This document shows positions 1 through 64,000 of a stretch of DNA of 64,000 nt, piece by piece. The position numbers and the translations under genes are program-made. The DNA lies in NCBI GenBank assembly GCA_030447305.1, contig JAUJPC010000001.1, positions 62,001 to 126,000 of the forward strand, read 5' to 3'. Numbering within the stretch: position 1 is the first letter of the stretch; each line of letters starts with the position of its first letter. Source of the DNA: Actinomycetota bacterium (GTDB lineage Bacteria; Actinomycetota; CADDZG01; JAHWKV01). The notes beneath the pieces were generated by a model that ran no database searches, was not told where the DNA came from, and worked only from the letters and a program-made list of their open reading frames with translations.

Positions 1-283
1 CGAAAACAGTGTCGAAGGCCACGGGCAGCGGTTTCCAGGCCGGCCCCAAACGCGTGCTTAGGTTCAGGTTCAAGATCTCACGTCCCCAGATAACCCAGGA
101 CCAGGGGTCGTAGGTCAGAGCCGAGGGAAGCAGGAGTGAGAGGCTCGATAACCCCAGGCATGCTGCGATGACGAATCCGAGGCGGCTCCTCGGGGACGCA
201 GGCCCGCGTGTGTCAGTGCTCGGAAGGACGACCGGGGGATTAGATGAAACCCGTAGTTCACGTCTGTGGCGCAAGAAAGTCAT
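1..283 (-). CDS. Polytopic membrane protein, possible GT-C glycosyltransferase, C-terminus cut by window edge
   Basis: This is a partial gene on the minus strand, read from an ATG at 283 and running off the left edge with no stop. The visible 94 residues have a basic, Pro/Ser-rich N-terminus, then one hydrophobic helix (about residues 39-58), then the extracytoplasmic-looking stretch TYDPWSWVIWGREI and GPAWKPLPV. That loop pattern after the first helix is one I associate with uncharacterised actinobacterial multi-membrane proteins that may use lipid-linked sugars. The assignment to GT-C enzymes is inference, because the rest of the protein is missing. It is divergent from the membrane protein at 748 and would belong to the same glycan cluster. 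Confidence 0.6.
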   Translation of the reverse strand, partial: MTFLRHRRELRVSSNPPVVLPSTDTRGPASPRSRLGFVIAACLGLSSLSLLLPSALTYDPWSWVIWGREILNLNLSTRLGPAWKPLPVAFDTVF

Positions 284-747
284 AGGAGTAATTGAGACTC
301 CGTCGGAGGATTCCGGCTGTATGACCCGGCAGTCTACATGCCTGATTGGACGCCTCCGAGTTGGATGGGCATCCGGCATGCCGGGCGCTCGAAGGGCAGA
401 TCTGCCGGTGTGTGACAGGATTGGTTAATCTCGGCCGACTCCAGGTGTGGGACCCTCCCATCGGCTGGACTTTGGGTGAGGCGGCCACGGTTCAAACCAG
501 CTCCGTAGCTGCCGGCAAGCTCAACGATTCAAGGCCAAGAGCCGTTTTACAGCGACATGGCGGCTGTACGACCATGCACGGACAGCCTTTTCTAGGTGAT
601 GGAGACCGGCTACGATTTGGAGGTTTGGTCGTTCTCGAGTTGTCGCGGCGCTCGGGGTCGCCTCGGTCGAACCGGCCCCACCTAGGGCAAAAGTATTGCT
701 TGCTTATCCAGTGGAAGAAGACTTGAGAGGCGCATGAGATCGTCGAT
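284..747. other. Intergenic region, divergent promoters expected
   Basis: This 464-base stretch separates two divergently transcribed membrane-protein genes. The reading frames present have no recognisable motif or convincing ribosome binding site. It presumably holds the promoters of both neighbours, but I cannot place them with confidence. Confidence 0.4.
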
Positions 748-2484
748 GTGACCGCAGCAGAACATCAACTATCAATGGAGCCGGCTGCGCAGCAGCGCCG
801 GAGGTCCATTCCGGGGCGGATCGAGCTTTTGTTTGCCTGCATTCCATTGGGATTGGCTTGCGGCTACCTGATCTGGGTCCTGGCGAACTTTACTCATATC
901 ATCCGGGCGATTGGCTTGAATCCCGACGCCACGTGGGCTCCCGTACTTGCGCGTGATCTTTTATCTGGCGGGGAAAGAGGGCTCATCTACGTGGGAGAGG
1001 CAAGCCACTTCACCACGATCTGGTTTCTAATTGCCACCAGAGGTCTGCCCATGGCAGATCTGCTTTGGGATGTCACCCCCTATTTAACATTTCTTGCCGG
1101 GTTGGGCCTTACTGCATGGGCTTGCTGGAAGGCCGCCGGCAGGTGGGCTGCCCTGCTAGGCCTCAGCATCGGGGTCTGCGCCGGAGGCCAGGTTCTCCTC
1201 ACGGTCATGTCGCAGGGAATTCACGGCCACACCTTCTTCCTGAACTCTCTACTGGCGGCGTTTCTCGTCCTTCATCACACCTCCCAGCGATGCAGCCGCT
1301 GGTCCTGGCGCCTGCCTGCCGGAACGTTGGTAGTGATTCTGGCCGGAACAACTCTGGCTTCCGATCCGCTGTTTCTTCCCAGCGGGTTGCTTCCCTTCTG
1401 TGCAGCGCCATTGGCATTAGCCTTGATCGATCGGACCAAACGCAACCGCGAGCTGGCAGTGGTAACGGCCGCGCTGAGTCTGCTGAGCGTTATCACGAGT
1501 GTGCTCTTCAATCAGTGGATGTACGCGGTCGGGTTTCGTAAGACCTACGCCACAGAGGGCTATGCGCTCGCCTCCCCCAGGGAGGCGCTACGCAACCTCC
1601 TAATGTTCGTCAATCACACGGTGAGCTTGGGAAACGGTGGGGGAATTTATTCCGGCAGGACCCTGGATCTGACTCTGCGTACCGTCGGGGAAGTGGGGAT
1701 GATGGTTTTCCTGGTCGCTGCGGCCGGCTTTCTGGCCCTTCGCGTTATTGCACTTATGCGACTCAAAAGGCAACGAGGTTGGACGGAGCAGCCTCTGTCC
1801 ATATTCATCCTTTATTGGTCCATGAGCGCAGTGGCAATCGGCGGTGCCTTCGTATTGAGCACCTTTGCTCTGGGACCTTCGGACACTTCCCGGTACGTGA
1901 TTCCGGTATTCTTCAGTTTGGCGGCAGTAGCGGTTGTCCCCGCTCGCCGGGCGGGATGGCGGAGGGCAGCCGTGGTTGCGGGCACCGGTCTGTTCTGTCT
2001 TTTGAGCATCGCCAACAGAAACTCACTATTCGTATACGAACAATGGTCGATGCTGCGCGAGACGGGCTTGCAGGGTTCCAAAATCGTCTCTTTTCTCGAA
2101 GACGAACAGGTGAACGTTGGCTACTCCGGGTATTTCAACTCCCACCCCCTCACCTACGCAAGCGACATGCAGGTTAGTGCTTATCCCGTCACGCGATGCC
2201 GTATTCCGAAATCGGAGCGCCTGTGCCCGTTTCCGGTGAACGCCAGAAGCGTCTGGTACCGGCCTCGACCGGGAATCCGCTCGTTTGTACTATCCGACTC
2301 CAATGGCCCTGAGGTCATCGCTAAGTCGCCTAAACCCGAGTTGGGACCGCCTTCCGCCTCCCGCCACTTTGGGAGCATCTCAATCTATATTTACAACTAC
2401 GATGTCGCGTCACGGCTTGCGCCTCCTTGCCCCCTGGCATCCCCCCAGGTCACCTGTCCGGCGGAGCCGGCGAGTTCCAACTGA
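748..2484 (+). CDS. Polytopic membrane protein of unknown function, 578 aa
   Basis: A large integral membrane protein with roughly ten hydrophobic segments, the first at about residues 27-50. It has a soluble C-terminal stretch with several Cys residues (about residues 490-575: TRCRIPKSERLCPFP, PPCPLASPQVTCP). The start is GTG at 748, because upstream ATGs at 734 and 746 are followed at once by stops in their frames. An ATG at 775 is an alternative. I do not recognise the family. Its size, topology and place at the edge of a glycosyltransferase/methyltransferase cluster suggest a role in glycan assembly at the membrane, such as a GT-C enzyme or flippase partner, but no catalytic motif confirms this. 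Confidence 0.7.
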   Translation: MTAAEHQLSMEPAAQQRRRSIPGRIELLFACIPLGLACGYLIWVLANFTHIIRAIGLNPDATWAPVLARDLLSGGERGLIYVGEASHFTTIWFLIATRGLPMADLLWDVTPYLTFLAGLGLTAWACWKAAGRWAALLGLSIGVCAGGQVLLTVMSQGIHGHTFFLNSLLAAFLVLHHTSQRCSRWSWRLPAGTLVVILAGTTLASDPLFLPSGLLPFCAAPLALALIDRTKRNRELAVVTAALSLLSVITSVLFNQWMYAVGFRKTYATEGYALASPREALRNLLMFVNHTVSLGNGGGIYSGRTLDLTLRTVGEVGMMVFLVAAAGFLALRVIALMRLKRQRGWTEQPLSIFILYWSMSAVAIGGAFVLSTFALGPSDTSRYVIPVFFSLAAVAVVPARRAGWRRAAVVAGTGLFCLLSIANRNSLFVYEQWSMLRETGLQGSKIVSFLEDEQVNVGYSGYFNSHPLTYASDMQVSAYPVTRCRIPKSERLCPFPVNARSVWYRPRPGIRSFVLSDSNGPEVIAKSPKPELGPPSASRHFGSISIYIYNYDVASRLAPPCPLASPQVTCPAEPASSN

Positions 2485-2864
2485 TACACGCTCCTTAGGT
2501 CCGCCGCTGTGCGCAGTCGTATTTCGCAACGTTTCATCAACGGGACTCACGAGGAGGAGTCGCCAGGGCTCATATCGGCGGTCAGCTTCAATCACAGTTC
2601 ATGTCGCGGGTTCGGGTCGGGGTCCCGAGCGGTGTCTGTTGGTGCCGGTCGATGTCCGGCAATCCGCCTGGGATTTTGGTGGCCGACCATTACGAGGAGA
2701 TGGTTGTCCAGCGATTTAGTCGACCAACGGTACCCAGTGCGCTAAAGATCACCGTCAGCTTCCCGACGTAGCCACGAGCCTGTTCGCAGTCCGCGGTGGA
2801 TGGTTGTTGTGGGTCCGATGATCTACGCCGTATTCTTACCAGACCCCCCGACGCCTCCGGCCGT
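2485..2864. other. Intergenic region between convergent genes
   Basis: This 380-base gap lies between the end of the membrane protein gene and the end of a minus-strand GT2 gene. No convincing gene, RNA or strong terminator hairpin with a T-run was seen. Confidence 0.4.
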
Positions 2865-3650
2865 CTAGGACCTGAATAGCCGGCTATTTAGCGCTCCAGC
2901 CACGTGCAGCTTGTATCGAAGCATTACCCCCAGAGTAGCCAGGCCGTACTCGATGTTGGCCTTCATCGAAGTGGAGGAAGCCTCGGAGTGGTAGCGGGTG
3001 TGAATCGGGACCTCGACGATCCGCTGCTTAAAAGCCACCGCCTGAGCTATCACCTGTGAGTCGAAGACGAAGTTGTCCGAGTTGCGCATGAATGGGATGG
3101 TCTCTAAGAAGGATCGGGAGTAGGCGCGGTAGCCGGTGTGCAGCTCACTGAAGCTGGAGTTGAGGGCCACGTTTTCGACGGAGGTCAGGGTCTTGTTCGC
3201 GACATAGCGGAAAAGCGGCATCCCCCCGGACCGGGCCCCACCCGGGATGAGCATCCGGCTTCCCAGCACGCAGTCCGCCTGCCCCGCGACGATGGGGGCG
3301 ATGAGGTCCGGGAGCAGCCCCGGATCGTACTGCCCGTCGGGGTGGAGCATCACTATGACGTCGGCCTCAAGTCTCAGAGCCTCCAGGTAGCAAATCTTTT
3401 GGTTTCCGCCGTAGCCCACGTTGTGGGGCAGGGGAATGGTGCGGATTGGCAGCCGGCGAGCGATCTCCATCGTCTCGTCCTTGCTACCGTCGTCCACGAG
3501 CAGGACCTCGTCCACCGCTCCGGATGGGATCGCCTCCCAAGTGGAGTTCAGTGTGAGCGCTGCATTGTAGGCTGGCATGACAACAAGCACGAAGATCCCG
3601 CCGGGCACGTTGGTGGTGCCGGCTTCTTGTTCGGAGATCGACTTGGTCAT
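2865..3650 (-). CDS. GT2 family glycosyltransferase (polyprenyl-phosphate sugar transferase type), 261 aa
   Basis: A GT-A fold glycosyltransferase that probably moves a sugar from a nucleotide donor to a membrane-bound acceptor. The N-terminal domain shows the family pattern VVMPAYNA (beta-1), LLVDDGSKD (nucleotide site), HNVGYGGN and the metal-binding HPDGQYDP. There is no C-terminal transmembrane pair, unlike the GtrB-type enzyme at 10,236. The start is ATG at 3650. The longer frame to 3710 would overlap the divergent methyltransferase further, whereas 3650 puts the two starts back to back (start codons share bases 3649-3650). The two genes therefore need promoters inside each other's coding region. 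Substrates cannot be told from sequence. Confidence 0.85.
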   Translation of the reverse strand: MTKSISEQEAGTTNVPGGIFVLVVMPAYNAALTLNSTWEAIPSGAVDEVLLVDDGSKDETMEIARRLPIRTIPLPHNVGYGGNQKICYLEALRLEADVIVMLHPDGQYDPGLLPDLIAPIVAGQADCVLGSRMLIPGGARSGGMPLFRYVANKTLTSVENVALNSSFSELHTGYRAYSRSFLETIPFMRNSDNFVFDSQVIAQAVAFKQRIVEVPIHTRYHSEASSTSMKANIEYGLATLGVMLRYKLHVAGALNSRLFRS

Positions 3651-4422
3651 GCGCAAGACACACTTTAGGGTAACCGGTGAAAGAATTGTCACGCGGGAAA
3701 GCGGCTTCAATGCCAGTTGGCAGAGACACCTGGCCTGCTACTCACTCACAGCGCCCTTTTTGGGTCCCGATCTCGTCCTCGACGTCGGCTGCGGGACCGG
3801 GCATGCCCGAAGCACTCTGGCGCCCCGGCGAAGCCTGGGGGTGGACGTGGACCATCTGTCGCTCCAGGAGCAGGATCGGGAGACCGTTCGGGCGGACATG
3901 CGCCGGCTGCCTTTTAGGGACCGGAGTTTCGGCTCAGTCATGTGCATCCACGCTATCGAGCACGTCCCCGACCCCGAGCGGGTCATAACGGAGACTGCAA
4001 GGGTCTTGCAGCCGGACTCCGTAGCGGTGTTCGTGACCCCCAACCGACTGACCTTCGGCAAGCCGGACGAGATAATCGATCCTTACCACTTCCTTGAGTT
4101 CGACGCCGAGGAGCTGGGAAAGCTTTGCCGGCCGTTTTTCGACTCCGTGGAGCTGTCCGGCGTCTTCGGTTCTCCACGGTACATGGAATTCTTCGCGGCC
4201 GAGCGCCGGCAGCTGAACACCCTTCTGAATGCGGACCCCCTGAAGCTTCGCCGGCTGGTTCCCCGCCGCATGAAGCAAGTACTCTACGACACGTTGCTGA
4301 GTCAGGCTCGCAAGGCAAAGAGCAGCCCGGCTTCCGACTTCAGAATTGACGACTTCGAGCTGCGCGACGAGGGACTCGAGGAAGCGCTCGACGTGGCTGC
4401 GGTCTGCAGGCTTGGCTCCTAA
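3649..4422 (+). CDS. Class I SAM-dependent methyltransferase, 257 aa
   Basis: A Rossmann-fold methyltransferase. SAM motif I is LVLDVGCGTGHAR (about residues 44-56), followed by the acidic end of beta-2 (LGVDVD), MRRLPF and IEHVPDPERV, typical of the Methyltransf_11 group. After the catalytic domain comes a family-specific tail with SPRYMEFFAAER and RRLVPRRMKQ. The start is ATG at 3649, giving the N-terminus MRKTHFRVTGERIV that I know from this family. It lies between GT2 and methyltransferase genes, so a sugar, lipid or natural-product-like acceptor is likely. It overlaps the next minus-strand gene by 4 bases tail to tail. Confidence 0.85.
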   Translation: MRKTHFRVTGERIVTRESGFNASWQRHLACYSLTAPFLGPDLVLDVGCGTGHARSTLAPRRSLGVDVDHLSLQEQDRETVRADMRRLPFRDRSFGSVMCIHAIEHVPDPERVITETARVLQPDSVAVFVTPNRLTFGKPDEIIDPYHFLEFDAEELGKLCRPFFDSVELSGVFGSPRYMEFFAAERRQLNTLLNADPLKLRRLVPRRMKQVLYDTLLSQARKAKSSPASDFRIDDFELRDEGLEEALDVAAVCRLGS

Positions 4423-5168
4423 GAGCCATCCGCTCGAAAGCTCTCGGCCCTCGCCATCTGAAAGGGGAGGAACCGCTCCCACAGTGGCACCTTCTCGAAC
4501 ACACTTTCCAATGCCGTGCCCCCCGACCGGTTGGTGACGAAAGGCGGAAAGAACCCGAAACGCTTGAACGCCGCTCTGGTGAGCCCTGCAGCCGCCAGCT
4601 GCGGTTCAAGAATCTCGGGCCGCATTCTCAGCAGTCCGCGCTCCTCAGACCATTTCATGCCCGGCGTGCAGGAGATCTGGACGTAGTAAAGCGGGCTTCG
4701 CGGGTTCGGCTCGATGAAGCACAAAGTGCCGCCGGGCTTGACGAGCCGAGCCATCCTGGCAAAGCAGGCCTGGAGGTCGTGAACGTGGTGCAGCACGAAG
4801 AACCCCACGACCGAGTCGTACTTTCCATCCATGCTTGGAGGGCAGTCCAGGATGTCGAAGGCGTGCAGGGGTATCTCTCGGCCGGTGTCGTTGAAGCAGC
4901 GCAACTGTTGTAGAACCTTTGGCGCCAGGTCGAGGCCTTCGACGTTGACTCCCATCTCGGCAAGGAGCAGGGTATAACGGCCGGCCCCGCAGCCGACCTC
5001 GAGGACGGTGTCCCTCGGCTTGATCCCGGCAAACTCGGTCAAGACCCTCGTGTGACGGCGCAGGTACGGGGAGCCCGTTGGCTTCAAAGTGCGCTGGTCG
5101 GTTTCCTCGAAGTAGGTCCGCTGGCGGGTGTTGTGCTCGACTATGTCGTCGGGTCGGGTGGCGCTCAC
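4419..5168 (-). CDS. Class I SAM-dependent methyltransferase, 249 aa
   Basis: The SAM-binding signature TVLEVGCGAGRYT (about residue 54 on) is followed by VEGLDLAPK and FFVLHHVHDL, and by VKPGGTLCFIEPNP, the classic class I order. The start is GTG at 5168, overlapping the stop of the upstream fusion gene as GTGA, so the pair is probably translationally coupled. The C-terminal third (FGFFPPFVTNR) resembles methyltransferases of cell-surface lipid-linked sugar pathways. The neighbourhood supports glycan or glycolipid modification; the acceptor is unknown. Confidence 0.85.
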   Translation of the reverse strand: MSATRPDDIVEHNTRQRTYFEETDQRTLKPTGSPYLRRHTRVLTEFAGIKPRDTVLEVGCGAGRYTLLLAEMGVNVEGLDLAPKVLQQLRCFNDTGREIPLHAFDILDCPPSMDGKYDSVVGFFVLHHVHDLQACFARMARLVKPGGTLCFIEPNPRSPLYYVQISCTPGMKWSEERGLLRMRPEILEPQLAAAGLTRAAFKRFGFFPPFVTNRSGGTALESVFEKVPLWERFLPFQMARAESFRADGS

Positions 5169-6703
5169 AGGAGGACCACCTCCTCGGACGGCTGCTGGGC
5201 GGCCTGGACCGGGGCCGGAGCACCCGCCCGGGCAATCCCCAGGACCGAGAGACCGAAGGGAAGGTCGACACCTTTGAGCACCCGCATCTCGAACGCGCTG
5301 ACGTTGAACAAAACCCTATTGAGCAGGTTGGGAAGGGGGAAATCGTCGGCGGAGTCGGTCCGGCCCGTCAGCACTCGCAGTCTGCGGAAGAACCAGGCGA
5401 TTGGCAGCAGCCAGCAGTGGAAGTAGGTAACACGCTCGAGCTCGAAGCCGCAGGTCCTGAGCTCATTGGCCAGGAGGCTCTTGGTGTAACGCCGGTAGTG
5501 ACCCAGCACGTGATCCGCATAGCTCCACATCCACTGAAACGCCGGGACGGTTACTATCAGGACCCCACCAGGAGCCAGGACCCGGTTGACCTCCCTCAGC
5601 AGCGACTCCGGACGGGCATGGTGCTCCAGCACATCGAGAGCAAGCGCAACCGAGAAGGATGCCGAGGTAAACGGCAGAGCCCCCGCCTCCGCGCTGACGA
5701 GCAGATTGAGGCCTCGGGTGCGAGCGTGGCCCAGGGCGTCGCTGGAAAGGTCGACCCCGAACGCCGACATGTTCTCGGCAAGTTCGGCGAGCATCGCGCC
5801 GCCCCCGCATCCGATGTCGAGGCAGCGCGCTTCATCTGGCTTGCCGGCCTCGATGCCTGAAATGCGGTTCGTTAAGCTTGTCGAAATCAGGCGTCGCTTG
5901 GCCTGGTACCACCAGTGGTTGTCTTCCGAGGAAGTCATCATCTCCATCGCCTCGGCGCTGGGGACGCCCAGGCTGTGGACGTCGCCCCGACCGAGCCTCC
6001 TTACGATGCGGGCGATGTCGCGAGACATGTGCAGGGAGTCTTTCAGCAGCTTAAGCTTGCTCCCGTCGTAGTGTGTCCAGCGCACCGGTATCTCCTCCAC
6101 CTCGAAGCCGAGGCGCAGGGCCAGGACCACGAGTTCGGCATCGAACGCGAAGCCGTCCAGGCGCTGGTGCCTAAAGATCTCACACGCCGTCTCCCGGCGG
6201 AACAACTTCAGCCCGCACTGGGTGTCCTTGAAGGGTATGCCGGCGAGCTTGCGAAGCAGGAAGTTGAATGTCCGGCCGGCTCGCTCCCGGTACCAGGGCT
6301 GACGGACGGCCAGGACTGACCCTGGGACCGCACGGGAAGCGATAACCATGTCCGCGCCATTGGCTATCGACTTGAGCGCTTCAGCCAGCGCCTCGGGCCC
6401 GGCGCTAAGGTCAACGTCGCAGTATCCGGCGATTGGGCCACACGCCCGGTGCATCCCGGCGCGAACCGCGGCGCCTTTGCCTCGGTGGGCGATTTCAACC
6501 AGGCTGGTCGTTACTCCCCGAATCCGCTTGGTCTGCCACTCGCGGACTATCTCGGCAGTTCCGTCGTAGCTGCCGTCGTCCACGACGATGAGTTCCATCT
6601 CGAGCCCTTGTTCCTGGGCAAAGGCGACCATGCGCTCCAGAGCCTGTGGGAGGCGGACCTCCTCATTGAAGGCCGGAAGAATAAGCGAAAGGTCGGGTTC
6701 CAT
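5165..6703 (-). CDS. Fused GT2 glycosyltransferase and SAM methyltransferase, 512 aa
   Basis: A two-domain protein. Residues about 3-235 form a GT2 domain of the dolichyl-phosphate glucosyltransferase type: LILPAFNEE, LIVVDDGSYDGT, RGKGAAVRAGM, the DxD-like CDVDLSAGPE, then KDTQCGLKLFRRE. Residues about 260-470 form a class I methyltransferase: CLDIGCGGGAML, FGVDLSSDALG, VALALDVLEHHARPE, APGGVLIVTVPA. A short hydrophobic segment near residue 430 may help membrane association. The start is ATG at 6703, just before the GT2 beta-1 strand; upstream in-frame codons to 6748 do not match the family. Fusion suggests one pathway in which a polyprenyl-phosphate sugar or its product is made and methylated. 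Confidence 0.87.
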   Translation of the reverse strand: MEPDLSLILPAFNEEVRLPQALERMVAFAQEQGLEMELIVVDDGSYDGTAEIVREWQTKRIRGVTTSLVEIAHRGKGAAVRAGMHRACGPIAGYCDVDLSAGPEALAEALKSIANGADMVIASRAVPGSVLAVRQPWYRERAGRTFNFLLRKLAGIPFKDTQCGLKLFRRETACEIFRHQRLDGFAFDAELVVLALRLGFEVEEIPVRWTHYDGSKLKLLKDSLHMSRDIARIVRRLGRGDVHSLGVPSAEAMEMMTSSEDNHWWYQAKRRLISTSLTNRISGIEAGKPDEARCLDIGCGGGAMLAELAENMSAFGVDLSSDALGHARTRGLNLLVSAEAGALPFTSASFSVALALDVLEHHARPESLLREVNRVLAPGGVLIVTVPAFQWMWSYADHVLGHYRRYTKSLLANELRTCGFELERVTYFHCWLLPIAWFFRRLRVLTGRTDSADDFPLPNLLNRVLFNVSAFEMRVLKGVDLPFGLSVLGIARAGAPAPVQAAQQPSEEVVLL

Positions 6704-6791
6704 CCGAAGGTGCGCAGGACTTAGGTGGGGCCATCCATAGTGGGGCAAGTCTAAGCGAAACCTTCAAAGGGAGGCACCATGGCAGGTTGGC

Positions 6792-9179
6792 TCATTGGTT
6801 GAGGCGCTTTCTGAGATACGCGATGAATATGACGATCCCCGTCGCTAGGGTGGTGATCAAGGTCATCGTCACGCCAAAGCGGAGCCATCGGGGACGGAAC
6901 GTGAACTCTACCGTGTGGGAACCGGGAGCGAGGGCCAGTGCCCGGAAGGTGTGATCGGCCTTCAGGATGGGGGCCGGGTTCCCGTCTACGGTAGCTTCCC
7001 ACCCCGCGAACCACTGGTCCGTCAGAACAAGCATCGACCGGGCGGAGCTCTGAGTGCGAATTACCACTTTCTCGGGCTCGTAGGTCAGGATCTTGGCTGG
7101 GTGTGCCGGGGGGCACCCTACTGCCGGCCGCCGGGAAGATGGTGCAGCCTCGTGCGGCTCGATGATCGCAACGGACCCTAGTTCCGGCGTCGTCATCTTC
7201 TGCAACCTGCCCATAATCCGGTCCGCCGGCACGACCTCCCAGCACTGCGTCATGAATGCGGCCGGCAACGGATCGTCCGTCCGGGTGATCGAGAACGCCG
7301 CGGTCCAACTGGTCGTGTGGTCCGAACCCTCTTTGGCGTGAAGAAGGGCAGTTACTCCGAGCAGATCCAGGATGGAGGATGAAGCGTTCTCGGGCCTGAT
7401 CGGGAGTACCAGATTCGCCTGGTTGAACTTTCGCTGGTCTTCGATAGCGGTGATCAGGCCGACGAAGGTGTCGGGCAGAAAAGGGTCATAACCGCTCAGT
7501 CCGTAGAGGTGAAACACCTGGGCCGCGTTGAAGGGGAGCGTGCTTAGGCCGACCTGGGCGAACCGCGGCCGCTTCCCCGGGAGTTGCTGTAACGCCCGGA
7601 TCTCCGGGGTAGGCCGGTACAGCTCCCGCGGGGTTTGGACCGGATGGTAGTTGAAGCCGAAAACCAGGAGATCTGCCGCGATCACTACCAACAGGCAGGT
7701 CGCCAAGACCTCCGATCGACCGGGAAAGCGCCCCATCGCGGCTAGAAGCGCAGCCCCTGCCACGGCGAACAGAAGCCCTCGAATCCAGCGGGAATCCAGG
7801 TAGGCCCTCGGGACGGTGGTGTAAATCCGGCTCAGGCCCAGTCCCACAATGCCGATGACGGCGAGGATCGCCGGGACAGCCCAGAACAGGGCTCTGACCT
7901 GTTCTCGGCGGCGAAGGAAAGTGTCCAGGCCCAAGGCGGCAAGGCCGGCCAATGAAAAGTCGATGTAGAGGATGAAGCGGGCGATGTGGGTGGTGCGGGA
8001 TAGCCCCGGTGCCAGGACGTACAGCACTTTGTAGAAGGGTGTCCCGAGAGCAGCAAGTACTCCCACCAGCCCCAAGATGCCGAAGTACGCGCACAGCCGG
8101 TCCCTGCGAGTCATCAGTCCCACCGTCGCAAGCATGAGGGTGGCAATGCCCATGTAGAGGGCAAGCTGCGTGTAGTTGATCCCGGGGCCGACGTAATTGT
8201 TGTCCGCCGGGTTGCCGAAATAGTCGGGAATCAGAATAGTGACGAGATGACGGTAGGGAAGGGCGCTTTCCAGCACTCCGGAGTAAGGCTCGGTCTGGCG
8301 GAAGATGTGCTGGGAAAATTCTGCGACGGCTAGGAGCTGAATACTCGCCAGACCTGCGGCAATGGCAAATGAGGCTGCAGCGGTGCCTAGTCCACGCCCA
8401 ATAAGCCGGAGAATCTGCTTTCTGCCCGCTCCACGAATCGCGATGATGTCGACCCCAGCCGACAGCACTATCCACAGGGCAACTGCCATCCACACGTAAA
8501 TCGAGAACTGGACGTGTCCGGCGAGCACGCTCAGCGCGAGTGCCATCCCTGTAATAGGAATTCCCAGAGTCGCACGCCCCCTTCGCGCTAGCTCTGCACC
8601 GGCCAAGGCCAAGGGAAGCCATATCACCGCGTTTATCACCGGGTCGTGAGCACCCCAGCCCGTGAAGAATCCGGAGAAGGTAAATGTGAGCGCCCCGAGC
8701 GCTGCGGCGAGTGGGTGCATCTTCAAGAGGGAGAAGAACCAGTACGAACCAAGAAGGGCGATCATCTGGGAGAGCATCGCGAGGATGGTGAGCGTCGGGA
8801 GAAAGTCCCCGATTGCGTACGCCCAGTTGAACGGATACCAGGTGCCGGTGCCGATGTTCGCGGCGAACGGAGTTCCCGCGAAGCGGTGAGGATCCCACAA
8901 AGGGATTCTGCCATCGCGCAAGCTCTCGCCGAGGAAGACCCTCCACGGGTAGACGGCAAAGTAGGCATCGAAATCAAGCAGATTCGACGCTCGTTCGCCC
9001 ACCGCCGCTGGCGTCTTGGGTCCCTCGAAGTCGGTGGGGAAGCGGACCTTACCCGCCAGAGCCGGCAAGTTGAACGCCAGCCAGACTGCCAGGAGCATCG
9101 CAACGGCCGAGCGTTTCACAGAAGCCGGGTATTCGGGTAGCGAGGCTTGGGGCGTGGCTGCCACCGAGAGGTCCTCCAT
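6792..9179 (-). CDS. YfhO family membrane protein, 795 aa
   Basis: A very large polytopic protein with about twelve membrane helices followed by an extracytoplasmic domain and one C-terminal helix near residue 770. The pattern matches the YfhO family (GT-C-like proteins linked to glycosylation of lipoteichoic acid or other surface glycans in Firmicutes). Marks include the first outer loop with FDAYFAVYPWRVFLGESLRDGRIPLWDPHRFAGTP split by residues typical of the family, HDPVINAVIWLPLALAG, and the C-terminal TDQWFAGWEATVDG. It lies at the 5' end of a minus-strand run that continues into the GT2-methyltransferase fusion (44-base gap plus leader), so they are probably co-transcribed. The precise reaction is unknown. 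Confidence 0.85.
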   Translation of the reverse strand: MEDLSVAATPQASLPEYPASVKRSAVAMLLAVWLAFNLPALAGKVRFPTDFEGPKTPAAVGERASNLLDFDAYFAVYPWRVFLGESLRDGRIPLWDPHRFAGTPFAANIGTGTWYPFNWAYAIGDFLPTLTILAMLSQMIALLGSYWFFSLLKMHPLAAALGALTFTFSGFFTGWGAHDPVINAVIWLPLALAGAELARRGRATLGIPITGMALALSVLAGHVQFSIYVWMAVALWIVLSAGVDIIAIRGAGRKQILRLIGRGLGTAAASFAIAAGLASIQLLAVAEFSQHIFRQTEPYSGVLESALPYRHLVTILIPDYFGNPADNNYVGPGINYTQLALYMGIATLMLATVGLMTRRDRLCAYFGILGLVGVLAALGTPFYKVLYVLAPGLSRTTHIARFILYIDFSLAGLAALGLDTFLRRREQVRALFWAVPAILAVIGIVGLGLSRIYTTVPRAYLDSRWIRGLLFAVAGAALLAAMGRFPGRSEVLATCLLVVIAADLLVFGFNYHPVQTPRELYRPTPEIRALQQLPGKRPRFAQVGLSTLPFNAAQVFHLYGLSGYDPFLPDTFVGLITAIEDQRKFNQANLVLPIRPENASSSILDLLGVTALLHAKEGSDHTTSWTAAFSITRTDDPLPAAFMTQCWEVVPADRIMGRLQKMTTPELGSVAIIEPHEAAPSSRRPAVGCPPAHPAKILTYEPEKVVIRTQSSARSMLVLTDQWFAGWEATVDGNPAPILKADHTFRALALAPGSHTVEFTFRPRWLRFGVTMTLITTLATGIVIFIAYLRKRLNQ

Positions 9180-9310
9180 CGGATGCGGATGCTACCAGAA
9201 GGGATTTTGGGAGAGGTGCGGCCGGGACGGGCGCCTGCATGTCCTGGTTACAGATCCGGATTAGCCATTCTTTACCTGGGTACGATGTCCGAACTGATCT
9301 GGGGGGTCCA

Positions 9311-10225
9311 TTGAAACTTGCGATGACGGCCAGAAATTGTCCTGTGTGCGGGTCGTCCGAATCCCGGGTGTACGCCCCCGAGGACTTCGATCCGGATAGT
9401 TGGGATAGCTTTGCGTTTGCTTCACGCAAGGCCCCCGAGTACATGCACTACCGTTTGGTGGAGTGCGGCCGGTGCGACCTTGTGTACGCCAATCCGGCGC
9501 CGGACGCCGGCCATCTGGAGGACGCTTATCGGGAGGCCGCATACGACAGCGGCGAGGAAGCAGCCTGCGCAGCCCGGACCTACGCCGGCTTTCTGCCTGC
9601 GATCATCTCGAAGCTCCGACGTACCGGAGCAGCACTGGACATAGGGGCCGGCGATGGGGCATTCCTGGAGCAGCTGCTCGCAGCAGGCTTCTCCGATCCC
9701 ATGGGCGTGGAGCCGTCCACCTTACCCATCGAATCCGCAAAGCCGGAGATCAGGGCTCGTATTCGTCAGGGGCTGTTTTCTGCAGCGCACTTTGCCCGAA
9801 ACAGCCTGAGTCTGGTGACATGTTTTCAAACTATCGAGCATGTTTTCTCTCCGGGAGAGATGTTCCGACAGATTCACCTCCTTCTTGAAGACGGGGGCGC
9901 GATCTTTCTGGTTTGCCACAATCGCCGAGCGTGGAGCGCCAAAGCCCTGGGGCTCAAGTCTCCAATCTTCGACATCGAGCATCTACAGCTGTTCTCGCCC
10001 GATAGCCTTCGGTTCGGCCTGGAGGCGAGCGGCTTTACCGACGTCTCCATCCACGCTGTGAAGAATCGGTATCCCTTGCGTTACTGGACCCGGCTGCTGC
10101 CATTCCCGACGGGCGTGAAGGCGAAGATCTTGCAGGTTCTTGCAACGACCAGCCTGGGCGCTCGGCAGATCTCTCTTCCGGCTGGCAATATTGCCGCTAT
10201 CGCTTATAAGGGTCCTACGGGTTGA
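9311..10225 (+). CDS. Class I SAM methyltransferase with N-terminal zinc-binding motif, 304 aa
   Basis: The N-terminus carries CPVCGS and CGRCDLVYANP, a CxxC...CxxC zinc ribbon found in Methyltransf_23/C-methyltransferase-like proteins. The SAM domain follows with ALDIGAGDGAFLEQL and FQTIEHVFSPGEM. A C-terminal GNIAAIAYKG closes the fold. The start chosen is TTG at 9311, because a G-rich ribosome binding site (six Gs) sits at the right distance and it gives MKLAMTARNC; ATG at 9323 is the alternative. It is divergent from the YfhO gene across a 131-base intergenic region. Such enzymes often act on sugar nucleotides or glycan intermediates, which fits the cluster, but the substrate is unknown. 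Confidence 0.83.
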   Translation: MKLAMTARNCPVCGSSESRVYAPEDFDPDSWDSFAFASRKAPEYMHYRLVECGRCDLVYANPAPDAGHLEDAYREAAYDSGEEAACAARTYAGFLPAIISKLRRTGAALDIGAGDGAFLEQLLAAGFSDPMGVEPSTLPIESAKPEIRARIRQGLFSAAHFARNSLSLVTCFQTIEHVFSPGEMFRQIHLLLEDGGAIFLVCHNRRAWSAKALGLKSPIFDIEHLQLFSPDSLRFGLEASGFTDVSIHAVKNRYPLRYWTRLLPFPTGVKAKILQVLATTSLGARQISLPAGNIAAIAYKGPTG

Positions 10226-10235
10226 CTCGAGGCAC

Positions 10236-11192
10236 CTACCGCTCCAGCGGCACATCCTGTGGTGGTTCGACGAGGTCCTCCCGGGTCTCCAGAGGGTTTG
10301 AAGGCGGGTCGATAGGGGCCGACGGATGGTTGATAACGCTTTCCCGGATGTAGGCCGGGCGTCGCTTCACCTCGTCGTACAGATGAGCAAGGTACGAGCC
10401 GATGATGCTAAGGCATAGCAACTGGATGCCTCCCATAAACAGGATTATGACAATCAAGGTGGTGAATCCCGTCGGAACGAGCTCGGGCGCGAAGATCCGG
10501 GCCAAGATCTGCCCGACGATGAGTAGCAGAGATCCTATGCAGATCAGTACCGCCAGGACCGTGATGAGATCCAGAGGCACGTAGGAGAAAGAGAGGATGG
10601 CTTTTCGCGCCCAGCCGAGGTTTTTGAGCATCGAGTTGGTGCTTAGGCCAAAGGGGCGTTCCGCCCGGAAATAGGGAACACCGGTTTGTCTGAAGCCCAC
10701 CCAGGCTCTCAATCCCCGGACAAAGCGGTTGGTTTCCGGCAGGGAGTTCAGGGCATCGACCACCCGTCGATCCATGAGGGAAAAGTCCCCGGCGTCAACC
10801 GGAATCTTGACGTACGAAGCGGCCCGGAAGAGCCGGTAAAAAGCTTTGTACGCAACCTGAAGAACCTTCGTTGCTTCTCTTTTTACCCTCACCCCGTACA
10901 CGACGTCGAAGCCGTTCAGCCACTGCTCATGGAATGCCTCGATCATCTCAGGCGGGTCCTGAAGGTCTCCGTCAAGCAGAACGACGGCATCGCCGGTAGC
11001 TAGCCGCATGCCGCTAGTGAAGGCACTCTGGGAACCGAAGTTTCGGCTGTGGTTGATTACTGTGACATGGGGATCGACGGCGGCCAGCTCGGCCAGTACC
11101 TCACGGGCGTTGTCGGGGCTGGCATCGTTGACAAAGATGATCTCGTAGTCGACATCAATCTTCTTGAAAACAGCTGTGAGCCGCTCGTGCAT
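10236..11192 (-). CDS. GtrB/DPM1-like GT2 glycosyltransferase with two C-terminal membrane helices
   Basis: A polyprenyl-phosphate glycosyltransferase: IIFVNDASPDNA, HSRNFGSQSAF, LLDGDLQDPPE (DxD) and TNRFVRGLRAW are all hallmarks of the GtrB/ArnC/DPM1 group. Two long hydrophobic helices follow (about residues 220-280), then a Pro-rich tail. It should transfer a sugar from UDP or GDP to undecaprenyl phosphate on the cytoplasmic face. The first ATG is at 11,192, but the same open frame upstream encodes KKISAVIACYRDSPAVPQ, the missing beta-1 strand of the fold, with no ATG, GTG or TTG before the overlap with the transketolase gene. The true start is therefore probably further upstream (near 11,240-11,246) on a rare codon, or a start codon has been lost. 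Confidence 0.85.
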   Translation of the reverse strand: MHERLTAVFKKIDVDYEIIFVNDASPDNAREVLAELAAVDPHVTVINHSRNFGSQSAFTSGMRLATGDAVVLLDGDLQDPPEMIEAFHEQWLNGFDVVYGVRVKREATKVLQVAYKAFYRLFRAASYVKIPVDAGDFSLMDRRVVDALNSLPETNRFVRGLRAWVGFRQTGVPYFRAERPFGLSTNSMLKNLGWARKAILSFSYVPLDLITVLAVLICIGSLLLIVGQILARIFAPELVPTGFTTLIVIILFMGGIQLLCLSIIGSYLAHLYDEVKRRPAYIRESVINHPSAPIDPPSNPLETREDLVEPPQDVPLER

Positions 11193-11263
11193 TTGGGGGA
11201 CTGCGGGCGAGTCACGATAGCAGGCAATGACGGCGCTTATCTTCTTTTGGACCGTGCCGGTCG

Positions 11264-12223
11264 TTAGATCGTCGTCAGCGATGCTTCCTTCTCCTGCACG
11301 TTCAATTTCTCGAGGGCCTTCAAGACGACTTGGACCACTCCTGAATCGGACAGACCATGCTGTTCATCCATATAGCGACTGCTGCCGACCAGCCCGTGCG
11401 GCGTTTCTTTAACGCCACAGCGCACTAGGTGGCACCTAAGTCCATTTTCGGCAATGGTTTCCGCCACTACCGATCCCAGCGCTCCGTTGACGTAGTGAGC
11501 CTCCACCGTGACCGTGAGCGGGAAGTTCACGAGTGTCTCTGCAAGGTCCTGAGTTGGCGGCGGGTTGAGTGAGGAAACCACGACCACGGACGCTTGAATT
11601 CCCCCTTCCTTCAGTTCTTCGGCGGCCGCCACGGCATTGCATGACAGGCTGCCTGCAGCGACCAGAACCAGATCCTTGCCCTCCCGCACTCGTTCGGCAC
11701 GGCCGAGCCGGAAGGCGCCGTTAAGCCCCGAAACGGTTCGGCCGTCATCCTTGCCGATTCTGAAGTAGATGGGACCCGACAGGCCGGAGGTCGCGGTCAA
11801 GGCCGCGGCGGCTTGGTCCTCGTCGGCCGGCACCACGACGGTAATGCCCGGCTGGATCCTCATAACTGCCAGGTCCTCGAGGCCGTAGTGGGTCATGCCC
11901 GCAGTTCCATAATCAAAGCCTCCACCTATACCAACCAGACGCACCGGAAGCTGGTGGGCGATGGGTCCGTTTCGGACAAACTCGTAGGCGCGCAAGCTGG
12001 CAAAGGTGACTATTGAATACACAAACGGGATGAACCCAGCTTCGGCCAGCCCGGTTGCCACGCCCACCATGTTTTGCTCGGCAACCCCTACGTTGAAAAA
12101 GCGGTCCGGGAACTCCTCCCGGAAGGGCTCGACGACGGTGAAACCTAAGTCGCCGGTAAGCAACACTATCCGCTGATCCTGATGCGCAAGTTGAATCAGC
12201 CTCTTGATGAAGGCAGCTCTCAC
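11264..12223 (-). CDS. Transketolase C-terminal subunit, 319 aa
   Basis: This is the pyrimidine-binding plus C-terminal half of a split transketolase: LTGDLGFTVVEPFRE, RFFNVGVAEQNMVGVATGLAEAG split over the family's catalytic Glu (in AEQN), and GIGGGFDYGTAGMTHYGLEDL. Together with the next gene it forms a complete thiamine-diphosphate enzyme that moves two-carbon units between sugars. The first gene ends in ATGA overlap with this start, so the halves are coupled. Placed inside a glycan cluster rather than a pentose-phosphate operon, it probably makes a specialised sugar precursor. Its 3' end overlaps the presumed true start of the GtrB-like gene. Confidence 0.88.
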   Translation of the reverse strand: MRAAFIKRLIQLAHQDQRIVLLTGDLGFTVVEPFREEFPDRFFNVGVAEQNMVGVATGLAEAGFIPFVYSIVTFASLRAYEFVRNGPIAHQLPVRLVGIGGGFDYGTAGMTHYGLEDLAVMRIQPGITVVVPADEDQAAAALTATSGLSGPIYFRIGKDDGRTVSGLNGAFRLGRAERVREGKDLVLVAAGSLSCNAVAAAEELKEGGIQASVVVVSSLNPPPTQDLAETLVNFPLTVTVEAHYVNGALGSVVAETIAENGLRCHLVRCGVKETPHGLVGSSRYMDEQHGLSDSGVVQVVLKALEKLNVQEKEASLTTI

Positions 12224-13107
12224 GTCGTGGCCTCAATCTCAACGACCGCTTGCCGATACTGCTCGTCGGACATTGGGAGGTAATGCCACTTGATCTGGCT
12301 CTGCATATAGCTGACCCCTTTGCCGAACACCGTGCGGGCGATGAGAGCGTGCGGCCTGCCGTTGCCAGTGTCGAGCGACTCGATGGTCTTGGCCATAGCC
12401 CTTACATCGTGCCCGTCTACTTCAGAAACGTCCCATCCGAATCCCTCCCAATGGGTGTGCATGGGAGATATGTCGAGCACCTCCCTGGTGTAGCCCAGAG
12501 CCTGCTGGCCGTTGAGGTCAACAATGGCTATCAAATTGCCGAGTCGGTGATGGCCCGCGAACATTGCGGATTCCCACAATGACCCCTCGTTGCACTCGGC
12601 GTCACTGACTACGACGAAAACCCGGCGGCTGGATCCCTGCATACGGGCGGCCAGCGCCGCACCAGCGCCGAGGGCCAGACCGTGCCCTAGAGACCCGGTG
12701 GTGAAGTCGATGCCCACCAGCTCCCTTTCAGGGTGGACTCCTAGCAGGCTGGCATCACCGCAGTAGGTGTCCAGCTGTTCCTTGGGCAACCAGCCGATCA
12801 GATGAAGCGCCGAGTAGAGCGCCAGGGCGGCATGGCCTTTTGAGAGGACCAGGCGGTCACGTTCTGGGTCGTCGGGCGACGGAAGCGACATGGCGCCACC
12901 ATAGAGAGTGGCAATAATGTCCGCTATGGACAGCGCCGAGCCGATGTGGCCGACGTGCGCGCGCTTAGACTGCTCGAGGATGGCAAGACGAATTTGCCGG
13001 CTCATTCGCTCGGCCTGGCTCTCGAGATTAAGCTCGGGCACATGAATGTTCCGGGTTCCCTGAGTGAGATCCCGCTCAGATATGCCCCCTGCCAAGATCT
13101 CACTCAT
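12220..13107 (-). CDS. Transketolase N-terminal subunit, 295 aa
   Basis: The thiamine-diphosphate binding half of a split transketolase. It shows HVGHIGSALSIADI, LSKGHAALALYSAL, TGSLGHGLALGAGAALA and VVVSDAECNEGSLWE (the GDxxxNEG-type cofactor motif with metal ligands). The start is ATG at 13,107, chosen because a strong GAGGAG ribosome binding site lies 7-12 bases upstream; the frame remains open to 13,140. The stop overlaps the start of the C-terminal subunit (ATGA). It is divergent from the epimerase gene at 13,284. Confidence 0.9.
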   Translation of the reverse strand: MSEILAGGISERDLTQGTRNIHVPELNLESQAERMSRQIRLAILEQSKRAHVGHIGSALSIADIIATLYGGAMSLPSPDDPERDRLVLSKGHAALALYSALHLIGWLPKEQLDTYCGDASLLGVHPERELVGIDFTTGSLGHGLALGAGAALAARMQGSSRRVFVVVSDAECNEGSLWESAMFAGHHRLGNLIAIVDLNGQQALGYTREVLDISPMHTHWEGFGWDVSEVDGHDVRAMAKTIESLDTGNGRPHALIARTVFGKGVSYMQSQIKWHYLPMSDEQYRQAVVEIEATT

Positions 13108-13283
13108 GCTCAACTCCTCTTTCACGTGCGGCTGCGGCATCTCACCTTCGAGCGCGCAGCCGAGGAGCCGTTTTACTCCCAGCCGCCCGCCGGACCGCGT
13201 AATTCTATTCGCTCCGGCCCGCCGGGCTTTGCGCAGGCGGTAAAGTTCGGATTTTTAAGCACCACGATTGGTGTACCGGGCTC

Positions 13284-14231
13284 TTGAAGCGCATCCTCGT
13301 CACAGGAGCGGCCGGCTTCGTCGGCGCAAACGTCACGCATCACCTGCTGAAGAAAGGGTACGAGGTTCATTTGCTCGTCCGACCGGGCGCTGATCTGTGG
13401 AGGCTCGAGGACGTGCTGGGCGACGTGTCACTGGCGTCGGTCGACCTGCGTGGCTCGGAGGCCGTCGCAGCAGCAGTACTGGACTCCAGGCCAGATTCGG
13501 TCTTCCATCTTGCTGCTTACGGCGCCTACCCCGGACAAACGGACGTCCGGCGGATGATCGCCACGAACATTGAGGGGACTGTGAACCTGGTGGAGGCATG
13601 CATGGCCGCTGGAGTCGAGACCATCGTCAACACAGGATCATCCTCCGAGTACGGCTTCAAGAGTTCGTCGCCTTCAGAAAGTGCCCTTCTTGAGCCCAAC
13701 AGCGACTACGCCTGGACGAAAGCCGCCGCCACCCATTACTGCCGGCACGTGGCCGTATTCAACAAGGTGCACCTTACGACCCTGCGGCTGTACTCGGTCT
13801 TCGGGCCCTACGAGGAGCCGGGCCGGCTGATGCCCACTCTGGTATCCCGAGGCCTAAGGGGCGAGTTACCGCCCCTTGTAAAACCCGATATCGCAAGGGA
13901 TTTCGTCTTTGTGGACGATGTTACAAGCGCCTACCTCGGGGCCGCAGGACAGGGAGGCCTTGAGCAAGGCGCCGTCTACAACGTGGGCACGGGTATCCAA
14001 ACAACGATAGCCGACGCGGTGTCGGTGGCCAGGGACTGCCTGGATATTCCGCAAGAACCACAGTGGGCCTCGATGGAGCAAAGGACCTGGGACTCGACAT
14101 CATGGGTCTGTGATAATCGCAAGATCGTCACAGACCTGGGTTGGAATCCGCAGTACTCGTTCCGGGAGGGGTTCGAAGTCCTCATAGACTGGTTTCGCCG
14201 TAATGCCCGTCTCCGCCACCGCTACGACTGA
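13284..14231 (+). CDS. NAD-dependent epimerase/dehydratase (extended SDR), 315 aa
   Basis: A sugar-nucleotide modifying short-chain dehydrogenase. The Rossmann motif is VTGAAGFVGANV (residues 6-17), with FHLAAYGAY, the catalytic Ser region NTGSSSEYG and the active-site DYAWTKAAAT (YxxxK replaced by the YAWTK form, Tyr and Lys kept). RLYSVFGPYEEPGRLMP is typical of the family. It resembles RfbJ/paratose-synthase-like reductases or epimerases acting on CDP- or dTDP-sugars. The start is TTG at 13,284. It is followed 56 bases later by a methyltransferase, so the pair may make and methylate one sugar. Confidence 0.85.
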   Translation: MKRILVTGAAGFVGANVTHHLLKKGYEVHLLVRPGADLWRLEDVLGDVSLASVDLRGSEAVAAAVLDSRPDSVFHLAAYGAYPGQTDVRRMIATNIEGTVNLVEACMAAGVETIVNTGSSSEYGFKSSSPSESALLEPNSDYAWTKAAATHYCRHVAVFNKVHLTTLRLYSVFGPYEEPGRLMPTLVSRGLRGELPPLVKPDIARDFVFVDDVTSAYLGAAGQGGLEQGAVYNVGTGIQTTIADAVSVARDCLDIPQEPQWASMEQRTWDSTSWVCDNRKIVTDLGWNPQYSFREGFEVLIDWFRRNARLRHRYD

Positions 14232-14287
14232 GCAGCGTGCTGGGTTTGGTGAGTTGGGTTTCCGAAAGACATTTGTAGGAGCGAGTA

Positions 14288-15004
14288 TTGAAGGCGAAGG
14301 TTGAGGTATTCGACAGGGACGCTGCAGCCAACGCCGGATATGTGTACACAACGGATCAGCGACTCAGCAGCCGCCTGGCAACCAAGAACCTTGAAGACCT
14401 CATCCTTCAGTCGGTTTCCTTCAAGGGCAAGAGGGTGCTGGACATCGGTTGTGGAGACGGTCACTTCACGAGGCGGTTCCGGGATGCAGACGGCCCGGCC
14501 AGCATGGTTGGTGTCGACCCCGCTCCGCATGCGATTGCAGTGGCCACCGCAAGAAACGACGCCATTCCCGAAATTCGATTCGTTGTAGGAGATGGTCACA
14601 AGCTTCCGTGGAGGGACGACGCCTTCGACATCGCCGTGATTCAGGGCGTTCTCCATCACGATGACCAGCCGTGGGAGACCATCTCCGAGGCATTCAGGCT
14701 TGCGCCGGAGGTGGTGATCCTGGAGCCGAATGGCAACAATCTGGGTCTCAAGGTGATCGAAAAGGCTTCCCGCTACCACCGAGAGCACCACGAGAGGTCA
14801 TACCCCACCCTGCGTCTGCTTAAGTGGGTCAGGCAGGGTGGCGGCACCATCACGTCGGTGAAATTCGGAGGTTTTGTGCCAATGTTCTGCCCGGATTCGA
14901 TCGCCAGGATGACCAAGAGGATTGAGCCCGTCCTCGAGCAAACTCCGATTGCGCGAGTCCTGGCCTGTGCGGTGGTCGTGGTGGTGGCGCGGCGGTACGC
15001 CTAA
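14288..15004 (+). CDS. Class I SAM-dependent methyltransferase, 238 aa
   Basis: The SAM motif is VLDIGCGDGHFTRRF (about residue 46 on), then VGVDPAPHA, VVGDGHKLPW and VIQGVLHHDD. The start is TTG at 14,288, supported by a clean AGGAG six bases upstream; the ORF before it has no better start. It lies downstream of the SDR gene in the same direction. The C-terminal segment (GGFVPMFCPDSIARMTKRIE) resembles methyltransferases of polysaccharide clusters. The acceptor is not known. Confidence 0.85.
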   Translation: MKAKVEVFDRDAAANAGYVYTTDQRLSSRLATKNLEDLILQSVSFKGKRVLDIGCGDGHFTRRFRDADGPASMVGVDPAPHAIAVATARNDAIPEIRFVVGDGHKLPWRDDAFDIAVIQGVLHHDDQPWETISEAFRLAPEVVILEPNGNNLGLKVIEKASRYHREHHERSYPTLRLLKWVRQGGGTITSVKFGGFVPMFCPDSIARMTKRIEPVLEQTPIARVLACAVVVVVARRYA

Positions 15005-15240
15005 GTCGCCTGAGCCAGCAGTTTCAATCCCCGCAATTCCAGCTGCGGAGTTCGATAGGCTCCTGGCTGGGCGGGAACTTTGGGTACCCTCGGCGATCAG
15101 GTGCAGGCTGCGCACCCCGAAGCCGGCAACGACCAGATGCGCCGCTGTTCATCGGCGCTCAGGTCTCCAGGTCAAGGGGGAGTATGTGGCAGGCAGGTGC
15201 TCAAGGATTCTCCTGCACATTAGAGGGATAATTACGCTTC

Positions 15241-16692
15241 ATGCCTCGCCGCCGCAGCCACCCTGGTGGTTTACAACCAATCCTCCAGTCCGGCAACAGC
15301 AGCCGCCGTGCGCGCGCGCCCAAAAGGCTGTTTCGGCTGATGGTAGCGCTGGTTTCCGTCGTTGTGCTTCTCGGGGTAATCGCCGGCGCGGTCTTCGTGT
15401 ACGCCAACTTCAAGGTGAAGGGCAACCAGGAGCAGGTGGAGGTAGCCGAGAAGCCGCCCAATGAGCCCATGAACGTGCTGGTGTTGGGTTCGGACTCCCG
15501 GGAGAACCTGACTGCCGAGCAGCAGGCCAGCTTCGGGGACACCGAGGTCGTTCCCGGCCGGCGGGCGGACACGATCATGCTGCTGCACCTGGACGAGCAG
15601 CGCGAGCAGGCCGTCCTGGTGCACTTTCCCCGGGACCTCAAGGTCGACGACCCCCAGGGGAAGGCGGTGAAGATCAACAGCATCTATTCGTTGGGCCCCG
15701 ACGCCATGGTCGAAACGGTCTCCGAGTTCACCGGCATGCCCATCCACCATTACCTGGAGGTCGATTTCAACGGTTTCAACCAAATTGCCGACTCCATCGG
15801 CGGCGTTGAGGTGTTCTTCGAGAGGGCGGTTCGGGACCCGGATTCGGGTCTGGACCAGCCGCAGGGTTGCGTGAAGATCGAGGGGGACCAGGCACTGGCA
15901 TTTGTCCGGGCTCGCAAGATCGACGACGACTTCGGGCGTATCCGCCGCCAGCAGCTGTTCCTGAAGCTGATGGTGGACAAGATCGCCACGCCCGGTGTCG
16001 TGCTCCGGCCAGACCGGGTGATCTCCTTAGTCAACGTATTCTCGCGGGCCGTGAAGTACGACGCCGAGCTGACTCTGGGCGATTTGAAGACCATTGGGCT
16101 ACGCCTGCGAAAGTTCAACTCGGGAAACCTCGACATGCGGGTTGTTCCATCGGCCGGAGCCCGGATCGACGGTGTGTCGTACGTGGTGGCCAATGAGAAG
16201 CAGACCAAGGGTCTCTTCGCGGCGCTCGCCAGCCGGTCTCCTCTGCCGGACTACGGGCGGACCGGGGTGAGCGCCATCGATCCCGAGGAGGTGCGGGTCA
16301 GCCTCCTCAACGGTACGGAGGTGGACAAGTTGGCCCTCGCCGAAGGGGAGGCCCTCAAAGCCAAGGGGTTCCAGGTACTCGAGACCTCCAACACCACCCC
16401 CCACGCAACCACCACGGTCTACCATTCCGAGGGGTTTCAAGACCAGGGCCGGCTGCTGGCCAACAATTACGGCGCCCCGCTCCTGGAGTTACCTGCGACG
16501 ATCTCTGCAGCCGGCCAGGTGGCCGTGGTGTTGGGCCAGGACTTTGCCGCCTCGCACCCACCTCCCGCGGCAGGGAGCGGTGGGACTCTCTCCCCGGGAG
16601 CCACGGCCAGTCCGCCTGCGCCGGCACCTCCCGCACCTTCCGCACCGGCTCCGCAGGGGCCTAAGCCGCTCGTCCACGCTTGCGAGGATTAG
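15241..16692 (+). CDS. LytR-CpsA-Psr (LCP) family cell-wall glycopolymer ligase, 483 aa
   Basis: A membrane-anchored phosphotransferase that attaches undecaprenyl-linked glycopolymers to peptidoglycan. One transmembrane helix lies at about residues 31-56. The LCP domain (about residues 75-240) has NVLVLGSDSR, RADTIMLLHLD, PRDLKV, KINSIYSLG and the Arg-rich RARKIDDDFGRIRRQQ. A LytR_C domain follows at about residues 340-430 (VRVSLLNGTEV). The tail is Pro/Ala-rich. In Mycobacterium an LCP gene also adjoins rmlD, so linking it to a rhamnose-containing wall polymer is reasonable. A 236-base leader with no gene precedes the ATG. Confidence 0.92.
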   Translation: MPRRRSHPGGLQPILQSGNSSRRARAPKRLFRLMVALVSVVVLLGVIAGAVFVYANFKVKGNQEQVEVAEKPPNEPMNVLVLGSDSRENLTAEQQASFGDTEVVPGRRADTIMLLHLDEQREQAVLVHFPRDLKVDDPQGKAVKINSIYSLGPDAMVETVSEFTGMPIHHYLEVDFNGFNQIADSIGGVEVFFERAVRDPDSGLDQPQGCVKIEGDQALAFVRARKIDDDFGRIRRQQLFLKLMVDKIATPGVVLRPDRVISLVNVFSRAVKYDAELTLGDLKTIGLRLRKFNSGNLDMRVVPSAGARIDGVSYVVANEKQTKGLFAALASRSPLPDYGRTGVSAIDPEEVRVSLLNGTEVDKLALAEGEALKAKGFQVLETSNTTPHATTTVYHSEGFQDQGRLLANNYGAPLLELPATISAAGQVAVVLGQDFAASHPPPAAGSGGTLSPGATASPPAPAPPAPSAPAPQGPKPLVHACED

Positions 16693-16764
16693 GAACGCCT
16701 TGAGGTTCCCTTACTCGTCCTGCCGCGGCCGGCCCGCAAGAAACCGTCGAATAGAGTGTTCGGC

Positions 16765-17796
16765 ATGAAATCTCACGTCGTCGTCACCGGTGGGTCGGGC
16801 TTTCTCGGTAGCCACTTTGTGCGCCTGCTTCTCAAGCAGGGCTCTTGCTCGGTGACCAACGTCGACTCCCTTACCTACGCCGGGGATCCCCGCCGCCTGG
16901 CAGACGTCGCCGACGGCAAAGACTACGAGTTCGTGCGCCTGGATATCGCATCCGAAGACCTCGTCAGGCAGTTGCTCTCCGAACGGCGTCCCGAGGCGGT
17001 CGTCCACTTCGCTGCAGAGTCGCACGTCACGCGGAGCGAGACGGACCCGGACCTTTTCTACCGCACCAACGTGAAGGGGACCCGGGTGCTGCTGGAGGCG
17101 GCCCTGGCCGCAGGGGTTCGGCGCTTCATCCACGTCTCAACCGACGAGGTGTACGGCTCCATCCTTGAGGGCTCCTTCAAGGAGTCGGACAAACAGGAGG
17201 GCACCGGTAGCGCCGCCAGTCCCTACTCGAAGTCCAAGGCCCTTGCGGACGACCTCGCCCTCTCCTATGCAGGGAAGCTGGAGGTCGTGGTCGTCCGGCC
17301 CACTAACGCGTTCGGCCCCTGGCAGTACCCCGAAAAGGTTTTTCCCCGGTGGGTCACCCGGGCGCTTCAGTCCCAGCCGATCCTGGTCTGGGGAGACGGT
17401 TTGTATGTGCGCCAGTGGCTCCATGCAGAGGATTTCGCCTGGGCTGTGGACCTGGTGCTGCGGGAAGGGGTCACCGGTGAGGCCTACAACGTCGGACCCG
17501 TTCACGAGCCCGAGATCACCAACCTAGCGGTGGCCCGGTGGCTTACCGGTGCGTTGGGCCTCGACAATGGCGCCATTCGGATGACGGCGTACGACCGTCC
17601 GGATCATGACCGCCGCTACGCCGTCGACGCCAGCAAGATCCGTGAGCTGGGGTGGCGCTCCGGGGATGTCTGGTCTCAGTTCGAGGAAAGCCTGGCCTGG
17701 TACCGTAACAACCCGAACTGGTGGAGGTCGCTGATTGCGGAGGCGGAGTCGATCTACGCCGACGCGGGCGCGGCTGGGAAGGACACAGCGGTTTGA
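16765..17796 (+). CDS. rmlB: dTDP-glucose 4,6-dehydratase RmlB, 343 aa
   Basis: Second step of dTDP-L-rhamnose synthesis: dTDP-glucose to dTDP-4-keto-6-deoxyglucose with enzyme-bound NAD. The Rossmann motif is VTGGSGFLGSHF, the active-site STDEVYGS carries the catalytic Asp-Glu pair, and YSKSK is the Tyr/Lys pair. RPTNAFGPWQYPEK and YVRQWLHAED are typical of RmlB. ATG 16,765 gives the usual short N-terminus; an in-frame GTG at 16,756 is possible. The stop overlaps the TTG start of rmlC. Length matches the family. Confidence 0.93.
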   Translation: MKSHVVVTGGSGFLGSHFVRLLLKQGSCSVTNVDSLTYAGDPRRLADVADGKDYEFVRLDIASEDLVRQLLSERRPEAVVHFAAESHVTRSETDPDLFYRTNVKGTRVLLEAALAAGVRRFIHVSTDEVYGSILEGSFKESDKQEGTGSAASPYSKSKALADDLALSYAGKLEVVVVRPTNAFGPWQYPEKVFPRWVTRALQSQPILVWGDGLYVRQWLHAEDFAWAVDLVLREGVTGEAYNVGPVHEPEITNLAVARWLTGALGLDNGAIRMTAYDRPDHDRRYAVDASKIRELGWRSGDVWSQFEESLAWYRNNPNWWRSLIAEAESIYADAGAAGKDTAV

Positions 17797-18311
17797 GGTC
17801 CACCCAGGTCGAAGGGATCCCGGGCGCGTACGTCTTTGCTCCGGAGGTCCACCAGGACGAGCGCGGCTCCTTTACGGAGATCTTCCGGGAGGACCTGCTC
17901 GGTGTGCAGTTCGTGCAGGCCAACCACTCGCGGTCGCTCGCCGGCGTGCTACGCGGCCTGCACTGGCACAAGCGACAGTCGGATGCCTGGTACCTGATGA
18001 ACGGGCATGCCCAGGCGATACTGGCAGACCTCCGCACTCGCAGCTTGAATCCGGCTGTGGCCTCTTTCGACCTCTTGGAGGGGGAGCCGAAGGTCCTCTA
18101 CATTCCTCCGGGGGTGGCGCACGGATTCTTGGCCGTTACCGATGTCGACCTCATCTACTGGGTGACCGGTTACTACGATGCGTCCGACGAGTTTGGCGTG
18201 GCGTGGGACGATCCCTCGATCAATGCTCCCTGGCGCAGTCGCGACCCGATCCTGTCGGGACGCGACCAGAGCAACCCGAAGCTAGAGTGGGAAGCCCTGA
18301 GCGGGCTCTAG
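17793..18311 (+). CDS. rmlC: dTDP-4-dehydrorhamnose 3,5-epimerase RmlC, 172 aa
   Basis: A cupin-fold epimerase, third step of dTDP-rhamnose synthesis. Visible motifs are DERGSFTEIFRED, the active-site GVLRGLHWHK with its catalytic His, and the C-terminal PPGVAHGFLAVTD. The start is TTG at 17,793, overlapping the rmlB stop as TTGA, with GGGAAGGA about nine bases upstream; the longer frame before it encodes nothing RmlC-like. The length (172) is slightly short of the typical 180-200. The stop overlaps rmlD (TAGTG). Confidence 0.92.
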   Translation: MRSTQVEGIPGAYVFAPEVHQDERGSFTEIFREDLLGVQFVQANHSRSLAGVLRGLHWHKRQSDAWYLMNGHAQAILADLRTRSLNPAVASFDLLEGEPKVLYIPPGVAHGFLAVTDVDLIYWVTGYYDASDEFGVAWDDPSINAPWRSRDPILSGRDQSNPKLEWEALSGL

Positions 18312-19180
18312 TGCCCGACCCGAAACCTGGTGTGAGAAGAGTCCTGGTGACCGGCGGCGGCGGCCAGCTCGGCCGCGCCTTTGCCGCCCTCCTGCCCGGC
18401 GCCGTGGTTCTGAACCGCGAAGCCCTCGACATAACGGACAACTCGGCAGTGCAGAGAGTGTTCGACGAGGTTCGACCCGAGGTGGTCTACAACGCCGCCG
18501 CCTACACCGCAGTCGACAGGGCGGAGGCTGAGCCGGAACGGGCCCGCCGCGTCAACGCTGACGCAGTGGTCTCTCTCGCCACAGCTGCCCGCCGGCACGA
18601 TGCTCTGCTGGTTCAGTTTTCTTCCGACTACATCTTCCCGGGGGATGCCGGTCCCTACACCGAGCTGGATCGGACGCTGCCGCTGTCGGTTTACGGACGC
18701 ACCAAGCTCCAGGGAGAGGTGGCGGTCAGGTCGTCAGGAGGCCGCTACCTGATTGTTCGGACGTCGTGGGTCTTCGGGGAGGGCAGCAACTTCGTCCGCA
18801 GGATCGTGGACGCCGCCGCCCGGCTCGATGAGGTGAAGGTGGTCGACGATCAGCACGGGCGGCCGACCTACGCGCCGGACCTGGCGGAGGGGGTCGTGGC
18901 TCTCGTAGAAGCCGGATGCACCGGCGTCTACAACCTGGTAGGGGGAGGGGAGGCGGTCTCCTGGGCAGGCTTGGCTGAGAGCGCCATTGTGGCCGCAGGG
19001 TTCTCCTGTAGGGTGCTGCCGGTGACCACCGAGCAGTACTATGCAGACAAGAAGGGCCCGATCGCTGTGCGCCCGGCCAACTCCGAGCTGGACTGCTCCA
19101 AGGCCCGGGAGGCGGGAGTTTGCCTCAGGCCGTGGCCCCAGGCAGTTGCCGAGTACGTGAAGGAGTTGAGGCTTTCTTGA
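18311..19180 (+). CDS. rmlD: dTDP-4-dehydrorhamnose reductase RmlD, 289 aa
   Basis: Final reductase of dTDP-L-rhamnose synthesis. The N-terminal Rossmann motif is VTGGGGQLGRAF, with YNAAAYTAVDRAE, SSDYIFPG and the active-site YGRTKLQGE (Tyr/Lys), all classical RmlD. GTG at 18,311 overlaps the rmlC stop; a second GTG at 18,332 lies directly before the Rossmann strand and is an equally good start. The stop overlaps the TTG start of rmlA. A frame open to 17,735 upstream is only the shadow of rmlC. Confidence 0.93.
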   Translation: MPDPKPGVRRVLVTGGGGQLGRAFAALLPGAVVLNREALDITDNSAVQRVFDEVRPEVVYNAAAYTAVDRAEAEPERARRVNADAVVSLATAARRHDALLVQFSSDYIFPGDAGPYTELDRTLPLSVYGRTKLQGEVAVRSSGGRYLIVRTSWVFGEGSNFVRRIVDAAARLDEVKVVDDQHGRPTYAPDLAEGVVALVEAGCTGVYNLVGGGEAVSWAGLAESAIVAAGFSCRVLPVTTEQYYADKKGPIAVRPANSELDCSKAREAGVCLRPWPQAVAEYVKELRLS

Positions 19181-19914
19181 AGGGCGTGGTCCTTGCCGGC
19201 GGCTTCGGAACGCGGTTTCACCCAGTCACCCGTGTAGTCAACAAGCACCTGCTCGACGTGTTCGACGAGCCAATGGTCTACTACCCCATCCGTTCGCTGG
19301 CCGCGGCCGGCATCACCGACATCGTTCTCGTGACCATCACCGAGTCGATGGAGCAGTTCCACAGCCTGTTGGGGAACGGATCCGAGCTGGGTGTTTCCAT
19401 CGAATACGCTCACCAGGAGGGAGCCGGCGGCATCGCCGAGGCCCTGCTCCAGGCCGCCCCGATCGTCGGCTCAGACGACGTGATGGTGGTGCTCGGGGAC
19501 AACATCTTCCAGGATAGTCTGCTCGGCTACGCCGAGAGCTTTCAGGAACAGGGCAAGGGAGCCAAGATACTGCTCAAGCAGGTCTCGTTGGACGATGCAC
19601 TCCGATTTGGCGTGGCCGAGGTGAGAGACGGCAAGATCATAGGCATCGAGGAGAAGCCGGCCTCCCCCAAGAGCGACCTGATCGTCACCGGCTGCTACTT
19701 GTATGACGACCGGGTCTTCGACCTGATCGGCACCCTTAAGCCATCCGCCCGGGGCGAGCTGGAGGTGACGGATCTCAACAACCTCTACGTCGAGGAGGGG
19801 ACCATGAGCTACGAGGTCCTGCGGGGTTGGTGGACCGATGCCGGAACGCCGGCAAGCAAGCTGAAGGCTTCGATTCTGGTGGCCCTCGAGAAGGGGGTCA
19901 CCTTTCACCGCTGA
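19177..19914 (+). CDS. rmlA: Glucose-1-phosphate thymidylyltransferase RmlA-like, 245 aa
   Basis: First step of the pathway: dTTP plus glucose-1-phosphate to dTDP-glucose. The nucleotidyl-transferase signature GVVLAGGFGTRFHPVT is at the N-terminus, with NKHLLDVFDEPMVYYPI, VVLGDNIFQ (metal site) and GIEEKPASPKSD. It is the short form, about 245 residues, without the C-terminal extension of enterobacterial RmlA. The start is TTG at 19,177, overlapping rmlD as TTGA. With rmlBCD it completes the four-step set in the order B-C-D-A. Confidence 0.9.
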   Translation: MKGVVLAGGFGTRFHPVTRVVNKHLLDVFDEPMVYYPIRSLAAAGITDIVLVTITESMEQFHSLLGNGSELGVSIEYAHQEGAGGIAEALLQAAPIVGSDDVMVVLGDNIFQDSLLGYAESFQEQGKGAKILLKQVSLDDALRFGVAEVRDGKIIGIEEKPASPKSDLIVTGCYLYDDRVFDLIGTLKPSARGELEVTDLNNLYVEEGTMSYEVLRGWWTDAGTPASKLKASILVALEKGVTFHR

Positions 19915-20004
19915 GCGGGATGCCGGAGGTGCCGCCGGCCAGAGACTCACCATCGAGAACCAAACAGCCGGCTTCTCGCTAGGCGGGCGCAGGGGGCTGC
20001 CTAA

Positions 20005-21006
20005 ATGCGAGTTCTCGTAACCGGAGCCGGCGGCTTCGTGGGCGGCTACCTCATCTCGCACCTTCTGGACGTGGGGCACGAGGTGGTGGCTTCCTCGTTG
20101 GAGCCTCCGGCGGACGTCCAGGAGGGTTTGGTCAGCTGGGAGGTGTTGGAGCTCACCGATGCGCCGGCAGTCTGTAGCTGTGTGGCTGCTGTGCAGCCCG
20201 AGGGCATCATCCACTGCGCCGCCCAAGCATCGGTCGGAGGATCGTGGAATGACCCGACGACGACCTACCGCAGCAACATCGAGGGCACGGGCAACCTGCT
20301 CGCGGCCGCCAAAGAGCTGAGACCCAGGATGGTGCTGATCGGGTCCGCTCAGCAGTATGCCCGTACGGCGCATGAGGAACGTTTAACCGAGACGAGTCCC
20401 CAGGCAGCTAGTTCGCCCTACGCCTTGACCAAGATTGCCCAGGAGCATATGGGCCGGATGTATCTGGATCGCTATCAGGTTCCTGTCGTCTTAACGCGAT
20501 CGTTCAACCACACCGGCCCGGGTCAGAGTGTCCAGTATGCCGTAGGGTCCTTCTGTTCCCAGATTGCCCGGCTGGAGCGCGCCGGGGGCGGCGAGATGCA
20601 CGTCGGCAACCTGGATTCCCGGCGCGATTTTCTCGACGTGCGGGACGTCGTCCGTGCTTATACCCTTTTGCTCGAAGGTGGAGTCCCCGGCGAGCCGTAC
20701 AACATCTGCTCCGGCAGGGCAGTACGCATGGGAGAGGTTTTGGATAAGCTGCTGGAAGTTACGGGCCTCAAAGGCCGGGTTCAGGTGCAACAGTTGACGA
20801 AGGCTGTGGGGTCCGTGGCGGGCGACTCCAGCCTTCGGAGCCCCCCAGGACCCCACAGCCTTCACGCCTCGGCCGGAGCGGACCTTCTTGTGGGTGATCC
20901 AACGAAGGTGCAGGCGAAGCTGGGTTGGCGGCCCGAGATCCCCCTGGACCGCTCCCTCGTCGAGACTCTCGACTGGTACCGGTCAGAAGTGGAGAGAAAC
21001 AAATGA
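20005..21006 (+). CDS. GDP-4-keto-6-deoxymannose reductase-like SDR with in-frame palindromic insert, 333 aa
   Basis: An extended SDR resembling GDP-6-deoxy-D-mannose reductase (RMD): [12 protein letters not shown] at the N-terminus, [21 protein letters not shown], the active-site [23 protein letters not shown] and [18 protein letters not shown]. Near the C-terminus, between VQVQQ and the conserved VGDPTK motif, about 22 residues (containing [10 protein letters not shown] and PPGPHS) are encoded by the palindromic repeat at 20,799-20,863. They are not part of the normal family fold, and the frame remains open through them. The ATGA overlap with gmd fits the pair: GMD makes the keto sugar, RMD reduces it to GDP-rhamnose. 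Whether the enzyme stays active is unknown. Confidence 0.87.
20799..20863 (+). repeat. 65-bp palindromic repeat, copy 1, inside a coding sequence
   Basis: Perfect 16-bp arms GAAGGCTGTGGGGTCC and GGACCCCACAGCCTTC flank a 33-base middle with an inner CTCC/GGAG pairing. It differs from copy 2 (36,722-36,786) at two positions, both in the inner loop. It lies in frame within the RMD-like gene. It has no T-run, so it is not an ordinary terminator. Confidence 0.9.
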
Positions 21007-22004
21007 AGAAGGCGTTGATTACCGGAGTGACCGGCCAGGACGGGTCCTACCTGGCCGAGCTGCTCCTGGCAAAGGGCTATGAGGTCCACGGTGTGGTCCG
21101 GCGGTCTTCCTCGTTCAACAGCGCCCGGCTGGACGGTGTCTACCGGGATCCTCACGAGTCCGGCGTCCAGTTCTTCAAGCACTATGCCGACCTCTCCGAT
21201 GGTTCGTCGCTCACCTGCTTGATCCGGGATATCCAACCCGATGAGGTCTACAACCTCGCGGCTCAGAGCCATGTCCGGGTGTCGTTCGAGATTCCCGAGT
21301 ACACCGGCGACATCACCGGCCTTGGAGTGGCTCGAATCCTCGAGGCCGTGCGGACCGCCGGCGTGCCGACGCGGTTCTATCAGGCATCATCTTCCGAGAT
21401 GTTCGGCGCCAGCCCCGCGCCGCAGGATGAGAGCACGCCGTTTGTGCCGCAGAGTCCCTACGGCGCCGCGAAGCTGTACGGCCACTGGATCACCGTCAAC
21501 TACCGCGAGGCTCACGGCCTTTTTGCCTGCAGCGGGATCCTGTTCAACCATGAATCGCCCCGAAGGGGCGAGAACTTCGTCACCCGAAAGGTCTCCCGGG
21601 CGGTGGCGCGCATCAAAGCAGGGATGCAGGAAAAGCTTTATATGGGCAATCTGGATGCGCTGCGCGACTGGGGCTACGCTCCCGAGTACGTCGAAGCTAT
21701 GTGGATGATGCTTCAGCAGGACGAGCCGGACGATTACGTGGTGGCCACCGGAGAAGCCCATACCCCAAGGGAGTTCTGCGAGGTGGCTTTCTCCCATGTC
21801 GGGTTGGATTGGGAAAAGTACGTCGAGATTGATCCCCGCTACTACCGCCCCACGGAGGTTCACCACCTGCTGGGTGACGCCACAAAGGCCCGTAATGAGC
21901 TGGGCTGGTCCCCGAAGACCGACTTTAGGGAGCTGGTACGACTGATGGTCGACGCGGACGTCCGACTCTTGGATGACGAGATGAGCGGACGGCTGGTTAG
22001 GTGA
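21003..22004 (+). CDS. gmd: GDP-mannose 4,6-dehydratase, 333 aa
   Basis: Converts GDP-mannose to GDP-4-keto-6-deoxymannose. The N-terminus [17 protein letters not shown] is diagnostic, with VRRSSSFN, the catalytic ASSSEMFG (Ser and Glu), [12 protein letters not shown] (Tyr/Lys) and the NADP-site [15 protein letters not shown]. The start ATG 21,003 overlaps the stop of the RMD-like gene; the frame is open further upstream but without family similarity. The stop is followed at once by the GalE-like gene. The donor GDP-mannose could come from the phosphomannomutase encoded at 38,146. Confidence 0.94.
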
Positions 22005-22006
22005 CC

Positions 22007-22939
22007 ATGAAGGCACTCGTGACCGGCGGCGCCGGGTTCATCGGCAGCCACATGGTGGACCGGCTGGTCGGCGAGGGCAGGGAGGTGAGGGTCATCGACA
22101 ATCTCTCCTCCGGTGAGCAGCGTCTCGGCTTTCTCAAGACGGCCGGAGTGGAGGTCGATCGTCTGGACATCCGCGAAGTGCAGTCGGCAAAGCTGATCGA
22201 GAGCTTTCGACCGGACGAGATCTACCATTTCGCCGCTCAGATGGACGTACGCCGCTCGGTCGTCGACCCGATATACGACGCCGACGTCAACGTGCTTGGG
22301 ACGCTGACGATCCTCGGAGCCGCCGCCAAGGTGGGTGCACGGGTGATAACGGCCTCCTCCGGAGGCTGCATCTACGGAGAGGCAGACCCGGATCGCTTCC
22401 CGCTGGATGAGCAGACCCCCAAGAACCCCGACTCGCCTTACGGCATAACGAAGTCCGTGATGGAGGACTACCTGCGGTTCTATAAGAGTGTCTCCGGCCT
22501 GCAGTACGCCAACCTTGCTCTGGGCAACGTCTACGGGCCGCGCCAGGATCCGGCCGGGGAGGCCGGGGTGGTGGCCATCTTTGGGTTGAGGTTGCTGAAA
22601 GGCGAGCCCTGCTACATCTTCGGCGACGGAACACAGACCCGCGACTATGTCTACGTAGGGGACGTGATCCAGGCGTTCTTCGCGGCGTCCTGCAAAGGCG
22701 AGGGGGAGACGTTCAACATTGGCACGGGGCTACAGACAAGCGTCAACGACCTCTACGGCATCCTGGCCGAGATCTGCGGTGTGGACGCCGAGCCGGAGTA
22801 CAAGCCGGCGAGGGCGGGGGAGTTGGCACGCAGCTGTCTGAACAGCGCCAAGGCCGGCCGGCTGCTTGGCTGGAGCCCGCAGAAGAACCTGGACGACGGA
22901 CTGGCCGAGACGGTGGAGTTTCTGCGAACCCAGCTATAG
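22007..22939 (+). CDS. UDP-glucose 4-epimerase-like SDR, 310 aa
   Basis: An extended SDR of the GalE group: VTGGAGFIGSHMVD, YHFAAQMDVRRSV, SSGGCIYGE, SPYGITKSVMEDY (Tyr/Lys), NVYGPRQDPAGEAGVVAIF and GDGTQTRDYVYVGDV. It probably interconverts a UDP-hexose or related sugar at C4; C2 or C5 substrates cannot be excluded. ATG at 22,007 gives MKALVTGG; GTG at 22,001 overlapping the gmd stop (GTGA) is a possible alternative. It is the last gene of the sugar-nucleotide operon, followed by a diverged palindromic repeat. Confidence 0.88.
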   Translation: MKALVTGGAGFIGSHMVDRLVGEGREVRVIDNLSSGEQRLGFLKTAGVEVDRLDIREVQSAKLIESFRPDEIYHFAAQMDVRRSVVDPIYDADVNVLGTLTILGAAAKVGARVITASSGGCIYGEADPDRFPLDEQTPKNPDSPYGITKSVMEDYLRFYKSVSGLQYANLALGNVYGPRQDPAGEAGVVAIFGLRLLKGEPCYIFGDGTQTRDYVYVGDVIQAFFAASCKGEGETFNIGTGLQTSVNDLYGILAEICGVDAEPEYKPARAGELARSCLNSAKAGRLLGWSPQKNLDDGLAETVEFLRTQL

Positions 22940-22973
22940 GGAATTCCCCCCACCTTATGACCATTGAATAAAG

Positions 22974-23036
22974 AAGAGGTTCTGGTCCGAGGCGGGCGAC
23001 TCCAGCTGTCGAAGCCTCCTGGACCCGAACCCCTTT
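22974..23036 (+). repeat. Diverged third copy of the palindromic repeat, between convergent genes
   Basis: The central segment GGCGGGCGACTCCAGCT is shared exactly with the other copies, and the arms GGTTCTGGTCC (22,978-22,988) and GGACCCGAACC (23,021-23,031) form a stem with one mismatch although their sequence differs from the other copies. The element lies between the GalE-like gene and the end of fbiB and may act as a hairpin for both transcripts. Confidence 0.7.
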
Positions 23037-23049
23037 TGAGGCACGGGAG

Positions 23050-23763
23050 CTACAGGAACAGATCCTCGTGCGCCGGCCGCACCAGCTCCTTGGCGGTGCC
23101 CCGGCCCCGCGTAATGGGGGCGCCCCGAATGACGGCTACCGGAACCCCCAGCGCTTTGCCCATGACCATCTCGGCGGTACCGGCCAGCTCGTCGGCGATT
23201 GCAATGTTCGTCACCTTAAGCAAGGTCCCAAAGCTGTCGGTGCGGTCCCGGTAGTTGATCGTCGGAAGCATCCCGGCCACGCCGATGGCCACGTTGGTCT
23301 GGCCGTTTCTCCACGCCCGGCCGAACGTGTCGCAGATGATGACCGCCACGTCGGCCTCCGTCACCCGCTTCAAACGGCTGCGGATGCTACGTGCGGACCG
23401 GTCGGGGTCCAAAGGAAGCAGCGTCACCTTCCCCGGCTCGACGTTCGACGCATCGATCCCTGCGCTGGCGCACACGAAGCCATGCCGGGTCCTGGTGATG
23501 GCTATCGGTCCGTTCCGTCTCAAAAAGGTCGCTCCCTCCCTGGTGATGACGGCGTCCCGGACCTCCCAATCGCCCTCCGGCATCTCGGCCAACCGGCCCT
23601 CCGCCTTTGAGACGATCTTGTGGGTCACCACCACGACATCGTCGTCACGCAGGTCGACGCCTACATCGGCGCACGCAGCGAGGATGCGGTCGGCCACGTT
23701 GTCGCCCTTGAAGAACTCACCCTCTATCCTCACGCCGAAGACCGATATCGCCGGGATGTTCAC
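23050..23763 (-). CDS. fbiB: F420-0:gamma-glutamyl ligase (FbiB N-terminal/CofE type), 237 aa
   Basis: Adds L-glutamate residues to F420-0 using GTP. Marks include IEGEFFKGDNVADRI, VVVVTHKIVSKAEGR, the ICDTFGRAWRNGQTNVAIG core and the final GAPITRGRG. It is 237 residues, so it corresponds to archaeal CofE and only the first domain of mycobacterial FbiB; the C-terminal FMN-binding domain that reduces dehydro-F420 is absent. GTG at 23,763 overlaps the fbiA stop (GTGA), so the two are coupled. The longer frame before it is shadow of fbiA. Confidence 0.92.
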   Translation of the reverse strand: MNIPAISVFGVRIEGEFFKGDNVADRILAACADVGVDLRDDDVVVVTHKIVSKAEGRLAEMPEGDWEVRDAVITREGATFLRRNGPIAITRTRHGFVCASAGIDASNVEPGKVTLLPLDPDRSARSIRSRLKRVTEADVAVIICDTFGRAWRNGQTNVAIGVAGMLPTINYRDRTDSFGTLLKVTNIAIADELAGTAEMVMGKALGVPVAVIRGAPITRGRGTAKELVRPAHEDLFL

Positions 23764-24701
23764 AGCTGAAGGATCTCCTTTGCCAGCAACTCCGCTTCGG
23801 CCGGAGAGTGCATGATGGTCTGGGTTACCAGGGTCCTCACCCCAAGGGCCTCGATGCGACTTGCCTGTGCGGCGTCCGCCCGGTCCAGCACCATCGTCCC
23901 GCAAAAGTCACGGTATAGGGCCGCCACCCCGGTTGGCGTGGCCTCGGCTCCCACCACCGGGAGCAGCGTGGCCGCCGGCCCCTTCAACGCCGCACCGGCA
24001 ATGATCGGGGAGATGGCCGCGACGTCCTCCCTGCGGCGGGCTATGGTCTCCCTGATCCCGGGCACCGCCAGGATTGGACCGATGCTGAGCACCGGGTTAG
24101 ACGGGCACACGAGAATCCGGTCCGCCTGCTCGATGGCCTCCATCACGCCGGGAGCGGGGGAGGCGGCCCGGGCGCCGTCGAAGGTGACGGCGGCGACCCC
24201 TTCGGAGTGGCGCCGCTTCACGAAGTACTCCTGGAAGTCCCGCGTGACGCCGTCCAGCGTGACGATCTTGGTCCGGACGGGCTCATTGCTCATAGGAAGA
24301 ATTCTGGCGGTCACCCCCAAGCTGGTGCGAATGTGGTCGGTGATCTGCGTCAGGGTCATCCCCTCGGCCAGCCAGTTGGTACGAGCCATGTGCGTGCCGA
24401 TGTCCCGGTCCTTCAAGGTGAACCAGGTGTCGATTCCGTAGCCGGCGATCTGGGTCAGGGCGTGGGTTGTGTCACCGGCGATGCCCCAGCCCGCGGTGTC
24501 GACGATGCCGGCAAGCGTGTACGAGACGATGTCCAGGTCGGGACTTACGTGCAGGCCGTACATCACCGAGTCATCCCCGGTGTTGCCTATGACGGTCACA
24601 GTCTCCGCGGGTACGGCCCTGGTCAGGCCCCTCAGGAAACGGGCAGCACCGACTCCGCCCGCAAGTGCCGTGATCTTTGTCGTGGTGATGGCTTCCTCCA
24701 T
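23760..24701 (-). CDS. fbiA: 2-phospho-L-lactate (or PEP) transferase FbiA/CofD, 313 aa
   Basis: Transfers the phospholactyl or phosphoenolpyruvyl group to the deazaflavin Fo. The N-terminal LAGGVGAARFLRGL binds substrate, and NTGDDSVMYGLHVSPDLDIV is the family's signature. GIAGDTTHAL and CPSNPVLSIGPIL are also conserved. It overlaps fbiB downstream and diverges from fbiC across only 55 bases, so all three F420 genes can be controlled from one short region. In Mycobacterium fbiA and fbiB also follow each other near whiB2. Confidence 0.93.
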   Translation of the reverse strand: MEEAITTTKITALAGGVGAARFLRGLTRAVPAETVTVIGNTGDDSVMYGLHVSPDLDIVSYTLAGIVDTAGWGIAGDTTHALTQIAGYGIDTWFTLKDRDIGTHMARTNWLAEGMTLTQITDHIRTSLGVTARILPMSNEPVRTKIVTLDGVTRDFQEYFVKRRHSEGVAAVTFDGARAASPAPGVMEAIEQADRILVCPSNPVLSIGPILAVPGIRETIARRREDVAAISPIIAGAALKGPAATLLPVVGAEATPTGVAALYRDFCGTMVLDRADAAQASRIEALGVRTLVTQTIMHSPAEAELLAKEILQL

Positions 24702-24756
24702 GCCGAGCCGGCGTTTTCACAGACCCCGAGCGAGGACAGTATCATCGGGCATCGCG

Positions 24757-27132
24757 ATGACTGACAGCCCGGAAGTCCACGACCTCGTCTCCACGCTGGA
24801 ATCCGGAGACCATCGACGTTTGATCTCGCAGGCGGCAGAAGTACGGGATGCGGCGTGGGGCAATATCGTCACCTACTCTCCCAAGGTTTTCATCCCGCTG
24901 ACCAAGCTGTGCCGTGATGTCTGCCACTACTGCACTTTCGCCCGCCCGCCGGTGGCCGGACGCAGGGCTTATCTAAGCCTCGACGAGGTTCTGGAGCTGG
25001 CTCGAACCGCAGCTTTGGCCGGCTGCAAGGAAGCGTTGTTCACCCTGGGGGACAAGCCGGAGCTGCGCTACAAGGCCGCAAGGGCCGAGCTGGCCGCAAT
25101 GGGTTATGCCACCACGCTGGAGTACCTGGCGGCGGCGGCCTCCGCGGTTCTCGAGGAAACTGGCCTCCTTCCCCACCTGAACCCCGGAGTCATGACACCG
25201 CAGGAGCTTGCGTTCCTGAGGAAGACCGGACCGTCGATGGGCGTCATGCTTGAGTCCACGTCCCGCAAGCTGCTCGACAAGGGTTTCGCTCACCACGGAT
25301 CGCCGGACAAGGACCCCGCGGTACGACTGGAGACCATCGATGAGGCGGGCCGCCAGAAGATTCCCTTCACCACCGGACTGCTGATCGGGATAGGTGAGAC
25401 TTGGAGCGACCGGGTGGAGACGCTCGCCGCCATTCGTGAGTCCCACCTGCGGTATGGCCATGTCCAGGAGGTCATAGTCCAGAACTTCCGCGCCAAGCGG
25501 CTCACGCCCATGCACTCGCACCCGGAGCCGGGATTGGAGGAGATGCTCGCCACCATCGCGCTGGCCCGCATCATCCTTCCTTCCGAGGTCGGCGTCCAGG
25601 CTCCGCCCAACCTGGCGGCGCCCTCCTCCAACGGCTCGGAAGCAGCCTCGATCCACGTAGCTGACCGCTCGCTCGTTCATTACCTGGAAGCCGGCATCAA
25701 CGATTGGGGCGGGGTGTCACCCGTCACGATCGACCACGTGAACCCGGAGGCTCCGTGGCCTGCCATCGAGCGGCTGAGAGCCGTGACCGAGTCGGCCGGA
25801 TTTCTGTTGATGCCCCGGTTGGGCGTCTACCCGCGGTACGCCTTCGACGCTCAGTGGGTGTCGAAGGAGGTCCGCCCCAAGGTCTTGAAGCATATGGACA
25901 CGCACGGTCTCGCCCGCGACACCTCGTGGTTTCCGGGCGCCTCCACGCCGCCGGCTGACCTCTTGAAATCCCCTGTCGGTTGGTCGGGAAGCCCGGCGGT
26001 TCGCAGGCGCAGGGCATTTGCGCAGGCTCTGGAAAAGGCGTTCGGCCCTTACGAGCTGACCGAAGAAGAGATTGCCACGCTGTTCACCGCCCGGGGACCC
26101 GAGCAGATGGATCTTTTTGAGGCGGCCGATGCGCTGCGGCGGGAGGTGAACGGCGACACCGTCACCTATGTCGTCAACCGAAACATCAACTACACGAACA
26201 TGTGCTACTTCAAGTGCGGCTTCTGCGCCTTCAGCAAGGGGCCGAAGTCGCTGAACCTCAGGGGCGACCCGTACCTGCTGGACCTGGACGAGATTGCCCG
26301 CCGGTCCGTCGAGGCCTGGATTGCCGGCGCGACCGAGGTGTGCCTGCAGGGGGGCATTCACCCGTCGTTTACCGGCGACTTTTACATAAGCGTGCTCAAG
26401 GCCATCAAGCTGGCGGTGCCGCACATCCACATCCACGCTTTTAGCCCGCTGGAGGTCTGGCAGGGAGCGGCCACCAAGGGAGTGAAGGTCAGGGACTTTC
26501 TGTGGGAGCTAAAGGACAATGGGCTGTCGAGCCTCCCCGGCACGGCCGCCGAGGTCCTCGACGACCGGATCCGGGAGGTGATCTGTCCCGACAAGATCAA
26601 CACCGCCCAGTGGTCCGAGGTGGCAAGGACTGCCCACGGCCTGGACCTTCGCATGACCACCACCATCATGTTCGGCCACGCCGATGACTTTTCCTCCTGG
26701 GCCCGGCATCTGGCGGTCCTGCGGGACATCCAGAAACAGACCGGCGGATTCACCGAGTTTGTTCCACTCCCATTCGTTCACATGGCGGCCCCCATCTACC
26801 TGAAGGGCAAGGCGAGGCGGGGCCCCACCTTTGAGGAGTCGATGCGGATGCACTCGGTCGCCAGGCTGGCGCTCAACCCCTGGATCAACAACATCCAGGT
26901 CTCCTGGGTGAAGATGGGTCCCGAGGGCTCACAGGCGGCCCTGAAGGCCGGGTGCAACGATCTGGGAGGAACGTTGATGAACGAAATCATCTCGCGGTCG
27001 GCGGGGGCGGCACATGGCCAGGAGCTGGGGCCCGATCAGATGCGCCGCCTCGCTGCCGAGATCGGGCGCCCCTGGGCGAGACGCAACACGGTTTACGACA
27101 TTTTGGAAACCGACCAGAGGGCGTTCGCCTAG
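24757..27132 (+). CDS. fbiC: Bifunctional Fo synthase FbiC (CofG-CofH fusion), 791 aa
   Basis: Makes the deazaflavin chromophore Fo from tyrosine and the riboflavin precursor 5-amino-6-ribitylamino-uracil. There are two radical SAM modules: CofG with CRDVCHYCTF (about residue 50) and CofH with CYFKCGFCAF (about residue 485), each a CxxxCxxC cluster. The middle contains the CofG end and linker. The fused form is typical of actinobacteria and some other lineages. ATG 24,757 was chosen because MTDSPEVHDL starts the family fold; the frame is open 96 codons further upstream only as the shadow of fbiA. Confidence 0.95.
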   Translation: MTDSPEVHDLVSTLESGDHRRLISQAAEVRDAAWGNIVTYSPKVFIPLTKLCRDVCHYCTFARPPVAGRRAYLSLDEVLELARTAALAGCKEALFTLGDKPELRYKAARAELAAMGYATTLEYLAAAASAVLEETGLLPHLNPGVMTPQELAFLRKTGPSMGVMLESTSRKLLDKGFAHHGSPDKDPAVRLETIDEAGRQKIPFTTGLLIGIGETWSDRVETLAAIRESHLRYGHVQEVIVQNFRAKRLTPMHSHPEPGLEEMLATIALARIILPSEVGVQAPPNLAAPSSNGSEAASIHVADRSLVHYLEAGINDWGGVSPVTIDHVNPEAPWPAIERLRAVTESAGFLLMPRLGVYPRYAFDAQWVSKEVRPKVLKHMDTHGLARDTSWFPGASTPPADLLKSPVGWSGSPAVRRRRAFAQALEKAFGPYELTEEEIATLFTARGPEQMDLFEAADALRREVNGDTVTYVVNRNINYTNMCYFKCGFCAFSKGPKSLNLRGDPYLLDLDEIARRSVEAWIAGATEVCLQGGIHPSFTGDFYISVLKAIKLAVPHIHIHAFSPLEVWQGAATKGVKVRDFLWELKDNGLSSLPGTAAEVLDDRIREVICPDKINTAQWSEVARTAHGLDLRMTTTIMFGHADDFSSWARHLAVLRDIQKQTGGFTEFVPLPFVHMAAPIYLKGKARRGPTFEESMRMHSVARLALNPWINNIQVSWVKMGPEGSQAALKAGCNDLGGTLMNEIISRSAGAAHGQELGPDQMRRLAAEIGRPWARRNTVYDILETDQRAFA

Positions 27133-27201
27133 CCGGCAGCTGCGGCAAAGAGTCCGGACAATCCGGGCTTACGCGCTGATGGCGAATACCATTACTCCGG
27201 T

Positions 27202-28659
27202 ATGCTCGAAAGTGTGAACCCGGTTTCTGACGACCCCGGCGGAACCGAAGACTCGGACCGCATCGACGCGCTCCTGTCGACCGCCCTTGCCGATCAGGCA
27301 CGCGAGCGGCGCATGCTCGTAGAGACGGTATTCGGCGCCAAGTCCGCACTGGTCAAGGCCGAGGAGGAGATCAGCGGGCTTCGCGATCTAATCAACAAGC
27401 GGGACGACGCCATTCTGGATGCCGTCGCCAAGAACAACGAAGCTCTCCTGCAATCAGTCTCGGACAGGCTGGAAGCGGTAATCAAAGCCCAGAGCAGGCC
27501 AAGGGTCCAGCCGGCTCGCGACGCAGGCCTCACGCTCAGGATCGAGGCCATCGAGGACGCCATCCTGCAGCTGGCACAGCGGATAGCGGAGGTCTCCCGG
27601 CTTCCGGGACAGGTCCGAAGCGAGCTTGACGAGCTTGGCGCCCAGCTCCGCCGTGACCTGGAGGTCTCGGCTGTGGCCATCGGGGATCGAATCGGGGAGG
27701 AGTCGGCTTCCCTGCTGGCAGACCTGCGCGAGGACCAGGTGGAGGTGGTCCAAACCCTGGCCGACATGTCGCAAACGACCGTTCGCGACCTTAAGGAGGC
27801 TTTGAGCCGTTCGGAGCAGGAGTTGATGGAGCGGGTCTCTGCCACCGGCAGAGACACCATCGAGCAGGTCTCCGCCACCGGCAGAGACACCATCGAGCAG
27901 GTCTCGGCCACCGGCAGAGCCACCATCGAGGCGGATCGCTCCACGGTCGAGCAGATGGTCGAGCATCTGACCGGCTACCTTCATGAGCGCGACGAGCAGC
28001 TTTACCGGGCACGGGATCAGCGCCTCATCGAACTGTTTCAGCAGCTCAGCGACACCATCGGCCGCACCACGAAGCGCAAGCTCGGAAAGATGCTCGCCGA
28101 ATCCGAGGACACCACTCCTCCCCAGCCGCTGGCCCCCCCCATGCCGCCGGCGAAAGCGCCGCCGCCGTTGTCGGTTCCCCGGACATTTCGCCAACCGGCC
28201 GGGGAGGAAACCGAAGCTGTTCGAAGTCCTTTCCCCCCCGTTCCGGGTTTCGGTGGGCCGATTCGGGCTTCGGAGCCGCCGCCTCCCTTGAAACGGCCTG
28301 ATCCCACCTTTGCGTTCGAGCAGTCCGTTGCCCAACCCTTCGAGGACCGCCCCGAACCACCGTTCGGCAGGCGCGATCAGCCCTTCCGGGAGCCTGAACC
28401 TCCCTCCGGACGCGCCGAAGAATCCCCTAACCAACCGATGGCCAACCCTCTCACCAGGGCGGAGCTGGTCCGTGATTACCTGATCGAGTCACCGTCCGAG
28501 ATGTTCTCCGAAGATCCACTCAGGCCTCCTGCGCCCAGGGTGAGGCGTAAGCCTCAGGCAGGCGCCGACCATGAGCGCCCGGGCAAACCCGGGACCGGTC
28601 AGATTTCGGGAAGCTCGGCAAAACCTCCCGCCAACCCACGCAGCCGCCGCAAAGTCTAG
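27202..28659 (+). CDS. Coiled-coil protein with Pro-rich tail, unknown function, 485 aa
   Basis: Residues about 20-290 are almost wholly helical and charged, with long coiled-coil segments and three tandem 11-residue repeats (VSATGRDTIEQ) at about residues 212-244. Residues 310-485 are rich in Pro, Arg and Glu and look disordered. There is no signal peptide or membrane segment. The start is ATG at 27,202. It stands alone between fbiC and the large GT2 gene. DivIVA-like or structural roles are possible for such architecture, but there is no specific motif. Confidence 0.75.
   Translation: MLESVNPVSDDPGGTEDSDRIDALLSTALADQARERRMLVETVFGAKSALVKAEEEISGLRDLINKRDDAILDAVAKNNEALLQSVSDRLEAVIKAQSRPRVQPARDAGLTLRIEAIEDAILQLAQRIAEVSRLPGQVRSELDELGAQLRRDLEVSAVAIGDRIGEESASLLADLREDQVEVVQTLADMSQTTVRDLKEALSRSEQELMERVSATGRDTIEQVSATGRDTIEQVSATGRATIEADRSTVEQMVEHLTGYLHERDEQLYRARDQRLIELFQQLSDTIGRTTKRKLGKMLAESEDTTPPQPLAPPMPPAKAPPPLSVPRTFRQPAGEETEAVRSPFPPVPGFGGPIRASEPPPPLKRPDPTFAFEQSVAQPFEDRPEPPFGRRDQPFREPEPPSGRAEESPNQPMANPLTRAELVRDYLIESPSEMFSEDPLRPPAPRVRRKPQAGADHERPGKPGTGQISGSSAKPPANPRSRRKV
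27835..27933 (+). repeat. Three tandem 33-bp repeats in a coding sequence
   Basis: Units start at 27,835, 27,868 and 27,901, each reading GTCTC(T/C/G)GCCACCGGCAG and onward, and encode VSATGRDTIEQ twice and a diverged third unit. Near-identity at the DNA level indicates recent duplication. Confidence 0.9.
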
Positions 28660-28766
28660 TGGAGCGCTAACCGGAGACCTCCGGAATGTCACGGTCCGGG
28701 CTCGGCCTATAATGCCGGGCGGGGCGTTAGGAGCCTCTCCCTTTTGTTTTTGAGCAGGTCGCCGCA

Positions 28767-31700
28767 ATGAACGAGACGATGTTTGAGGCTGAACCGCGCG
28801 TCCTTGTCGTCCTGGTAACCCACAACGGGGCTCCTTGGCTGCCCGTCAGCCTTAATTCGGTGAGCCGTCAGACCTACGCCTGCCGGGATGTCCTGGTTAT
28901 CGACAACGGCTCCGAGACGGAGTCGGCGCCCACCGTGGCCCGTTATGCGCGCAACGCAGAGTTGGTGTTGTCGCGGACCAACCTTGGTTTCGCCGCCGCG
29001 GCGAACGCCGGCCTGGAGTCCTCCGGCCGGACCGCAGCAGCCGACTACTTCCTGTTTATGCACGACGACGTCTTCCTGGAGCCCCAGGCGCTGAGCATGC
29101 TTGTCGAGACGGCCCTCGCCACGGGCGCCGGAGTGGTGGGCGGCAAGGGCCTGGACTGGGAACGTCCCGAGGTGCTGGTCGAGGTCGGCATGTCGGCCGA
29201 CCAGTTCTGCATTCCCTACTCGGGGCTGGAGGAAGGAGAGATCGACCAGGGCCAGCACGAGAAAAGGACCGAGACGCTGTTTGTGTCCAACGCCTGCATG
29301 CTCGTCTCGCGCAAGCTCGCCGAACGGTGCGGCCTGTGGGACGGAGCCTACTTTGCGTTTGGCGAGGACCTCGACCTCTGCTTGAGGGCTCGTCTGGCGG
29401 GCTTCAAGGTGGTGCAGGAGCCCAGGGCCCGCTACCGTCACGCGCTTGCATTCTCCAACGACCAGCGCCGGCTTGGGCTAGGGGTGCCCTCCAAGGGCCA
29501 TCTCGCCCGCCGCAACCAGCTTCGAACCATTACAAAGAACTTTGGCGGACCCCGCATGGTGTTTGCCCTCACGGCCTGCGTGTTTCTTGGTCTCATAAGG
29601 ATGCTGGCCCTGCTCGTCTTCCGCCGGGTTGACGAGTCGTCGGAATACCCGCGCGCCTTCATAGATTTCGCCCGGTCCTTTCCCAACGTCATGATGCGCC
29701 GGCGGGCGGTTCAAAAGCGAAGGACGGTTCCCGACCGCCAGATTCGCCGCCTGATGGTGCGGGACTCCCACCGGTTCCGAATCCATTTGGAGCGGCGGCT
29801 GCGCCAGTGGGAGCGCGGAACGCTGGCCATGGGCGCCCGCACCAAGAACACCCTTTCGCTCTCGACGCTCAAGCGTGCCTTCTCGGAGTGGACGCGAGAG
29901 CCCATGACTTTGGCTACTGGGCTCATCGTGCTCTTGGGAATCATAGCCATGCGGAGGGTGTTGTTCGGCGGGCCCATTTCAGGAGGTACCCTCTGGCCGT
30001 TTCCCGAGTTGACGGGAAGGCTGATGGGAGACTACCTGTCGGGGTGGCGGGAGACCTCGTTGGGGACCGAGTCCGCCGCCCCAGCGGCCTACCCGATCCT
30101 CTGGGCAGCGAGCCTAATGGGACTCGGTCATCCGGGACTCGCCCAAAAGCTTCTGATACTCCTCCTTTTGGCGCTCGGACTGGTGGGAGTCAACCGGCTG
30201 GTCCGCTCCTCCTCCAGCTGGCGCCCCGCAAGGGTTGTGGCGCTGGGGGTCTACGCCCTCAACCCTGTTACGCACTTGATGATCTCCAGCGGAGACCTCG
30301 GCGCCCTTGCTCTTTACGCAGGACTGCCTTTCATCCTTGGGATGGCGTTGCGGATGCTGGCCTCCGGCGCGGCGTCGGATGATCAGCCGGAGATTCGAGC
30401 TCCGGTTGAAAGCAATTCTGACGCGCTGCTCACCGCGGCGGGGCGCACGGCCCTGATGGTGGTGCCCGTGATTGCTCTGGCTCCCTCGGCCTTGGTGTCC
30501 ATCCTGCTGCTCTTCGCCAGCCTGGGATTGGGCAGGGGGCTGGTCGCGGGGTTCTCCTTGGTTTCGAAGCGTCTGCGGTTTTTGCTGATGGCAGTGCCGG
30601 TGGCCACCGCAGTGCTGATCCCCTGGGCGTTCGAGGGACTGAGGGCCCGAGGGCCGATCCTTGCGCCACTTTTTTCCGGGAGGCGGGGCTTTCTCTATCC
30701 GTTGTGGCGCGACTACTCGTTCCAGGAGATGTTTCTGTGGAACTTTGAGAGCCGAGCCGGCGCCCTGGTGATCGCCTCCGTGATCTTCGGAGCTCTGGCC
30801 CTGACCGGACCGGCGCGCCGTGAGGAAGCCCGTGTCCTGACCGTGAGCCTGCTGGTGTTTGCGCTTGTGGGTGGATTCATCGCCAAAGGGCTCCTGCCGC
30901 CGTTCGTTGCCTCGCCCGCTATCTGGCTCATGGTGCCGCTGGTCCTGGTCGCCGTGATGAGCGGGCACCTGACCGCAGGCGTTTCGGAGGAGCTGCCCAA
31001 GCACACCTTCGGGTGGCGTCACAAGATCGCCATTCCGGCGCTTTGTCTGACCCTCGTCGTCGGCGTGCTGATCGGCTGGGCGCCGCAACTGGCCGGCTGG
31101 GAGCGTCCTCCGGCAACGTTCGCGGGAGGAACCGGCCAGGCGGCGACCTCCGTCGCGTCGTTCTTGAAGTCAAGTGCCCTGGAAACGGGCGATTTCAGGG
31201 TTCTGTGGCTGGGCAAGCGCTGGACTGATCCCGTCCGAGCCGGCCTGAGGCCCACCGAGGGGGCGGACTACTTCCTGACGACCTCGGATGGTCTGACCAT
31301 GCTGGATTCTATCCAGGCGCCCACAGCGCAGGGCGAGCAGCGACTCGACACCGTCATCAACGCCCTGATGGGGCGGCGCCTGCACCTGGCGGGACACCTG
31401 CTGGCTCCGGCAAGCGTCAAGTTCATCGTGGCAGATTCCGCAGACCGGCCTACGATTCAGGCCCTAGGTCGGCAGCGAGACATCGCGCTGGAGCAGCAGC
31501 AGGCCGGGGTCGCCGTCTACCGGAACCTGCAGTGGCTTCCGCGAGCCGCCTTTGCGCCGGTGCGGCTGACCGAGGAGGTGACCACGGATCGGAATCCGAG
31601 CTCCCTCATGCTGGTGGACTGGTTGGGCGGCCGCGCCATTCCGGCACGTTCCCCAAGCAAGTTCACCGGCGAGCTTCCCCGGACGAGCCACTCCCAGGTT

Positions 31701-31949
31701 CTGCTGGGCGACAACTACAACACGGGCTGGAGGGCCAGGGTGGGCGACACGAGGCTGGAGAACAGCCAAGCGTTCGGGTGGTCCAACCGCTTCGAGCTGA
31801 AGCCGGACTCCTCAGGTGAGATAAGGGTCTATTTCGGCCAGCATTGGATCCGGGTCCTGTGGTTGGTTGTCCAGGTGATCATTCTGCTCGCCGTCGTGGC
31901 GATGGCCGGCTCGGGTTCCTCCCGCACCCGCAAGGCGCCCCAGCCATGA
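28767..31949 (+). CDS. Giant GT2 glycosyltransferase with polytopic membrane domain, 1060 aa
   Basis: Residues about 10-245 are a GT2 domain: VVLVTHNGAPWL, VIDNGSETES, NLGFAAAANAGL, the DxD-like FMHDDVFLEP and the acceptor-site FAFGEDLDLCLRARLAG (ED motif). After a basic linker (about 300-360) come about twelve membrane helices (375-780), then an extracytoplasmic domain and a last helix near the C-terminus. Similar proteins occur in actinobacteria next to DUF5719 and the WhiB/manB locus and are thought to build wall glycans. A TATAAT-like -10 element lies at 28,711-28,716. The stop overlaps the next gene (ATGA). Confidence 0.88.
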   Translation: MNETMFEAEPRVLVVLVTHNGAPWLPVSLNSVSRQTYACRDVLVIDNGSETESAPTVARYARNAELVLSRTNLGFAAAANAGLESSGRTAAADYFLFMHDDVFLEPQALSMLVETALATGAGVVGGKGLDWERPEVLVEVGMSADQFCIPYSGLEEGEIDQGQHEKRTETLFVSNACMLVSRKLAERCGLWDGAYFAFGEDLDLCLRARLAGFKVVQEPRARYRHALAFSNDQRRLGLGVPSKGHLARRNQLRTITKNFGGPRMVFALTACVFLGLIRMLALLVFRRVDESSEYPRAFIDFARSFPNVMMRRRAVQKRRTVPDRQIRRLMVRDSHRFRIHLERRLRQWERGTLAMGARTKNTLSLSTLKRAFSEWTREPMTLATGLIVLLGIIAMRRVLFGGPISGGTLWPFPELTGRLMGDYLSGWRETSLGTESAAPAAYPILWAASLMGLGHPGLAQKLLILLLLALGLVGVNRLVRSSSSWRPARVVALGVYALNPVTHLMISSGDLGALALYAGLPFILGMALRMLASGAASDDQPEIRAPVESNSDALLTAAGRTALMVVPVIALAPSALVSILLLFASLGLGRGLVAGFSLVSKRLRFLLMAVPVATAVLIPWAFEGLRARGPILAPLFSGRRGFLYPLWRDYSFQEMFLWNFESRAGALVIASVIFGALALTGPARREEARVLTVSLLVFALVGGFIAKGLLPPFVASPAIWLMVPLVLVAVMSGHLTAGVSEELPKHTFGWRHKIAIPALCLTLVVGVLIGWAPQLAGWERPPATFAGGTGQAATSVASFLKSSALETGDFRVLWLGKRWTDPVRAGLRPTEGADYFLTTSDGLTMLDSIQAPTAQGEQRLDTVINALMGRRLHLAGHLLAPASVKFIVADSADRPTIQALGRQRDIALEQQQAGVAVYRNLQWLPRAAFAPVRLTEEVTTDRNPSSLMLVDWLGGRAIPARSPSKFTGELPRTSHSQVLLGDNYNTGWRARVGDTRLENSQAFGWSNRFELKPDSSGEIRVYFGQHWIRVLWLVVQVIILLAVVAMAGSGSSRTRKAPQP

Positions 31950-33337
31950 GGCGCTCGGAGGTGATCTTCATTGCCGTAGTGGTCGCCGCCATCGCAGCCG
32001 GCATCTTGTTCGACGCCACCGTGCCTTCAGGTGCGCAGGAAGAGGTTCAGATGGATGCGGGAAGGTTCGTGTCGACCGGCTGGTACTGTCCGGTGCCGCC
32101 CGGCGAGGACGTCGACGCGACCATGGCCACCGGAAACCTCGGCACGTCAGCCTTGGGACTCCGGCGTTCTGCCATCGGCGGCACGGCACAGTCGGCCGTC
32201 GACCAAGCGAGCATCGAAGCCCGCACCACGGGCAACAAACTGGTCGGTGACTTTGGCGTATCCGAATCCACCGGCCTGGTGGAAGCGTTCGGCGGCAACA
32301 ACACCACCTCCCTGATGGTTCTGGTCAACGGCAGAGGCGTTGCGTCATCCCGATGCTCGGCCCAGCCGGCCTCCCGCTGGCTGTTCGCCACCGGGAGCAC
32401 TGCGAGGGGGGATGGCCATTACCTGCTCATCTCCAATCCGTTCCGGGAAGAAGCCGTGGTGCGAGCCCGGCTGATGACCCCAGAAGACGATGTGGTACCG
32501 GCACGGCTCAAGGATCTGGTTATCAGGCCGTTCTCGCAAAGCGCCGTCTACCTTTCCGACTACCTGCAGGAGGCAGCCAGTTTCGGAATAGAGGTGACGG
32601 CATCCCGGGGCCGCGTGGTCGTTTCCCGATACTCCAACGTGAACTCCGGTGGAGGCAAAGGGATATCGCTCGATGTCGGAGCTCAGGCCCCGTCCAGTGA
32701 GTGGGTGTTTGCCGGGGGAGAGGTGCCCAGCGACGGCGAGGAGTCGATCGTTCTGGTGAACCCCGGCTCGCGGGAAGCTCTGGTGGGCATGGTGTTCATG
32801 ACGGACGAGGAGCGAACGGCACCTCCAGACCTGGCGGAGATCGCCGTCCCCGCCGGCCGGCAGGTGGTGGTCAAGGTCTCCGATCACCTACCGCGGGGAA
32901 CAAGCTATGGCGTCGAAGTGAACTCCACTAACGATGTGCCTGTGATGGCAGAGCGCAGGACCGCGGGCATTGTGGACAAGAATCGCTCGTACGAGTCGAC
33001 CTTCGGCGTCAGTGGCCCGGCCGGGCGTTGGACGGTGCCGGTAGGTTCTCCATCCGGGGGCGACCCTTCGATTGCGATGGTCAACACCGGACAGACGGCG
33101 ACCACGGTCAAAGTGACTCTGCTCACCGAGGCCGGTGAGTCGGCTCCTTCCGAGCTCTCCTCACTGACCGTGGAGCCGGGCCGGAAGTTGGTGGTGGATC
33201 TCAAGCCGCACATCCGAAGAGGGTTGGCCACCGCGGTGGTGGAGGCGGATCGGCCGGTCCTGGCCGTGGAAAGTCAGCTGGTGCTCGTCGGAACTTTTGT
33301 CGATTACGCCTCAACCCCAGGTCAGGTGCTTCGCTAG
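31946..33337 (+). CDS. DUF5719 family exported protein, 463 aa
   Basis: An N-terminal hydrophobic segment (IFIAVVVAAIAAGILF) acts as signal or anchor. The rest is a series of beta-rich repeats with recurrent phrases such as STGWYCPVPPG, LLISNPFREEAVVRARL, VFAGGEVPSDGEESIVLVNPG split among modules, typical of DUF5719. ATG 31,946 overlaps the stop of the GT2 gene, so they are coupled and probably act together at the cell surface. The function is not known. Two Cys in the first 150 residues may form a disulfide. Confidence 0.82.
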   Translation: MRRSEVIFIAVVVAAIAAGILFDATVPSGAQEEVQMDAGRFVSTGWYCPVPPGEDVDATMATGNLGTSALGLRRSAIGGTAQSAVDQASIEARTTGNKLVGDFGVSESTGLVEAFGGNNTTSLMVLVNGRGVASSRCSAQPASRWLFATGSTARGDGHYLLISNPFREEAVVRARLMTPEDDVVPARLKDLVIRPFSQSAVYLSDYLQEAASFGIEVTASRGRVVVSRYSNVNSGGGKGISLDVGAQAPSSEWVFAGGEVPSDGEESIVLVNPGSREALVGMVFMTDEERTAPPDLAEIAVPAGRQVVVKVSDHLPRGTSYGVEVNSTNDVPVMAERRTAGIVDKNRSYESTFGVSGPAGRWTVPVGSPSGGDPSIAMVNTGQTATTVKVTLLTEAGESAPSELSSLTVEPGRKLVVDLKPHIRRGLATAVVEADRPVLAVESQLVLVGTFVDYASTPGQVLR

Positions 33338-33340
33338 GGA

Positions 33341-33700
33341 TCAGTCCCAGCCCAGCTCCTCCAGACGGTCGTCGTCGATGCCGAAATGGTGGGCGATCTC
33401 GTGCAGAACGGTTACTCTGACGATCTCCTGGATCTCTTCCGGCGTTTCGGCCTCATCCTCGATATTGGCTTTGAACAGCGTGATCCGGTCCGGAAGTACG
33501 CCGAAGTAGTCGGAACCTCGCTCGGTCAGTGGAATGCCTTCGTAGAGTCCGAGGAGGCCCGAATCCTCAGCCGTCTCCGGCGGGTGGTCCTCAACGGTGA
33601 TCTCCAGGTTCGTGATCTGGGAGAACAGCTCCCCCGGAAGCTCCTCCATCGCCTGGGCGACAAGCGCCTCGAACTCCTGGGAGCTCAACGTGTTCCTCAT
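33341..33700 (-). CDS. Zincin-type metallopeptidase family protein, 119 aa
   Basis: A small protein with the zinc signature HEIAHHFGIDD (HExxHxxGxxD), preceded by LPDRITLFKANIE, as in the minimal zincin family to which Mycobacterium Rv3259 belongs. No signal peptide is seen. The substrate is unknown and proteolysis has not been generally shown for the family. It is tail to tail with the DUF5719 gene (3-base gap) and divergent from the L,D-transpeptidase. Confidence 0.87.
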   Translation of the reverse strand: MRNTLSSQEFEALVAQAMEELPGELFSQITNLEITVEDHPPETAEDSGLLGLYEGIPLTERGSDYFGVLPDRITLFKANIEDEAETPEEIQEIVRVTVLHEIAHHFGIDDDRLEELGWD

Positions 33701-33823
33701 CGATCAATAGTGAACGAAACCAATAGGCCCGGCGAAAATAATCACGATCAGGGCCTGAGATCTTGACGTCACCCGCGGGCGCTGCCGGCGGTGTTCTTGT
33801 CGATAAGCACGGTAAAAGGGGGC

Positions 33824-33843
33824 TTCGCGAGATTTTCGCGAGA
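33824..33843 (+). promoter_or_regulatory. Direct repeat, possible operator upstream of the L,D-transpeptidase
   Basis: Two copies of TTCGCGAGA start 11 bases apart, each containing the palindrome TCGCGA, about 60 bases before the transpeptidase start. One-helical-turn spacing suits a regulator binding on one face of the DNA. No binding protein is identified. Confidence 0.3.
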
Positions 33844-33901
33844 ATCTGTAACAGAATGGCTCTGTTCGGACCACCAACTTGACGATTACAATGGCCAACC
33901 A

Positions 33902-35188
33902 ATGAGATCAGGCGCGCGTTCAATTAGAAGATTCCAGCTCCTCACCTGGGTAGTTGGCGTAACCTCGTTCCTTCTGGTGATCGGGGTTGGCGGGGCTGCC
34001 GCGGCCGTCCGCATGGAATCGAGCACCACCAAGGTGAACCTCAACGGATTCCAGGTCGGCGGAATCGACCTGGCCGGACTGGACACCGCCGCCGCCACTC
34101 AAAAGCTTCACCAGCGATTCGAGGCCCCCCTTGACGCTCCTATTCCGGTGACCCTTGACGGAAAACCTCTGCAGTCGACGACCCGCCGCGAGCTCGGAGC
34201 TTCAACCAATGTGGACGAGGTCTACCGCAAGGCGCTCAAGCTGCATCAAGACATGCCGGTATGGAAGCGGCTCTGGTACCGGATCACGGGTATGTCGGTG
34301 GGCAAGAGCCTGGAGGTGGTGACCAAGGTAGACGGTACCAAGAGCGCCGAGCTGGTCGGCAAGATTGCCGGGACCGTCAACAAGTCGCCGGTGAACGCCA
34401 GGGTGTCCGTGGTGGGCAGCGGCTTCAAGATTCTCGACGCCGTTCCCGGCTTTGCGCTCGACGAGAAGTCGGCGGCCAAAGCGGTCGAGGCCGCCTCCAA
34501 CGGCCACAGCCGGACCATAAGCCTGGCGGGCAAGCCCGTAGCGGCTCAGGTGACCAAAGACAACTTCAAGGATGTCATTGTGATTAAGGTCGGGGAGAAC
34601 AAGCTCTACCACTACGAGGGGGAGCGCTTGGTGAAGTCCTACGACGTCGCCACCGGACTTCCGAAGTACCCTACGCCTATCGGCCAGTTCAAAATCGTCG
34701 AGAAGCGGTTCCGCCCCACCTGGGTGAACCCCGCCAAGGCGCCCGGCGAGTGGGGCTTCAACCTGCCGGCTAAGATCGCTCCGGGACCCAACAATCCGTT
34801 GGGCACGCGGGCAATGAACCTGAACAGCCCGGGAATTCGCATTCACGGCACGACGACGGAAGCGTCGATGGGCTACAACGCTTCCCACGGCTGCATCCGG
34901 ATGAGGATGTCTGATGTGGAGGAGCTGTTCGACCAGGTCGACACCGGCACCCCCGTCATCATTCAGTCGGGCGGTCCGGCGCGTCTGATGCCCTCCAAGT
35001 CGAAGACCCCGACCATCGAGGACCTGGTGGAGAGCAACGGAGCCGCGGCTCAAGCGGCCCCCGCCGCTCCGCCCGCGGCCTCGGTGGCCCCCGCGGCCCC
35101 GGTGGCTCCGGTCGCCCCTCCTGCAGCACCCACCGACACTGCGCCGGGCGTTGTGCCGCCGATGGATCTGGACATGGGCAACGACTGA
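33902..35188 (+). CDS. L,D-transpeptidase (YkuD domain), 428 aa
   Basis: Forms 3-3 cross-links in peptidoglycan or anchors wall proteins. A basic N-terminus and one helix (residues 10-38) place it at the membrane. A peptidoglycan-binding-like region (about 45-220) precedes the YkuD domain (about 228-360), which has KLYHYEGERLVKSYDVATG, FNLPAKI, IHGTT and the catalytic SHGCIRM (His and Cys). The C-terminal 60 residues are Ala/Pro repeats. ATG 33,902 was chosen because it starts directly before the basic membrane-anchor sequence; the frame is open from 33,791 without sense. A TACAAT-like -10 lies about 10 bases before it, suggesting a very short leader. Confidence 0.9.
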   Translation: MRSGARSIRRFQLLTWVVGVTSFLLVIGVGGAAAAVRMESSTTKVNLNGFQVGGIDLAGLDTAAATQKLHQRFEAPLDAPIPVTLDGKPLQSTTRRELGASTNVDEVYRKALKLHQDMPVWKRLWYRITGMSVGKSLEVVTKVDGTKSAELVGKIAGTVNKSPVNARVSVVGSGFKILDAVPGFALDEKSAAKAVEAASNGHSRTISLAGKPVAAQVTKDNFKDVIVIKVGENKLYHYEGERLVKSYDVATGLPKYPTPIGQFKIVEKRFRPTWVNPAKAPGEWGFNLPAKIAPGPNNPLGTRAMNLNSPGIRIHGTTTEASMGYNASHGCIRMRMSDVEELFDQVDTGTPVIIQSGGPARLMPSKSKTPTIEDLVESNGAAAQAAPAAPPAASVAPAAPVAPVAPPAAPTDTAPGVVPPMDLDMGND

Positions 35189-35306
35189 CAAACCGCTTTA
35201 GCTCAACTCACGCATTAGACAGGGTCAGGCCGGAGGAGTTTCCCTAGCACCTTGCTTGTTCGCAGCTTTGACGTCCGGTCGACGGGGGCATGCTTATGGG
35301 AAAGAG

Positions 35307-36425
35307 CTACTGCGCTTCCACTCCCGGCGTTGCCAGGTCGTCAAGCCTCTGCAGGAGGGCGGGATCGTCGCCGGCGAGCGTGCGAGCGGCGAGGACGGTG
35401 CTTTGGGCGTCCGGCTCCCGGTTCAGGGCCCGATAGCACAGCGCCAGGTTGACGTAGTAGTCGAAGACGAACGGATCGAGACGGACCGCGCGGTGCAGGC
35501 TCGAAATCGCTTCTTCGGGCCGGTCCAAACTCAACTCGGAAGTGCCCAGAAGGAAGTGCGACTCGGCGGAGGAATCGTCCAGCTCCACCGCCCTCTGTGC
35601 GTCCACCTCAGCCTTCGCCGGGTCTCCGAGCGCCAGCAAGATCTGTGAACGAGCCCTTAGCAGGCTGGCCGACTCGGGGTCGAGCTGCACCGCGGTGTCT
35701 ATGGCGGTGGTCGCGTCGAGCAGGTCGGGTGAGCTGTCCAAAGTGGTACCACCTGCGGTCGCCTGGTTGATGCGGTCGATCAGCAGCCGGGAAAGAAGAG
35801 CATGGCCCTCGGCGAACTCGGGATGTTCCGCCAGCAAGCCTCGGATCATCTCGATGCCCCGGTCCCGATCAGGTAGGTTTTCCGCCAACAGATAGCGGGC
35901 GATGGGATCAGGTCCGGCGGCCAGCTTGCCCTCCAGGTGCGACAGCATGGAGAAGTCGTTGGAGGGAGCCAGCTCGATCTCGATCTGATTGGTGCTTCCA
36001 TCGGCACGGGTCACCCTCAAGGTGTGCTGGTTGGTCCTGCTCTTTCGGAAGATGGTCAAAAGCTGTTCGTGATTCGAGATCTCAGTGCCGTCCAGCCAGG
36101 TGATGACGTCTCCCGGCGTGAGCCCGATGGACTGGGCCGGACTGTCGGGTAGGACCTCGAGCACGAGCGATCCCCGCCTTTCCTTGCCGCGGGACAGAAA
36201 CAGTCCCCATGAGTCCTCGTTGGTGAGGACGAGAGCGCCCAGGCGTGCATCAGCCGGCTGCCCGGGCGACTCCGGAGGAGGAAACTCATCCGGGGACACC
36301 GCATCGGCAGTACCGCCGGCAGAGTCTTTGCCCAGCCTGTTCCTGAGAGCTTCAGGTGGACCGCACGCCGGGCTCACAAGGGCAAGGGCCAGGCACATGA
36401 CGACAAGCCGGATGGGGAAACTCAC
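35307..36425 (-). CDS. PDZ and TPR domain lipoprotein, 372 aa
   Basis: The N-terminus has a signal with a lipobox-like end (ALVSPAC, Cys at residue 21). A PDZ domain lies at about residues 65-155 (GLFLSRG, VLPDSPAQSIGLTPGDVITWLDG). Residues about 160-365 form five or more TPR-type helical repeats (LLSRLLIDRIN, LDPESASLLRARSQILLALGD split across units, LDDSSAESHFLLGTSEL). It is probably an exported scaffold for protein complexes at the outer face of the membrane. No protease domain is seen. It is convergent with the L,D-transpeptidase gene. Confidence 0.82.
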   Translation of the reverse strand: MSFPIRLVVMCLALALVSPACGPPEALRNRLGKDSAGGTADAVSPDEFPPPESPGQPADARLGALVLTNEDSWGLFLSRGKERRGSLVLEVLPDSPAQSIGLTPGDVITWLDGTEISNHEQLLTIFRKSRTNQHTLRVTRADGSTNQIEIELAPSNDFSMLSHLEGKLAAGPDPIARYLLAENLPDRDRGIEMIRGLLAEHPEFAEGHALLSRLLIDRINQATAGGTTLDSSPDLLDATTAIDTAVQLDPESASLLRARSQILLALGDPAKAEVDAQRAVELDDSSAESHFLLGTSELSLDRPEEAISSLHRAVRLDPFVFDYYVNLALCYRALNREPDAQSTVLAARTLAGDDPALLQRLDDLATPGVEAQ

Positions 36426-36523
36426 GGCTCCATTATGCGGCCAACGTCCTCCTGCTCATTGGGGAGAGGCGTGGCGGCCGGTGTTCCAAGTGGCGCCGTT
36501 GCTCGAGCCGATTGAAGTTTTCC

Positions 36524-36553
36524 TTGCTCCGGGCAACAACGGCGTGTTAAAAT
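36524..36553 (+). promoter_or_regulatory. Sigma-70-like promoter for the structured RNA
   Basis: TTGCTC at 36,524-36,529 and TAAAAT at 36,548-36,553 are separated by 18 bases. The predicted start, around 36,560, coincides with the first base of the hairpin. Confidence 0.45.
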
Positions 36554-36559
36554 AGCCGG

Positions 36560-36658
36560 GTTCCGCAGAAGTGAGTAGGGGCGACCCGAAAGCTACTGCG
36601 GAACACTTATTTAGAGGTGGTTGCATAATGCGTCCGGTGCTCCAGGAGCTTTTTCTTT
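36560..36658 (+). ncRNA. Candidate small structured RNA, unknown family
   Basis: The arms GTTCCGCA (36,560-36,567) and TGCGGAAC (36,597-36,604) pair perfectly. Inside, GTAG/CTAC and GGG/CCC can pair, separated by purine-rich internal loops (GAAGTGA, GAAAG) that resemble loop-E-type motifs. It ends near GCTCC/GGAGC and a T-rich run (36,650-36,658). No downstream gene starts within 200 bases. I cannot match it to a known riboswitch or to SRP RNA. Confidence 0.35.
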
Positions 36659-36721
36659 GCCCAGAACGCCTCTGAGGTGACCAGGCCCGGCAGTTGATTG
36701 TCGTTTCGTGTGAGGGCCAAA

Positions 36722-36786
36722 GAAGGCTGTGGGGTCCGTGGCGGGCGACTCCAGCTCTCGGAGCCCCCCAGGACCCCACAGCCTTC
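36722..36786 (+). repeat. 65-bp palindromic repeat, copy 2, intergenic
   Basis: The same 16-bp perfect arms as copy 1 and the same total length, with two base differences in the inner loop (CTCT instead of CCTT before CGGAG). It lies in non-coding DNA between the RNA candidate and the DUF3499 promoter. Confidence 0.9.
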
Positions 36787-36849
36787 GTAACCAGCGACGT
36801 GAACTACAAATCTTTGCTTATATACACAGCGTACCTAAGAACAAGATCC

Positions 36850-36878
36850 TTGCAAATGACAATCCTGTAATTCATAAT
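36850..36878 (+). promoter_or_regulatory. Promoter of the DUF3499 gene, probably leaderless
   Basis: TTGCAA at 36,850-36,855 and CATAAT at 36,873-36,878 are 17 bases apart. The ATG is at 36,886, so transcription would begin at or within a base or two of the start codon. There is no ribosome binding site, which agrees with a leaderless message. Confidence 0.55.
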
Positions 36879-36885
36879 CGCCCGC

Positions 36886-37152
36886 ATGGACGACCAAGAA
36901 GCTTCAGAAATGTTCCAAGCGTGCAGCCGCAACGCATGCAAGTCCGCCGCAATGGTGACCCTGAACTGCAACTACATGGCCAGGCGGGTAACCCTCGAGG
37001 ACCTGCAAATGGACTCCGAGCCCGACCATTTCCACCTATGCGTGGAACATCTGAAACGGTTCAGGCCCCCACTCGGCTGGCAGGTCGAGGATGCAAGGAC
37101 CACCTCCGGTCCGCTCGAGATGGTCATTCAGCCGGCCAGAGTTTCCGCCTGA
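36886..37152 (+). CDS. DUF3499 family protein, 88 aa
   Basis: A small actinobacterial protein with four Cys and one His that could hold a metal: ACSRNACKSAAMVTLNC... appears early as C(x4)C plus C, and FHLCVEHLKRF follows. The GW-V ending of the domain (PLGWQVED) is typical of DUF3499. In Mycobacterium the homologue sits between manB and whiB2, as here. The function is unknown. The start ATG 36,886 follows the promoter directly. Confidence 0.82.
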   Translation: MDDQEASEMFQACSRNACKSAAMVTLNCNYMARRVTLEDLQMDSEPDHFHLCVEHLKRFRPPLGWQVEDARTTSGPLEMVIQPARVSA

Positions 37153-37284
37153 CACCCGCAGATCGGCACAACACCGGCCTCGGCGGCCGGTTCTCCTCTC
37201 CACCCTAGGGTTTCTGTACCCATGCGGTGCTATGGTCAGCGCTTAGGTAGCCGGAACTGGTAAGAAGTCCTTTGGGGAGGTGGT

Positions 37285-37611
37285 GTGCCGCTAGATCGAG
37301 AGCTCGTCCGCCAGGTTCGCGCTCTCGACCAGTACGACCTGAGGCGCCTGCAGATTCTCGTCAAAGGAATGCTGGTGCAGCAGGGGGACGATTCCCTCGA
37401 GGCGCACGAGGAAGTCCCCACCAATCCCGGCAAGGTGAGCTACCGGCTTGAGCCGGTCAACTGCGGGAAGCCCGGTTGCTCTAAGTGCCCCCATGGGCCG
37501 TACTGGTACGCCTACTGGCGGGAAGGTGGCAGGGTTCGGTCGAAGTACATCGGCCGCAAGCTCACTGTCGACGAACTGAAGTTGAAGGCCCCGAGAAACT
37601 CCCCTACTTGA
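37285..37611 (+). CDS. DUF6788-like small protein, 108 aa
   Basis: An N-terminal helical half (RELVRQVRALDQYDLRRL) is followed by a Cys motif NCGKPGCSKC and GPYWYAYWREGGRVRSKYIGRKL. This CGKPxC...PYWY...YIG pattern is shared by small actinobacterial and phage-related proteins grouped as DUF6788; I recall the pattern and am less sure of the number. GTG 37,285 has a strong GGGGAGG upstream. Its last 8 bases overlap the end of whiB on the other strand. The role is unknown; the basic C-terminus might bind nucleic acid. Confidence 0.7.
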   Translation: MPLDRELVRQVRALDQYDLRRLQILVKGMLVQQGDDSLEAHEEVPTNPGKVSYRLEPVNCGKPGCSKCPHGPYWYAYWREGGRVRSKYIGRKLTVDELKLKAPRNSPT

Positions 37612-37975
37612 TTGAGCGGGGGCCCGACGCGAGAGCGACGTTGGAGGTTGCCCTCCGCCGCAGCAGCGCCTTGCGCTCAAGCTCGGTAAGGCCGCCCCAG
37701 ATGCCGTACGCCTCTTTGGACTCCAGGGCGTGCTCGAGACACTCCTGGTTTACGGGACAGGTGCGGCAGACCGCTTTGGCGGCTTCTTCGCGGTCCCGCT
37801 TCTCCTTGACGACCTCGGTGTGTTCGGGGCCGAAGAAGATCGTGGGATCCATGCCCTTGCAGGCCGCCCGATCCTGCCAGCGCGCCTCCGCTTCGAGGGA
37901 GGCGAGCTTGGATGCCAGCGCCTTGGTGGTTTTCGTCTTGTTCGACGGATGTTCGTCGTTCTTAAACTGGGCCAT
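37604..37975 (-). CDS. WhiB family iron-sulfur transcriptional regulator, 123 aa
   Basis: The four cluster-binding Cys are visible: one in AACKGMDP and three in VCRTCPVNQECLEHA (CxxCxxxxxC). They are followed by the Gly-rich turn GIWGGLTELER and a basic ALLRRR segment. WhiB proteins carry a 4Fe-4S cluster and bind the primary sigma factor. A long Lys-rich N-terminal extension (about 30 residues) is present. By neighbourhood (DUF3499, manB, metallopeptidase, fbiAB) it corresponds to the WhiB2/WhmD position, a cell-division regulator in mycobacteria; the functional equivalence is inference. ATG 37,975 has AAAGG upstream. Confidence 0.93.
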   Translation of the reverse strand: MAQFKNDEHPSNKTKTTKALASKLASLEAEARWQDRAACKGMDPTIFFGPEHTEVVKEKRDREEAAKAVCRTCPVNQECLEHALESKEAYGIWGGLTELERKALLRRRATSNVALASGPRSIK

Positions 37976-38011
37976 GTCGTGGGGTGGTGCCTTTCGCGTT
38001 GAACTTTCGGC

Positions 38012-38040
38012 ATTGTGACCTACATGCGGTGGTTGTTCAA
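38012..38040 (-). promoter_or_regulatory. Promoter of the whiB gene
   Basis: Reading the minus strand, TTGAAC (38,040-38,035) and CACAAT (38,017-38,012) are 17 bases apart, giving a leader of about 30 bases. The -35 lies in an inverted repeat GTTC-AAC-GAAC, a possible operator. Confidence 0.55.
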
Positions 38041-38145
38041 CGAACGCGTCGCTAAAACTATTCCTCAAAGAATAGAACAATCGCTACTACCAATTCGGAC
38101 GAACACGGCAAGGTCCGGCATGGCTGCACCGTTTAGGATGCTGGC

Positions 38146-39480
38146 ATGGATCTCAGCCCAATCTTCAAAGCCTACGACGTTCGGGGCGTCTATCCGGATC
38201 AGTTGGACGAAATTACCGTTCGGCGGATCGGAGCAGCCTTCGCCCATGTGACTCGGGCCCCCGGCGTGGTGGTAGGCCGAGACATGCGGGTTTCGTCGGA
38301 GCCTTTGGCCGCGGCCTTCAGGGAGGGCGTGCTTACCCAGGGTGTGGATGTCGTGGACGTCGGCCTGGTCTCCACGGATGCCCTGTACTTTGCCTCCGGG
38401 GAGTTCGACATGCCCGGAGCAATGCTGACGGCCTCGCACAACCCCGGCAAGTACAACGGCATAAAGATGTGCCGGCAAAAGGCTGCGCCGGTGGGTGAGG
38501 AGACCGGTCTGCGGGAGATTCGCCAGTTCGCCGAGGAGGGGTTGCAAGATGCGCCGTCCCCCGGCACGCTGACCGAGCAGGATGTCCTGGAGAGATTTGT
38601 GGAGCACTGTCTCAGGGTGGTGGACGTCTCCAAGATGCGTCCCCTGAAGGTAGCCGTCGACGCGGCCAACGGCATGGGGGGGCTTGTGGTCCCGGCGGTG
38701 CTCAACCGGCTCCCCGTTGAGGTCATACCCCTCTACTTCGAGCTCGACGGGTCCTTTCCGAACCACCCCGCCGATCCCATCCAGCCAGAAAACCTCGTGG
38801 ATCTCATTGCAGCGATCCGGGAGAACGGCGCCGAGCTGGGACTTGCGTTCGACGGCGACGCCGACCGTGTCTTTCTGGTCGACGAGAACGGGGAGCCGGC
38901 ATCCGGAAGTCTCGTTACCGCTCTGGTGGCCGGTGAGGTTCTCGACGCTGAACCGGGGGCCGCAATCGTCCACAACCTGATCTGCTCGCGAGTGGTGCCG
39001 GAGATCGTCCGGGAGAAGGGGGGAGTCGCAATCAGGACGCGGGTTGGCCACTCCTTCATCAAACAGATCATGGCTGAAACGGGGGCCGCCTTTGGGGGAG
39101 AGCACTCAGGCCACTATTACTTCCGGGACAACTTCGGAGCCGATTCCGGGATCCTCTGCGCCCTCTACGTGATGATGGCCCTGAGCAAGCAGAAGGGGAA
39201 GATGAGCGACGTGCTTCGGCCTCTGCGCCGGTACTGGAGCTCGGGCGAGGTTAACTCCGTGGTGGCCGACCAGGGCAATGCTCTCAAGATGCTGGGTAAA
39301 GCCTGCTCCGACGGGTCGCAGGACTGGACCGACGGATTGACCGTCGATTATCCGGACTGGTGGTTCAACGCGCGGGGATCGAATACCGAGCCGCTGCTCC
39401 GGCTTAACGTCGAGGCGAGAGATCCCGCCTTTGGAGCCGCGAAGACCAAAGAGCTTCTGGAGATAATCGCAACGTCATAG
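38146..39480 (+). CDS. manB: Phosphomannomutase/phosphoglucomutase, 444 aa
   Basis: Interconverts mannose-6-phosphate and mannose-1-phosphate, and perhaps the glucose forms, feeding GDP-mannose for gmd. The catalytic phosphoserine loop is TASHNPGKYNGIK, metal binding is FDGDADRVF, sugar binding is GGEHSGHYYF, and the phosphate-binding end is RGSNTEPLLRLNVEA. Length matches the family. It corresponds to Mycobacterium Rv3257c. A TAGGAT-like -10 ends 6 bases before the ATG, suggesting a leaderless or near-leaderless message. It leads an operon with the next two genes. Confidence 0.94.
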   Translation: MDLSPIFKAYDVRGVYPDQLDEITVRRIGAAFAHVTRAPGVVVGRDMRVSSEPLAAAFREGVLTQGVDVVDVGLVSTDALYFASGEFDMPGAMLTASHNPGKYNGIKMCRQKAAPVGEETGLREIRQFAEEGLQDAPSPGTLTEQDVLERFVEHCLRVVDVSKMRPLKVAVDAANGMGGLVVPAVLNRLPVEVIPLYFELDGSFPNHPADPIQPENLVDLIAAIRENGAELGLAFDGDADRVFLVDENGEPASGSLVTALVAGEVLDAEPGAAIVHNLICSRVVPEIVREKGGVAIRTRVGHSFIKQIMAETGAAFGGEHSGHYYFRDNFGADSGILCALYVMMALSKQKGKMSDVLRPLRRYWSSGEVNSVVADQGNALKMLGKACSDGSQDWTDGLTVDYPDWWFNARGSNTEPLLRLNVEARDPAFGAAKTKELLEIIATS

Positions 39481-39519
39481 GAACGTATTTCAGCCGACGG
39501 ATAGAGAAAGGCCAAAATA

Positions 39520-39684
39520 TTGGATCAGGAGCTTGTGAGCCTGCTGATATGCCCCAACTGCCGGGGCGATATCGAGTACCGGGAGGCGGAGCAGGTCATC
39601 GCCTGTGTAGGCAGATGCGGCTACCGCTACCCGGTAGTGAAGGGCATTCCCCACATGCTCATCGGTGAGGCCATCAAATCTTGA
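39520..39684 (+). CDS. Trm112-like zinc protein, 54 aa
   Basis: A 54-residue protein beginning LDQELVSLLICPNCRGDI (start TTG) and ending with YRYPVVKGIPHMLIGEA, the typical Trm112/YcaR layout. Cys residues in CPNC and later CVGRC could bind zinc. In eukaryotes Trm112 activates methyltransferases; bacterial versions are often found as small partners of metabolic genes. The TTG at 39,520 has AGAAAGG upstream, and the stop overlaps the next start (TTGA). Confidence 0.83.
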   Translation: MDQELVSLLICPNCRGDIEYREAEQVIACVGRCGYRYPVVKGIPHMLIGEAIKS

Positions 39685-40754
39685 GAGACCTCGACGATCC
39701 GCAGGTTCTGTCTCAGACCGACCCGATGGGCTTCCTCAGTCTGGTGGAGGAGTTTCCCCAGCAGGTCGAGGATGGCTGGCTCCTGGGCAAGCAGGTGACC
39801 GGCCTGCCGTCCCCCCAAGACATCGATGGGATAGTGGTCCTCGGGATGGGGGGCTCGGGAATCTCGGGCAATGTCCTGAAAGCTGCTCTGGGGATTGGGT
39901 TCAGTCTTCCGGTACGCGTTTCCAAGGGCTACGGCATTCCCGGCTGGGTCGGGCCGAACACTTTGGTTTTTGCCGTGTCCTATTCCGGGGAGACCGAAGA
40001 AACCATCGAGGCGTGCGGCAAGGCCCACGCCGCAGGCGCCCGGATCGTCACCGTGTCCTCCGGCGGAAGCCTGCTCCAGCTGGGCGAGGAACTCGGCTGC
40101 GCCGTGGTGCACCTGAAGGCGGGCCTGCAGCCTCGAGCAGCACTGGGATACCTCTCGATGCCTCTGGTTGCGGTCTGCCAGGCACTCGGCATTGGCAGCT
40201 ATGAGGCGGATGTGGCGGAGACCACCGAGGTCCTGCGTATGCGTGCCGCGCAGTGCAACCGGACGGTGCCCGTCGCCGGCAATCCCGCCAAGCAGCTGGC
40301 GCTGTCTTTGATCGGGACCATGCCCGTGGTGTACGGAGCGGAAGGCCTCGGTGCTGTGGCGGCGTACCGCTGGAAATGCCAGTTGAACGAATGCAGCAAG
40401 GTTCACGCCTTCGAGAACTCATTCTCGGAGATGAACCACAACGAGGTAATGGGGTGGAGCCCCCTCAGCGTCCAGGAAGGGGTTCGGCTGGGCCTGATCA
40501 CTCTTCGCCACCGGGCTGAGCATTCTCGTATTCAGGATCGGTTTCGGGTCACCCTGCCGCTGCTGCAGGAGCGTGCAGCGTTCAGCGGAGAGGTTCGCAC
40601 CGAGGCATGCTCAGCTCTGGCCAGGCTTCTGGACCTGATCTACATGGGCGACTTCGTGGCCACCTACCTGGCCATTGCCACCGGGGTGGACCCCACGTCC
40701 ATCGACGTGATCGACAGGATCAAGGCCGCCCTGAGAGACGGTCCGCTTTCGTAA
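39681..40754 (+). CDS. Bifunctional phosphoglucose/phosphomannose isomerase (SIS domain), 357 aa
   Basis: Interconverts fructose-6-phosphate with glucose- or mannose-6-phosphate. Two SIS modules are seen: VVLGMGGSGISGN (about residue 52), then AVSYSGETEET (about residue 97). NSFSEMNHNEVMGW carries the catalytic Glu and His typical of the PGI/PMI family. It corresponds to Mycobacterium Rv3256c next to manB. TTG 39,681 overlaps the Trm112-like stop, so it is coupled. Together with manB it converts glycolytic hexose phosphate to mannose-1-phosphate. Confidence 0.9.
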   Translation: MRDLDDPQVLSQTDPMGFLSLVEEFPQQVEDGWLLGKQVTGLPSPQDIDGIVVLGMGGSGISGNVLKAALGIGFSLPVRVSKGYGIPGWVGPNTLVFAVSYSGETEETIEACGKAHAAGARIVTVSSGGSLLQLGEELGCAVVHLKAGLQPRAALGYLSMPLVAVCQALGIGSYEADVAETTEVLRMRAAQCNRTVPVAGNPAKQLALSLIGTMPVVYGAEGLGAVAAYRWKCQLNECSKVHAFENSFSEMNHNEVMGWSPLSVQEGVRLGLITLRHRAEHSRIQDRFRVTLPLLQERAAFSGEVRTEACSALARLLDLIYMGDFVATYLAIATGVDPTSIDVIDRIKAALRDGPLS

Positions 40755-40789
40755 TCGGGCCACGTTGAGCCGGGCCCACCCGGCGGACG

Positions 40790-42232
<1,443 letters not shown>

Positions 42233-42382
42233 AGGAACCTCCCTTGGTGCGGGCAACAAAGTGTGCGGGGGACGTCCTTGGCTTCCCCAACTGCAGTTAA
42301 CAATACCGTTGAAGCGCGAGGTTGTTCCCGCCCGGACGGGTTAGCGACGGCCGCGGTCCGAGCTCCAGCTCATCGAATCGCC

Positions 42383-43105
42383 ATGTCAGTACCGCTTCTT
42401 AACATTGCCTGCATGCTGGGATTGCCCGACCTCATCTGTCCCGAACAGTGCGCCGGCTGCGGACGGATGGCGCGTGGCGGGCTTTGCCGGACCTGCCTCG
42501 ATCGCCTTCCCCGCATTGGTTCAACCGGCTGCAGACGTTGCGGCCGGCCCTCCTCCCGGCCGGTTGAAGCCTGCCGGGATTGTCGAAACCGGCAACTGCA
42601 CTTCGACATAGCCCGCCAGGCCGTCGATTTCGGGCCTGTGGTCCGCACTGTCATCCACCGTTTCAAGTATTCGGGCTGCAGGTCGCTGGCCTCGCCGCTG
42701 GCAGAGCTGATCGGCGAGTTGCTGCACCCCCTCTGCGACGGCGTGGATGCCGTCACCTGGGTGTCTCCGAGCCCGGACCGGCTCCGCCGGACGGGGATGG
42801 ACCACGGAGCGGTGCTGGCCGGCCTGGTGGCGGCCCGGCTCGGCAGGCCGGCAGTGCCGATGACCGTCCGGGTTCGGCGCACACTCCCGCAGATGAAGTT
42901 GGATCCCGGGGTCCGGCGCACCAATCTCGCGGGGGCCTTTGGGGCGATCATCTGTCCTCCGGAGCAGGTCCTGGTGGTGGACGACGTTTTCACCACCGGG
43001 TCAACAGCGTCGGAGACCGCCCGGGCGCTAAAGGCGGCCGGCGCCGAGAGGGTCGTGGTCCTCAGCGCGGCAAGGTCTTTCACCTCCGAATCCCCCGCCC
43101 TATAA
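42383..43105 (+). CDS. ComF family amidophosphoribosyltransferase-like protein, 240 aa
   Basis: An N-terminal double zinc motif (CAGCGRMARGGLCRTC, then CRRCGRP and CRDCR) is followed by a type I PRT domain whose signature is VLVVDDVFTTGSTASET. VIHRFKYSG and VSPSPDRLRRTGMDH are ComF hallmarks. ComF proteins are linked to DNA uptake in competent bacteria but are widespread; in Mycobacterium the homologue (Rv3242c) sits next to hpf and secA as here. ATG 42,383 is taken; the frame is open far upstream as the antisense shadow of sahH. Confidence 0.9.
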   Translation: MSVPLLNIACMLGLPDLICPEQCAGCGRMARGGLCRTCLDRLPRIGSTGCRRCGRPSSRPVEACRDCRNRQLHFDIARQAVDFGPVVRTVIHRFKYSGCRSLASPLAELIGELLHPLCDGVDAVTWVSPSPDRLRRTGMDHGAVLAGLVAARLGRPAVPMTVRVRRTLPQMKLDPGVRRTNLAGAFGAIICPPEQVLVVDDVFTTGSTASETARALKAAGAERVVVLSAARSFTSESPAL

Positions 43106-43512
43106 TCAGGGCTTGGCACTGCCTTCTGGGTCTGTGGTTGCGGAGCTTCGAAAGGAGTTCTTAATCCAAGCTAGTCGCAGGCAAAAGGATCCACTTAAGG
43201 CAACGATTGGTTGCTGAGCATGGTGCGGTTTAGAGGTAAGTCCTGCCCCGGCACTCGGGAAACGCCCGAGCGCCGGGAGAAGGTGCGAAGCACGGCGCCA
43301 AGGTGCTCCAGCGGTGCTTGAGCGATTTGGCTCCTTTGGGGTCAGAGCGCTCCAAAGCCGGGAGCTCCGGCCGTGCGAGGCCTCCGCAGGCGGGTGTGGG
43401 GTCAAAGACCAGGTCAGCCAGATTGCAGAGCCAGCTCCGGCTGCCGGCCTCCGCCGGCACGCACGTCCCATTCCTGCTGAGGAAATGCAGCCCTAACCAC
43501 GGGAGCTCTTGT
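43106..43512. other. Long leader/intergenic region before hpf
   Basis: There is no protein-coding gene in these 407 bases. The main feature is a very stable hairpin at 43,247-43,277. Several shorter G/C-rich inverted repeats (for example GCCGGCCTCCGCCGGC near 43,445) are also present. It may be a regulated 5' leader of the hpf-secA unit. Confidence 0.45.
43247..43277 (+). promoter_or_regulatory. Strong hairpin in the hpf leader
   Basis: Arms CCCGGC-A-CTCGGG and CCCGAG-C-GCCGGG form 12 base pairs with one A-C mismatch and an AAACG loop. There is no following T-run, so it is not a standard terminator. It could be a leader element or mRNA-stability structure. Confidence 0.4.
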
Positions 43513-43902
43513 ATGGAAATCAAGGTCCACGGTAAGCACAACCACATTTCGGATTCACTCGAGCGGTTTGCTGCGGAGAAGCTTTCCCGTCTGAGCAAGT
43601 TTGGCTCAATCTCGCTGATCGACGTGGAGCTGTACGAAGAGGGCCGGCTGAAAAGCGAAAACCATATTGCCGAGGTGGCGGTAACCACCAACGGCCCCTC
43701 GTTCCGTGCCAAGACCTGTGCCCCCGACCACAGGGCGGCCATCGACATAGCCGTGGACCGGCTGAGCCGGCAGATGAGCGATTTCAAGAGGAAGACGCTG
43801 GGCAAGCCGGCGCACGCCAGGCAAGCCAAAGGGCCGGCGGTCCCGGCGCCGGTGGATCTGGCGGACCTCAAAACGGCGGAATCGACCGAGGTCGCCGGAT
43901 AG
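43513..43902 (+). CDS. hpf: Ribosome hibernation promoting factor, short form, 129 aa
   Basis: The S30AE/YfiA domain: MEIKVHGKHNHISDSL at the start, FAAEKLSRLSKFG, VTTNGPSFRAK, DHRAAIDIAVDRLSRQM. It binds the decoding centre of idle ribosomes. After about residue 105 only a short Lys/Pro tail follows, so it lacks the C-terminal dimerisation domain of the long HPF found in most actinobacteria. ATG 43,513 has GGGAG eight bases upstream. It directly precedes secA, the conserved actinobacterial order. Confidence 0.88.
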   Translation: MEIKVHGKHNHISDSLERFAAEKLSRLSKFGSISLIDVELYEEGRLKSENHIAEVAVTTNGPSFRAKTCAPDHRAAIDIAVDRLSRQMSDFKRKTLGKPAHARQAKGPAVPAPVDLADLKTAESTEVAG

Positions 43903-43957
43903 CCGCAAGCGTCGGCCTCGTCGAGGGCGCCGTTCGGACTCGGGTCATAATGGATAG

Positions 43958-46675
<2,718 letters not shown>

Positions 46676-46715
46676 GTGCTCGGTGCCCGGGTCACCTTGC
46701 TGAGGGAGCACTAAC

Positions 46716-47844
46716 ATGCCGGAGCAGTTCGAGGATCTCCAGGCGCGCCTCAAGCAGGCGATGTCGAAGCTGGATGATCTTAAGGAGTTCCTTTGACATC
46801 GAGGCCAAGCGCACCCGCACGCTAGAGCTCCAGGAGAGGACCGCCCAGCCGGGGTTCTGGGATGATCAGGCTGCAGCCACGAGGTCGATGACCGAGCTAG
46901 CCCGTCTGGAGGACGACATCAACGCTCACGGGAGTCTCTCCAGCAAGCTCGAGGAAGCCGAGGTCCTGTGGCAGCTCGCATCCGAGGAGAACGACCTCGC
47001 CTCGTACCGCGATGCCGTCGGGCTGCTGGACGAGCTGGACGCTGAGCTCGAGCGCCTCGAGATACGGGCGCTACTGTCCGGAGAGCATGACCAGGCCGAC
47101 GCCATCGCCAGCTTGAATGCTGGTGAGGGCGGCACGGAGGCCAACGACTGGGCTCAGATGCTTCTGCGCATGTACCTGCGCTGGGTGGAGAAGCATGACG
47201 ACCTGGAGGCCGAGGTCCTGGACGTGCAGCCGGGGGAGGAGGCGGGCATCAAGAGTGCCACCTTCAGCGTCCGCGGCAGGTTCGCCTACGGGCTGCTCTC
47301 AACCGAGAGGGGGGTCCATCGGCTGGTGAGGATCTCCCCGTTCGACTCATCCAGCCGCCGGCACACGTCGTTTGCCAGCGTGGACGTGATCCCCGACGTG
47401 GCGGAGGCCGCGGAGGTCGAGTTGGACCCGACCGAGCTCCGGATTGACGTCTACCGTTCCGGCGGACCGGGAGGCCAGTCGGTCAACACCACCGACTCGG
47501 CCATCCGCATAACGCACACTCCCACCGGCACGGTGGTGACCGTGCAGAACGAGCGGTCCCAGCTACAAAACCGGGCGGTGGCTATGAAGATCCTCGCGGC
47601 CCGGCTGGCGGAGCTGGCCCGGCGGGAGAAGCAGAAGGAGATGGATCAGCTCAGAGGGGAGCAGATGGAGATCGGCTTCGGGTCCCAGATCCGCTCCTAC
47701 GTCCTGCACCCGTACCAGATGGTGAAGGACCGCAGGACGGAGGTGGAAGTGGGAAATCCCGAAGCGGTTCTGGACGGCGACCTGGACGTTTTCATCGACG
47801 CCGAGCTTAGGCGTCGCCGTGCCGCCGCAACCGCTCCCAGTTAG
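46716..47844 (+). CDS. prfB: Peptide chain release factor 2 with programmed +1 frameshift, 375 aa
   Basis: Releases peptides at UGA and UAA. Translation starts at ATG 46,716; after 26 codons an in-frame TGA (46,794-46,796) must be bypassed by a +1 shift, and the main frame (from GAC at 46,795) runs to 47,844. Domains: the helical N-terminal part, the RF2 anticodon-like tripeptide SPF in RISPFDSSSRRH, and the catalytic GGQ in SGGPGGQSVN. LNAGEGGTEANDWA is also RF2-specific. The frameshift is autoregulatory: when RF2 is scarce the ribosome pauses and shifts. The gene lies between secA and ftsE. Confidence 0.95.
46782..46797 (+). promoter_or_regulatory. RF2 programmed frameshift signal
   Basis: An internal Shine-Dalgarno-like AAGGAG (46,782-46,787) is followed after three bases by the slippery CTT-TGA-C (46,791-46,797). 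The spacing and sequence match the well-known prfB element of other bacteria. Confidence 0.95.
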
Positions 47845-48038
47845 GACGGATGCCACTCTAAGCGTTGCTCTGCCTCCGCTTGGTGGCTGTACCGATCAAT
47901 TCCGTGATATCTATATGCACCTGAGCGGTTACGCCGTATGCTGCACCTTCGGTGCTAAGATGCATTTCAGCCTTGAGTCCGAGCGCGGCTTGATAGGTCC
48001 GACGACATCTGGTGGAAAGGGTTTTCAATCACCCAACC

Positions 48039-48722
48039 ATGATTCGGCTAGAGAACGTAAGCAAGGTATACAAGGGCTCCGTTGTCGCCCTGCGCGACAT
48101 TTCGACAGACATCCAGAAGGAAGAGTTTGTATTCCTTGTGGGGTCTTCGGGTTCGGGTAAATCCACCTTCATCAAGATGCTGCTGAAGGAAGAGGAGCCA
48201 AGCGAGGGCACCATCTACGTGGCCGGCAAGGACATCGGCCAGCTGCCCAGGTGGCGGGTGCCTTATCTACGCCGGAACATCGGCTGCGTCTTCCAGGACT
48301 TCAAGCTTCTGGCCAACAAGACCGTCCGGGAGAACGTGGCCTTTGCGCTGGAGGTCATCGGACGGCCGAAGAACATCATCAGCCAGCGGGTCCCGGCCAT
48401 CATCGAGCTGGTGGGTCTGACCGACAAGCTGAACAGCATGCCTCACGAGCTCTCCGGGGGAGAGCAGCAGCGAGTTTGTATCGCCCGTGCCATGGTCAAC
48501 CGGCCGCCCATCCTGCTGGCCGACGAGCCCACCGGTAACCTTGACCCCTCGACTTCCGCAGACATCATGAACCTACTGGAACGCTTGAACGAAAGCGGCA
48601 CCACGGTTCTTATCGCCACGCACGACCACGCAGTAGTAGACCGATCGCGCAAGCGGGTCATCGAGCTGGACGGCGGCAAGCTGGTCCGGGACCAGGTGCG
48701 CGGCGTCTACGGCATCGGCTAA
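48039..48722 (+). CDS. ftsE: Cell division ATP-binding protein FtsE, 227 aa
   Basis: The ABC ATPase that with FtsX controls peptidoglycan hydrolases at the septum. Walker A is [10 protein letters not shown], the Q-loop is CVFQDFKLL, the ABC signature is LSGGEQQRV, Walker B is [14 protein letters not shown] and the switch is ATHDH. ATG 48,039 gives the usual [12 protein letters not shown]; an in-frame GTG at 48,012 is possible. About 190 bases separate it from prfB. Confidence 0.96.
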
Positions 48723-48782
48723 CGAAACTTTGAGCAAGAGAACACTCGTCCCTGCTTTTGATTGTCCGAAAGGAGCCTAGAC

Positions 48783-49664
48783 GTGGCTTTACGGGTCAAC
48801 TACTTCGTCGACGAGACCGTCTCCAACCTTCGCCGCAACGTCCTTTTGACCCTGGCGGCGGTGTCAACCGTCTCCATCAGCCTGTTGTTGCTGGGAGTGG
48901 TGATGGTGGGGGGAGAGGTTCTGACGAAGATGGTCTCGTCCTGGGAGGGCAAGGTTGAGCTGAACGTCTTCTTGCGGGACGAGGCGACTCCCGAGGAAGT
49001 GAAGGCTCTCGGCTCCCAGGCGAATGGCATGCCGGAGGTTGAGAAGGTCTTCTTCGAGTCGAAGGAGCAGGCGTTCGAGGAGTACAAGCGCATGTTCAAG
49101 GACAGCCCGGCGATCACCGAGAACGTCGACCCCAACGCTCTGCCCGCCTCGTACCGAATCAAGCTGAAGGATCCCAACTCGGCCGAGGCGGTTGCCTCCC
49201 GGCTGCAGGGCCAACCCGGGGTGGACGAGGTGCAGTTCGGCGGTGAGGCGATGAAGCGCCTGCTGAAGTTCACCGGTGTGGTCCGCACCATCCTGGTGAT
49301 CGCGATCATCCTTACGCTCGGCGCGGCCATCCTGCTGATCGCCAATACCATCCGCCTGGGAATCTACGCCCGCCGCAAGGAGATCGGCATCATGAAGCTG
49401 GTGGGTGCCACCAACTGGTTCATCCGGGTCCCGTTCATCTTCGAGGGCACCGTCCAGGCCGCCCTCGGCGCACTTTTGGCATCGGCTCTGATCTACGCCG
49501 GAAAGGTGTTCGGTCTGGACCGCATGCAGGACGCCATCCTGTTCCTGCCGCTCACGGTGAGCAGCGGCAGCATCATCCGGATGTTCTTCACGCTGCTAGC
49601 CATCGGCATTGTCATCGGGGTCTTCGGGTCCAGCCTGGCGCTGCGCCGCTTCCTGGAGGTTTAG
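48783..49664 (+). CDS. ftsX: Cell division protein FtsX, 293 aa
   Basis: Four membrane helices: one after the N-terminus (about residues 22-48), an extracellular domain (50-155), then three helices near 165-190, 215-245 and 260-285. LNVFLRDEATPEE and the cytoplasmic loop RKEIGIMKLVGATNWFIRVPF are family hallmarks. GTG 48,783 is chosen because AGGAG lies seven bases upstream and it gives MALRVNYFVDE; the TTG at 48,762 precedes that ribosome site. It works with FtsE. Confidence 0.95.
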   Translation: MALRVNYFVDETVSNLRRNVLLTLAAVSTVSISLLLLGVVMVGGEVLTKMVSSWEGKVELNVFLRDEATPEEVKALGSQANGMPEVEKVFFESKEQAFEEYKRMFKDSPAITENVDPNALPASYRIKLKDPNSAEAVASRLQGQPGVDEVQFGGEAMKRLLKFTGVVRTILVIAIILTLGAAILLIANTIRLGIYARRKEIGIMKLVGATNWFIRVPFIFEGTVQAALGALLASALIYAGKVFGLDRMQDAILFLPLTVSSGSIIRMFFTLLAIGIVIGVFGSSLALRRFLEV

Positions 49665-49715
49665 GGCTTCTCCAGGCTGAACGGTCCACGTAGAAGTCGT
49701 GGATAATTCCTAGCG

Positions 49716-50873
49716 GTGTTCAAAAGACATTCCACAAAGATCCTTGCCGGCTTTGCAGCCCTGGCGATTTCAACCGCCTTCTTCGTCTTTGGCTTCACTT
49801 TGGGCCGATCCCGTTCCCCCGAGAGCTCCAGGTACCAGGTCCTCGACGAGGCCCAGACCCGGATCGATTCCATGGCGCTGACCGAGCCCGACGACAAGCG
49901 GCTGATGCAAGGCGCCGTGAAGGGCATGCTGCAGGGGTTGGACGACCCGCACTCCCTTTACTACACGCCCAGGGCATACCGTGCCTTGGGGGAGGAGCTG
50001 CTGACCGGACAGTTCTCAGGCGTGGGAGTTTGGCTGAATCGATCGGGCGAGCTGACCAAGATCGTCTCGGTGCTGCCGAACACCCCGGCCGCCGATGCGG
50101 GCATCGAGCCGGGTGACCTCATCACCGCGGTCGAAGGTAAGCCGGTCGCCGGCCTTGAGCTTGACGAGGTAGGCCAGCTGATCGCCGGCCGGGCGGGAAC
50201 TGACGTGGTTATCAAGGTGGTGCGGGGCGCAGGCGCCCCAAGGGAGTTCACGCTCAGTCGCAAGAAGCTGGAGCTTCCGTCGATCTCGACCAACATGAAC
50301 GACGACGTGGGCATCCTCAATTTGCTGTCCTTCACCGGCGGTGTGGGTGACAAGCTTCGCAACGCCGTTGCGACGATGCAGGGCCAGGGGGCCAAGGGGT
50401 TCATCCTGGATCTGAGAGGCAACCCGGGTGGGTCGCTGGATGAGGCGGTACAGGTGGCAAGCGTGTTTCTCGAAGGAGGGACTGTCGTGGCCTACCGGGA
50501 GCGGGGCAAGCCTGAGGTGGTGTATCAGGCTCGGGGTCCCGTCGGCACCAAGCTACCCCTGGTAGTCCTGGTGGACGAAGGGTCGGCCAGCGCCTCCGAG
50601 ATAGTTGCCGGCGCCATCCAGGACCGCCAGCGGGGGCTGATCGTGGGGACGGAGACCTACAAGAAAGGGTCGGTACAGCGGGTGGTGGGCCTGTCCGACG
50701 GCAGCGCCATCAAGCTAACCGTGGCCTCCTACTACACTCCGAGCGGCCGGGGGATCGGCGAACACGGCGTTCTTCCCGACGTGGAGGTGGCCAACCGGGC
50801 CAAGCAGCTGCCCAAGGCCACCGAGATCCTGTCCGGCATGCTGGTGGAGGCTCCGACCAAGGCTGCCAGGTAG
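49716..50873 (+). CDS. C-terminal processing peptidase (S41 family), 385 aa
   Basis: A membrane-anchored tail-specific protease. One N-terminal helix (residues 8-30) anchors it. A PDZ domain lies at about 85-170 (GVGVWLNR, VLPNTPAADAGIEPGDLI), followed by the S41 core with LDLRGNPGGSLDEAV, the nucleophile region DEGSASASE and the general-base Lys in TYKKGSVQ. Start GTG 49,716; GATAAT lies about 9 bases before it. Placed between ftsX and smpB, as in many bacteria where ctp follows ftsEX. The substrate is unknown. Confidence 0.93.
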   Translation: MFKRHSTKILAGFAALAISTAFFVFGFTLGRSRSPESSRYQVLDEAQTRIDSMALTEPDDKRLMQGAVKGMLQGLDDPHSLYYTPRAYRALGEELLTGQFSGVGVWLNRSGELTKIVSVLPNTPAADAGIEPGDLITAVEGKPVAGLELDEVGQLIAGRAGTDVVIKVVRGAGAPREFTLSRKKLELPSISTNMNDDVGILNLLSFTGGVGDKLRNAVATMQGQGAKGFILDLRGNPGGSLDEAVQVASVFLEGGTVVAYRERGKPEVVYQARGPVGTKLPLVVLVDEGSASASEIVAGAIQDRQRGLIVGTETYKKGSVQRVVGLSDGSAIKLTVASYYTPSGRGIGEHGVLPDVEVANRAKQLPKATEILSGMLVEAPTKAAR

Positions 50874-50895
50874 ACGCCGCCACTAAACTCGTGGC

Positions 50896-51366
50896 ATGGC
50901 CACCAAGAAGAAGAAGGCGACCGCCGGGGCCATCTCCAACCCCAAGGCCCGGCACGACTACACCATCCTCGACTCCTTCGAGGCCGGTATCGTGCTGACC
51001 GGCAGTGAGATCAAGTCGATCCGTCAAGGCAAGGCGTCCCTGAGGGAGGCTTTTGCGGTGATTCGGGACAACGAGGTGTGGCTCATATCGATGCACATAG
51101 CTCCTTACGAGAACGCCGGCTACTCGCAGCACGAGCCGCTGCGAAAGCGCAAGCTCCTGTTGCACCGCAAGGAGATCGAGACTCTGATCGGAAAGACGAA
51201 GCAGCAGGGTCTGACTCTCGTTCCCCTGCGGCTGTACTTTACGCACGGGCTGGCCAAGATCGAGCTGGGTCTTGCCAAGGGTAAGAAGACCTACGACAAG
51301 CGTGAGGACCTGAAGGCCAAGGACGCCAAGATGCAGGTGGACCGAATGATGGGGCGGCGGCGCTAA
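50896..51366 (+). CDS. smpB: SsrA-binding protein SmpB, 156 aa
   Basis: Binds tmRNA and brings it to stalled ribosomes. Hallmarks are NPKARHDYTILDSFEAGIVL split around TGSEIKSIRQGKASL, HIAPYENAG, RKRKLLLHRKEI, and the basic C-terminal helix KGKKTYDKREDLK. Length is normal. It lies 74 bases before the tmRNA gene, the usual smpB-ssrA pairing. Confidence 0.96.
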   Translation: MATKKKKATAGAISNPKARHDYTILDSFEAGIVLTGSEIKSIRQGKASLREAFAVIRDNEVWLISMHIAPYENAGYSQHEPLRKRKLLLHRKEIETLIGKTKQQGLTLVPLRLYFTHGLAKIELGLAKGKKTYDKREDLKAKDAKMQVDRMMGRRR

Positions 51367-51440
51367 TCCGGTTACGAGGCCCGGAATGGCGGCCTGGTGC
51401 CGGGCGTTACACTGATATCGGTACATTGAAAACCTAGCCA

Positions 51441-51796
51441 GGGGACGATTTGGTTTCGAAGCCGGTTGTTCTGCTTGGAGGAAGCGGGTCGAGGTCCGGG
51501 GGCCTCGTTAAAAAGCCCGGACAATTAACTGAAACGTCGCTGCTTAAAGCGAGTTCCCGTCTAATGAAAGACGGGCGTCTCTACCGGTAGGGTCTGCGGA
51601 TCGGATAGAGGCGTCATGCAGCAGACTGGCTCCAGTCACGCCCCGTCGGGTGGCGTGCGGAGTGAGATCAATTCCCGACTGGGCACCGGCGAGCCTGCCT
51701 AGGGCGAACGCTGGGCTGAGATAAGAATCTAGGCTACGCCCGTAGATGCCCCAGGTGGAAGCTGTGCTCACGGGGGTTCGAATCCCCCCGTCTCCA
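51441..51796 (+). ncRNA. ssrA: Transfer-messenger RNA (tmRNA), one-piece
   Basis: The 5' end GGGGACG pairs with CGTCTCC at the 3' end (one G-U), with a tRNA-like T-arm GGGGGTTCGAATCCCCCC and discriminator A at 51,796; CCA is not encoded. GTTTCGA near the 5' end and pseudoknot 1 (GTCCGGG/CCCGGAC) are present. The tag region after 51,522 is peculiar: no ordinary ALAA-ending frame is seen. A frame ending GTC-GCT-GCT-TAA (51,536-51,547) has a TGA five codons before the stop, and the frame set by the conserved CAATTAA-type upstream element reads GAA-ACG-TCG and onward for 19 codons without an LAA end. Confidence 0.93.
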
Positions 51797-51884
51797 AGAG
51801 AGCTTTGGATTCCAGAGCTTTGTTGGAGACGGCGCAAGTCGCCCGCTGCTGGGTTTGTCGCCGGTTAGGGGGTCGAGGTATTCA

Positions 51885-52028
51885 ATGCCGAACTACGAGC
51901 ACTTCAAGAAGTACGACGAGTGGAGCAAGCAGAAACTCTCTGCGCCGGAGGACCAGCCGCAACACAAGCCCGAATCGGGACTTGCCAAGATCCTCAAGTC
52001 GCTCAAGGGGTCCGGGAAGAAGAGCTGA
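51885..52028 (+). CDS. Small Lys-rich protein, 47 aa
   Basis: An ATG at 51,885 has GAGG six bases upstream and opens 47 codons ending at TGA 52,026-52,028. The product is strongly charged: it begins MPNYEHFKKYDEWSKQKL and ends with LKSLKGSGKKS. I do not recognise it. It lies directly after tmRNA and is convergent with the DUF2007 gene. Codon use looks like that of the core genes. Confidence 0.5.
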   Translation: MPNYEHFKKYDEWSKQKLSAPEDQPQHKPESGLAKILKSLKGSGKKS

Positions 52029-52046
52029 GCCGAAGCTTTGTTGCCC

Positions 52047-52325
52047 TCAGGAAGCCGGTTCTTCGTCGCCCTTCGTCTGGTCTGACTTTAGCTCCAGCTT
52101 GCCCTCGTTTGCGGCTTCGATAAGTCGTCGAGCCTTGTCGGCGTCTTTGGCCGGCACGAACAGGTCGGAGCTAGCGAGGCTTCCCACCGATTCCGGATAC
52201 GCCCCGGTGGCGTTGGTGGCCTCCAGTCTCACCTCAATTCCGCTGCCTTCCAGCAGCGAACGCAAGAGCAGGTGCTCCGTGGGGTTGGGAGCCGTGTGGA
52301 CACTTACAAAGTCGTCTGCGGTCAT
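52047..52325 (-). CDS. DUF2007-type putative signal-transducing protein, 92 aa
   Basis: A single small ferredoxin-like domain: FVSVHTAPNPTEHLLLRSLLEGSGIEV then SSDLFVPAKDADKARRLIEA, the pattern of DUF2007 proteins. The tail is acidic. No catalytic residues are known for the family. It marks the border between the conserved chromosomal genes and the accessory region to the right. Confidence 0.72.
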   Translation of the reverse strand: MTADDFVSVHTAPNPTEHLLLRSLLEGSGIEVRLEATNATGAYPESVGSLASSDLFVPAKDADKARRLIEAANEGKLELKSDQTKGDEEPAS

Positions 52326-52382
52326 TGGTCCGAGTCTACGGGCAAGCGGTTCTTGCGTCGACCGAAGGGTCGTCGCCGCAGA

Positions 52383-52670
52383 TCAGCCACGAGAATCGGC
52401 CTCGCGGTCGGACTCGATGTCCGCGACAGGAGCCTCCGGTCGTTCCCGATCAAGCGATTCCCTATACCGGATGCATCCCCTCAAGAACTTCGGCCAAGGC
52501 GGAACCGCGATCTCGGGTTCGATCGCCTCAGGCAAGAGATCCCAAAGCTGTGGATGGTGCCAACAAAGGTCATGGCCGGAGCTGTCCCGGTGCGCCCGGA
52601 TGCCGGCTCGAAGCCGCTGAACCTCCACGATCAGCTCGTCCCGACTCATGTGTTTAAGGTCATTGTCCAT
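52383..52670 (-). CDS. Conserved hypothetical protein, 95 aa
   Basis: It starts MDNDLKHMSRDELIVEV and contains RLRAGIRAHRDSSGHDLCWHHPQLWDLLP split by conserved Trp/His, a pattern seen in small proteins scattered in accessory regions of many bacteria. The N-terminus looks like a short coiled coil. The upstream GGAGAGTGAGGG can act as ribosome site. The function is unknown. It may be the leftmost cassette-type gene, but I see no attC site beside it. Confidence 0.65.
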   Translation of the reverse strand: MDNDLKHMSRDELIVEVQRLRAGIRAHRDSSGHDLCWHHPQLWDLLPEAIEPEIAVPPWPKFLRGCIRYRESLDRERPEAPVADIESDREADSRG

Positions 52671-52782
52671 TGCGGTCCCTCACTCTCCTGGGTAGCCGAA
52701 ATGCTCGCCTCATCTGCTCACCGGTCTGCCCAACGGATTGTCACCCGCCGAAGGCCGGAGAACACTTCTAAGTAGACGGCTC

Positions 52783-53076
52783 TCATTGGTGACTGCAGGG
52801 TGTCGCAAACGGTGTTCCGTCGTGGAAGACGTTCGCAGCAGAATAGATCGGCCAAAAAACGACGGTGAACGCCAGTCCAACGATCCCTCCAAAGACCTCC
52901 GGTTCCACGAATGCGCCTTGAACTCTGCGGGTTTCGCGGCAGGCTTCCGCTGCTGAGCTCCACTTGAAATGGAACCCAAGACCAATACCGAGGTAGATCA
53001 AGACGAAGATCAGGAGAAGACAAGCCAGCTTACGAGTCTCGATGCGTTCATTCACTTCAGCACTTCCTACGGTCAT
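52783..53076 (-). CDS. Small membrane protein, 97 aa
   Basis: Two hydrophobic helices at about residues 17-36 and 62-82 with short loops (one Cys in AAEACRETRR). The start ATG at 53,076 directly follows the PNPOx-like gene. No family is recognised. It is probably part of the same cassette-like block as its neighbour. Confidence 0.5.
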   Translation of the reverse strand: MTVGSAEVNERIETRKLACLLLIFVLIYLGIGLGFHFKWSSAAEACRETRRVQGAFVEPEVFGGIVGLAFTVVFWPIYSAANVFHDGTPFATPCSHQ

Positions 53077-53086
53077 TACGGACTAC

Positions 53087-53529
53087 CTAAGGAGAATCGT
53101 CTGCACCTGCATTCCAACGCCTACGGGTCGGGCGGTAGCTGTCCGCTGGATCGTATATGGTCGCCAGCACCTCGCGTACGAGCAATTGAAGATGATGTAG
53201 CCCTTCGCGCGATCGGCCGCTGTCGGTTCCCTTTCGATCGCGGCTCCCGTAATCAGAACCTCGCCGCCGCCGCCCTCAGTGTCCTCGACTGGCCCGTGCA
53301 TCGCGTAGCGTCCGGTGCGACGAATATCCTGCGCCTTCGGCGACGTTGGGTACATCGTCACGACCAGCCTGCTATCCCGGAGCGTGAACGGACCTACGGG
53401 GTGCACCCGGGGCCAACCATCACGCCGCACGGTTGCCAAGAAGCAAGGCGCAGCGGCGAGGCGTTCCTCGGCATGTTTCGCAAGTTCCGGCTGGCGTTGA
53501 GCGAACGTGTTCCAGGGCACTGCCTCCAT
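53087..53529 (-). pseudogene. PNPOx-like (pyridoxamine oxidase-type split-barrel) protein, frameshifted
   Basis: The frame from ATG 53,529 encodes a split-beta-barrel protein (HAEERLAAAPCFLATV, RDGWPRVHPVGPF, PKAQDIRRTGRYAMH). At about 53,188 one base is missing: the frame then reads NCSYARCWRPY, whereas the +1 frame gives LLVREVLATIYDPADSYRP, the normal family ending, with stop at 53,087. The start lies 34 bases after the R' box of attC A, as expected for a cassette gene. It would have bound flavin or F420. An assembly error is possible but similar lesions are common in this region. Confidence 0.75.
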
Positions 53530-53562
53530 CGGTAATCCTCAGGCCACTCCGGTTCAAGGACC

Positions 53563-53629
53563 GTATAACGTACCGGCGAATCAGCCGCTGAGAGCTTAGC
53601 GACTGGCGGTTTGTATTCGCCAGTTATAC
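53563..53629 (-). other. attC-like site A
   Basis: GTATAAC (53,563) and GTTATAC (53,623) are exact inverted ends of a 67-base imperfect palindrome with GGCGAAT/ATTCGCC inner arms. On the plus strand the left arm reads CAGCCGC and the right GGCGGTTTG, the layout of an attC bottom strand, so cassette sense is minus. Confidence 0.75.
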
Positions 53630-53746
53630 AGCTCGCCGACCGAGGCCGGCCTGGCGACTTCTCGTGAATACGACTCTGTGGAGCTCCGTCCGCCGTAGGC
53701 TGTGGGTCATGAAATCGGACTACGAACGAAAGCGGGCTGAGGACTT

Positions 53747-53956
53747 TTGGAGTCGTTGGACAGGCTTTGGGTCGCGACAGACTACCCGGAGTGCCAAGAA
53801 ATTGCGCTGTACACGGACCAAGAGTTGAAGCAGATCCTCGGCGAATGGGAACAGGTTCGCAAAGCCTGCGATGCAATCTGGGCCAGGATCCGGGATGCCA
53901 GGCCAGACCTTCAGGGATGGGATCCGATCAGTGGCGAGCGTCCACTAGGTCAATAG
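53747..53956 (+). CDS. Doubtful small protein, 69 aa
   Basis: A TTG-initiated frame encoding a helical, acidic peptide (YTDQELKQILGEWEQVRKA, then WARIRDARPDLQGWDP). There is no clear ribosome binding site and no known family. It lies in the long stretch between attC A and B on the strand opposite to cassette sense. The stretch 53,630-54,039 holds nothing else convincing. Confidence 0.3.
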   Translation: MESLDRLWVATDYPECQEIALYTDQELKQILGEWEQVRKACDAIWARIRDARPDLQGWDPISGERPLGQ

Positions 53957-54039
53957 CTACGGCCAAGCAGCATATTCCCGTTCTGTAGGGATCTCAGCAT
54001 CAGCGGCGCAGGGGAAGCGAGCGCCATTGCATGCGCGAG

Positions 54040-54390
54040 TCATGCCCACTCCAGGCTCTCTCCTGCTTTAAGGCCCTCGATGGTTGGAACCACCTGCTGA
54101 ACGACCGTCCCGAACTGGCCGATGAGCAGGACGACTAAAGTCCAAAAGGCGATCACAGCACGCGAACGACGAGTCCTAGCTTTGCCGAACAAGCGAAAGA
54201 CTCCGACAACCACAAGAGTGAAAACAACCGAACTAAGCGCTCTGCCGAGCACTTCGGGTCCGGGGCCGCCTTGGCGAATACCGGCGGAGAGTGCAAGGAA
54301 GCTAGAGACGACCAGGAGGACGGTCGCCGCGATTTCCCATCTTACGGGAGACTTCTCGCGGGGTCCTTGGGCAGCGTCAAACTCATTCAT
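54040..54390 (-). CDS. Small integral membrane protein, 116 aa
   Basis: Three helices at about residues 19-40, 50-68 and 77-100. The start ATG 54,390 is supported by a strong GGAGGAGCAGGAGAG just upstream. It runs in the cassette direction. The family is not recognised. About 410 bases separate it from attC A, more than usual, so an attC or a second gene may have been lost in between. Confidence 0.55.
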   Translation of the reverse strand: MNEFDAAQGPREKSPVRWEIAATVLLVVSSFLALSAGIRQGGPGPEVLGRALSSVVFTLVVVGVFRLFGKARTRRSRAVIAFWTLVVLLIGQFGTVVQQVVPTIEGLKAGESLEWA

Positions 54391-54617
54391 AATCTCTCCT
54401 GCTCCTCCAATGATGCCGACAGGGTAAAGGCAGACTGCCGTTCACCTGAGTATAGGAATTGGCCTTCAGGCGAGGGCGAGCGCAGCCTCCGAACGGCCCG
54501 TGCGAATAAGAACCTAGCCTCATGCGTGAGCAATGAGAATGCAACCTACGGGGCACCACGGACGGTATTCTTCGGGTCTCACGGCATCGAGGTTCACAGC
54601 GTTGAAAGGAGGGCCGG

Positions 54618-54926
54618 ATGCTGATCATGGCCGTACACCAGGTGCCCGGCCTCACTCGGGAGAAGTACGAAGAAGTCGTCCGCAAGCTCACAAACGGTAA
54701 GTCCCGTCTGGAGTCTCCCTCCGACCTGCCGTTCGAGGGGCTGTTGGTTCATGCCGCTGGCCAAGGCAAGAACGGGTTCTGCATCATTGACGTTTTTGAG
54801 TCGGAGGAGGCAGTCGAGCGCTTCCGCGAAGCGGTAACCCCAATCGCACAAGACGTAGGTATCGAAGAGCCACCGGAGTTCTTCCCAGCCGAGACATTCT
54901 TCTCGCTTGAACGCCGGACCATGTAG
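54618..54926 (+). CDS. Dimeric alpha-beta barrel (antibiotic monooxygenase-like) protein, 102 aa
   Basis: A small protein with the beta-alpha-beta pattern of ABM/Dabb domains: MLIMAVHQVPGLTREKYEEVV, then GFCIIDVFESEEAVERFRE and FFPAETFFS. An excellent AGGAGG lies 5 bases before ATG 54,618. It is one of few genes here on the plus strand, opposite to the cassette sense. Such domains are frequent in environmental gene cassettes. The enzymatic activity is uncertain. Confidence 0.65.
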   Translation: MLIMAVHQVPGLTREKYEEVVRKLTNGKSRLESPSDLPFEGLLVHAAGQGKNGFCIIDVFESEEAVERFREAVTPIAQDVGIEEPPEFFPAETFFSLERRTM

Positions 54927-55002
54927 ACCTCGGCATCCCGAGTGAGGCAGTTCTGGTGCACGAATCGCAGACAAACCTGGTCGGAGCCTGAGGCGTCTTT
55001 CG

Positions 55003-55073
55003 GCATAACCGATTGGCGCTTAAGCCGCCGCCCGCGGCGGTCCCTTGAGTCGGTTTGGAGCGGGCAGTTATAC
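55003..55073 (-). other. attC-like site B
   Basis: GCATAAC (55,003) and GTTATAC (55,067) bound a 71-base imperfect palindrome with left TTAAGCCGCCG and right GTCGGTTTGGAGCG. The TAA stop of the adjacent minus-strand gene (55,068-55,070) is formed by the GTTA of the box, as often seen in cassettes. Confidence 0.75.
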
Positions 55074-55684
55074 GCCGACGCGCCCAAAGTACCGTTCCAT
55101 TCGTAGTTCCAATTGAGGTAGCTCCTGAAGGACGTCGGTCGTGCCTGGATTTGCGAACTTCGCCAGCCCGGCTTCAAGAGCTCGCCGGGCGCGGTCAAGA
55201 TCTCCAGCGTAGTAGAAGAGGTCAGCTGCGTCATGAAAGTGCCAACCCTCCTTAAGCCAGAATTCGGCGGCGCCCTCGTAAGATGACAGCCGTTCGAGAA
55301 ACGGCAATCCAGTCCGCTCCACGTCTTGCCAAAATTGCTCCAGAATCGGGTTCTTTTCTCCAGGACTGAAAACTCTTGCTCGTGAAGACGACCAGCCCGG
55401 AATAAGCCAGTCGTTGCTTCCCGCGATCCAGAAATCACTGCTTGCGTCTTCCCTTGCTTCCGCCGCCATCGAGCGAAGGGCCTGGACTTGACCCCCCACG
55501 ACGTCCAAAAGATCGTCGCGTCAAGGGTGCTGTCGTGGCTCAGCACGAAGCGAATTACCTGATCGAACTCCCCCACCTTTCGCGAGAACTTGAGTTGACT
55601 GGTGGAGTACGCAAAGTTGATCGCTTGAAACCGCGGGACGACTTCGGTTTCCACCGCGAGACGAAACTGCTCTTTTGGTCTCAT
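55068..55684 (-). pseudogene. Hypothetical cassette protein (possibly DUF4304-like), frameshifted
   Basis: ATG 55,684 lies 8 bases after the R' box of attC C. The first 59 codons (MRPKEQFRLAVETEVVPRF to HDSTLDATIF) are followed by a missing T in a T-run at about 55,509; the other frame continues with LDVVGGQVQALRSMAAEARED to the stop at 55,068. Adding one base gives 205 residues. A C-terminal part with LFYYAGDLDRARRALEAGL is helical. The resemblance to DUF4304 is weak. The stop overlaps attC B. Confidence 0.6.
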
Positions 55685-55692
55685 CTCAGTGC

Positions 55693-55788
55693 GTATAACG
55701 GATCATTGGTTAAGCTGCGCGGCGCCAACGCGGAATGGCGTTACACGAGTCACTTACGCGCCGTGTCAGTTTCAACCGCTTGTTAGAC
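55693..55788 (-). other. attC-like site C
   Basis: GTATAAC (55,693) and GTTAGAC (55,782) bound 96 bases. The inner arms GGTTAAGCTG and CAGTTTCAACC pair with extrahelical bases as in known attC sites, with a long variable terminal region. Its minus-strand reading starts with a perfect RYYYAAC box. Confidence 0.8.
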
Positions 55789-55870
55789 GCCGCCGCGGTG
55801 AATCACGCGATCAGAATTGGACACAGTTCTCAAGGACTTCCAGCGGGATCTCTGTACCTGTCACATGTGG

Positions 55871-56323
55871 TCATCCGGAAGTTTGCTGCCCGAGCTCTTG
55901 GGCAAGCCCGATGAGAATTCTTCGGGGCCCCGGATGTAGCAGAGCCGATACGTGTCTTCGTACTGGACCACTTCCCCGACGAGTTCCGCGCCGCGTTTGC
56001 CAAGCCGGGCGACCGTATCGTCGATGTCCTGCACGGTGAACATGACACGTAGATAACCGAGGGCGTTCACCGGGGCGCTGCGGTGATCGGCGACCACAGG
56101 CGGCCGCGAGGAATCGGGACACCTCGAGCCGGCTGTGACGGTCCGGCGTACGCAACATGGCAATCTCGACGCGCATGTCCCGTAATCCAGTGACGCCATC
56201 TGCCCAGTCTCCTTCGATTGGGGCGCGCCCCTCGAGCTCGAGGCCAAGTTCGGTGAAGAATTCAATGGCGGCGTCGATGTCCTCTACCACGATGCCGACG
56301 TTGTCCATTCGCTTGATCGTCAT
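55871..56323 (-). pseudogene. VOC/glyoxalase superfamily protein with two compensating frameshifts
   Basis: ATG 56,323 has AAGGAG upstream and lies 15 bases from attC D. The protein begins MTIKRMDNVGIVVEDIDAAIEFF, a typical VOC start. After LEVSRFLA (about 56,100) the frame shifts to PPVVADHRSAPVNALGYLRVMFTV split over the second metal region, and near 55,914 it shifts back to IGLAQELGQQ before the stop. The sum of the two indels restores 150 residues. VOC proteins are among the commonest cassette products. Decay or sequencing error are both possible. Confidence 0.75.
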
Positions 56324-56337
56324 GATGTCTCCTTGGC

Positions 56338-56400
56338 GTCTAACGGAATGCCGGGTCAGCCGCCGCCCGCGAAGCCGGCGGTCGGTTGCAGCCGGCAGTT
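56338..56400 (-). other. attC site D, interrupted at its right end by an insertion sequence
   Basis: GTCTAAC at 56,338, then TGCCGG and GTCAGCCGCC pair with GGCGGTCGGTTGCAGCCGGCA. The palindrome breaks at GTT (56,398-56,400), where IS110-type DNA starts. The continuation GTTAGGCAGC is found at 60,573-60,582, 22 bases beyond the end of the next cassette gene, so the original box was probably the perfect GTTAGGC. Confidence 0.85.
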
Positions 56401-56463
56401 GATACATATCGACCCTGATCCACTACTCGATGCGGGTCCTGTGCGAGTAAGGGACCTCCAGCT

Positions 56464-57777
56464 GTGGTTGACGACAGGGAGGTGGCCGTGGGGGACATCG
56501 GAGGGGTTGAGCAGGGCCGGTTTGTCGAGCGGATCCGAAACGCCGAAAGAGAGCGGTTGCTGGCAGCCCCGATCGACGTCGGCAAAAGGACCGCTGCAGC
56601 TCTGGTCTGCGACTTTTGGGGTGAGATCGTCACTGCCCCTTTCGAGTTCGATCTGAACGAATCCGGCTTCACCAAGCTTAGGGCGCAGCTGGTTAGAGCG
56701 GAAGCCAGCCGGGACGTTGCCCTTACCCGGGTCGGGGTCGAGCAGGCCGGCCACTACCACGACACCCTGGTTGCCCGGCTGCAGACCGAAGGCCTGGACG
56801 TGGTGGTGCGCTCAGAACCTGCTGCGCTCGGTCAAGACCGACGCCCGGGACCTGGCGGCGATGGCCGAGTTGATGATCCGTGGTCTGGGACGCCGCCCGG
56901 AGCTCGAGGACGGCCCGGTGGCCCGTCAGGCGGTCCTGGTCGCTCATCGACGGCGCAAGATCAAGGCCCGCAGGGCGCTTAAGAATCAGGTGCTCGCCAC
57001 CTGGGATCTGGTCTTCCCCGGACTCGACGGGTGCTTTTCAGACATGTTGTCGACCAAGGTCGGCAAGGCGCTGCTGGCCGAGGCGATCACTCCCTCCCGG
57101 GTGCTTCATCTGGGACCCGAGCGCTTCCGGGCCTTCTGCGCCAACCGGGGAGTGGTGGTCGATCGTTTCAAAGCCGATCAGGTGATTAAGGCGGCCAGAG
57201 AAGCGTTTGCGCTGCCGGATGTGCGTGCTCAGGTGCTGCTCGAGGTTCTGGCGGTTGACGCCAAACTCATGCAGAAGTTGGATTCGACCATCGAGGCGGC
57301 CGACCATTGTCTGGCCGAGGTCCTCGGTGACACCCCGGCACGGGTGCTCACTTCGATCCCTCATGTCGGGGTGGTTCGGGCCTCCAACTACGGCGGGGCG
57401 GTGGGCAACATCGACCGCTTCACCAGCTCGGCTCAGGTCTACAAGTTGAGCGGCCTGGTATCGAAACTGCACGAGTCGGCGGGCAAACGCCGGGGAGGTC
57501 TGGCGATCAGCAGGGCGGGCAAGGTCGAGCTCAGAGAGGCGATTCTGGAGCTCGGCAAGGGGCTGCGTCTGGGTGATCCCGACTTGGAGACTACGCCCGG
57601 CAGATGAAACAGCGGGGTAAGCCGGGCGGTGTGATCCTGTGCGCTTTGGGGCACCGGGCCAACCGACTGGCGTTCGCCATGATGCGCGACCAGAGCCGGT
57701 TCGAGCCCAAGGCGTGGCCGGCGCGAGAAGCGGACGGAGCCCTCATGCCCGACCTAGGTCGACCACCATCGAAGTGA
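56464..57777 (+). pseudogene. IS110-family transposase, two frameshifts
   Basis: The N-terminal DEDD nuclease part begins PIDVGKRTAAALVCDFWGEI and continues to LQTEGLDVVV in one frame; at about 56,812 it changes to the frame with LLRSVKTDARDLAAMAEL. Near 57,592 it shifts again, to YARQMKQRGKPGGVILCALG, ending at TGA 57,775-57,777. The C-terminal transposase_20 domain has SIPHVGVVRASNYGG and the catalytic-Ser region KLSGLVSKLHESAGKRRGG split by the family pattern. Restored length is about 437 residues. It is probably inactive. Confidence 0.88.
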
Positions 57778-57965
57778 ACCGTCCGCCGGGCTGATCGTTT
57801 CATCTTCAAACAGGTTTGGCGAACGCAGGCCGAGGTGTGGACGGGGCCGGATCTCAACGTCGAGCCAGTTAAGGGGCCCGAACTACTCGGGACTTCGTGC
57901 CTAACATGACGCCCGGCCCTTTCCCCATTGGGAGTACGAACGTAGTTGTCTGGGCCGCCCGGCTG

Positions 57966-57970
57966 CCGGG
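57966..57970. repeat. IS21 target-site duplication, left copy (right copy 60,432-60,436)
   Basis: CCGGG is present directly outside both ends of the IS21 element. Confidence 0.8.
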
Positions 57971-58123
57971 TGTCGGCGATCACTGAATCTCGCGAAACAT
58001 GATCATCGAATCTCGCGGTGATCTGACAAATTGACGCTCCTCCCGCAGGGTTAATCCACCCTGCGTGGTCATTGCCCTCCGAGGCTGTTGGCGACCAAGC
58101 CGAACAGCCAGGAGGGCTACACG

Positions 58124-59445
58124 ATGATGACTCAGGAGGAGTATTTGGACATTCCAGGACTGAAAAGGCAAGGCTGGACCCTGCAGCAGATCGCCGAGGA
58201 GGTCGGGTACCACCCGGCGACGGTACGGGAGTGGATCCGCCGGGGTGGACCGCCACAGAAGCGGCAGATCGATCCGGCCAACCTTGTGATCAACGAGCAC
58301 TGGGCCCAAGAGATAGCCATGCTGCTCAAGGCCAACCCCAACCTGCTCGCCACCTCGGTCGAGCGGCTGCTCCGAGCTAAAGGCTTCACCGGCAGCTACC
58401 CGACGCTCGCTCGGTACCTGTGCGGGGTGCGAGGCTCACGTCGGGGCCGGCAGGTCGAGGTTTCGGTTCCGATCGAGACCGCCCCCGGGGAGGAGTTCCA
58501 GTTCGACTGGTCCGACTGTTGCGACTTCGCCCGGCTGTGGGGGTGGGAGCAGCTGCACTGTTTCGGGGCGATCCTGTGCTACTGCCGGCGCCGCCACTGG
58601 TGGTTCACCGACTCAATCGACCGCCACCACACCTTCGAGGGGCTGGTGCGCTTTTCGAGGACACCGGCGGAGTCCCCGGAGTCGGACGCACCGACCGGAT
58701 GGGGTGCCTGGGTCGCTCCCACGGCCGGGTGTTTCGCTGGTTCGCTGAGTCGTTGGAGTTCGCCGCCTACCACGGCTTTTCCTTCAAGGCGTGCCAGGCC
58801 GGCGACGCCAAGCGCAAGGGCAAGGTGGAGCGTCCCTTTTGGGAGATGAAGGAGGCGTTCTTGCAGGAGGTGACCGTGACCGGACCACCCGCCAGCATCA
58901 ACGAGCTGAACCGAAGGGCTGACGAATGGCTCGAGCACAACGTCCACCACCGGCCCCATCGGGTGACCGGGATGGCTCCGGCGGAGCGGATCAAAGACGA
59001 GCTGCAGATGTTGGGGCCGCTTCCCCGCCTCAGATTCGACACCTCAAAGCGGGAGTCCCGCCAGGTCGGGCAAGCGGTTCCGATGATCGAGGTCGACGGG
59101 GTCTTCTACTCGGTGCCACCGGCCCTGGCCAGCCAGATCGTGGAGGTCAGGCTGCCGGTTGACCGGCGAATCATCGAGGTACGCCACCGGGGCCAGCTGC
59201 AGGTTACCCACCAGATTGCCCCCTCAGGTTCCGAGCCGGTCTGGGACCCGCGCCACCGCCGGGAAGCGGAGCAGATTGCACTCAGCCGCCACCGGCGAAC
59301 CCCGAGGTTCTCCCCGCATGAGCAGGTCTTGGTTGATCTGCTCGATCTTGGTGAGGGCGACTACGACGTCGAGCCGGTTCGGCTTGAGAGCTATGACCCG
59401 GACTCAGCCTGCTGCGGTTGCGGCTGGGCAGGGGGTGTGCGGTGA
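58124..59445 (+). pseudogene. istA: IS21 transposase IstA, one frameshift
   Basis: ATG 58,124 has GGAGG upstream. It begins MMTQEEYLDIPGLKRQGWTL, a helix-turn-helix domain (QQIAEEVGYHPATVREWI), then the rve integrase core starting FDWSDCCDFARLW. At about 58,655 one T is missing in a run; the second frame continues FEDTGGVPGVGRTDRMG, RVFRWFAESLEFAAYHGF and GKVERPFWEMKEAFL to the stop, overlapping istB (GTGA). Restoring a base gives 440 residues. The element is probably immobile. Confidence 0.9.
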
Positions 59446-60209
59446 GCGAATCGGTGTACGAGCAGATCAAAGACGGCTTAGGTTACCTAAAGCTCAACAA
59501 GGCCGAGGAGTGCTTTGCCACCCTGGTGGAGCAGGCACGAGACGACAAGTGGGACCACCTGCAGTTTCTGGCCCGGCTGGTGGACGAGGAGGTGACCGCC
59601 ACTCGCAACCGCCGGCTGGCTTCCCGCATGCGCTTCGCTCACCTTCCCGGGCGGCGCACCCTCGAGGATTTCGACTTCGACTTTCAGCCCTCGATCGATC
59701 GCAAGCTGGTCGAGGATCTGGCCTCCTTGAGGTTCGTCAAAGAGGGAAGGCCAGTTTTGTTTTTAGGCCAGCCCGGCTGCGGCAAGACCCACCTTGCGGT
59801 GGCCCTTTGCACCCTGGCGGTGGAGGCAGGGTACCGGGGCTACTTCGCCTCGGGAGCCGACATGTGCGCCTCGATCGCCGCCGCCTACGCCGAGGGCACC
59901 TTCAAGCTCAAGATGCGCACCTACACCGGTCCTTCGGTCCTGGTGATCGATGACGTCGGGCTGGTGCCGCTCGACCGGGCGGCGGGAAACGCCTTCTACC
60001 AGGTGGTCAACCGCCGCTACGAGATGGGCTCATCTACCATCGTCACCACCAACCGGGGGCTGCCCTCCTGGGGCGAGGTCTTCGGTGACTCGGTTGTCGC
60101 CGCCGCAATTTTGGACCGGCTGATGCACCGGGCGGTGGTTTTCAACATCAAGGGGCCGTCCTGGAGGATGCGCGAACACCAGGCCCTCGCCGAGGCGGTA
60201 AAGCAATGA
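59442..60209 (+). CDS. istB: IS21 helper ATPase IstB, 255 aa, intact
   Basis: An AAA+ ATPase that assists IstA in target selection. Walker A is FLGQPGCGKTHLA (about residue 104), Walker B is VLVIDDVGLVPL and the sensor is IVTTNRG. GTG 59,442 overlaps the istA stop. Full length and without lesions, unlike istA. Confidence 0.93.
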   Translation: MSESVYEQIKDGLGYLKLNKAEECFATLVEQARDDKWDHLQFLARLVDEEVTATRNRRLASRMRFAHLPGRRTLEDFDFDFQPSIDRKLVEDLASLRFVKEGRPVLFLGQPGCGKTHLAVALCTLAVEAGYRGYFASGADMCASIAAAYAEGTFKLKMRTYTGPSVLVIDDVGLVPLDRAAGNAFYQVVNRRYEMGSSTIVTTNRGLPSWGEVFGDSVVAAAILDRLMHRAVVFNIKGPSWRMREHQALAEAVKQ

Positions 60210-60600
60210 GGGACTGCTCTGTGCCGTACTCAAGCCCCTCCCCAACTCCCAAACGCGGCTCTCAGCCCAACTCAGGAACTGAAAAATCTGCCAGAACCGT
60301 TATGAAGGTGTCTGGTGGCCCAAAAGAGCGCAAAGGAGGTCGCTGCTAAGGTTAATCGAGCGAGGAGCGTCACTCTGAGTAAATCGCGAATTTCGGTGAT
60401 CATAAATCGCGGTTTTCAGTGATCGCCAAGACCGGGTGAGTCCGCGTAGATCAGCGAGTGCCTCAGGGATCGAACATCTCGCCGGCGCCGCCGACCTCAT
60501 AAACGAAAATTCCCCCTCATCGAGGGGCTGGAGCGCCTACTGCCGGGTCGGGGATTGACAGGAACCACAGTTGTTAGGCAGCGGTCGCAAGCGGTGACTA

Positions 60601-61296
60601 TCAAGGCAAGTGGTCGCTGCAAAACTTCTGGACGAACAGAAGCATTTGTTTGACCTGTTCCTTGTCGTAATTCGAGAAACGACCATGTGCCGCATCATTT
60701 CGCAAATTTGCCCACGAGGTGATCTGCTTCTGAACGAGAGGACCGTACAGTTTTGCTTTGTATAGGGCGTTGTTGAGCGGATCAATCGTGAACGGCTTCC
60801 CGTCTTGATGTGACGTTTGAAGCCCACTGGAGTCAGCAATTTTTCGAAGCGAGTCTTCAAGTACCGCCCCCAAGAGCACGGCTGAAGCATCCTTGTAGCC
60901 CTCCTCGAGCAAATGCTCTGCCATTTCAAGAAAGTCCGCGAAGATCTCCGCCCGCAGTAACCCCTGCAAGCTCAATATCAAGCCAGAGCTAACGTCGTGT
61001 GCAACGCTGCGAAGGATTCCAACTAGTTCACTAACGTGCTCGTAATGGTTGGAATGGATAACTGTGAAGGCCGGAGTTGCCAACACTTTCTGCATCGACT
61101 GGTGGTAGTGGCTCTCTTTTCCATAGAGACGCAAGACGAGTTGCCCACCCCTTACCGCTACGGACGACAACTCTTCAATTTGATCATGGCCTAGGGACCG
61201 GTCAGCTCTGCTCGCCTCAGCTGACAGCCGGCTAGCGCTTTCGACTAAGTCCTTGACCTCGTTCGCGACCAGTTCGGTAACCTGGCTAACTGGCAT
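60601..61296 (-). CDS. HEPN-domain-like protein, cassette gene, 231 aa
   Basis: An all-helical protein. Its C-terminal half, from ASAVLLGAVLEDSLRKIADSSG through INPLNN-like DPLNNALYKAKLYGPLV to WANLRNDAAHGRFSNYDKEQV, is a HEPN/DUF4145-like fold with the RNDAAH (RX4H) motif that is the active site of HEPN RNases. No toxin or antitoxin partner is certain. ATG 61,296 lies 10 bases after the R' box of attC E, and its own attC is D. The gene is lower in GC than the core genes. Function in defence or RNA decay is inference. Confidence 0.75.
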   Translation of the reverse strand: MPVSQVTELVANEVKDLVESASRLSAEASRADRSLGHDQIEELSSVAVRGGQLVLRLYGKESHYHQSMQKVLATPAFTVIHSNHYEHVSELVGILRSVAHDVSSGLILSLQGLLRAEIFADFLEMAEHLLEEGYKDASAVLLGAVLEDSLRKIADSSGLQTSHQDGKPFTIDPLNNALYKAKLYGPLVQKQITSWANLRNDAAHGRFSNYDKEQVKQMLLFVQKFCSDHLP

Positions 61297-61306
61297 CAGG
61301 CCTGCT

Positions 61307-61372
61307 GCCTAACGTGATGCCCGGTCAGTCGCAGCCCGCGAGGCCGGCTGTCGGTTGTACCGGCAGTTGGGC
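61307..61372 (-). other. attC site E
   Basis: GCCTAAC (61,307) and GTTGGGC (61,366) bound a 66-base palindrome with arms TGCCCGGTCAGTCGCAG and CTGTCGGTTGTACCGGCA, including the expected extrahelical bases. It separates two HEPN-type cassette genes; the stop of the right-hand one is 7 bases away. Confidence 0.87.
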
Positions 61373-61378
61373 AGCTCA

Positions 61379-62067
61379 CTATGCTGTCCCCTCGTACTGG
61401 ACGAGCTCCCATGGGTACACCGCGAGACAGTCATAAATATGCTGACGCACCCTATTTGAAGAGACTGCCGCGAGCCGCTGGATGAAATCTGCGGATTTAG
61501 TCACGTCTGACTTCTTTACGGAGCGGCTGGTGGACACACGGTGAGCAATTTCACCCCTCAACTCGACTCGCCTGGTTAGGCGTGCGCGGGCTGAATCCGG
61601 TGTGGTCCTATGCCACGCCAGCAATCCGACAACCGTGTAATTCCGAGAAGATCCTCGAAAAGGGCGTCGATCTGCTCAGGCTTGGGAGTATTCAAAGCCC
61701 CGGCGAAGCGCTTCAAAATCTTGTCCCGGTGCGCTTGAAGTATGACTTGCCATCCTGTTCCAGCGAGTTCCCAGACTCGGCGTTCGTCGTTGCTGCTCCT
61801 AACCTCTCTGGACGCCGCAGTAAGGACTTTTGACGGAAACACCGAGTGAGTAGTTGCGGCGGCCAGCATCGTGTCAAACGCACTGGTCGCAAGGTCTTCA
61901 ACGTACGCCTCCCAGCAGGCGACCAAGAGCACCACGCCACTCTTGTTCAAGACGACGATGTCGTGACGCCTCCCCGGGCGAGTCCCGGAAATCTCCTCGT
62001 GTATTGCAACAAGGCGTAAGACCTCATAGGTGTTCGAATTCAGGTTTGCGACATGGGTGGGGGGCAT
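61379..62067 (-). pseudogene. RiboL-PSP-HEPN-like protein, frameshifted cassette gene
   Basis: ATG 62,067 (MPPTHVANLNSNTYEVL) starts right after the R' box of attC F. The first 150 residues include NKSGVVLLVACWEAYVEDLATSAF split at a typical HEPN helix. Near 61,610 one base is missing; the other frame continues WHRTTPDSARARLTRRVELRGEIAHRVS, holding the RGEIAH (RX4H) motif, and ends at 61,379. Adding one base gives 229 residues. The arrangement resembles RiboL-PSP-HEPN proteins seen near defence genes. It is probably disabled, if the lesion is real. Confidence 0.7.
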
Positions 62068-62123
62068 ATTAGTGGCTGCCTAAGGTGAAAATCCACTTGT
62101 GCGACCTTGATGCCCTCCCGTGA

Positions 62124-63367
62124 TCATGCCGCCTCCAGCGGGGTGAGGTGAACCTGGTACCCGAGAGCGTTCAGCTGCTGCGTTAGCTTACGGGCATGCT
62201 GCACCTTGTTCTGTCTGGACATGAACCAGTCAGGGCCTAGGTCCTTGTAGGGAACCATGTCCTCAAGGATGTGGAAAGCGGCAACCAAGATCGAGTGGGC
62301 GACCGCCACGGTGGCCTTGGCCTGGCCCCTGCGGCCGCGGAGCCGAGCGTACTGGGCGAAGAGGTAGGTGCCTTTGGCCTTACCGGCAGCCTTGGCCGCC
62401 TGCGTGAGGTCCATGTGGAGCCACTTTGAACCCTTCCTGGTCTTGCCGGTGTGGCTCTTGCCCGCAGACTCGTGCTGGCCGGGACACATTCCCGCCCAGG
62501 ACGCCAGTCGTCCTGGTGAGCCGAATCGAGCCATGTCGACTCCGATCTCAGCGATGATCGATTGAGCGACCCGCTTGTCGACTCCGGGAATGGTGTCGAG
62601 CAGTTCAACCTGACGCTCGAAAGGGGCAATGACCACCTCGATCTCGTCGGAAAGCGACTGGATCAGCTCGTCGAGAAAGTCCAGCTTGGACAGGATCGCC
62701 CCTACTACCAAGGCATGGTGAGAGGTGAACCGCCCGGTCAGGGCATCCTTGAGGTCGGGAAGCTTCCTGCGCAGCGTTCCCTTCGCAAGATCGGCCAGGA
62801 TCTGTGGGTCGGTGGTGCCCTCCACCAAATCAAAGCCTTCAGCATCGCCTTGCCGCTGACGCCGAGCACGTGAGTCGCCACCGACGACAACTTGATGCCG
62901 GCGTCCTGGAGCACCTTGTCCAGACGCTGCGCCTCGCGAGAGCGCTCCTCGATCTGGGCCTTGCGGTAGCGGGTCAGATTGCGCAGCTCCCGGATCTGCT
63001 TGGGCGGCACGAAGCTCGGTTTCACCAGACCGTGCGCCACGAGCTGGGCGATCCAGGCAGCGTCGGCCACATCGGTCTTGCGGCCCGGGACGTTGCGAAG
63101 ATGGCGGGCGTTCAAAAGCCAACACTCGAACTCATCCTCGAGCATGTAGTAAACGGGCTTCCAGTAGACCCCGGTCGACTCCATCCCAACCACATCGACG
63201 TCGAAGGCCTTCAACCAGTCCCTCAGCGCAAGCAATTCGACAGTGGTGGTCTTAAAAGTGTGGGTCTGGGACTGTCGGCTTGCGCCTTGATCCCCGAACC
63301 TGACGCAGGCGACCACAGTGTCCTTGTGCACGTCCAAGCCTGCACACCTGTTGATGAGCGTGTCCAC
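62124..63367 (-). pseudogene. IS110-family transposase, one frameshift
   Basis: It starts MDTLINRCAGLDVHKDTVVACV (DEDD first Asp), with VVGMESTGVYWKPVYYML and KTDVADAAWIAQL. At about 62,828 one base is missing: the first frame reads ALIWWRAPP, the other LVEGTTDPQILADLAKGTL, continuing to TIPGVDKRVAQSIIAEIG and the transposase_20 Ser region ASWAGMCPGQHESAGK. It ends at 62,124. Restored length is 414 residues. It differs clearly from the IS110 protein at 56,464, so two separate lineages inserted here. Confidence 0.88.
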
Positions 63368-63583
63368 TCAACCTCCCCTCGATCGAACAATCGAGACCGC
63401 CCAGGGGAGCCTCATCGCATGGAGTCTAAGGTTCGTGCTCGCAGCAACAGTTCACGGTGCCCGAAGCTCCCGGGTCCCACTAACGGACGGGCTCGCTTGC
63501 ACCAAGGCGACTCGACCTCGCAGGACAGTCCGCTCACATTTTCATCTGTTGCTGGTGCCGTAGCCAAAGGCGCGGCATTCTCA
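63368..63583 (-). ncRNA. Putative bridge/seek RNA region of the second IS110 element
   Basis: The non-coding 5' part of the element. It contains CACTAACGGA at 63,478-63,487, identical over ten bases to the attC junction at 63,582-63,591, as would be expected for a guide loop matching target and element end. The fold has not been computed. Confidence 0.35.
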
Positions 63584-63645
63584 CTAACGGATCGGTCGAT
63601 TAGCCGCTAGTGCAGCCGGCCGTCAGTCGTCCCGGCCATTTAGGC
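63582..63645 (-). other. attC site F, interrupted at its left end by an insertion sequence
   Basis: Plus-strand left arm CTAACGGATCGGTCGA pairs with the right arm ending GTCCCGGCCATTTAGGC. The missing part of its left box (GCCTAA) is at 62,078-62,083, beyond the IS110 element. Its minus-strand R'' (GCCTAAA) adjoins the stop of the 60-residue cassette protein. Confidence 0.75.
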
Positions 63646-63662
63646 AGCAGAGGATGCCCGGC

Positions 63663-63845
63663 TCAGACCCACCGGTCGCATTTGCAACTCGGCATGATGC
63701 ACTTAGCCGCTCCAGGATGCTCCGTCTTGAGATGTTTGCAGCGTCGACACTTGACACGGCGTTCTTCCCTTCCAATCGCGCGATCGCGTTTTTGTGCCGG
63801 GGTGAGCTGTTCGATGTGCAGCTGAGTCCCCGTCCGTCCCTTCAT
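63663..63845 (-). CDS. Small Cys-rich cassette protein, 60 aa
   Basis: A complete cassette gene between attC G and attC F. ATG 63,845 has GGGGGA upstream. The basic N-terminal half (LTPAQKRDRAIGREERR) leads into VKCRRCKHLKTEHPG and KCIMPSCKCDRWV, with five Cys and one His arranged as a likely zinc ribbon. It may bind nucleic acid. No family is recognised. It is the only undamaged cassette gene next to the right edge. Confidence 0.65.
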   Translation of the reverse strand: MKGRTGTQLHIEQLTPAQKRDRAIGREERRVKCRRCKHLKTEHPGAAKCIMPSCKCDRWV

Positions 63846-63918
63846 ATTTCCCCCATCGGAAACCCTTACTCCAAGAACATTGCGTCATGTTGTTCTCGTC
63901 ACCGAACTAGTCAAGTCT

Positions 63919-63980
63919 GCCTAACGTACTGCCGTTTGAGCCGCCGACGAAGGAGGTCGGCTTCCAAACGGTAGTTATGT
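63919..63980 (-). other. attC site G
   Basis: GCCTAAC (63,919) and GTTATGT (63,974) bound a 62-base palindrome with strong arms TGCCGTTTG-AGCCGCCGAC and GTCGGC-TTC-CAAACGGTA. Twenty bases of another cassette follow before the window ends. Confidence 0.87.
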
Positions 63981-64000
63981 CGCATCTCATCGGAGACGAT

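Follow-up and report, generated by a model that had tools for sequence, protein, structure and literature searches.

A complete one-piece tmRNA gene in an uncultured actinomycetote that probably encodes a three-codon tag

The window, a 64,000-nucleotide stretch of DNA from an uncultured member of the Actinomycetota, carries a complete one-piece tmRNA gene (ssrA) at 51441-51796 on the forward strand, a short distance downstream of smpB. The gene itself, its partner genes, its conservation and its predicted structure together make it highly probable that this one-piece tmRNA is functional, with a tag of three codons. It is equally probable that this tag is Val-Ala-Ala, added after the tmRNA's own alanine to give -A-VAA. 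Judged from the sequences of related organisms, the short tag found across the order looks like a real minimal tag, neither a broken gene nor a sequencing error. The features of the locus are as follows.

50896..51366, + strand: smpB, encoding the SsrA-binding protein SmpB, 156 aa (NF003843 211.9 bits, TIGR00086 192.7 bits, both over cut-off)
51441..51796, + strand: ssrA, one-piece tmRNA gene running from G1 to A73 without an encoded CCA (full-length RF00023 match, 122.2 bits)
51490..51522, + strand: pseudoknot 1 (PK1), CGAGG 51490-51494 with CCTCG 51503-51507 and TCCGGG 51495-51500 with CCCGGA 51516-51521 (sequence reading, Rfam alignment and stem search)
51523..51535, + strand: putative upstream, frame-setting element AATTAACTGAAAC, with A 51532 at -4 relative to the resume codon (from the context matrix and the distance to PK1)
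51536..51547, + strand: tag frame GTC GCT GCT TAA, Val-Ala-Ala-stop (shared by eight tmRNAs of the order, which differ only at the last wobble base)
51537..51552, + strand: predicted hairpin of the tag, TCGCT-GCTTAA-AGCGA, whose loop contains the stop codon (from folding and from comparing relatives)
51556..51575, + strand: predicted second hairpin CCCGTCT-AATGAA-AGACGGG, before pseudoknot 2 (PK2), with a covarying stem (folding and comparison of relatives)
51771..51796, + strand: tRNA-like domain, comprising T-arm, 3' acceptor strand and discriminator A, with the G3-U70 pair retained

The RF00023 covariance model matched positions 51441-51797 over its full length (122.2 bits against a cut-off of 47, E 9e-49, model positions 1-374), and this was the sole match over the cut-off in the window genome (2.88 Mb, seven contigs). 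The model search, a check proposed in the earlier note, thus recovered a full-length gene, and the coordinates given there and the description of the tRNA-like domain, PK1 and T-arm as well preserved were right. A permuted tmRNA was rejected, as RF04321 scored 22.3 bits against a gathering threshold of 47 and matched the 3' end only. The tRNA-like domain has the features of alanine identity, with acceptor strands GGGGACG/CGTCTCC that keep G3-U70, the T-arm GGTTCGAATCC, and A73 at 51796, where the gene-encoded tRNA part ends; as the identity pair is kept in the sequence, the tmRNA product should end in -A-VAA. ARAGORN, also proposed as a check, gave a divided answer: at default settings it found no tmRNA in the window, nor in any tested short-tag relative of the class, and at relaxed settings it reported the window tmRNA with a 19-codon tag, ETSLLKASSRLMKDGRLYR. 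An imperfect inverted repeat at 51779-51841 (GTCTCCAA...TTGGAGAC; 31-nt arms, 77% complementary) spans the tmRNA 3' end and trailer, and is possibly a processing hairpin or terminator, or an insertion trace.

No frame of 8-35 codons ending in ALAA was found in the tag region, as had been stated from the sequence beforehand, and the only tag-like frame in the window tmRNA was GTC GCT GCT TAA (codons 51536-51544, stop TAA 51545-51547), with the TGA previously reported in the same frame at 51530-51532. This frame ends in Ala-Ala and a stop and has an A (51532) at -4, as expected of a tmRNA; at three codons it falls outside the usual tag length, which is typical of RF00023 members and not defining. 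The earlier suggestion of a tag of about four codons was sound as to its brevity, and probably one codon too long in its count, because the frame-setting A at -4 indicates GTC and not the preceding AAC.

The class comprised 24 genomes, of which the tag region was readable in 19, the gene being cut by contig ends or not found in the other five. GTC GCT GCN TAA was present in all eight readable tmRNAs of the window's order (five genera, two families), so that the proposed comparison with ssrA of sister genomes came out uniformly, and no longer tag was found among these eight. In a sister family of the same class, seven members carried GCC GCT GCN TAA (Ala-Ala-Ala-stop), whilst four others had ordinary tags of 9-10 aa (ADSNEFAVAA, ADSNEYALAA, ANEPVAVAA and, at a contig end, the partial ADSNEYALA). 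Within each group only the wobble base of the last alanine varied among the 12 bases of the tag frame (T, C or A in the order; G or T in the sister family). The occurrence of GYC-GCT-GCN-TAA at the tag site is, on this sequence comparison, not a matter of chance, because it was kept in 15 of 15 short-tag tmRNAs of the class. Single-base indels among relatives began right after the tag TAA, and the non-VAA frames of the order's eight tmRNAs gave unrelated peptides of 0-53 codons. Frames ending in the loop of the second hairpin (KRRCLKRVPV*, PLRKARLPSLK* and others, some of ordinary length) were likewise discarded, as 1-nt indels immediately behind the TAA shift them from one relative to the next. 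The relatives included metagenome-assembled genomes labelled Actinomycetota, Actinobacteria or Actinomycetes (JAHWKU, JAHWKV, JAJCYE, JAJCYF and JAOPZY; sister family WHTI, WHSQ, JACCXF, JAUJPD and JAENWQ); that all those with known records are metagenome assemblies counts against the Val-Ala-Ala reading.

Other elements were observed near the tmRNA genes of the class. Extra copies of the tmRNA 3' end (24-29 nt, 96-100% identical; among them L170 1501-1529) were present in the sister family. In G015 and G008 they follow closely behind the gene (in the latter L172 and L174, G008:C7 66568-66591 and 66660-66683), and in G018 they stand in tandem on one contig (L169, L171 and L173; G018:C123 24-52, 99-127 and 211-239); these look like attachment-site duplications of integrating elements. 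A c-di-GMP-II-GAG riboswitch match (L075 4327-4410, minus strand, 44.2 bits, cut-off 40) lies on the strand opposite to the sister genus's tmRNA gene and ends 183 bp before it.

The site at which translation resumes was assessed with a position-specific matrix built on the 10 bases that precede the resume codon in 31 ordinary tmRNAs of the phylum. Position -4 was A in all 31, and -1 was always a pyrimidine; in E. coli tmRNA, the equivalent A86 acts as a ruler that sets the frame four bases downstream, and U85 tolerates change to G or C (PMC2481249). In a sister genus within the order (G004, L042/L063), AAAATAACT is directly followed by GTC GCT GCA TAA; no base is left over and GTC scores best (11.4 bits), a canonical context that establishes VAA as the tag of this genus. 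Elsewhere in the order, GAAAC (TAAAC in G007) separates a canonical-looking element from GTC, which then retains A at both -4 and -3 and C at -1, with G (or T) at -5. Among the sister-family AAA tags, AACT or ACCT precedes GCC GCT GCN TAA in the seven members, and GCC, the commonest resume codon among the phylum's ordinary tmRNAs, is the best site in five of seven and second in two with ACCT (3.1 versus 3.8 bits). The distance from PK1 to GTC is 13 nt in the window and 12-15 nt in the order, as against mostly 11-13 nt in ordinary tmRNAs, these spacings coming from a simple stem finder that misassigned a few rows.

Three points weigh against resumption at GTC: in the window the context score is higher for GAA 51531 (8.5 bits) than for GTC (2.7 bits), most of the order has a second good context 5-6 bases upstream, and a valine codon is an unusual resume codon. 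This second, canonical-looking context (G000-G003 and G005-G007; 51530-51531 in the window) leads to a TGA or TAA stop in most members, and is perhaps a remnant of an ancestral resume site. On the sequences compared we nevertheless infer that GTC is the resume site, and that the VAA tag would be made in vivo.

Were translation to resume at GAA 51531, as the earlier note had predicted from the upstream element, the tmRNA would rescue ribosomes with an atypical 19-codon tag that lacks an Ala-Ala end. The frame was confirmed, its context score is the highest of any single site in the window, and relaxed ARAGORN reports this tag. As a resume site, however, GAA is very unlikely, since its frame meets an immediate stop in G007 and G004, yields peptides of seven codons in G006 and of 10 in G005 whose ends are unrelated, would place the site just 8 nt from PK1, and leaves the conserved GCNTAA of the loop without explanation. 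The same upstream element puts TGA (G001, G002, G003 and G005) or TAA (G007) in the resume position in most of the order, such that the tmRNA would add nothing beyond its own alanine and release the ribosome. The best context does not, however, indicate a stop in G000 (GAA), G006 (CGA) or G004 (GTC), and conservation of the VAA codons would then have no reason, which leaves a tag of zero codons very unlikely.

A slimmer chance attaches to a tag of four to five codons, NVAA in the window and RNVAA or LNVAA in other genera: AAC does lie in frame between TGA and GTC, but it lacks the A at -4 that all 31 ordinary tmRNAs possess, and G004 has no AAC codon. That the gene is decayed or mis-assembled, with one base lost from a true sequence having a conventional tag, was proposed in the earlier note and would account for a tag length so far outside the usual. 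We consider this hardly credible, as the same tag occurs in eight independent genomes of the order, alongside covarying hairpins and an intact SmpB. Independently assembled genomes from the same genus, from further genera and from a second family of the order share the tag and none has a longer one, which rules out both the lost-base and pseudogene readings; nor does the label "degenerate" suit a conserved tag with covarying hairpins.

In the predicted structure, the Val-Ala-Ala codons make up the 5' arm of a hairpin whose loop carries the stop codon, a second hairpin follows, and this segment folds better than shuffled sequences (z = -3.5). The Rfam RF00023 consensus also has UAA in the loop of a hairpin preceding PK2. 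The second stem was fully paired throughout the order, in the forms CCCGTCT/AGACGGG, CCCGCC/GGCGGG, CCCGCCG/CGGCGGG and CCCACCT/AGGTGGG. Where the motif search worked, the resume codon lay 56-58 nt from the CTGYG motif in PK2 in short-tag members, versus 61-64 nt in two long-tag members, so that the loss of about seven codons (21 nt) shortened this interval by only 3-8 nt. The second hairpin keeps the distance to PK2 nearly constant in the class and, in the predicted structure, takes up most of the room that those codons left; it would appear that the tag was trimmed from its 5' side up to the hairpin and the vacated space refilled.

We propose that alanyl-tmRNA and SmpB would enter the stalled ribosome, the nascent chain passing onto the tmRNA's alanine, whereupon the ribosome would resume at GTC (51536), add Val-Ala-Ala and stop at TAA (51545). 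The rescued protein would end in -Ala-Val-Ala-Ala, a putative minimal C-terminal degron for ClpXP. Shortening from the 5' side would have left the resume codon abutting the hairpin that holds the last codons and the stop, with the second hairpin filling most of the vacated space before PK2. The partner genes are in place: the 3' end of smpB lies 74 bp upstream of ssrA, SmpB was found in 22 of 24 class genomes, and ClpX and ClpP in all 18 of good quality. ClpX of the window genome keeps the pore-1 GYVG, pore-2 T-R-D-V and RKH motifs. In E. coli, residues of these motifs make contact with the ssrA tag, and no part of that tag matters more than its C-terminal Ala-Ala (PMC7652416); by analogy, proteins ending in -AVAA would be degraded by ClpXP. 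No RqcH-type NFACT_N (PF05833) protein scored over cut-off in any of the 24 class genomes or in 61 sampled phylum relatives. Loss of RqcH was rejected as the cause of shortening, as it is equally absent from long-tag relatives and the sampled phylum, and is present in Fermentibacterota.

In the SmpB tree the VAA order formed one clade (100/99), whilst the branching of AAA and long-tag members of the sister family was unsettled, a single AAA clade not being rejected (p-AU 0.41). The simplest account would be at least two shortenings within the class, because four sister-family members, like the ordinary tmRNAs from other parts of the phylum, have long tags. It is conceivable, at somewhat less than even chances, that a bare alanine-rich C-terminus arose separately in Fermentibacterota (AA), the actinobacterial order (VAA) and the sister family (AAA), each time together with a tag hairpin whose loop holds the stop, and with a second hairpin. 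If so, tmRNA would have been selected to deliver only the end that ClpX needs, akin to an RqcH-like alanine tail written from a template. The window tmRNA suggests how little tag trans-translation and ClpXP may need in nature, namely three codons with the resume codon set against the stop-holding hairpin, and short-tag tmRNAs are natural systems in which frame selection on tmRNA and minimal degrons can be tested. ARAGORN can miss the tmRNA across much of the class owing to tag length, so a reported absence of tmRNA, or of its tag, should be read with caution.

A survey for tags no longer than about seven codons covered one genome for each of 84,980 species, with a pattern that needs a CGAGG/CCTCG PK1 and may miss other lineages. 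Of 62 matching stretches, 10 came from the window's class, approximately 31 were Fermentibacterota tmRNAs with GCC GCN TAA (RF00023 136-168 bits in those tested; the +1 frame often PHN*, PRK* or PHK*), and the remainder were mostly not tmRNAs. Eight pattern matches in viral contigs were set aside, none having tmRNA 5' or 3' motifs. A Woeseiaceae metagenome-assembled genome, a single assembly, harboured a tmRNA (L096 4671-5017, minus strand; RF00023 192.9 bits) missed by default ARAGORN, in which TAGAC precedes AAC TAC GCA CTA GCT GCC TAA, a possible six-codon tag NYALAA.

Ultra-short-tag tmRNAs as such are already known, a precedent that speaks for the three-codon reading: Nawrocki, Petrov and Williams (2025, PMC11915505) describe 25 sequences with two-residue Ala-Ala tags, especially in Fermentibacterota, and 10 aa as the most frequent tag length. 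The results, discussion and searchable text of that paper make no mention of three-residue tags or of the window's lineage, and relative to that text the three-codon VAA and AAA tags of uncultured Actinomycetota are new. The window tmRNA resembles those of Fermentibacterota in its ultra-short tag ending in alanine codons, complete body, stop in the tag-hairpin loop and second hairpin before PK2. The tag there, in an unrelated phylum, is of exactly two alanine codons (GCC GCN), mostly in an AAYAAYT-type context, whereas the window's order has VAA, with valine first and a longer upstream element, and the sister family AAA. An RqcH-type NFACT_N protein was found in eight of eight Fermentibacterota genomes, but is absent from the window's class. 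With the standard one-piece tmRNA (RF00023, the E. coli ANDENYALAA type) the window tmRNA shares the tRNA-like ends, PK1, a whole-model match, SmpB, the Ala-Ala-stop end and A at -4, and differs in having a tag of three codons instead of the usual 10 aa. Its product would also resemble that of alanine tailing by RqcH in Bacillus subtilis (reviewed in PMC8138137), a short alanine-rich C-terminal tail of the kind read by ClpXP; unlike RqcH tailing, the tail would be written from the tmRNA template, in a class where the absence of NFACT_N is not special to short-tag members.
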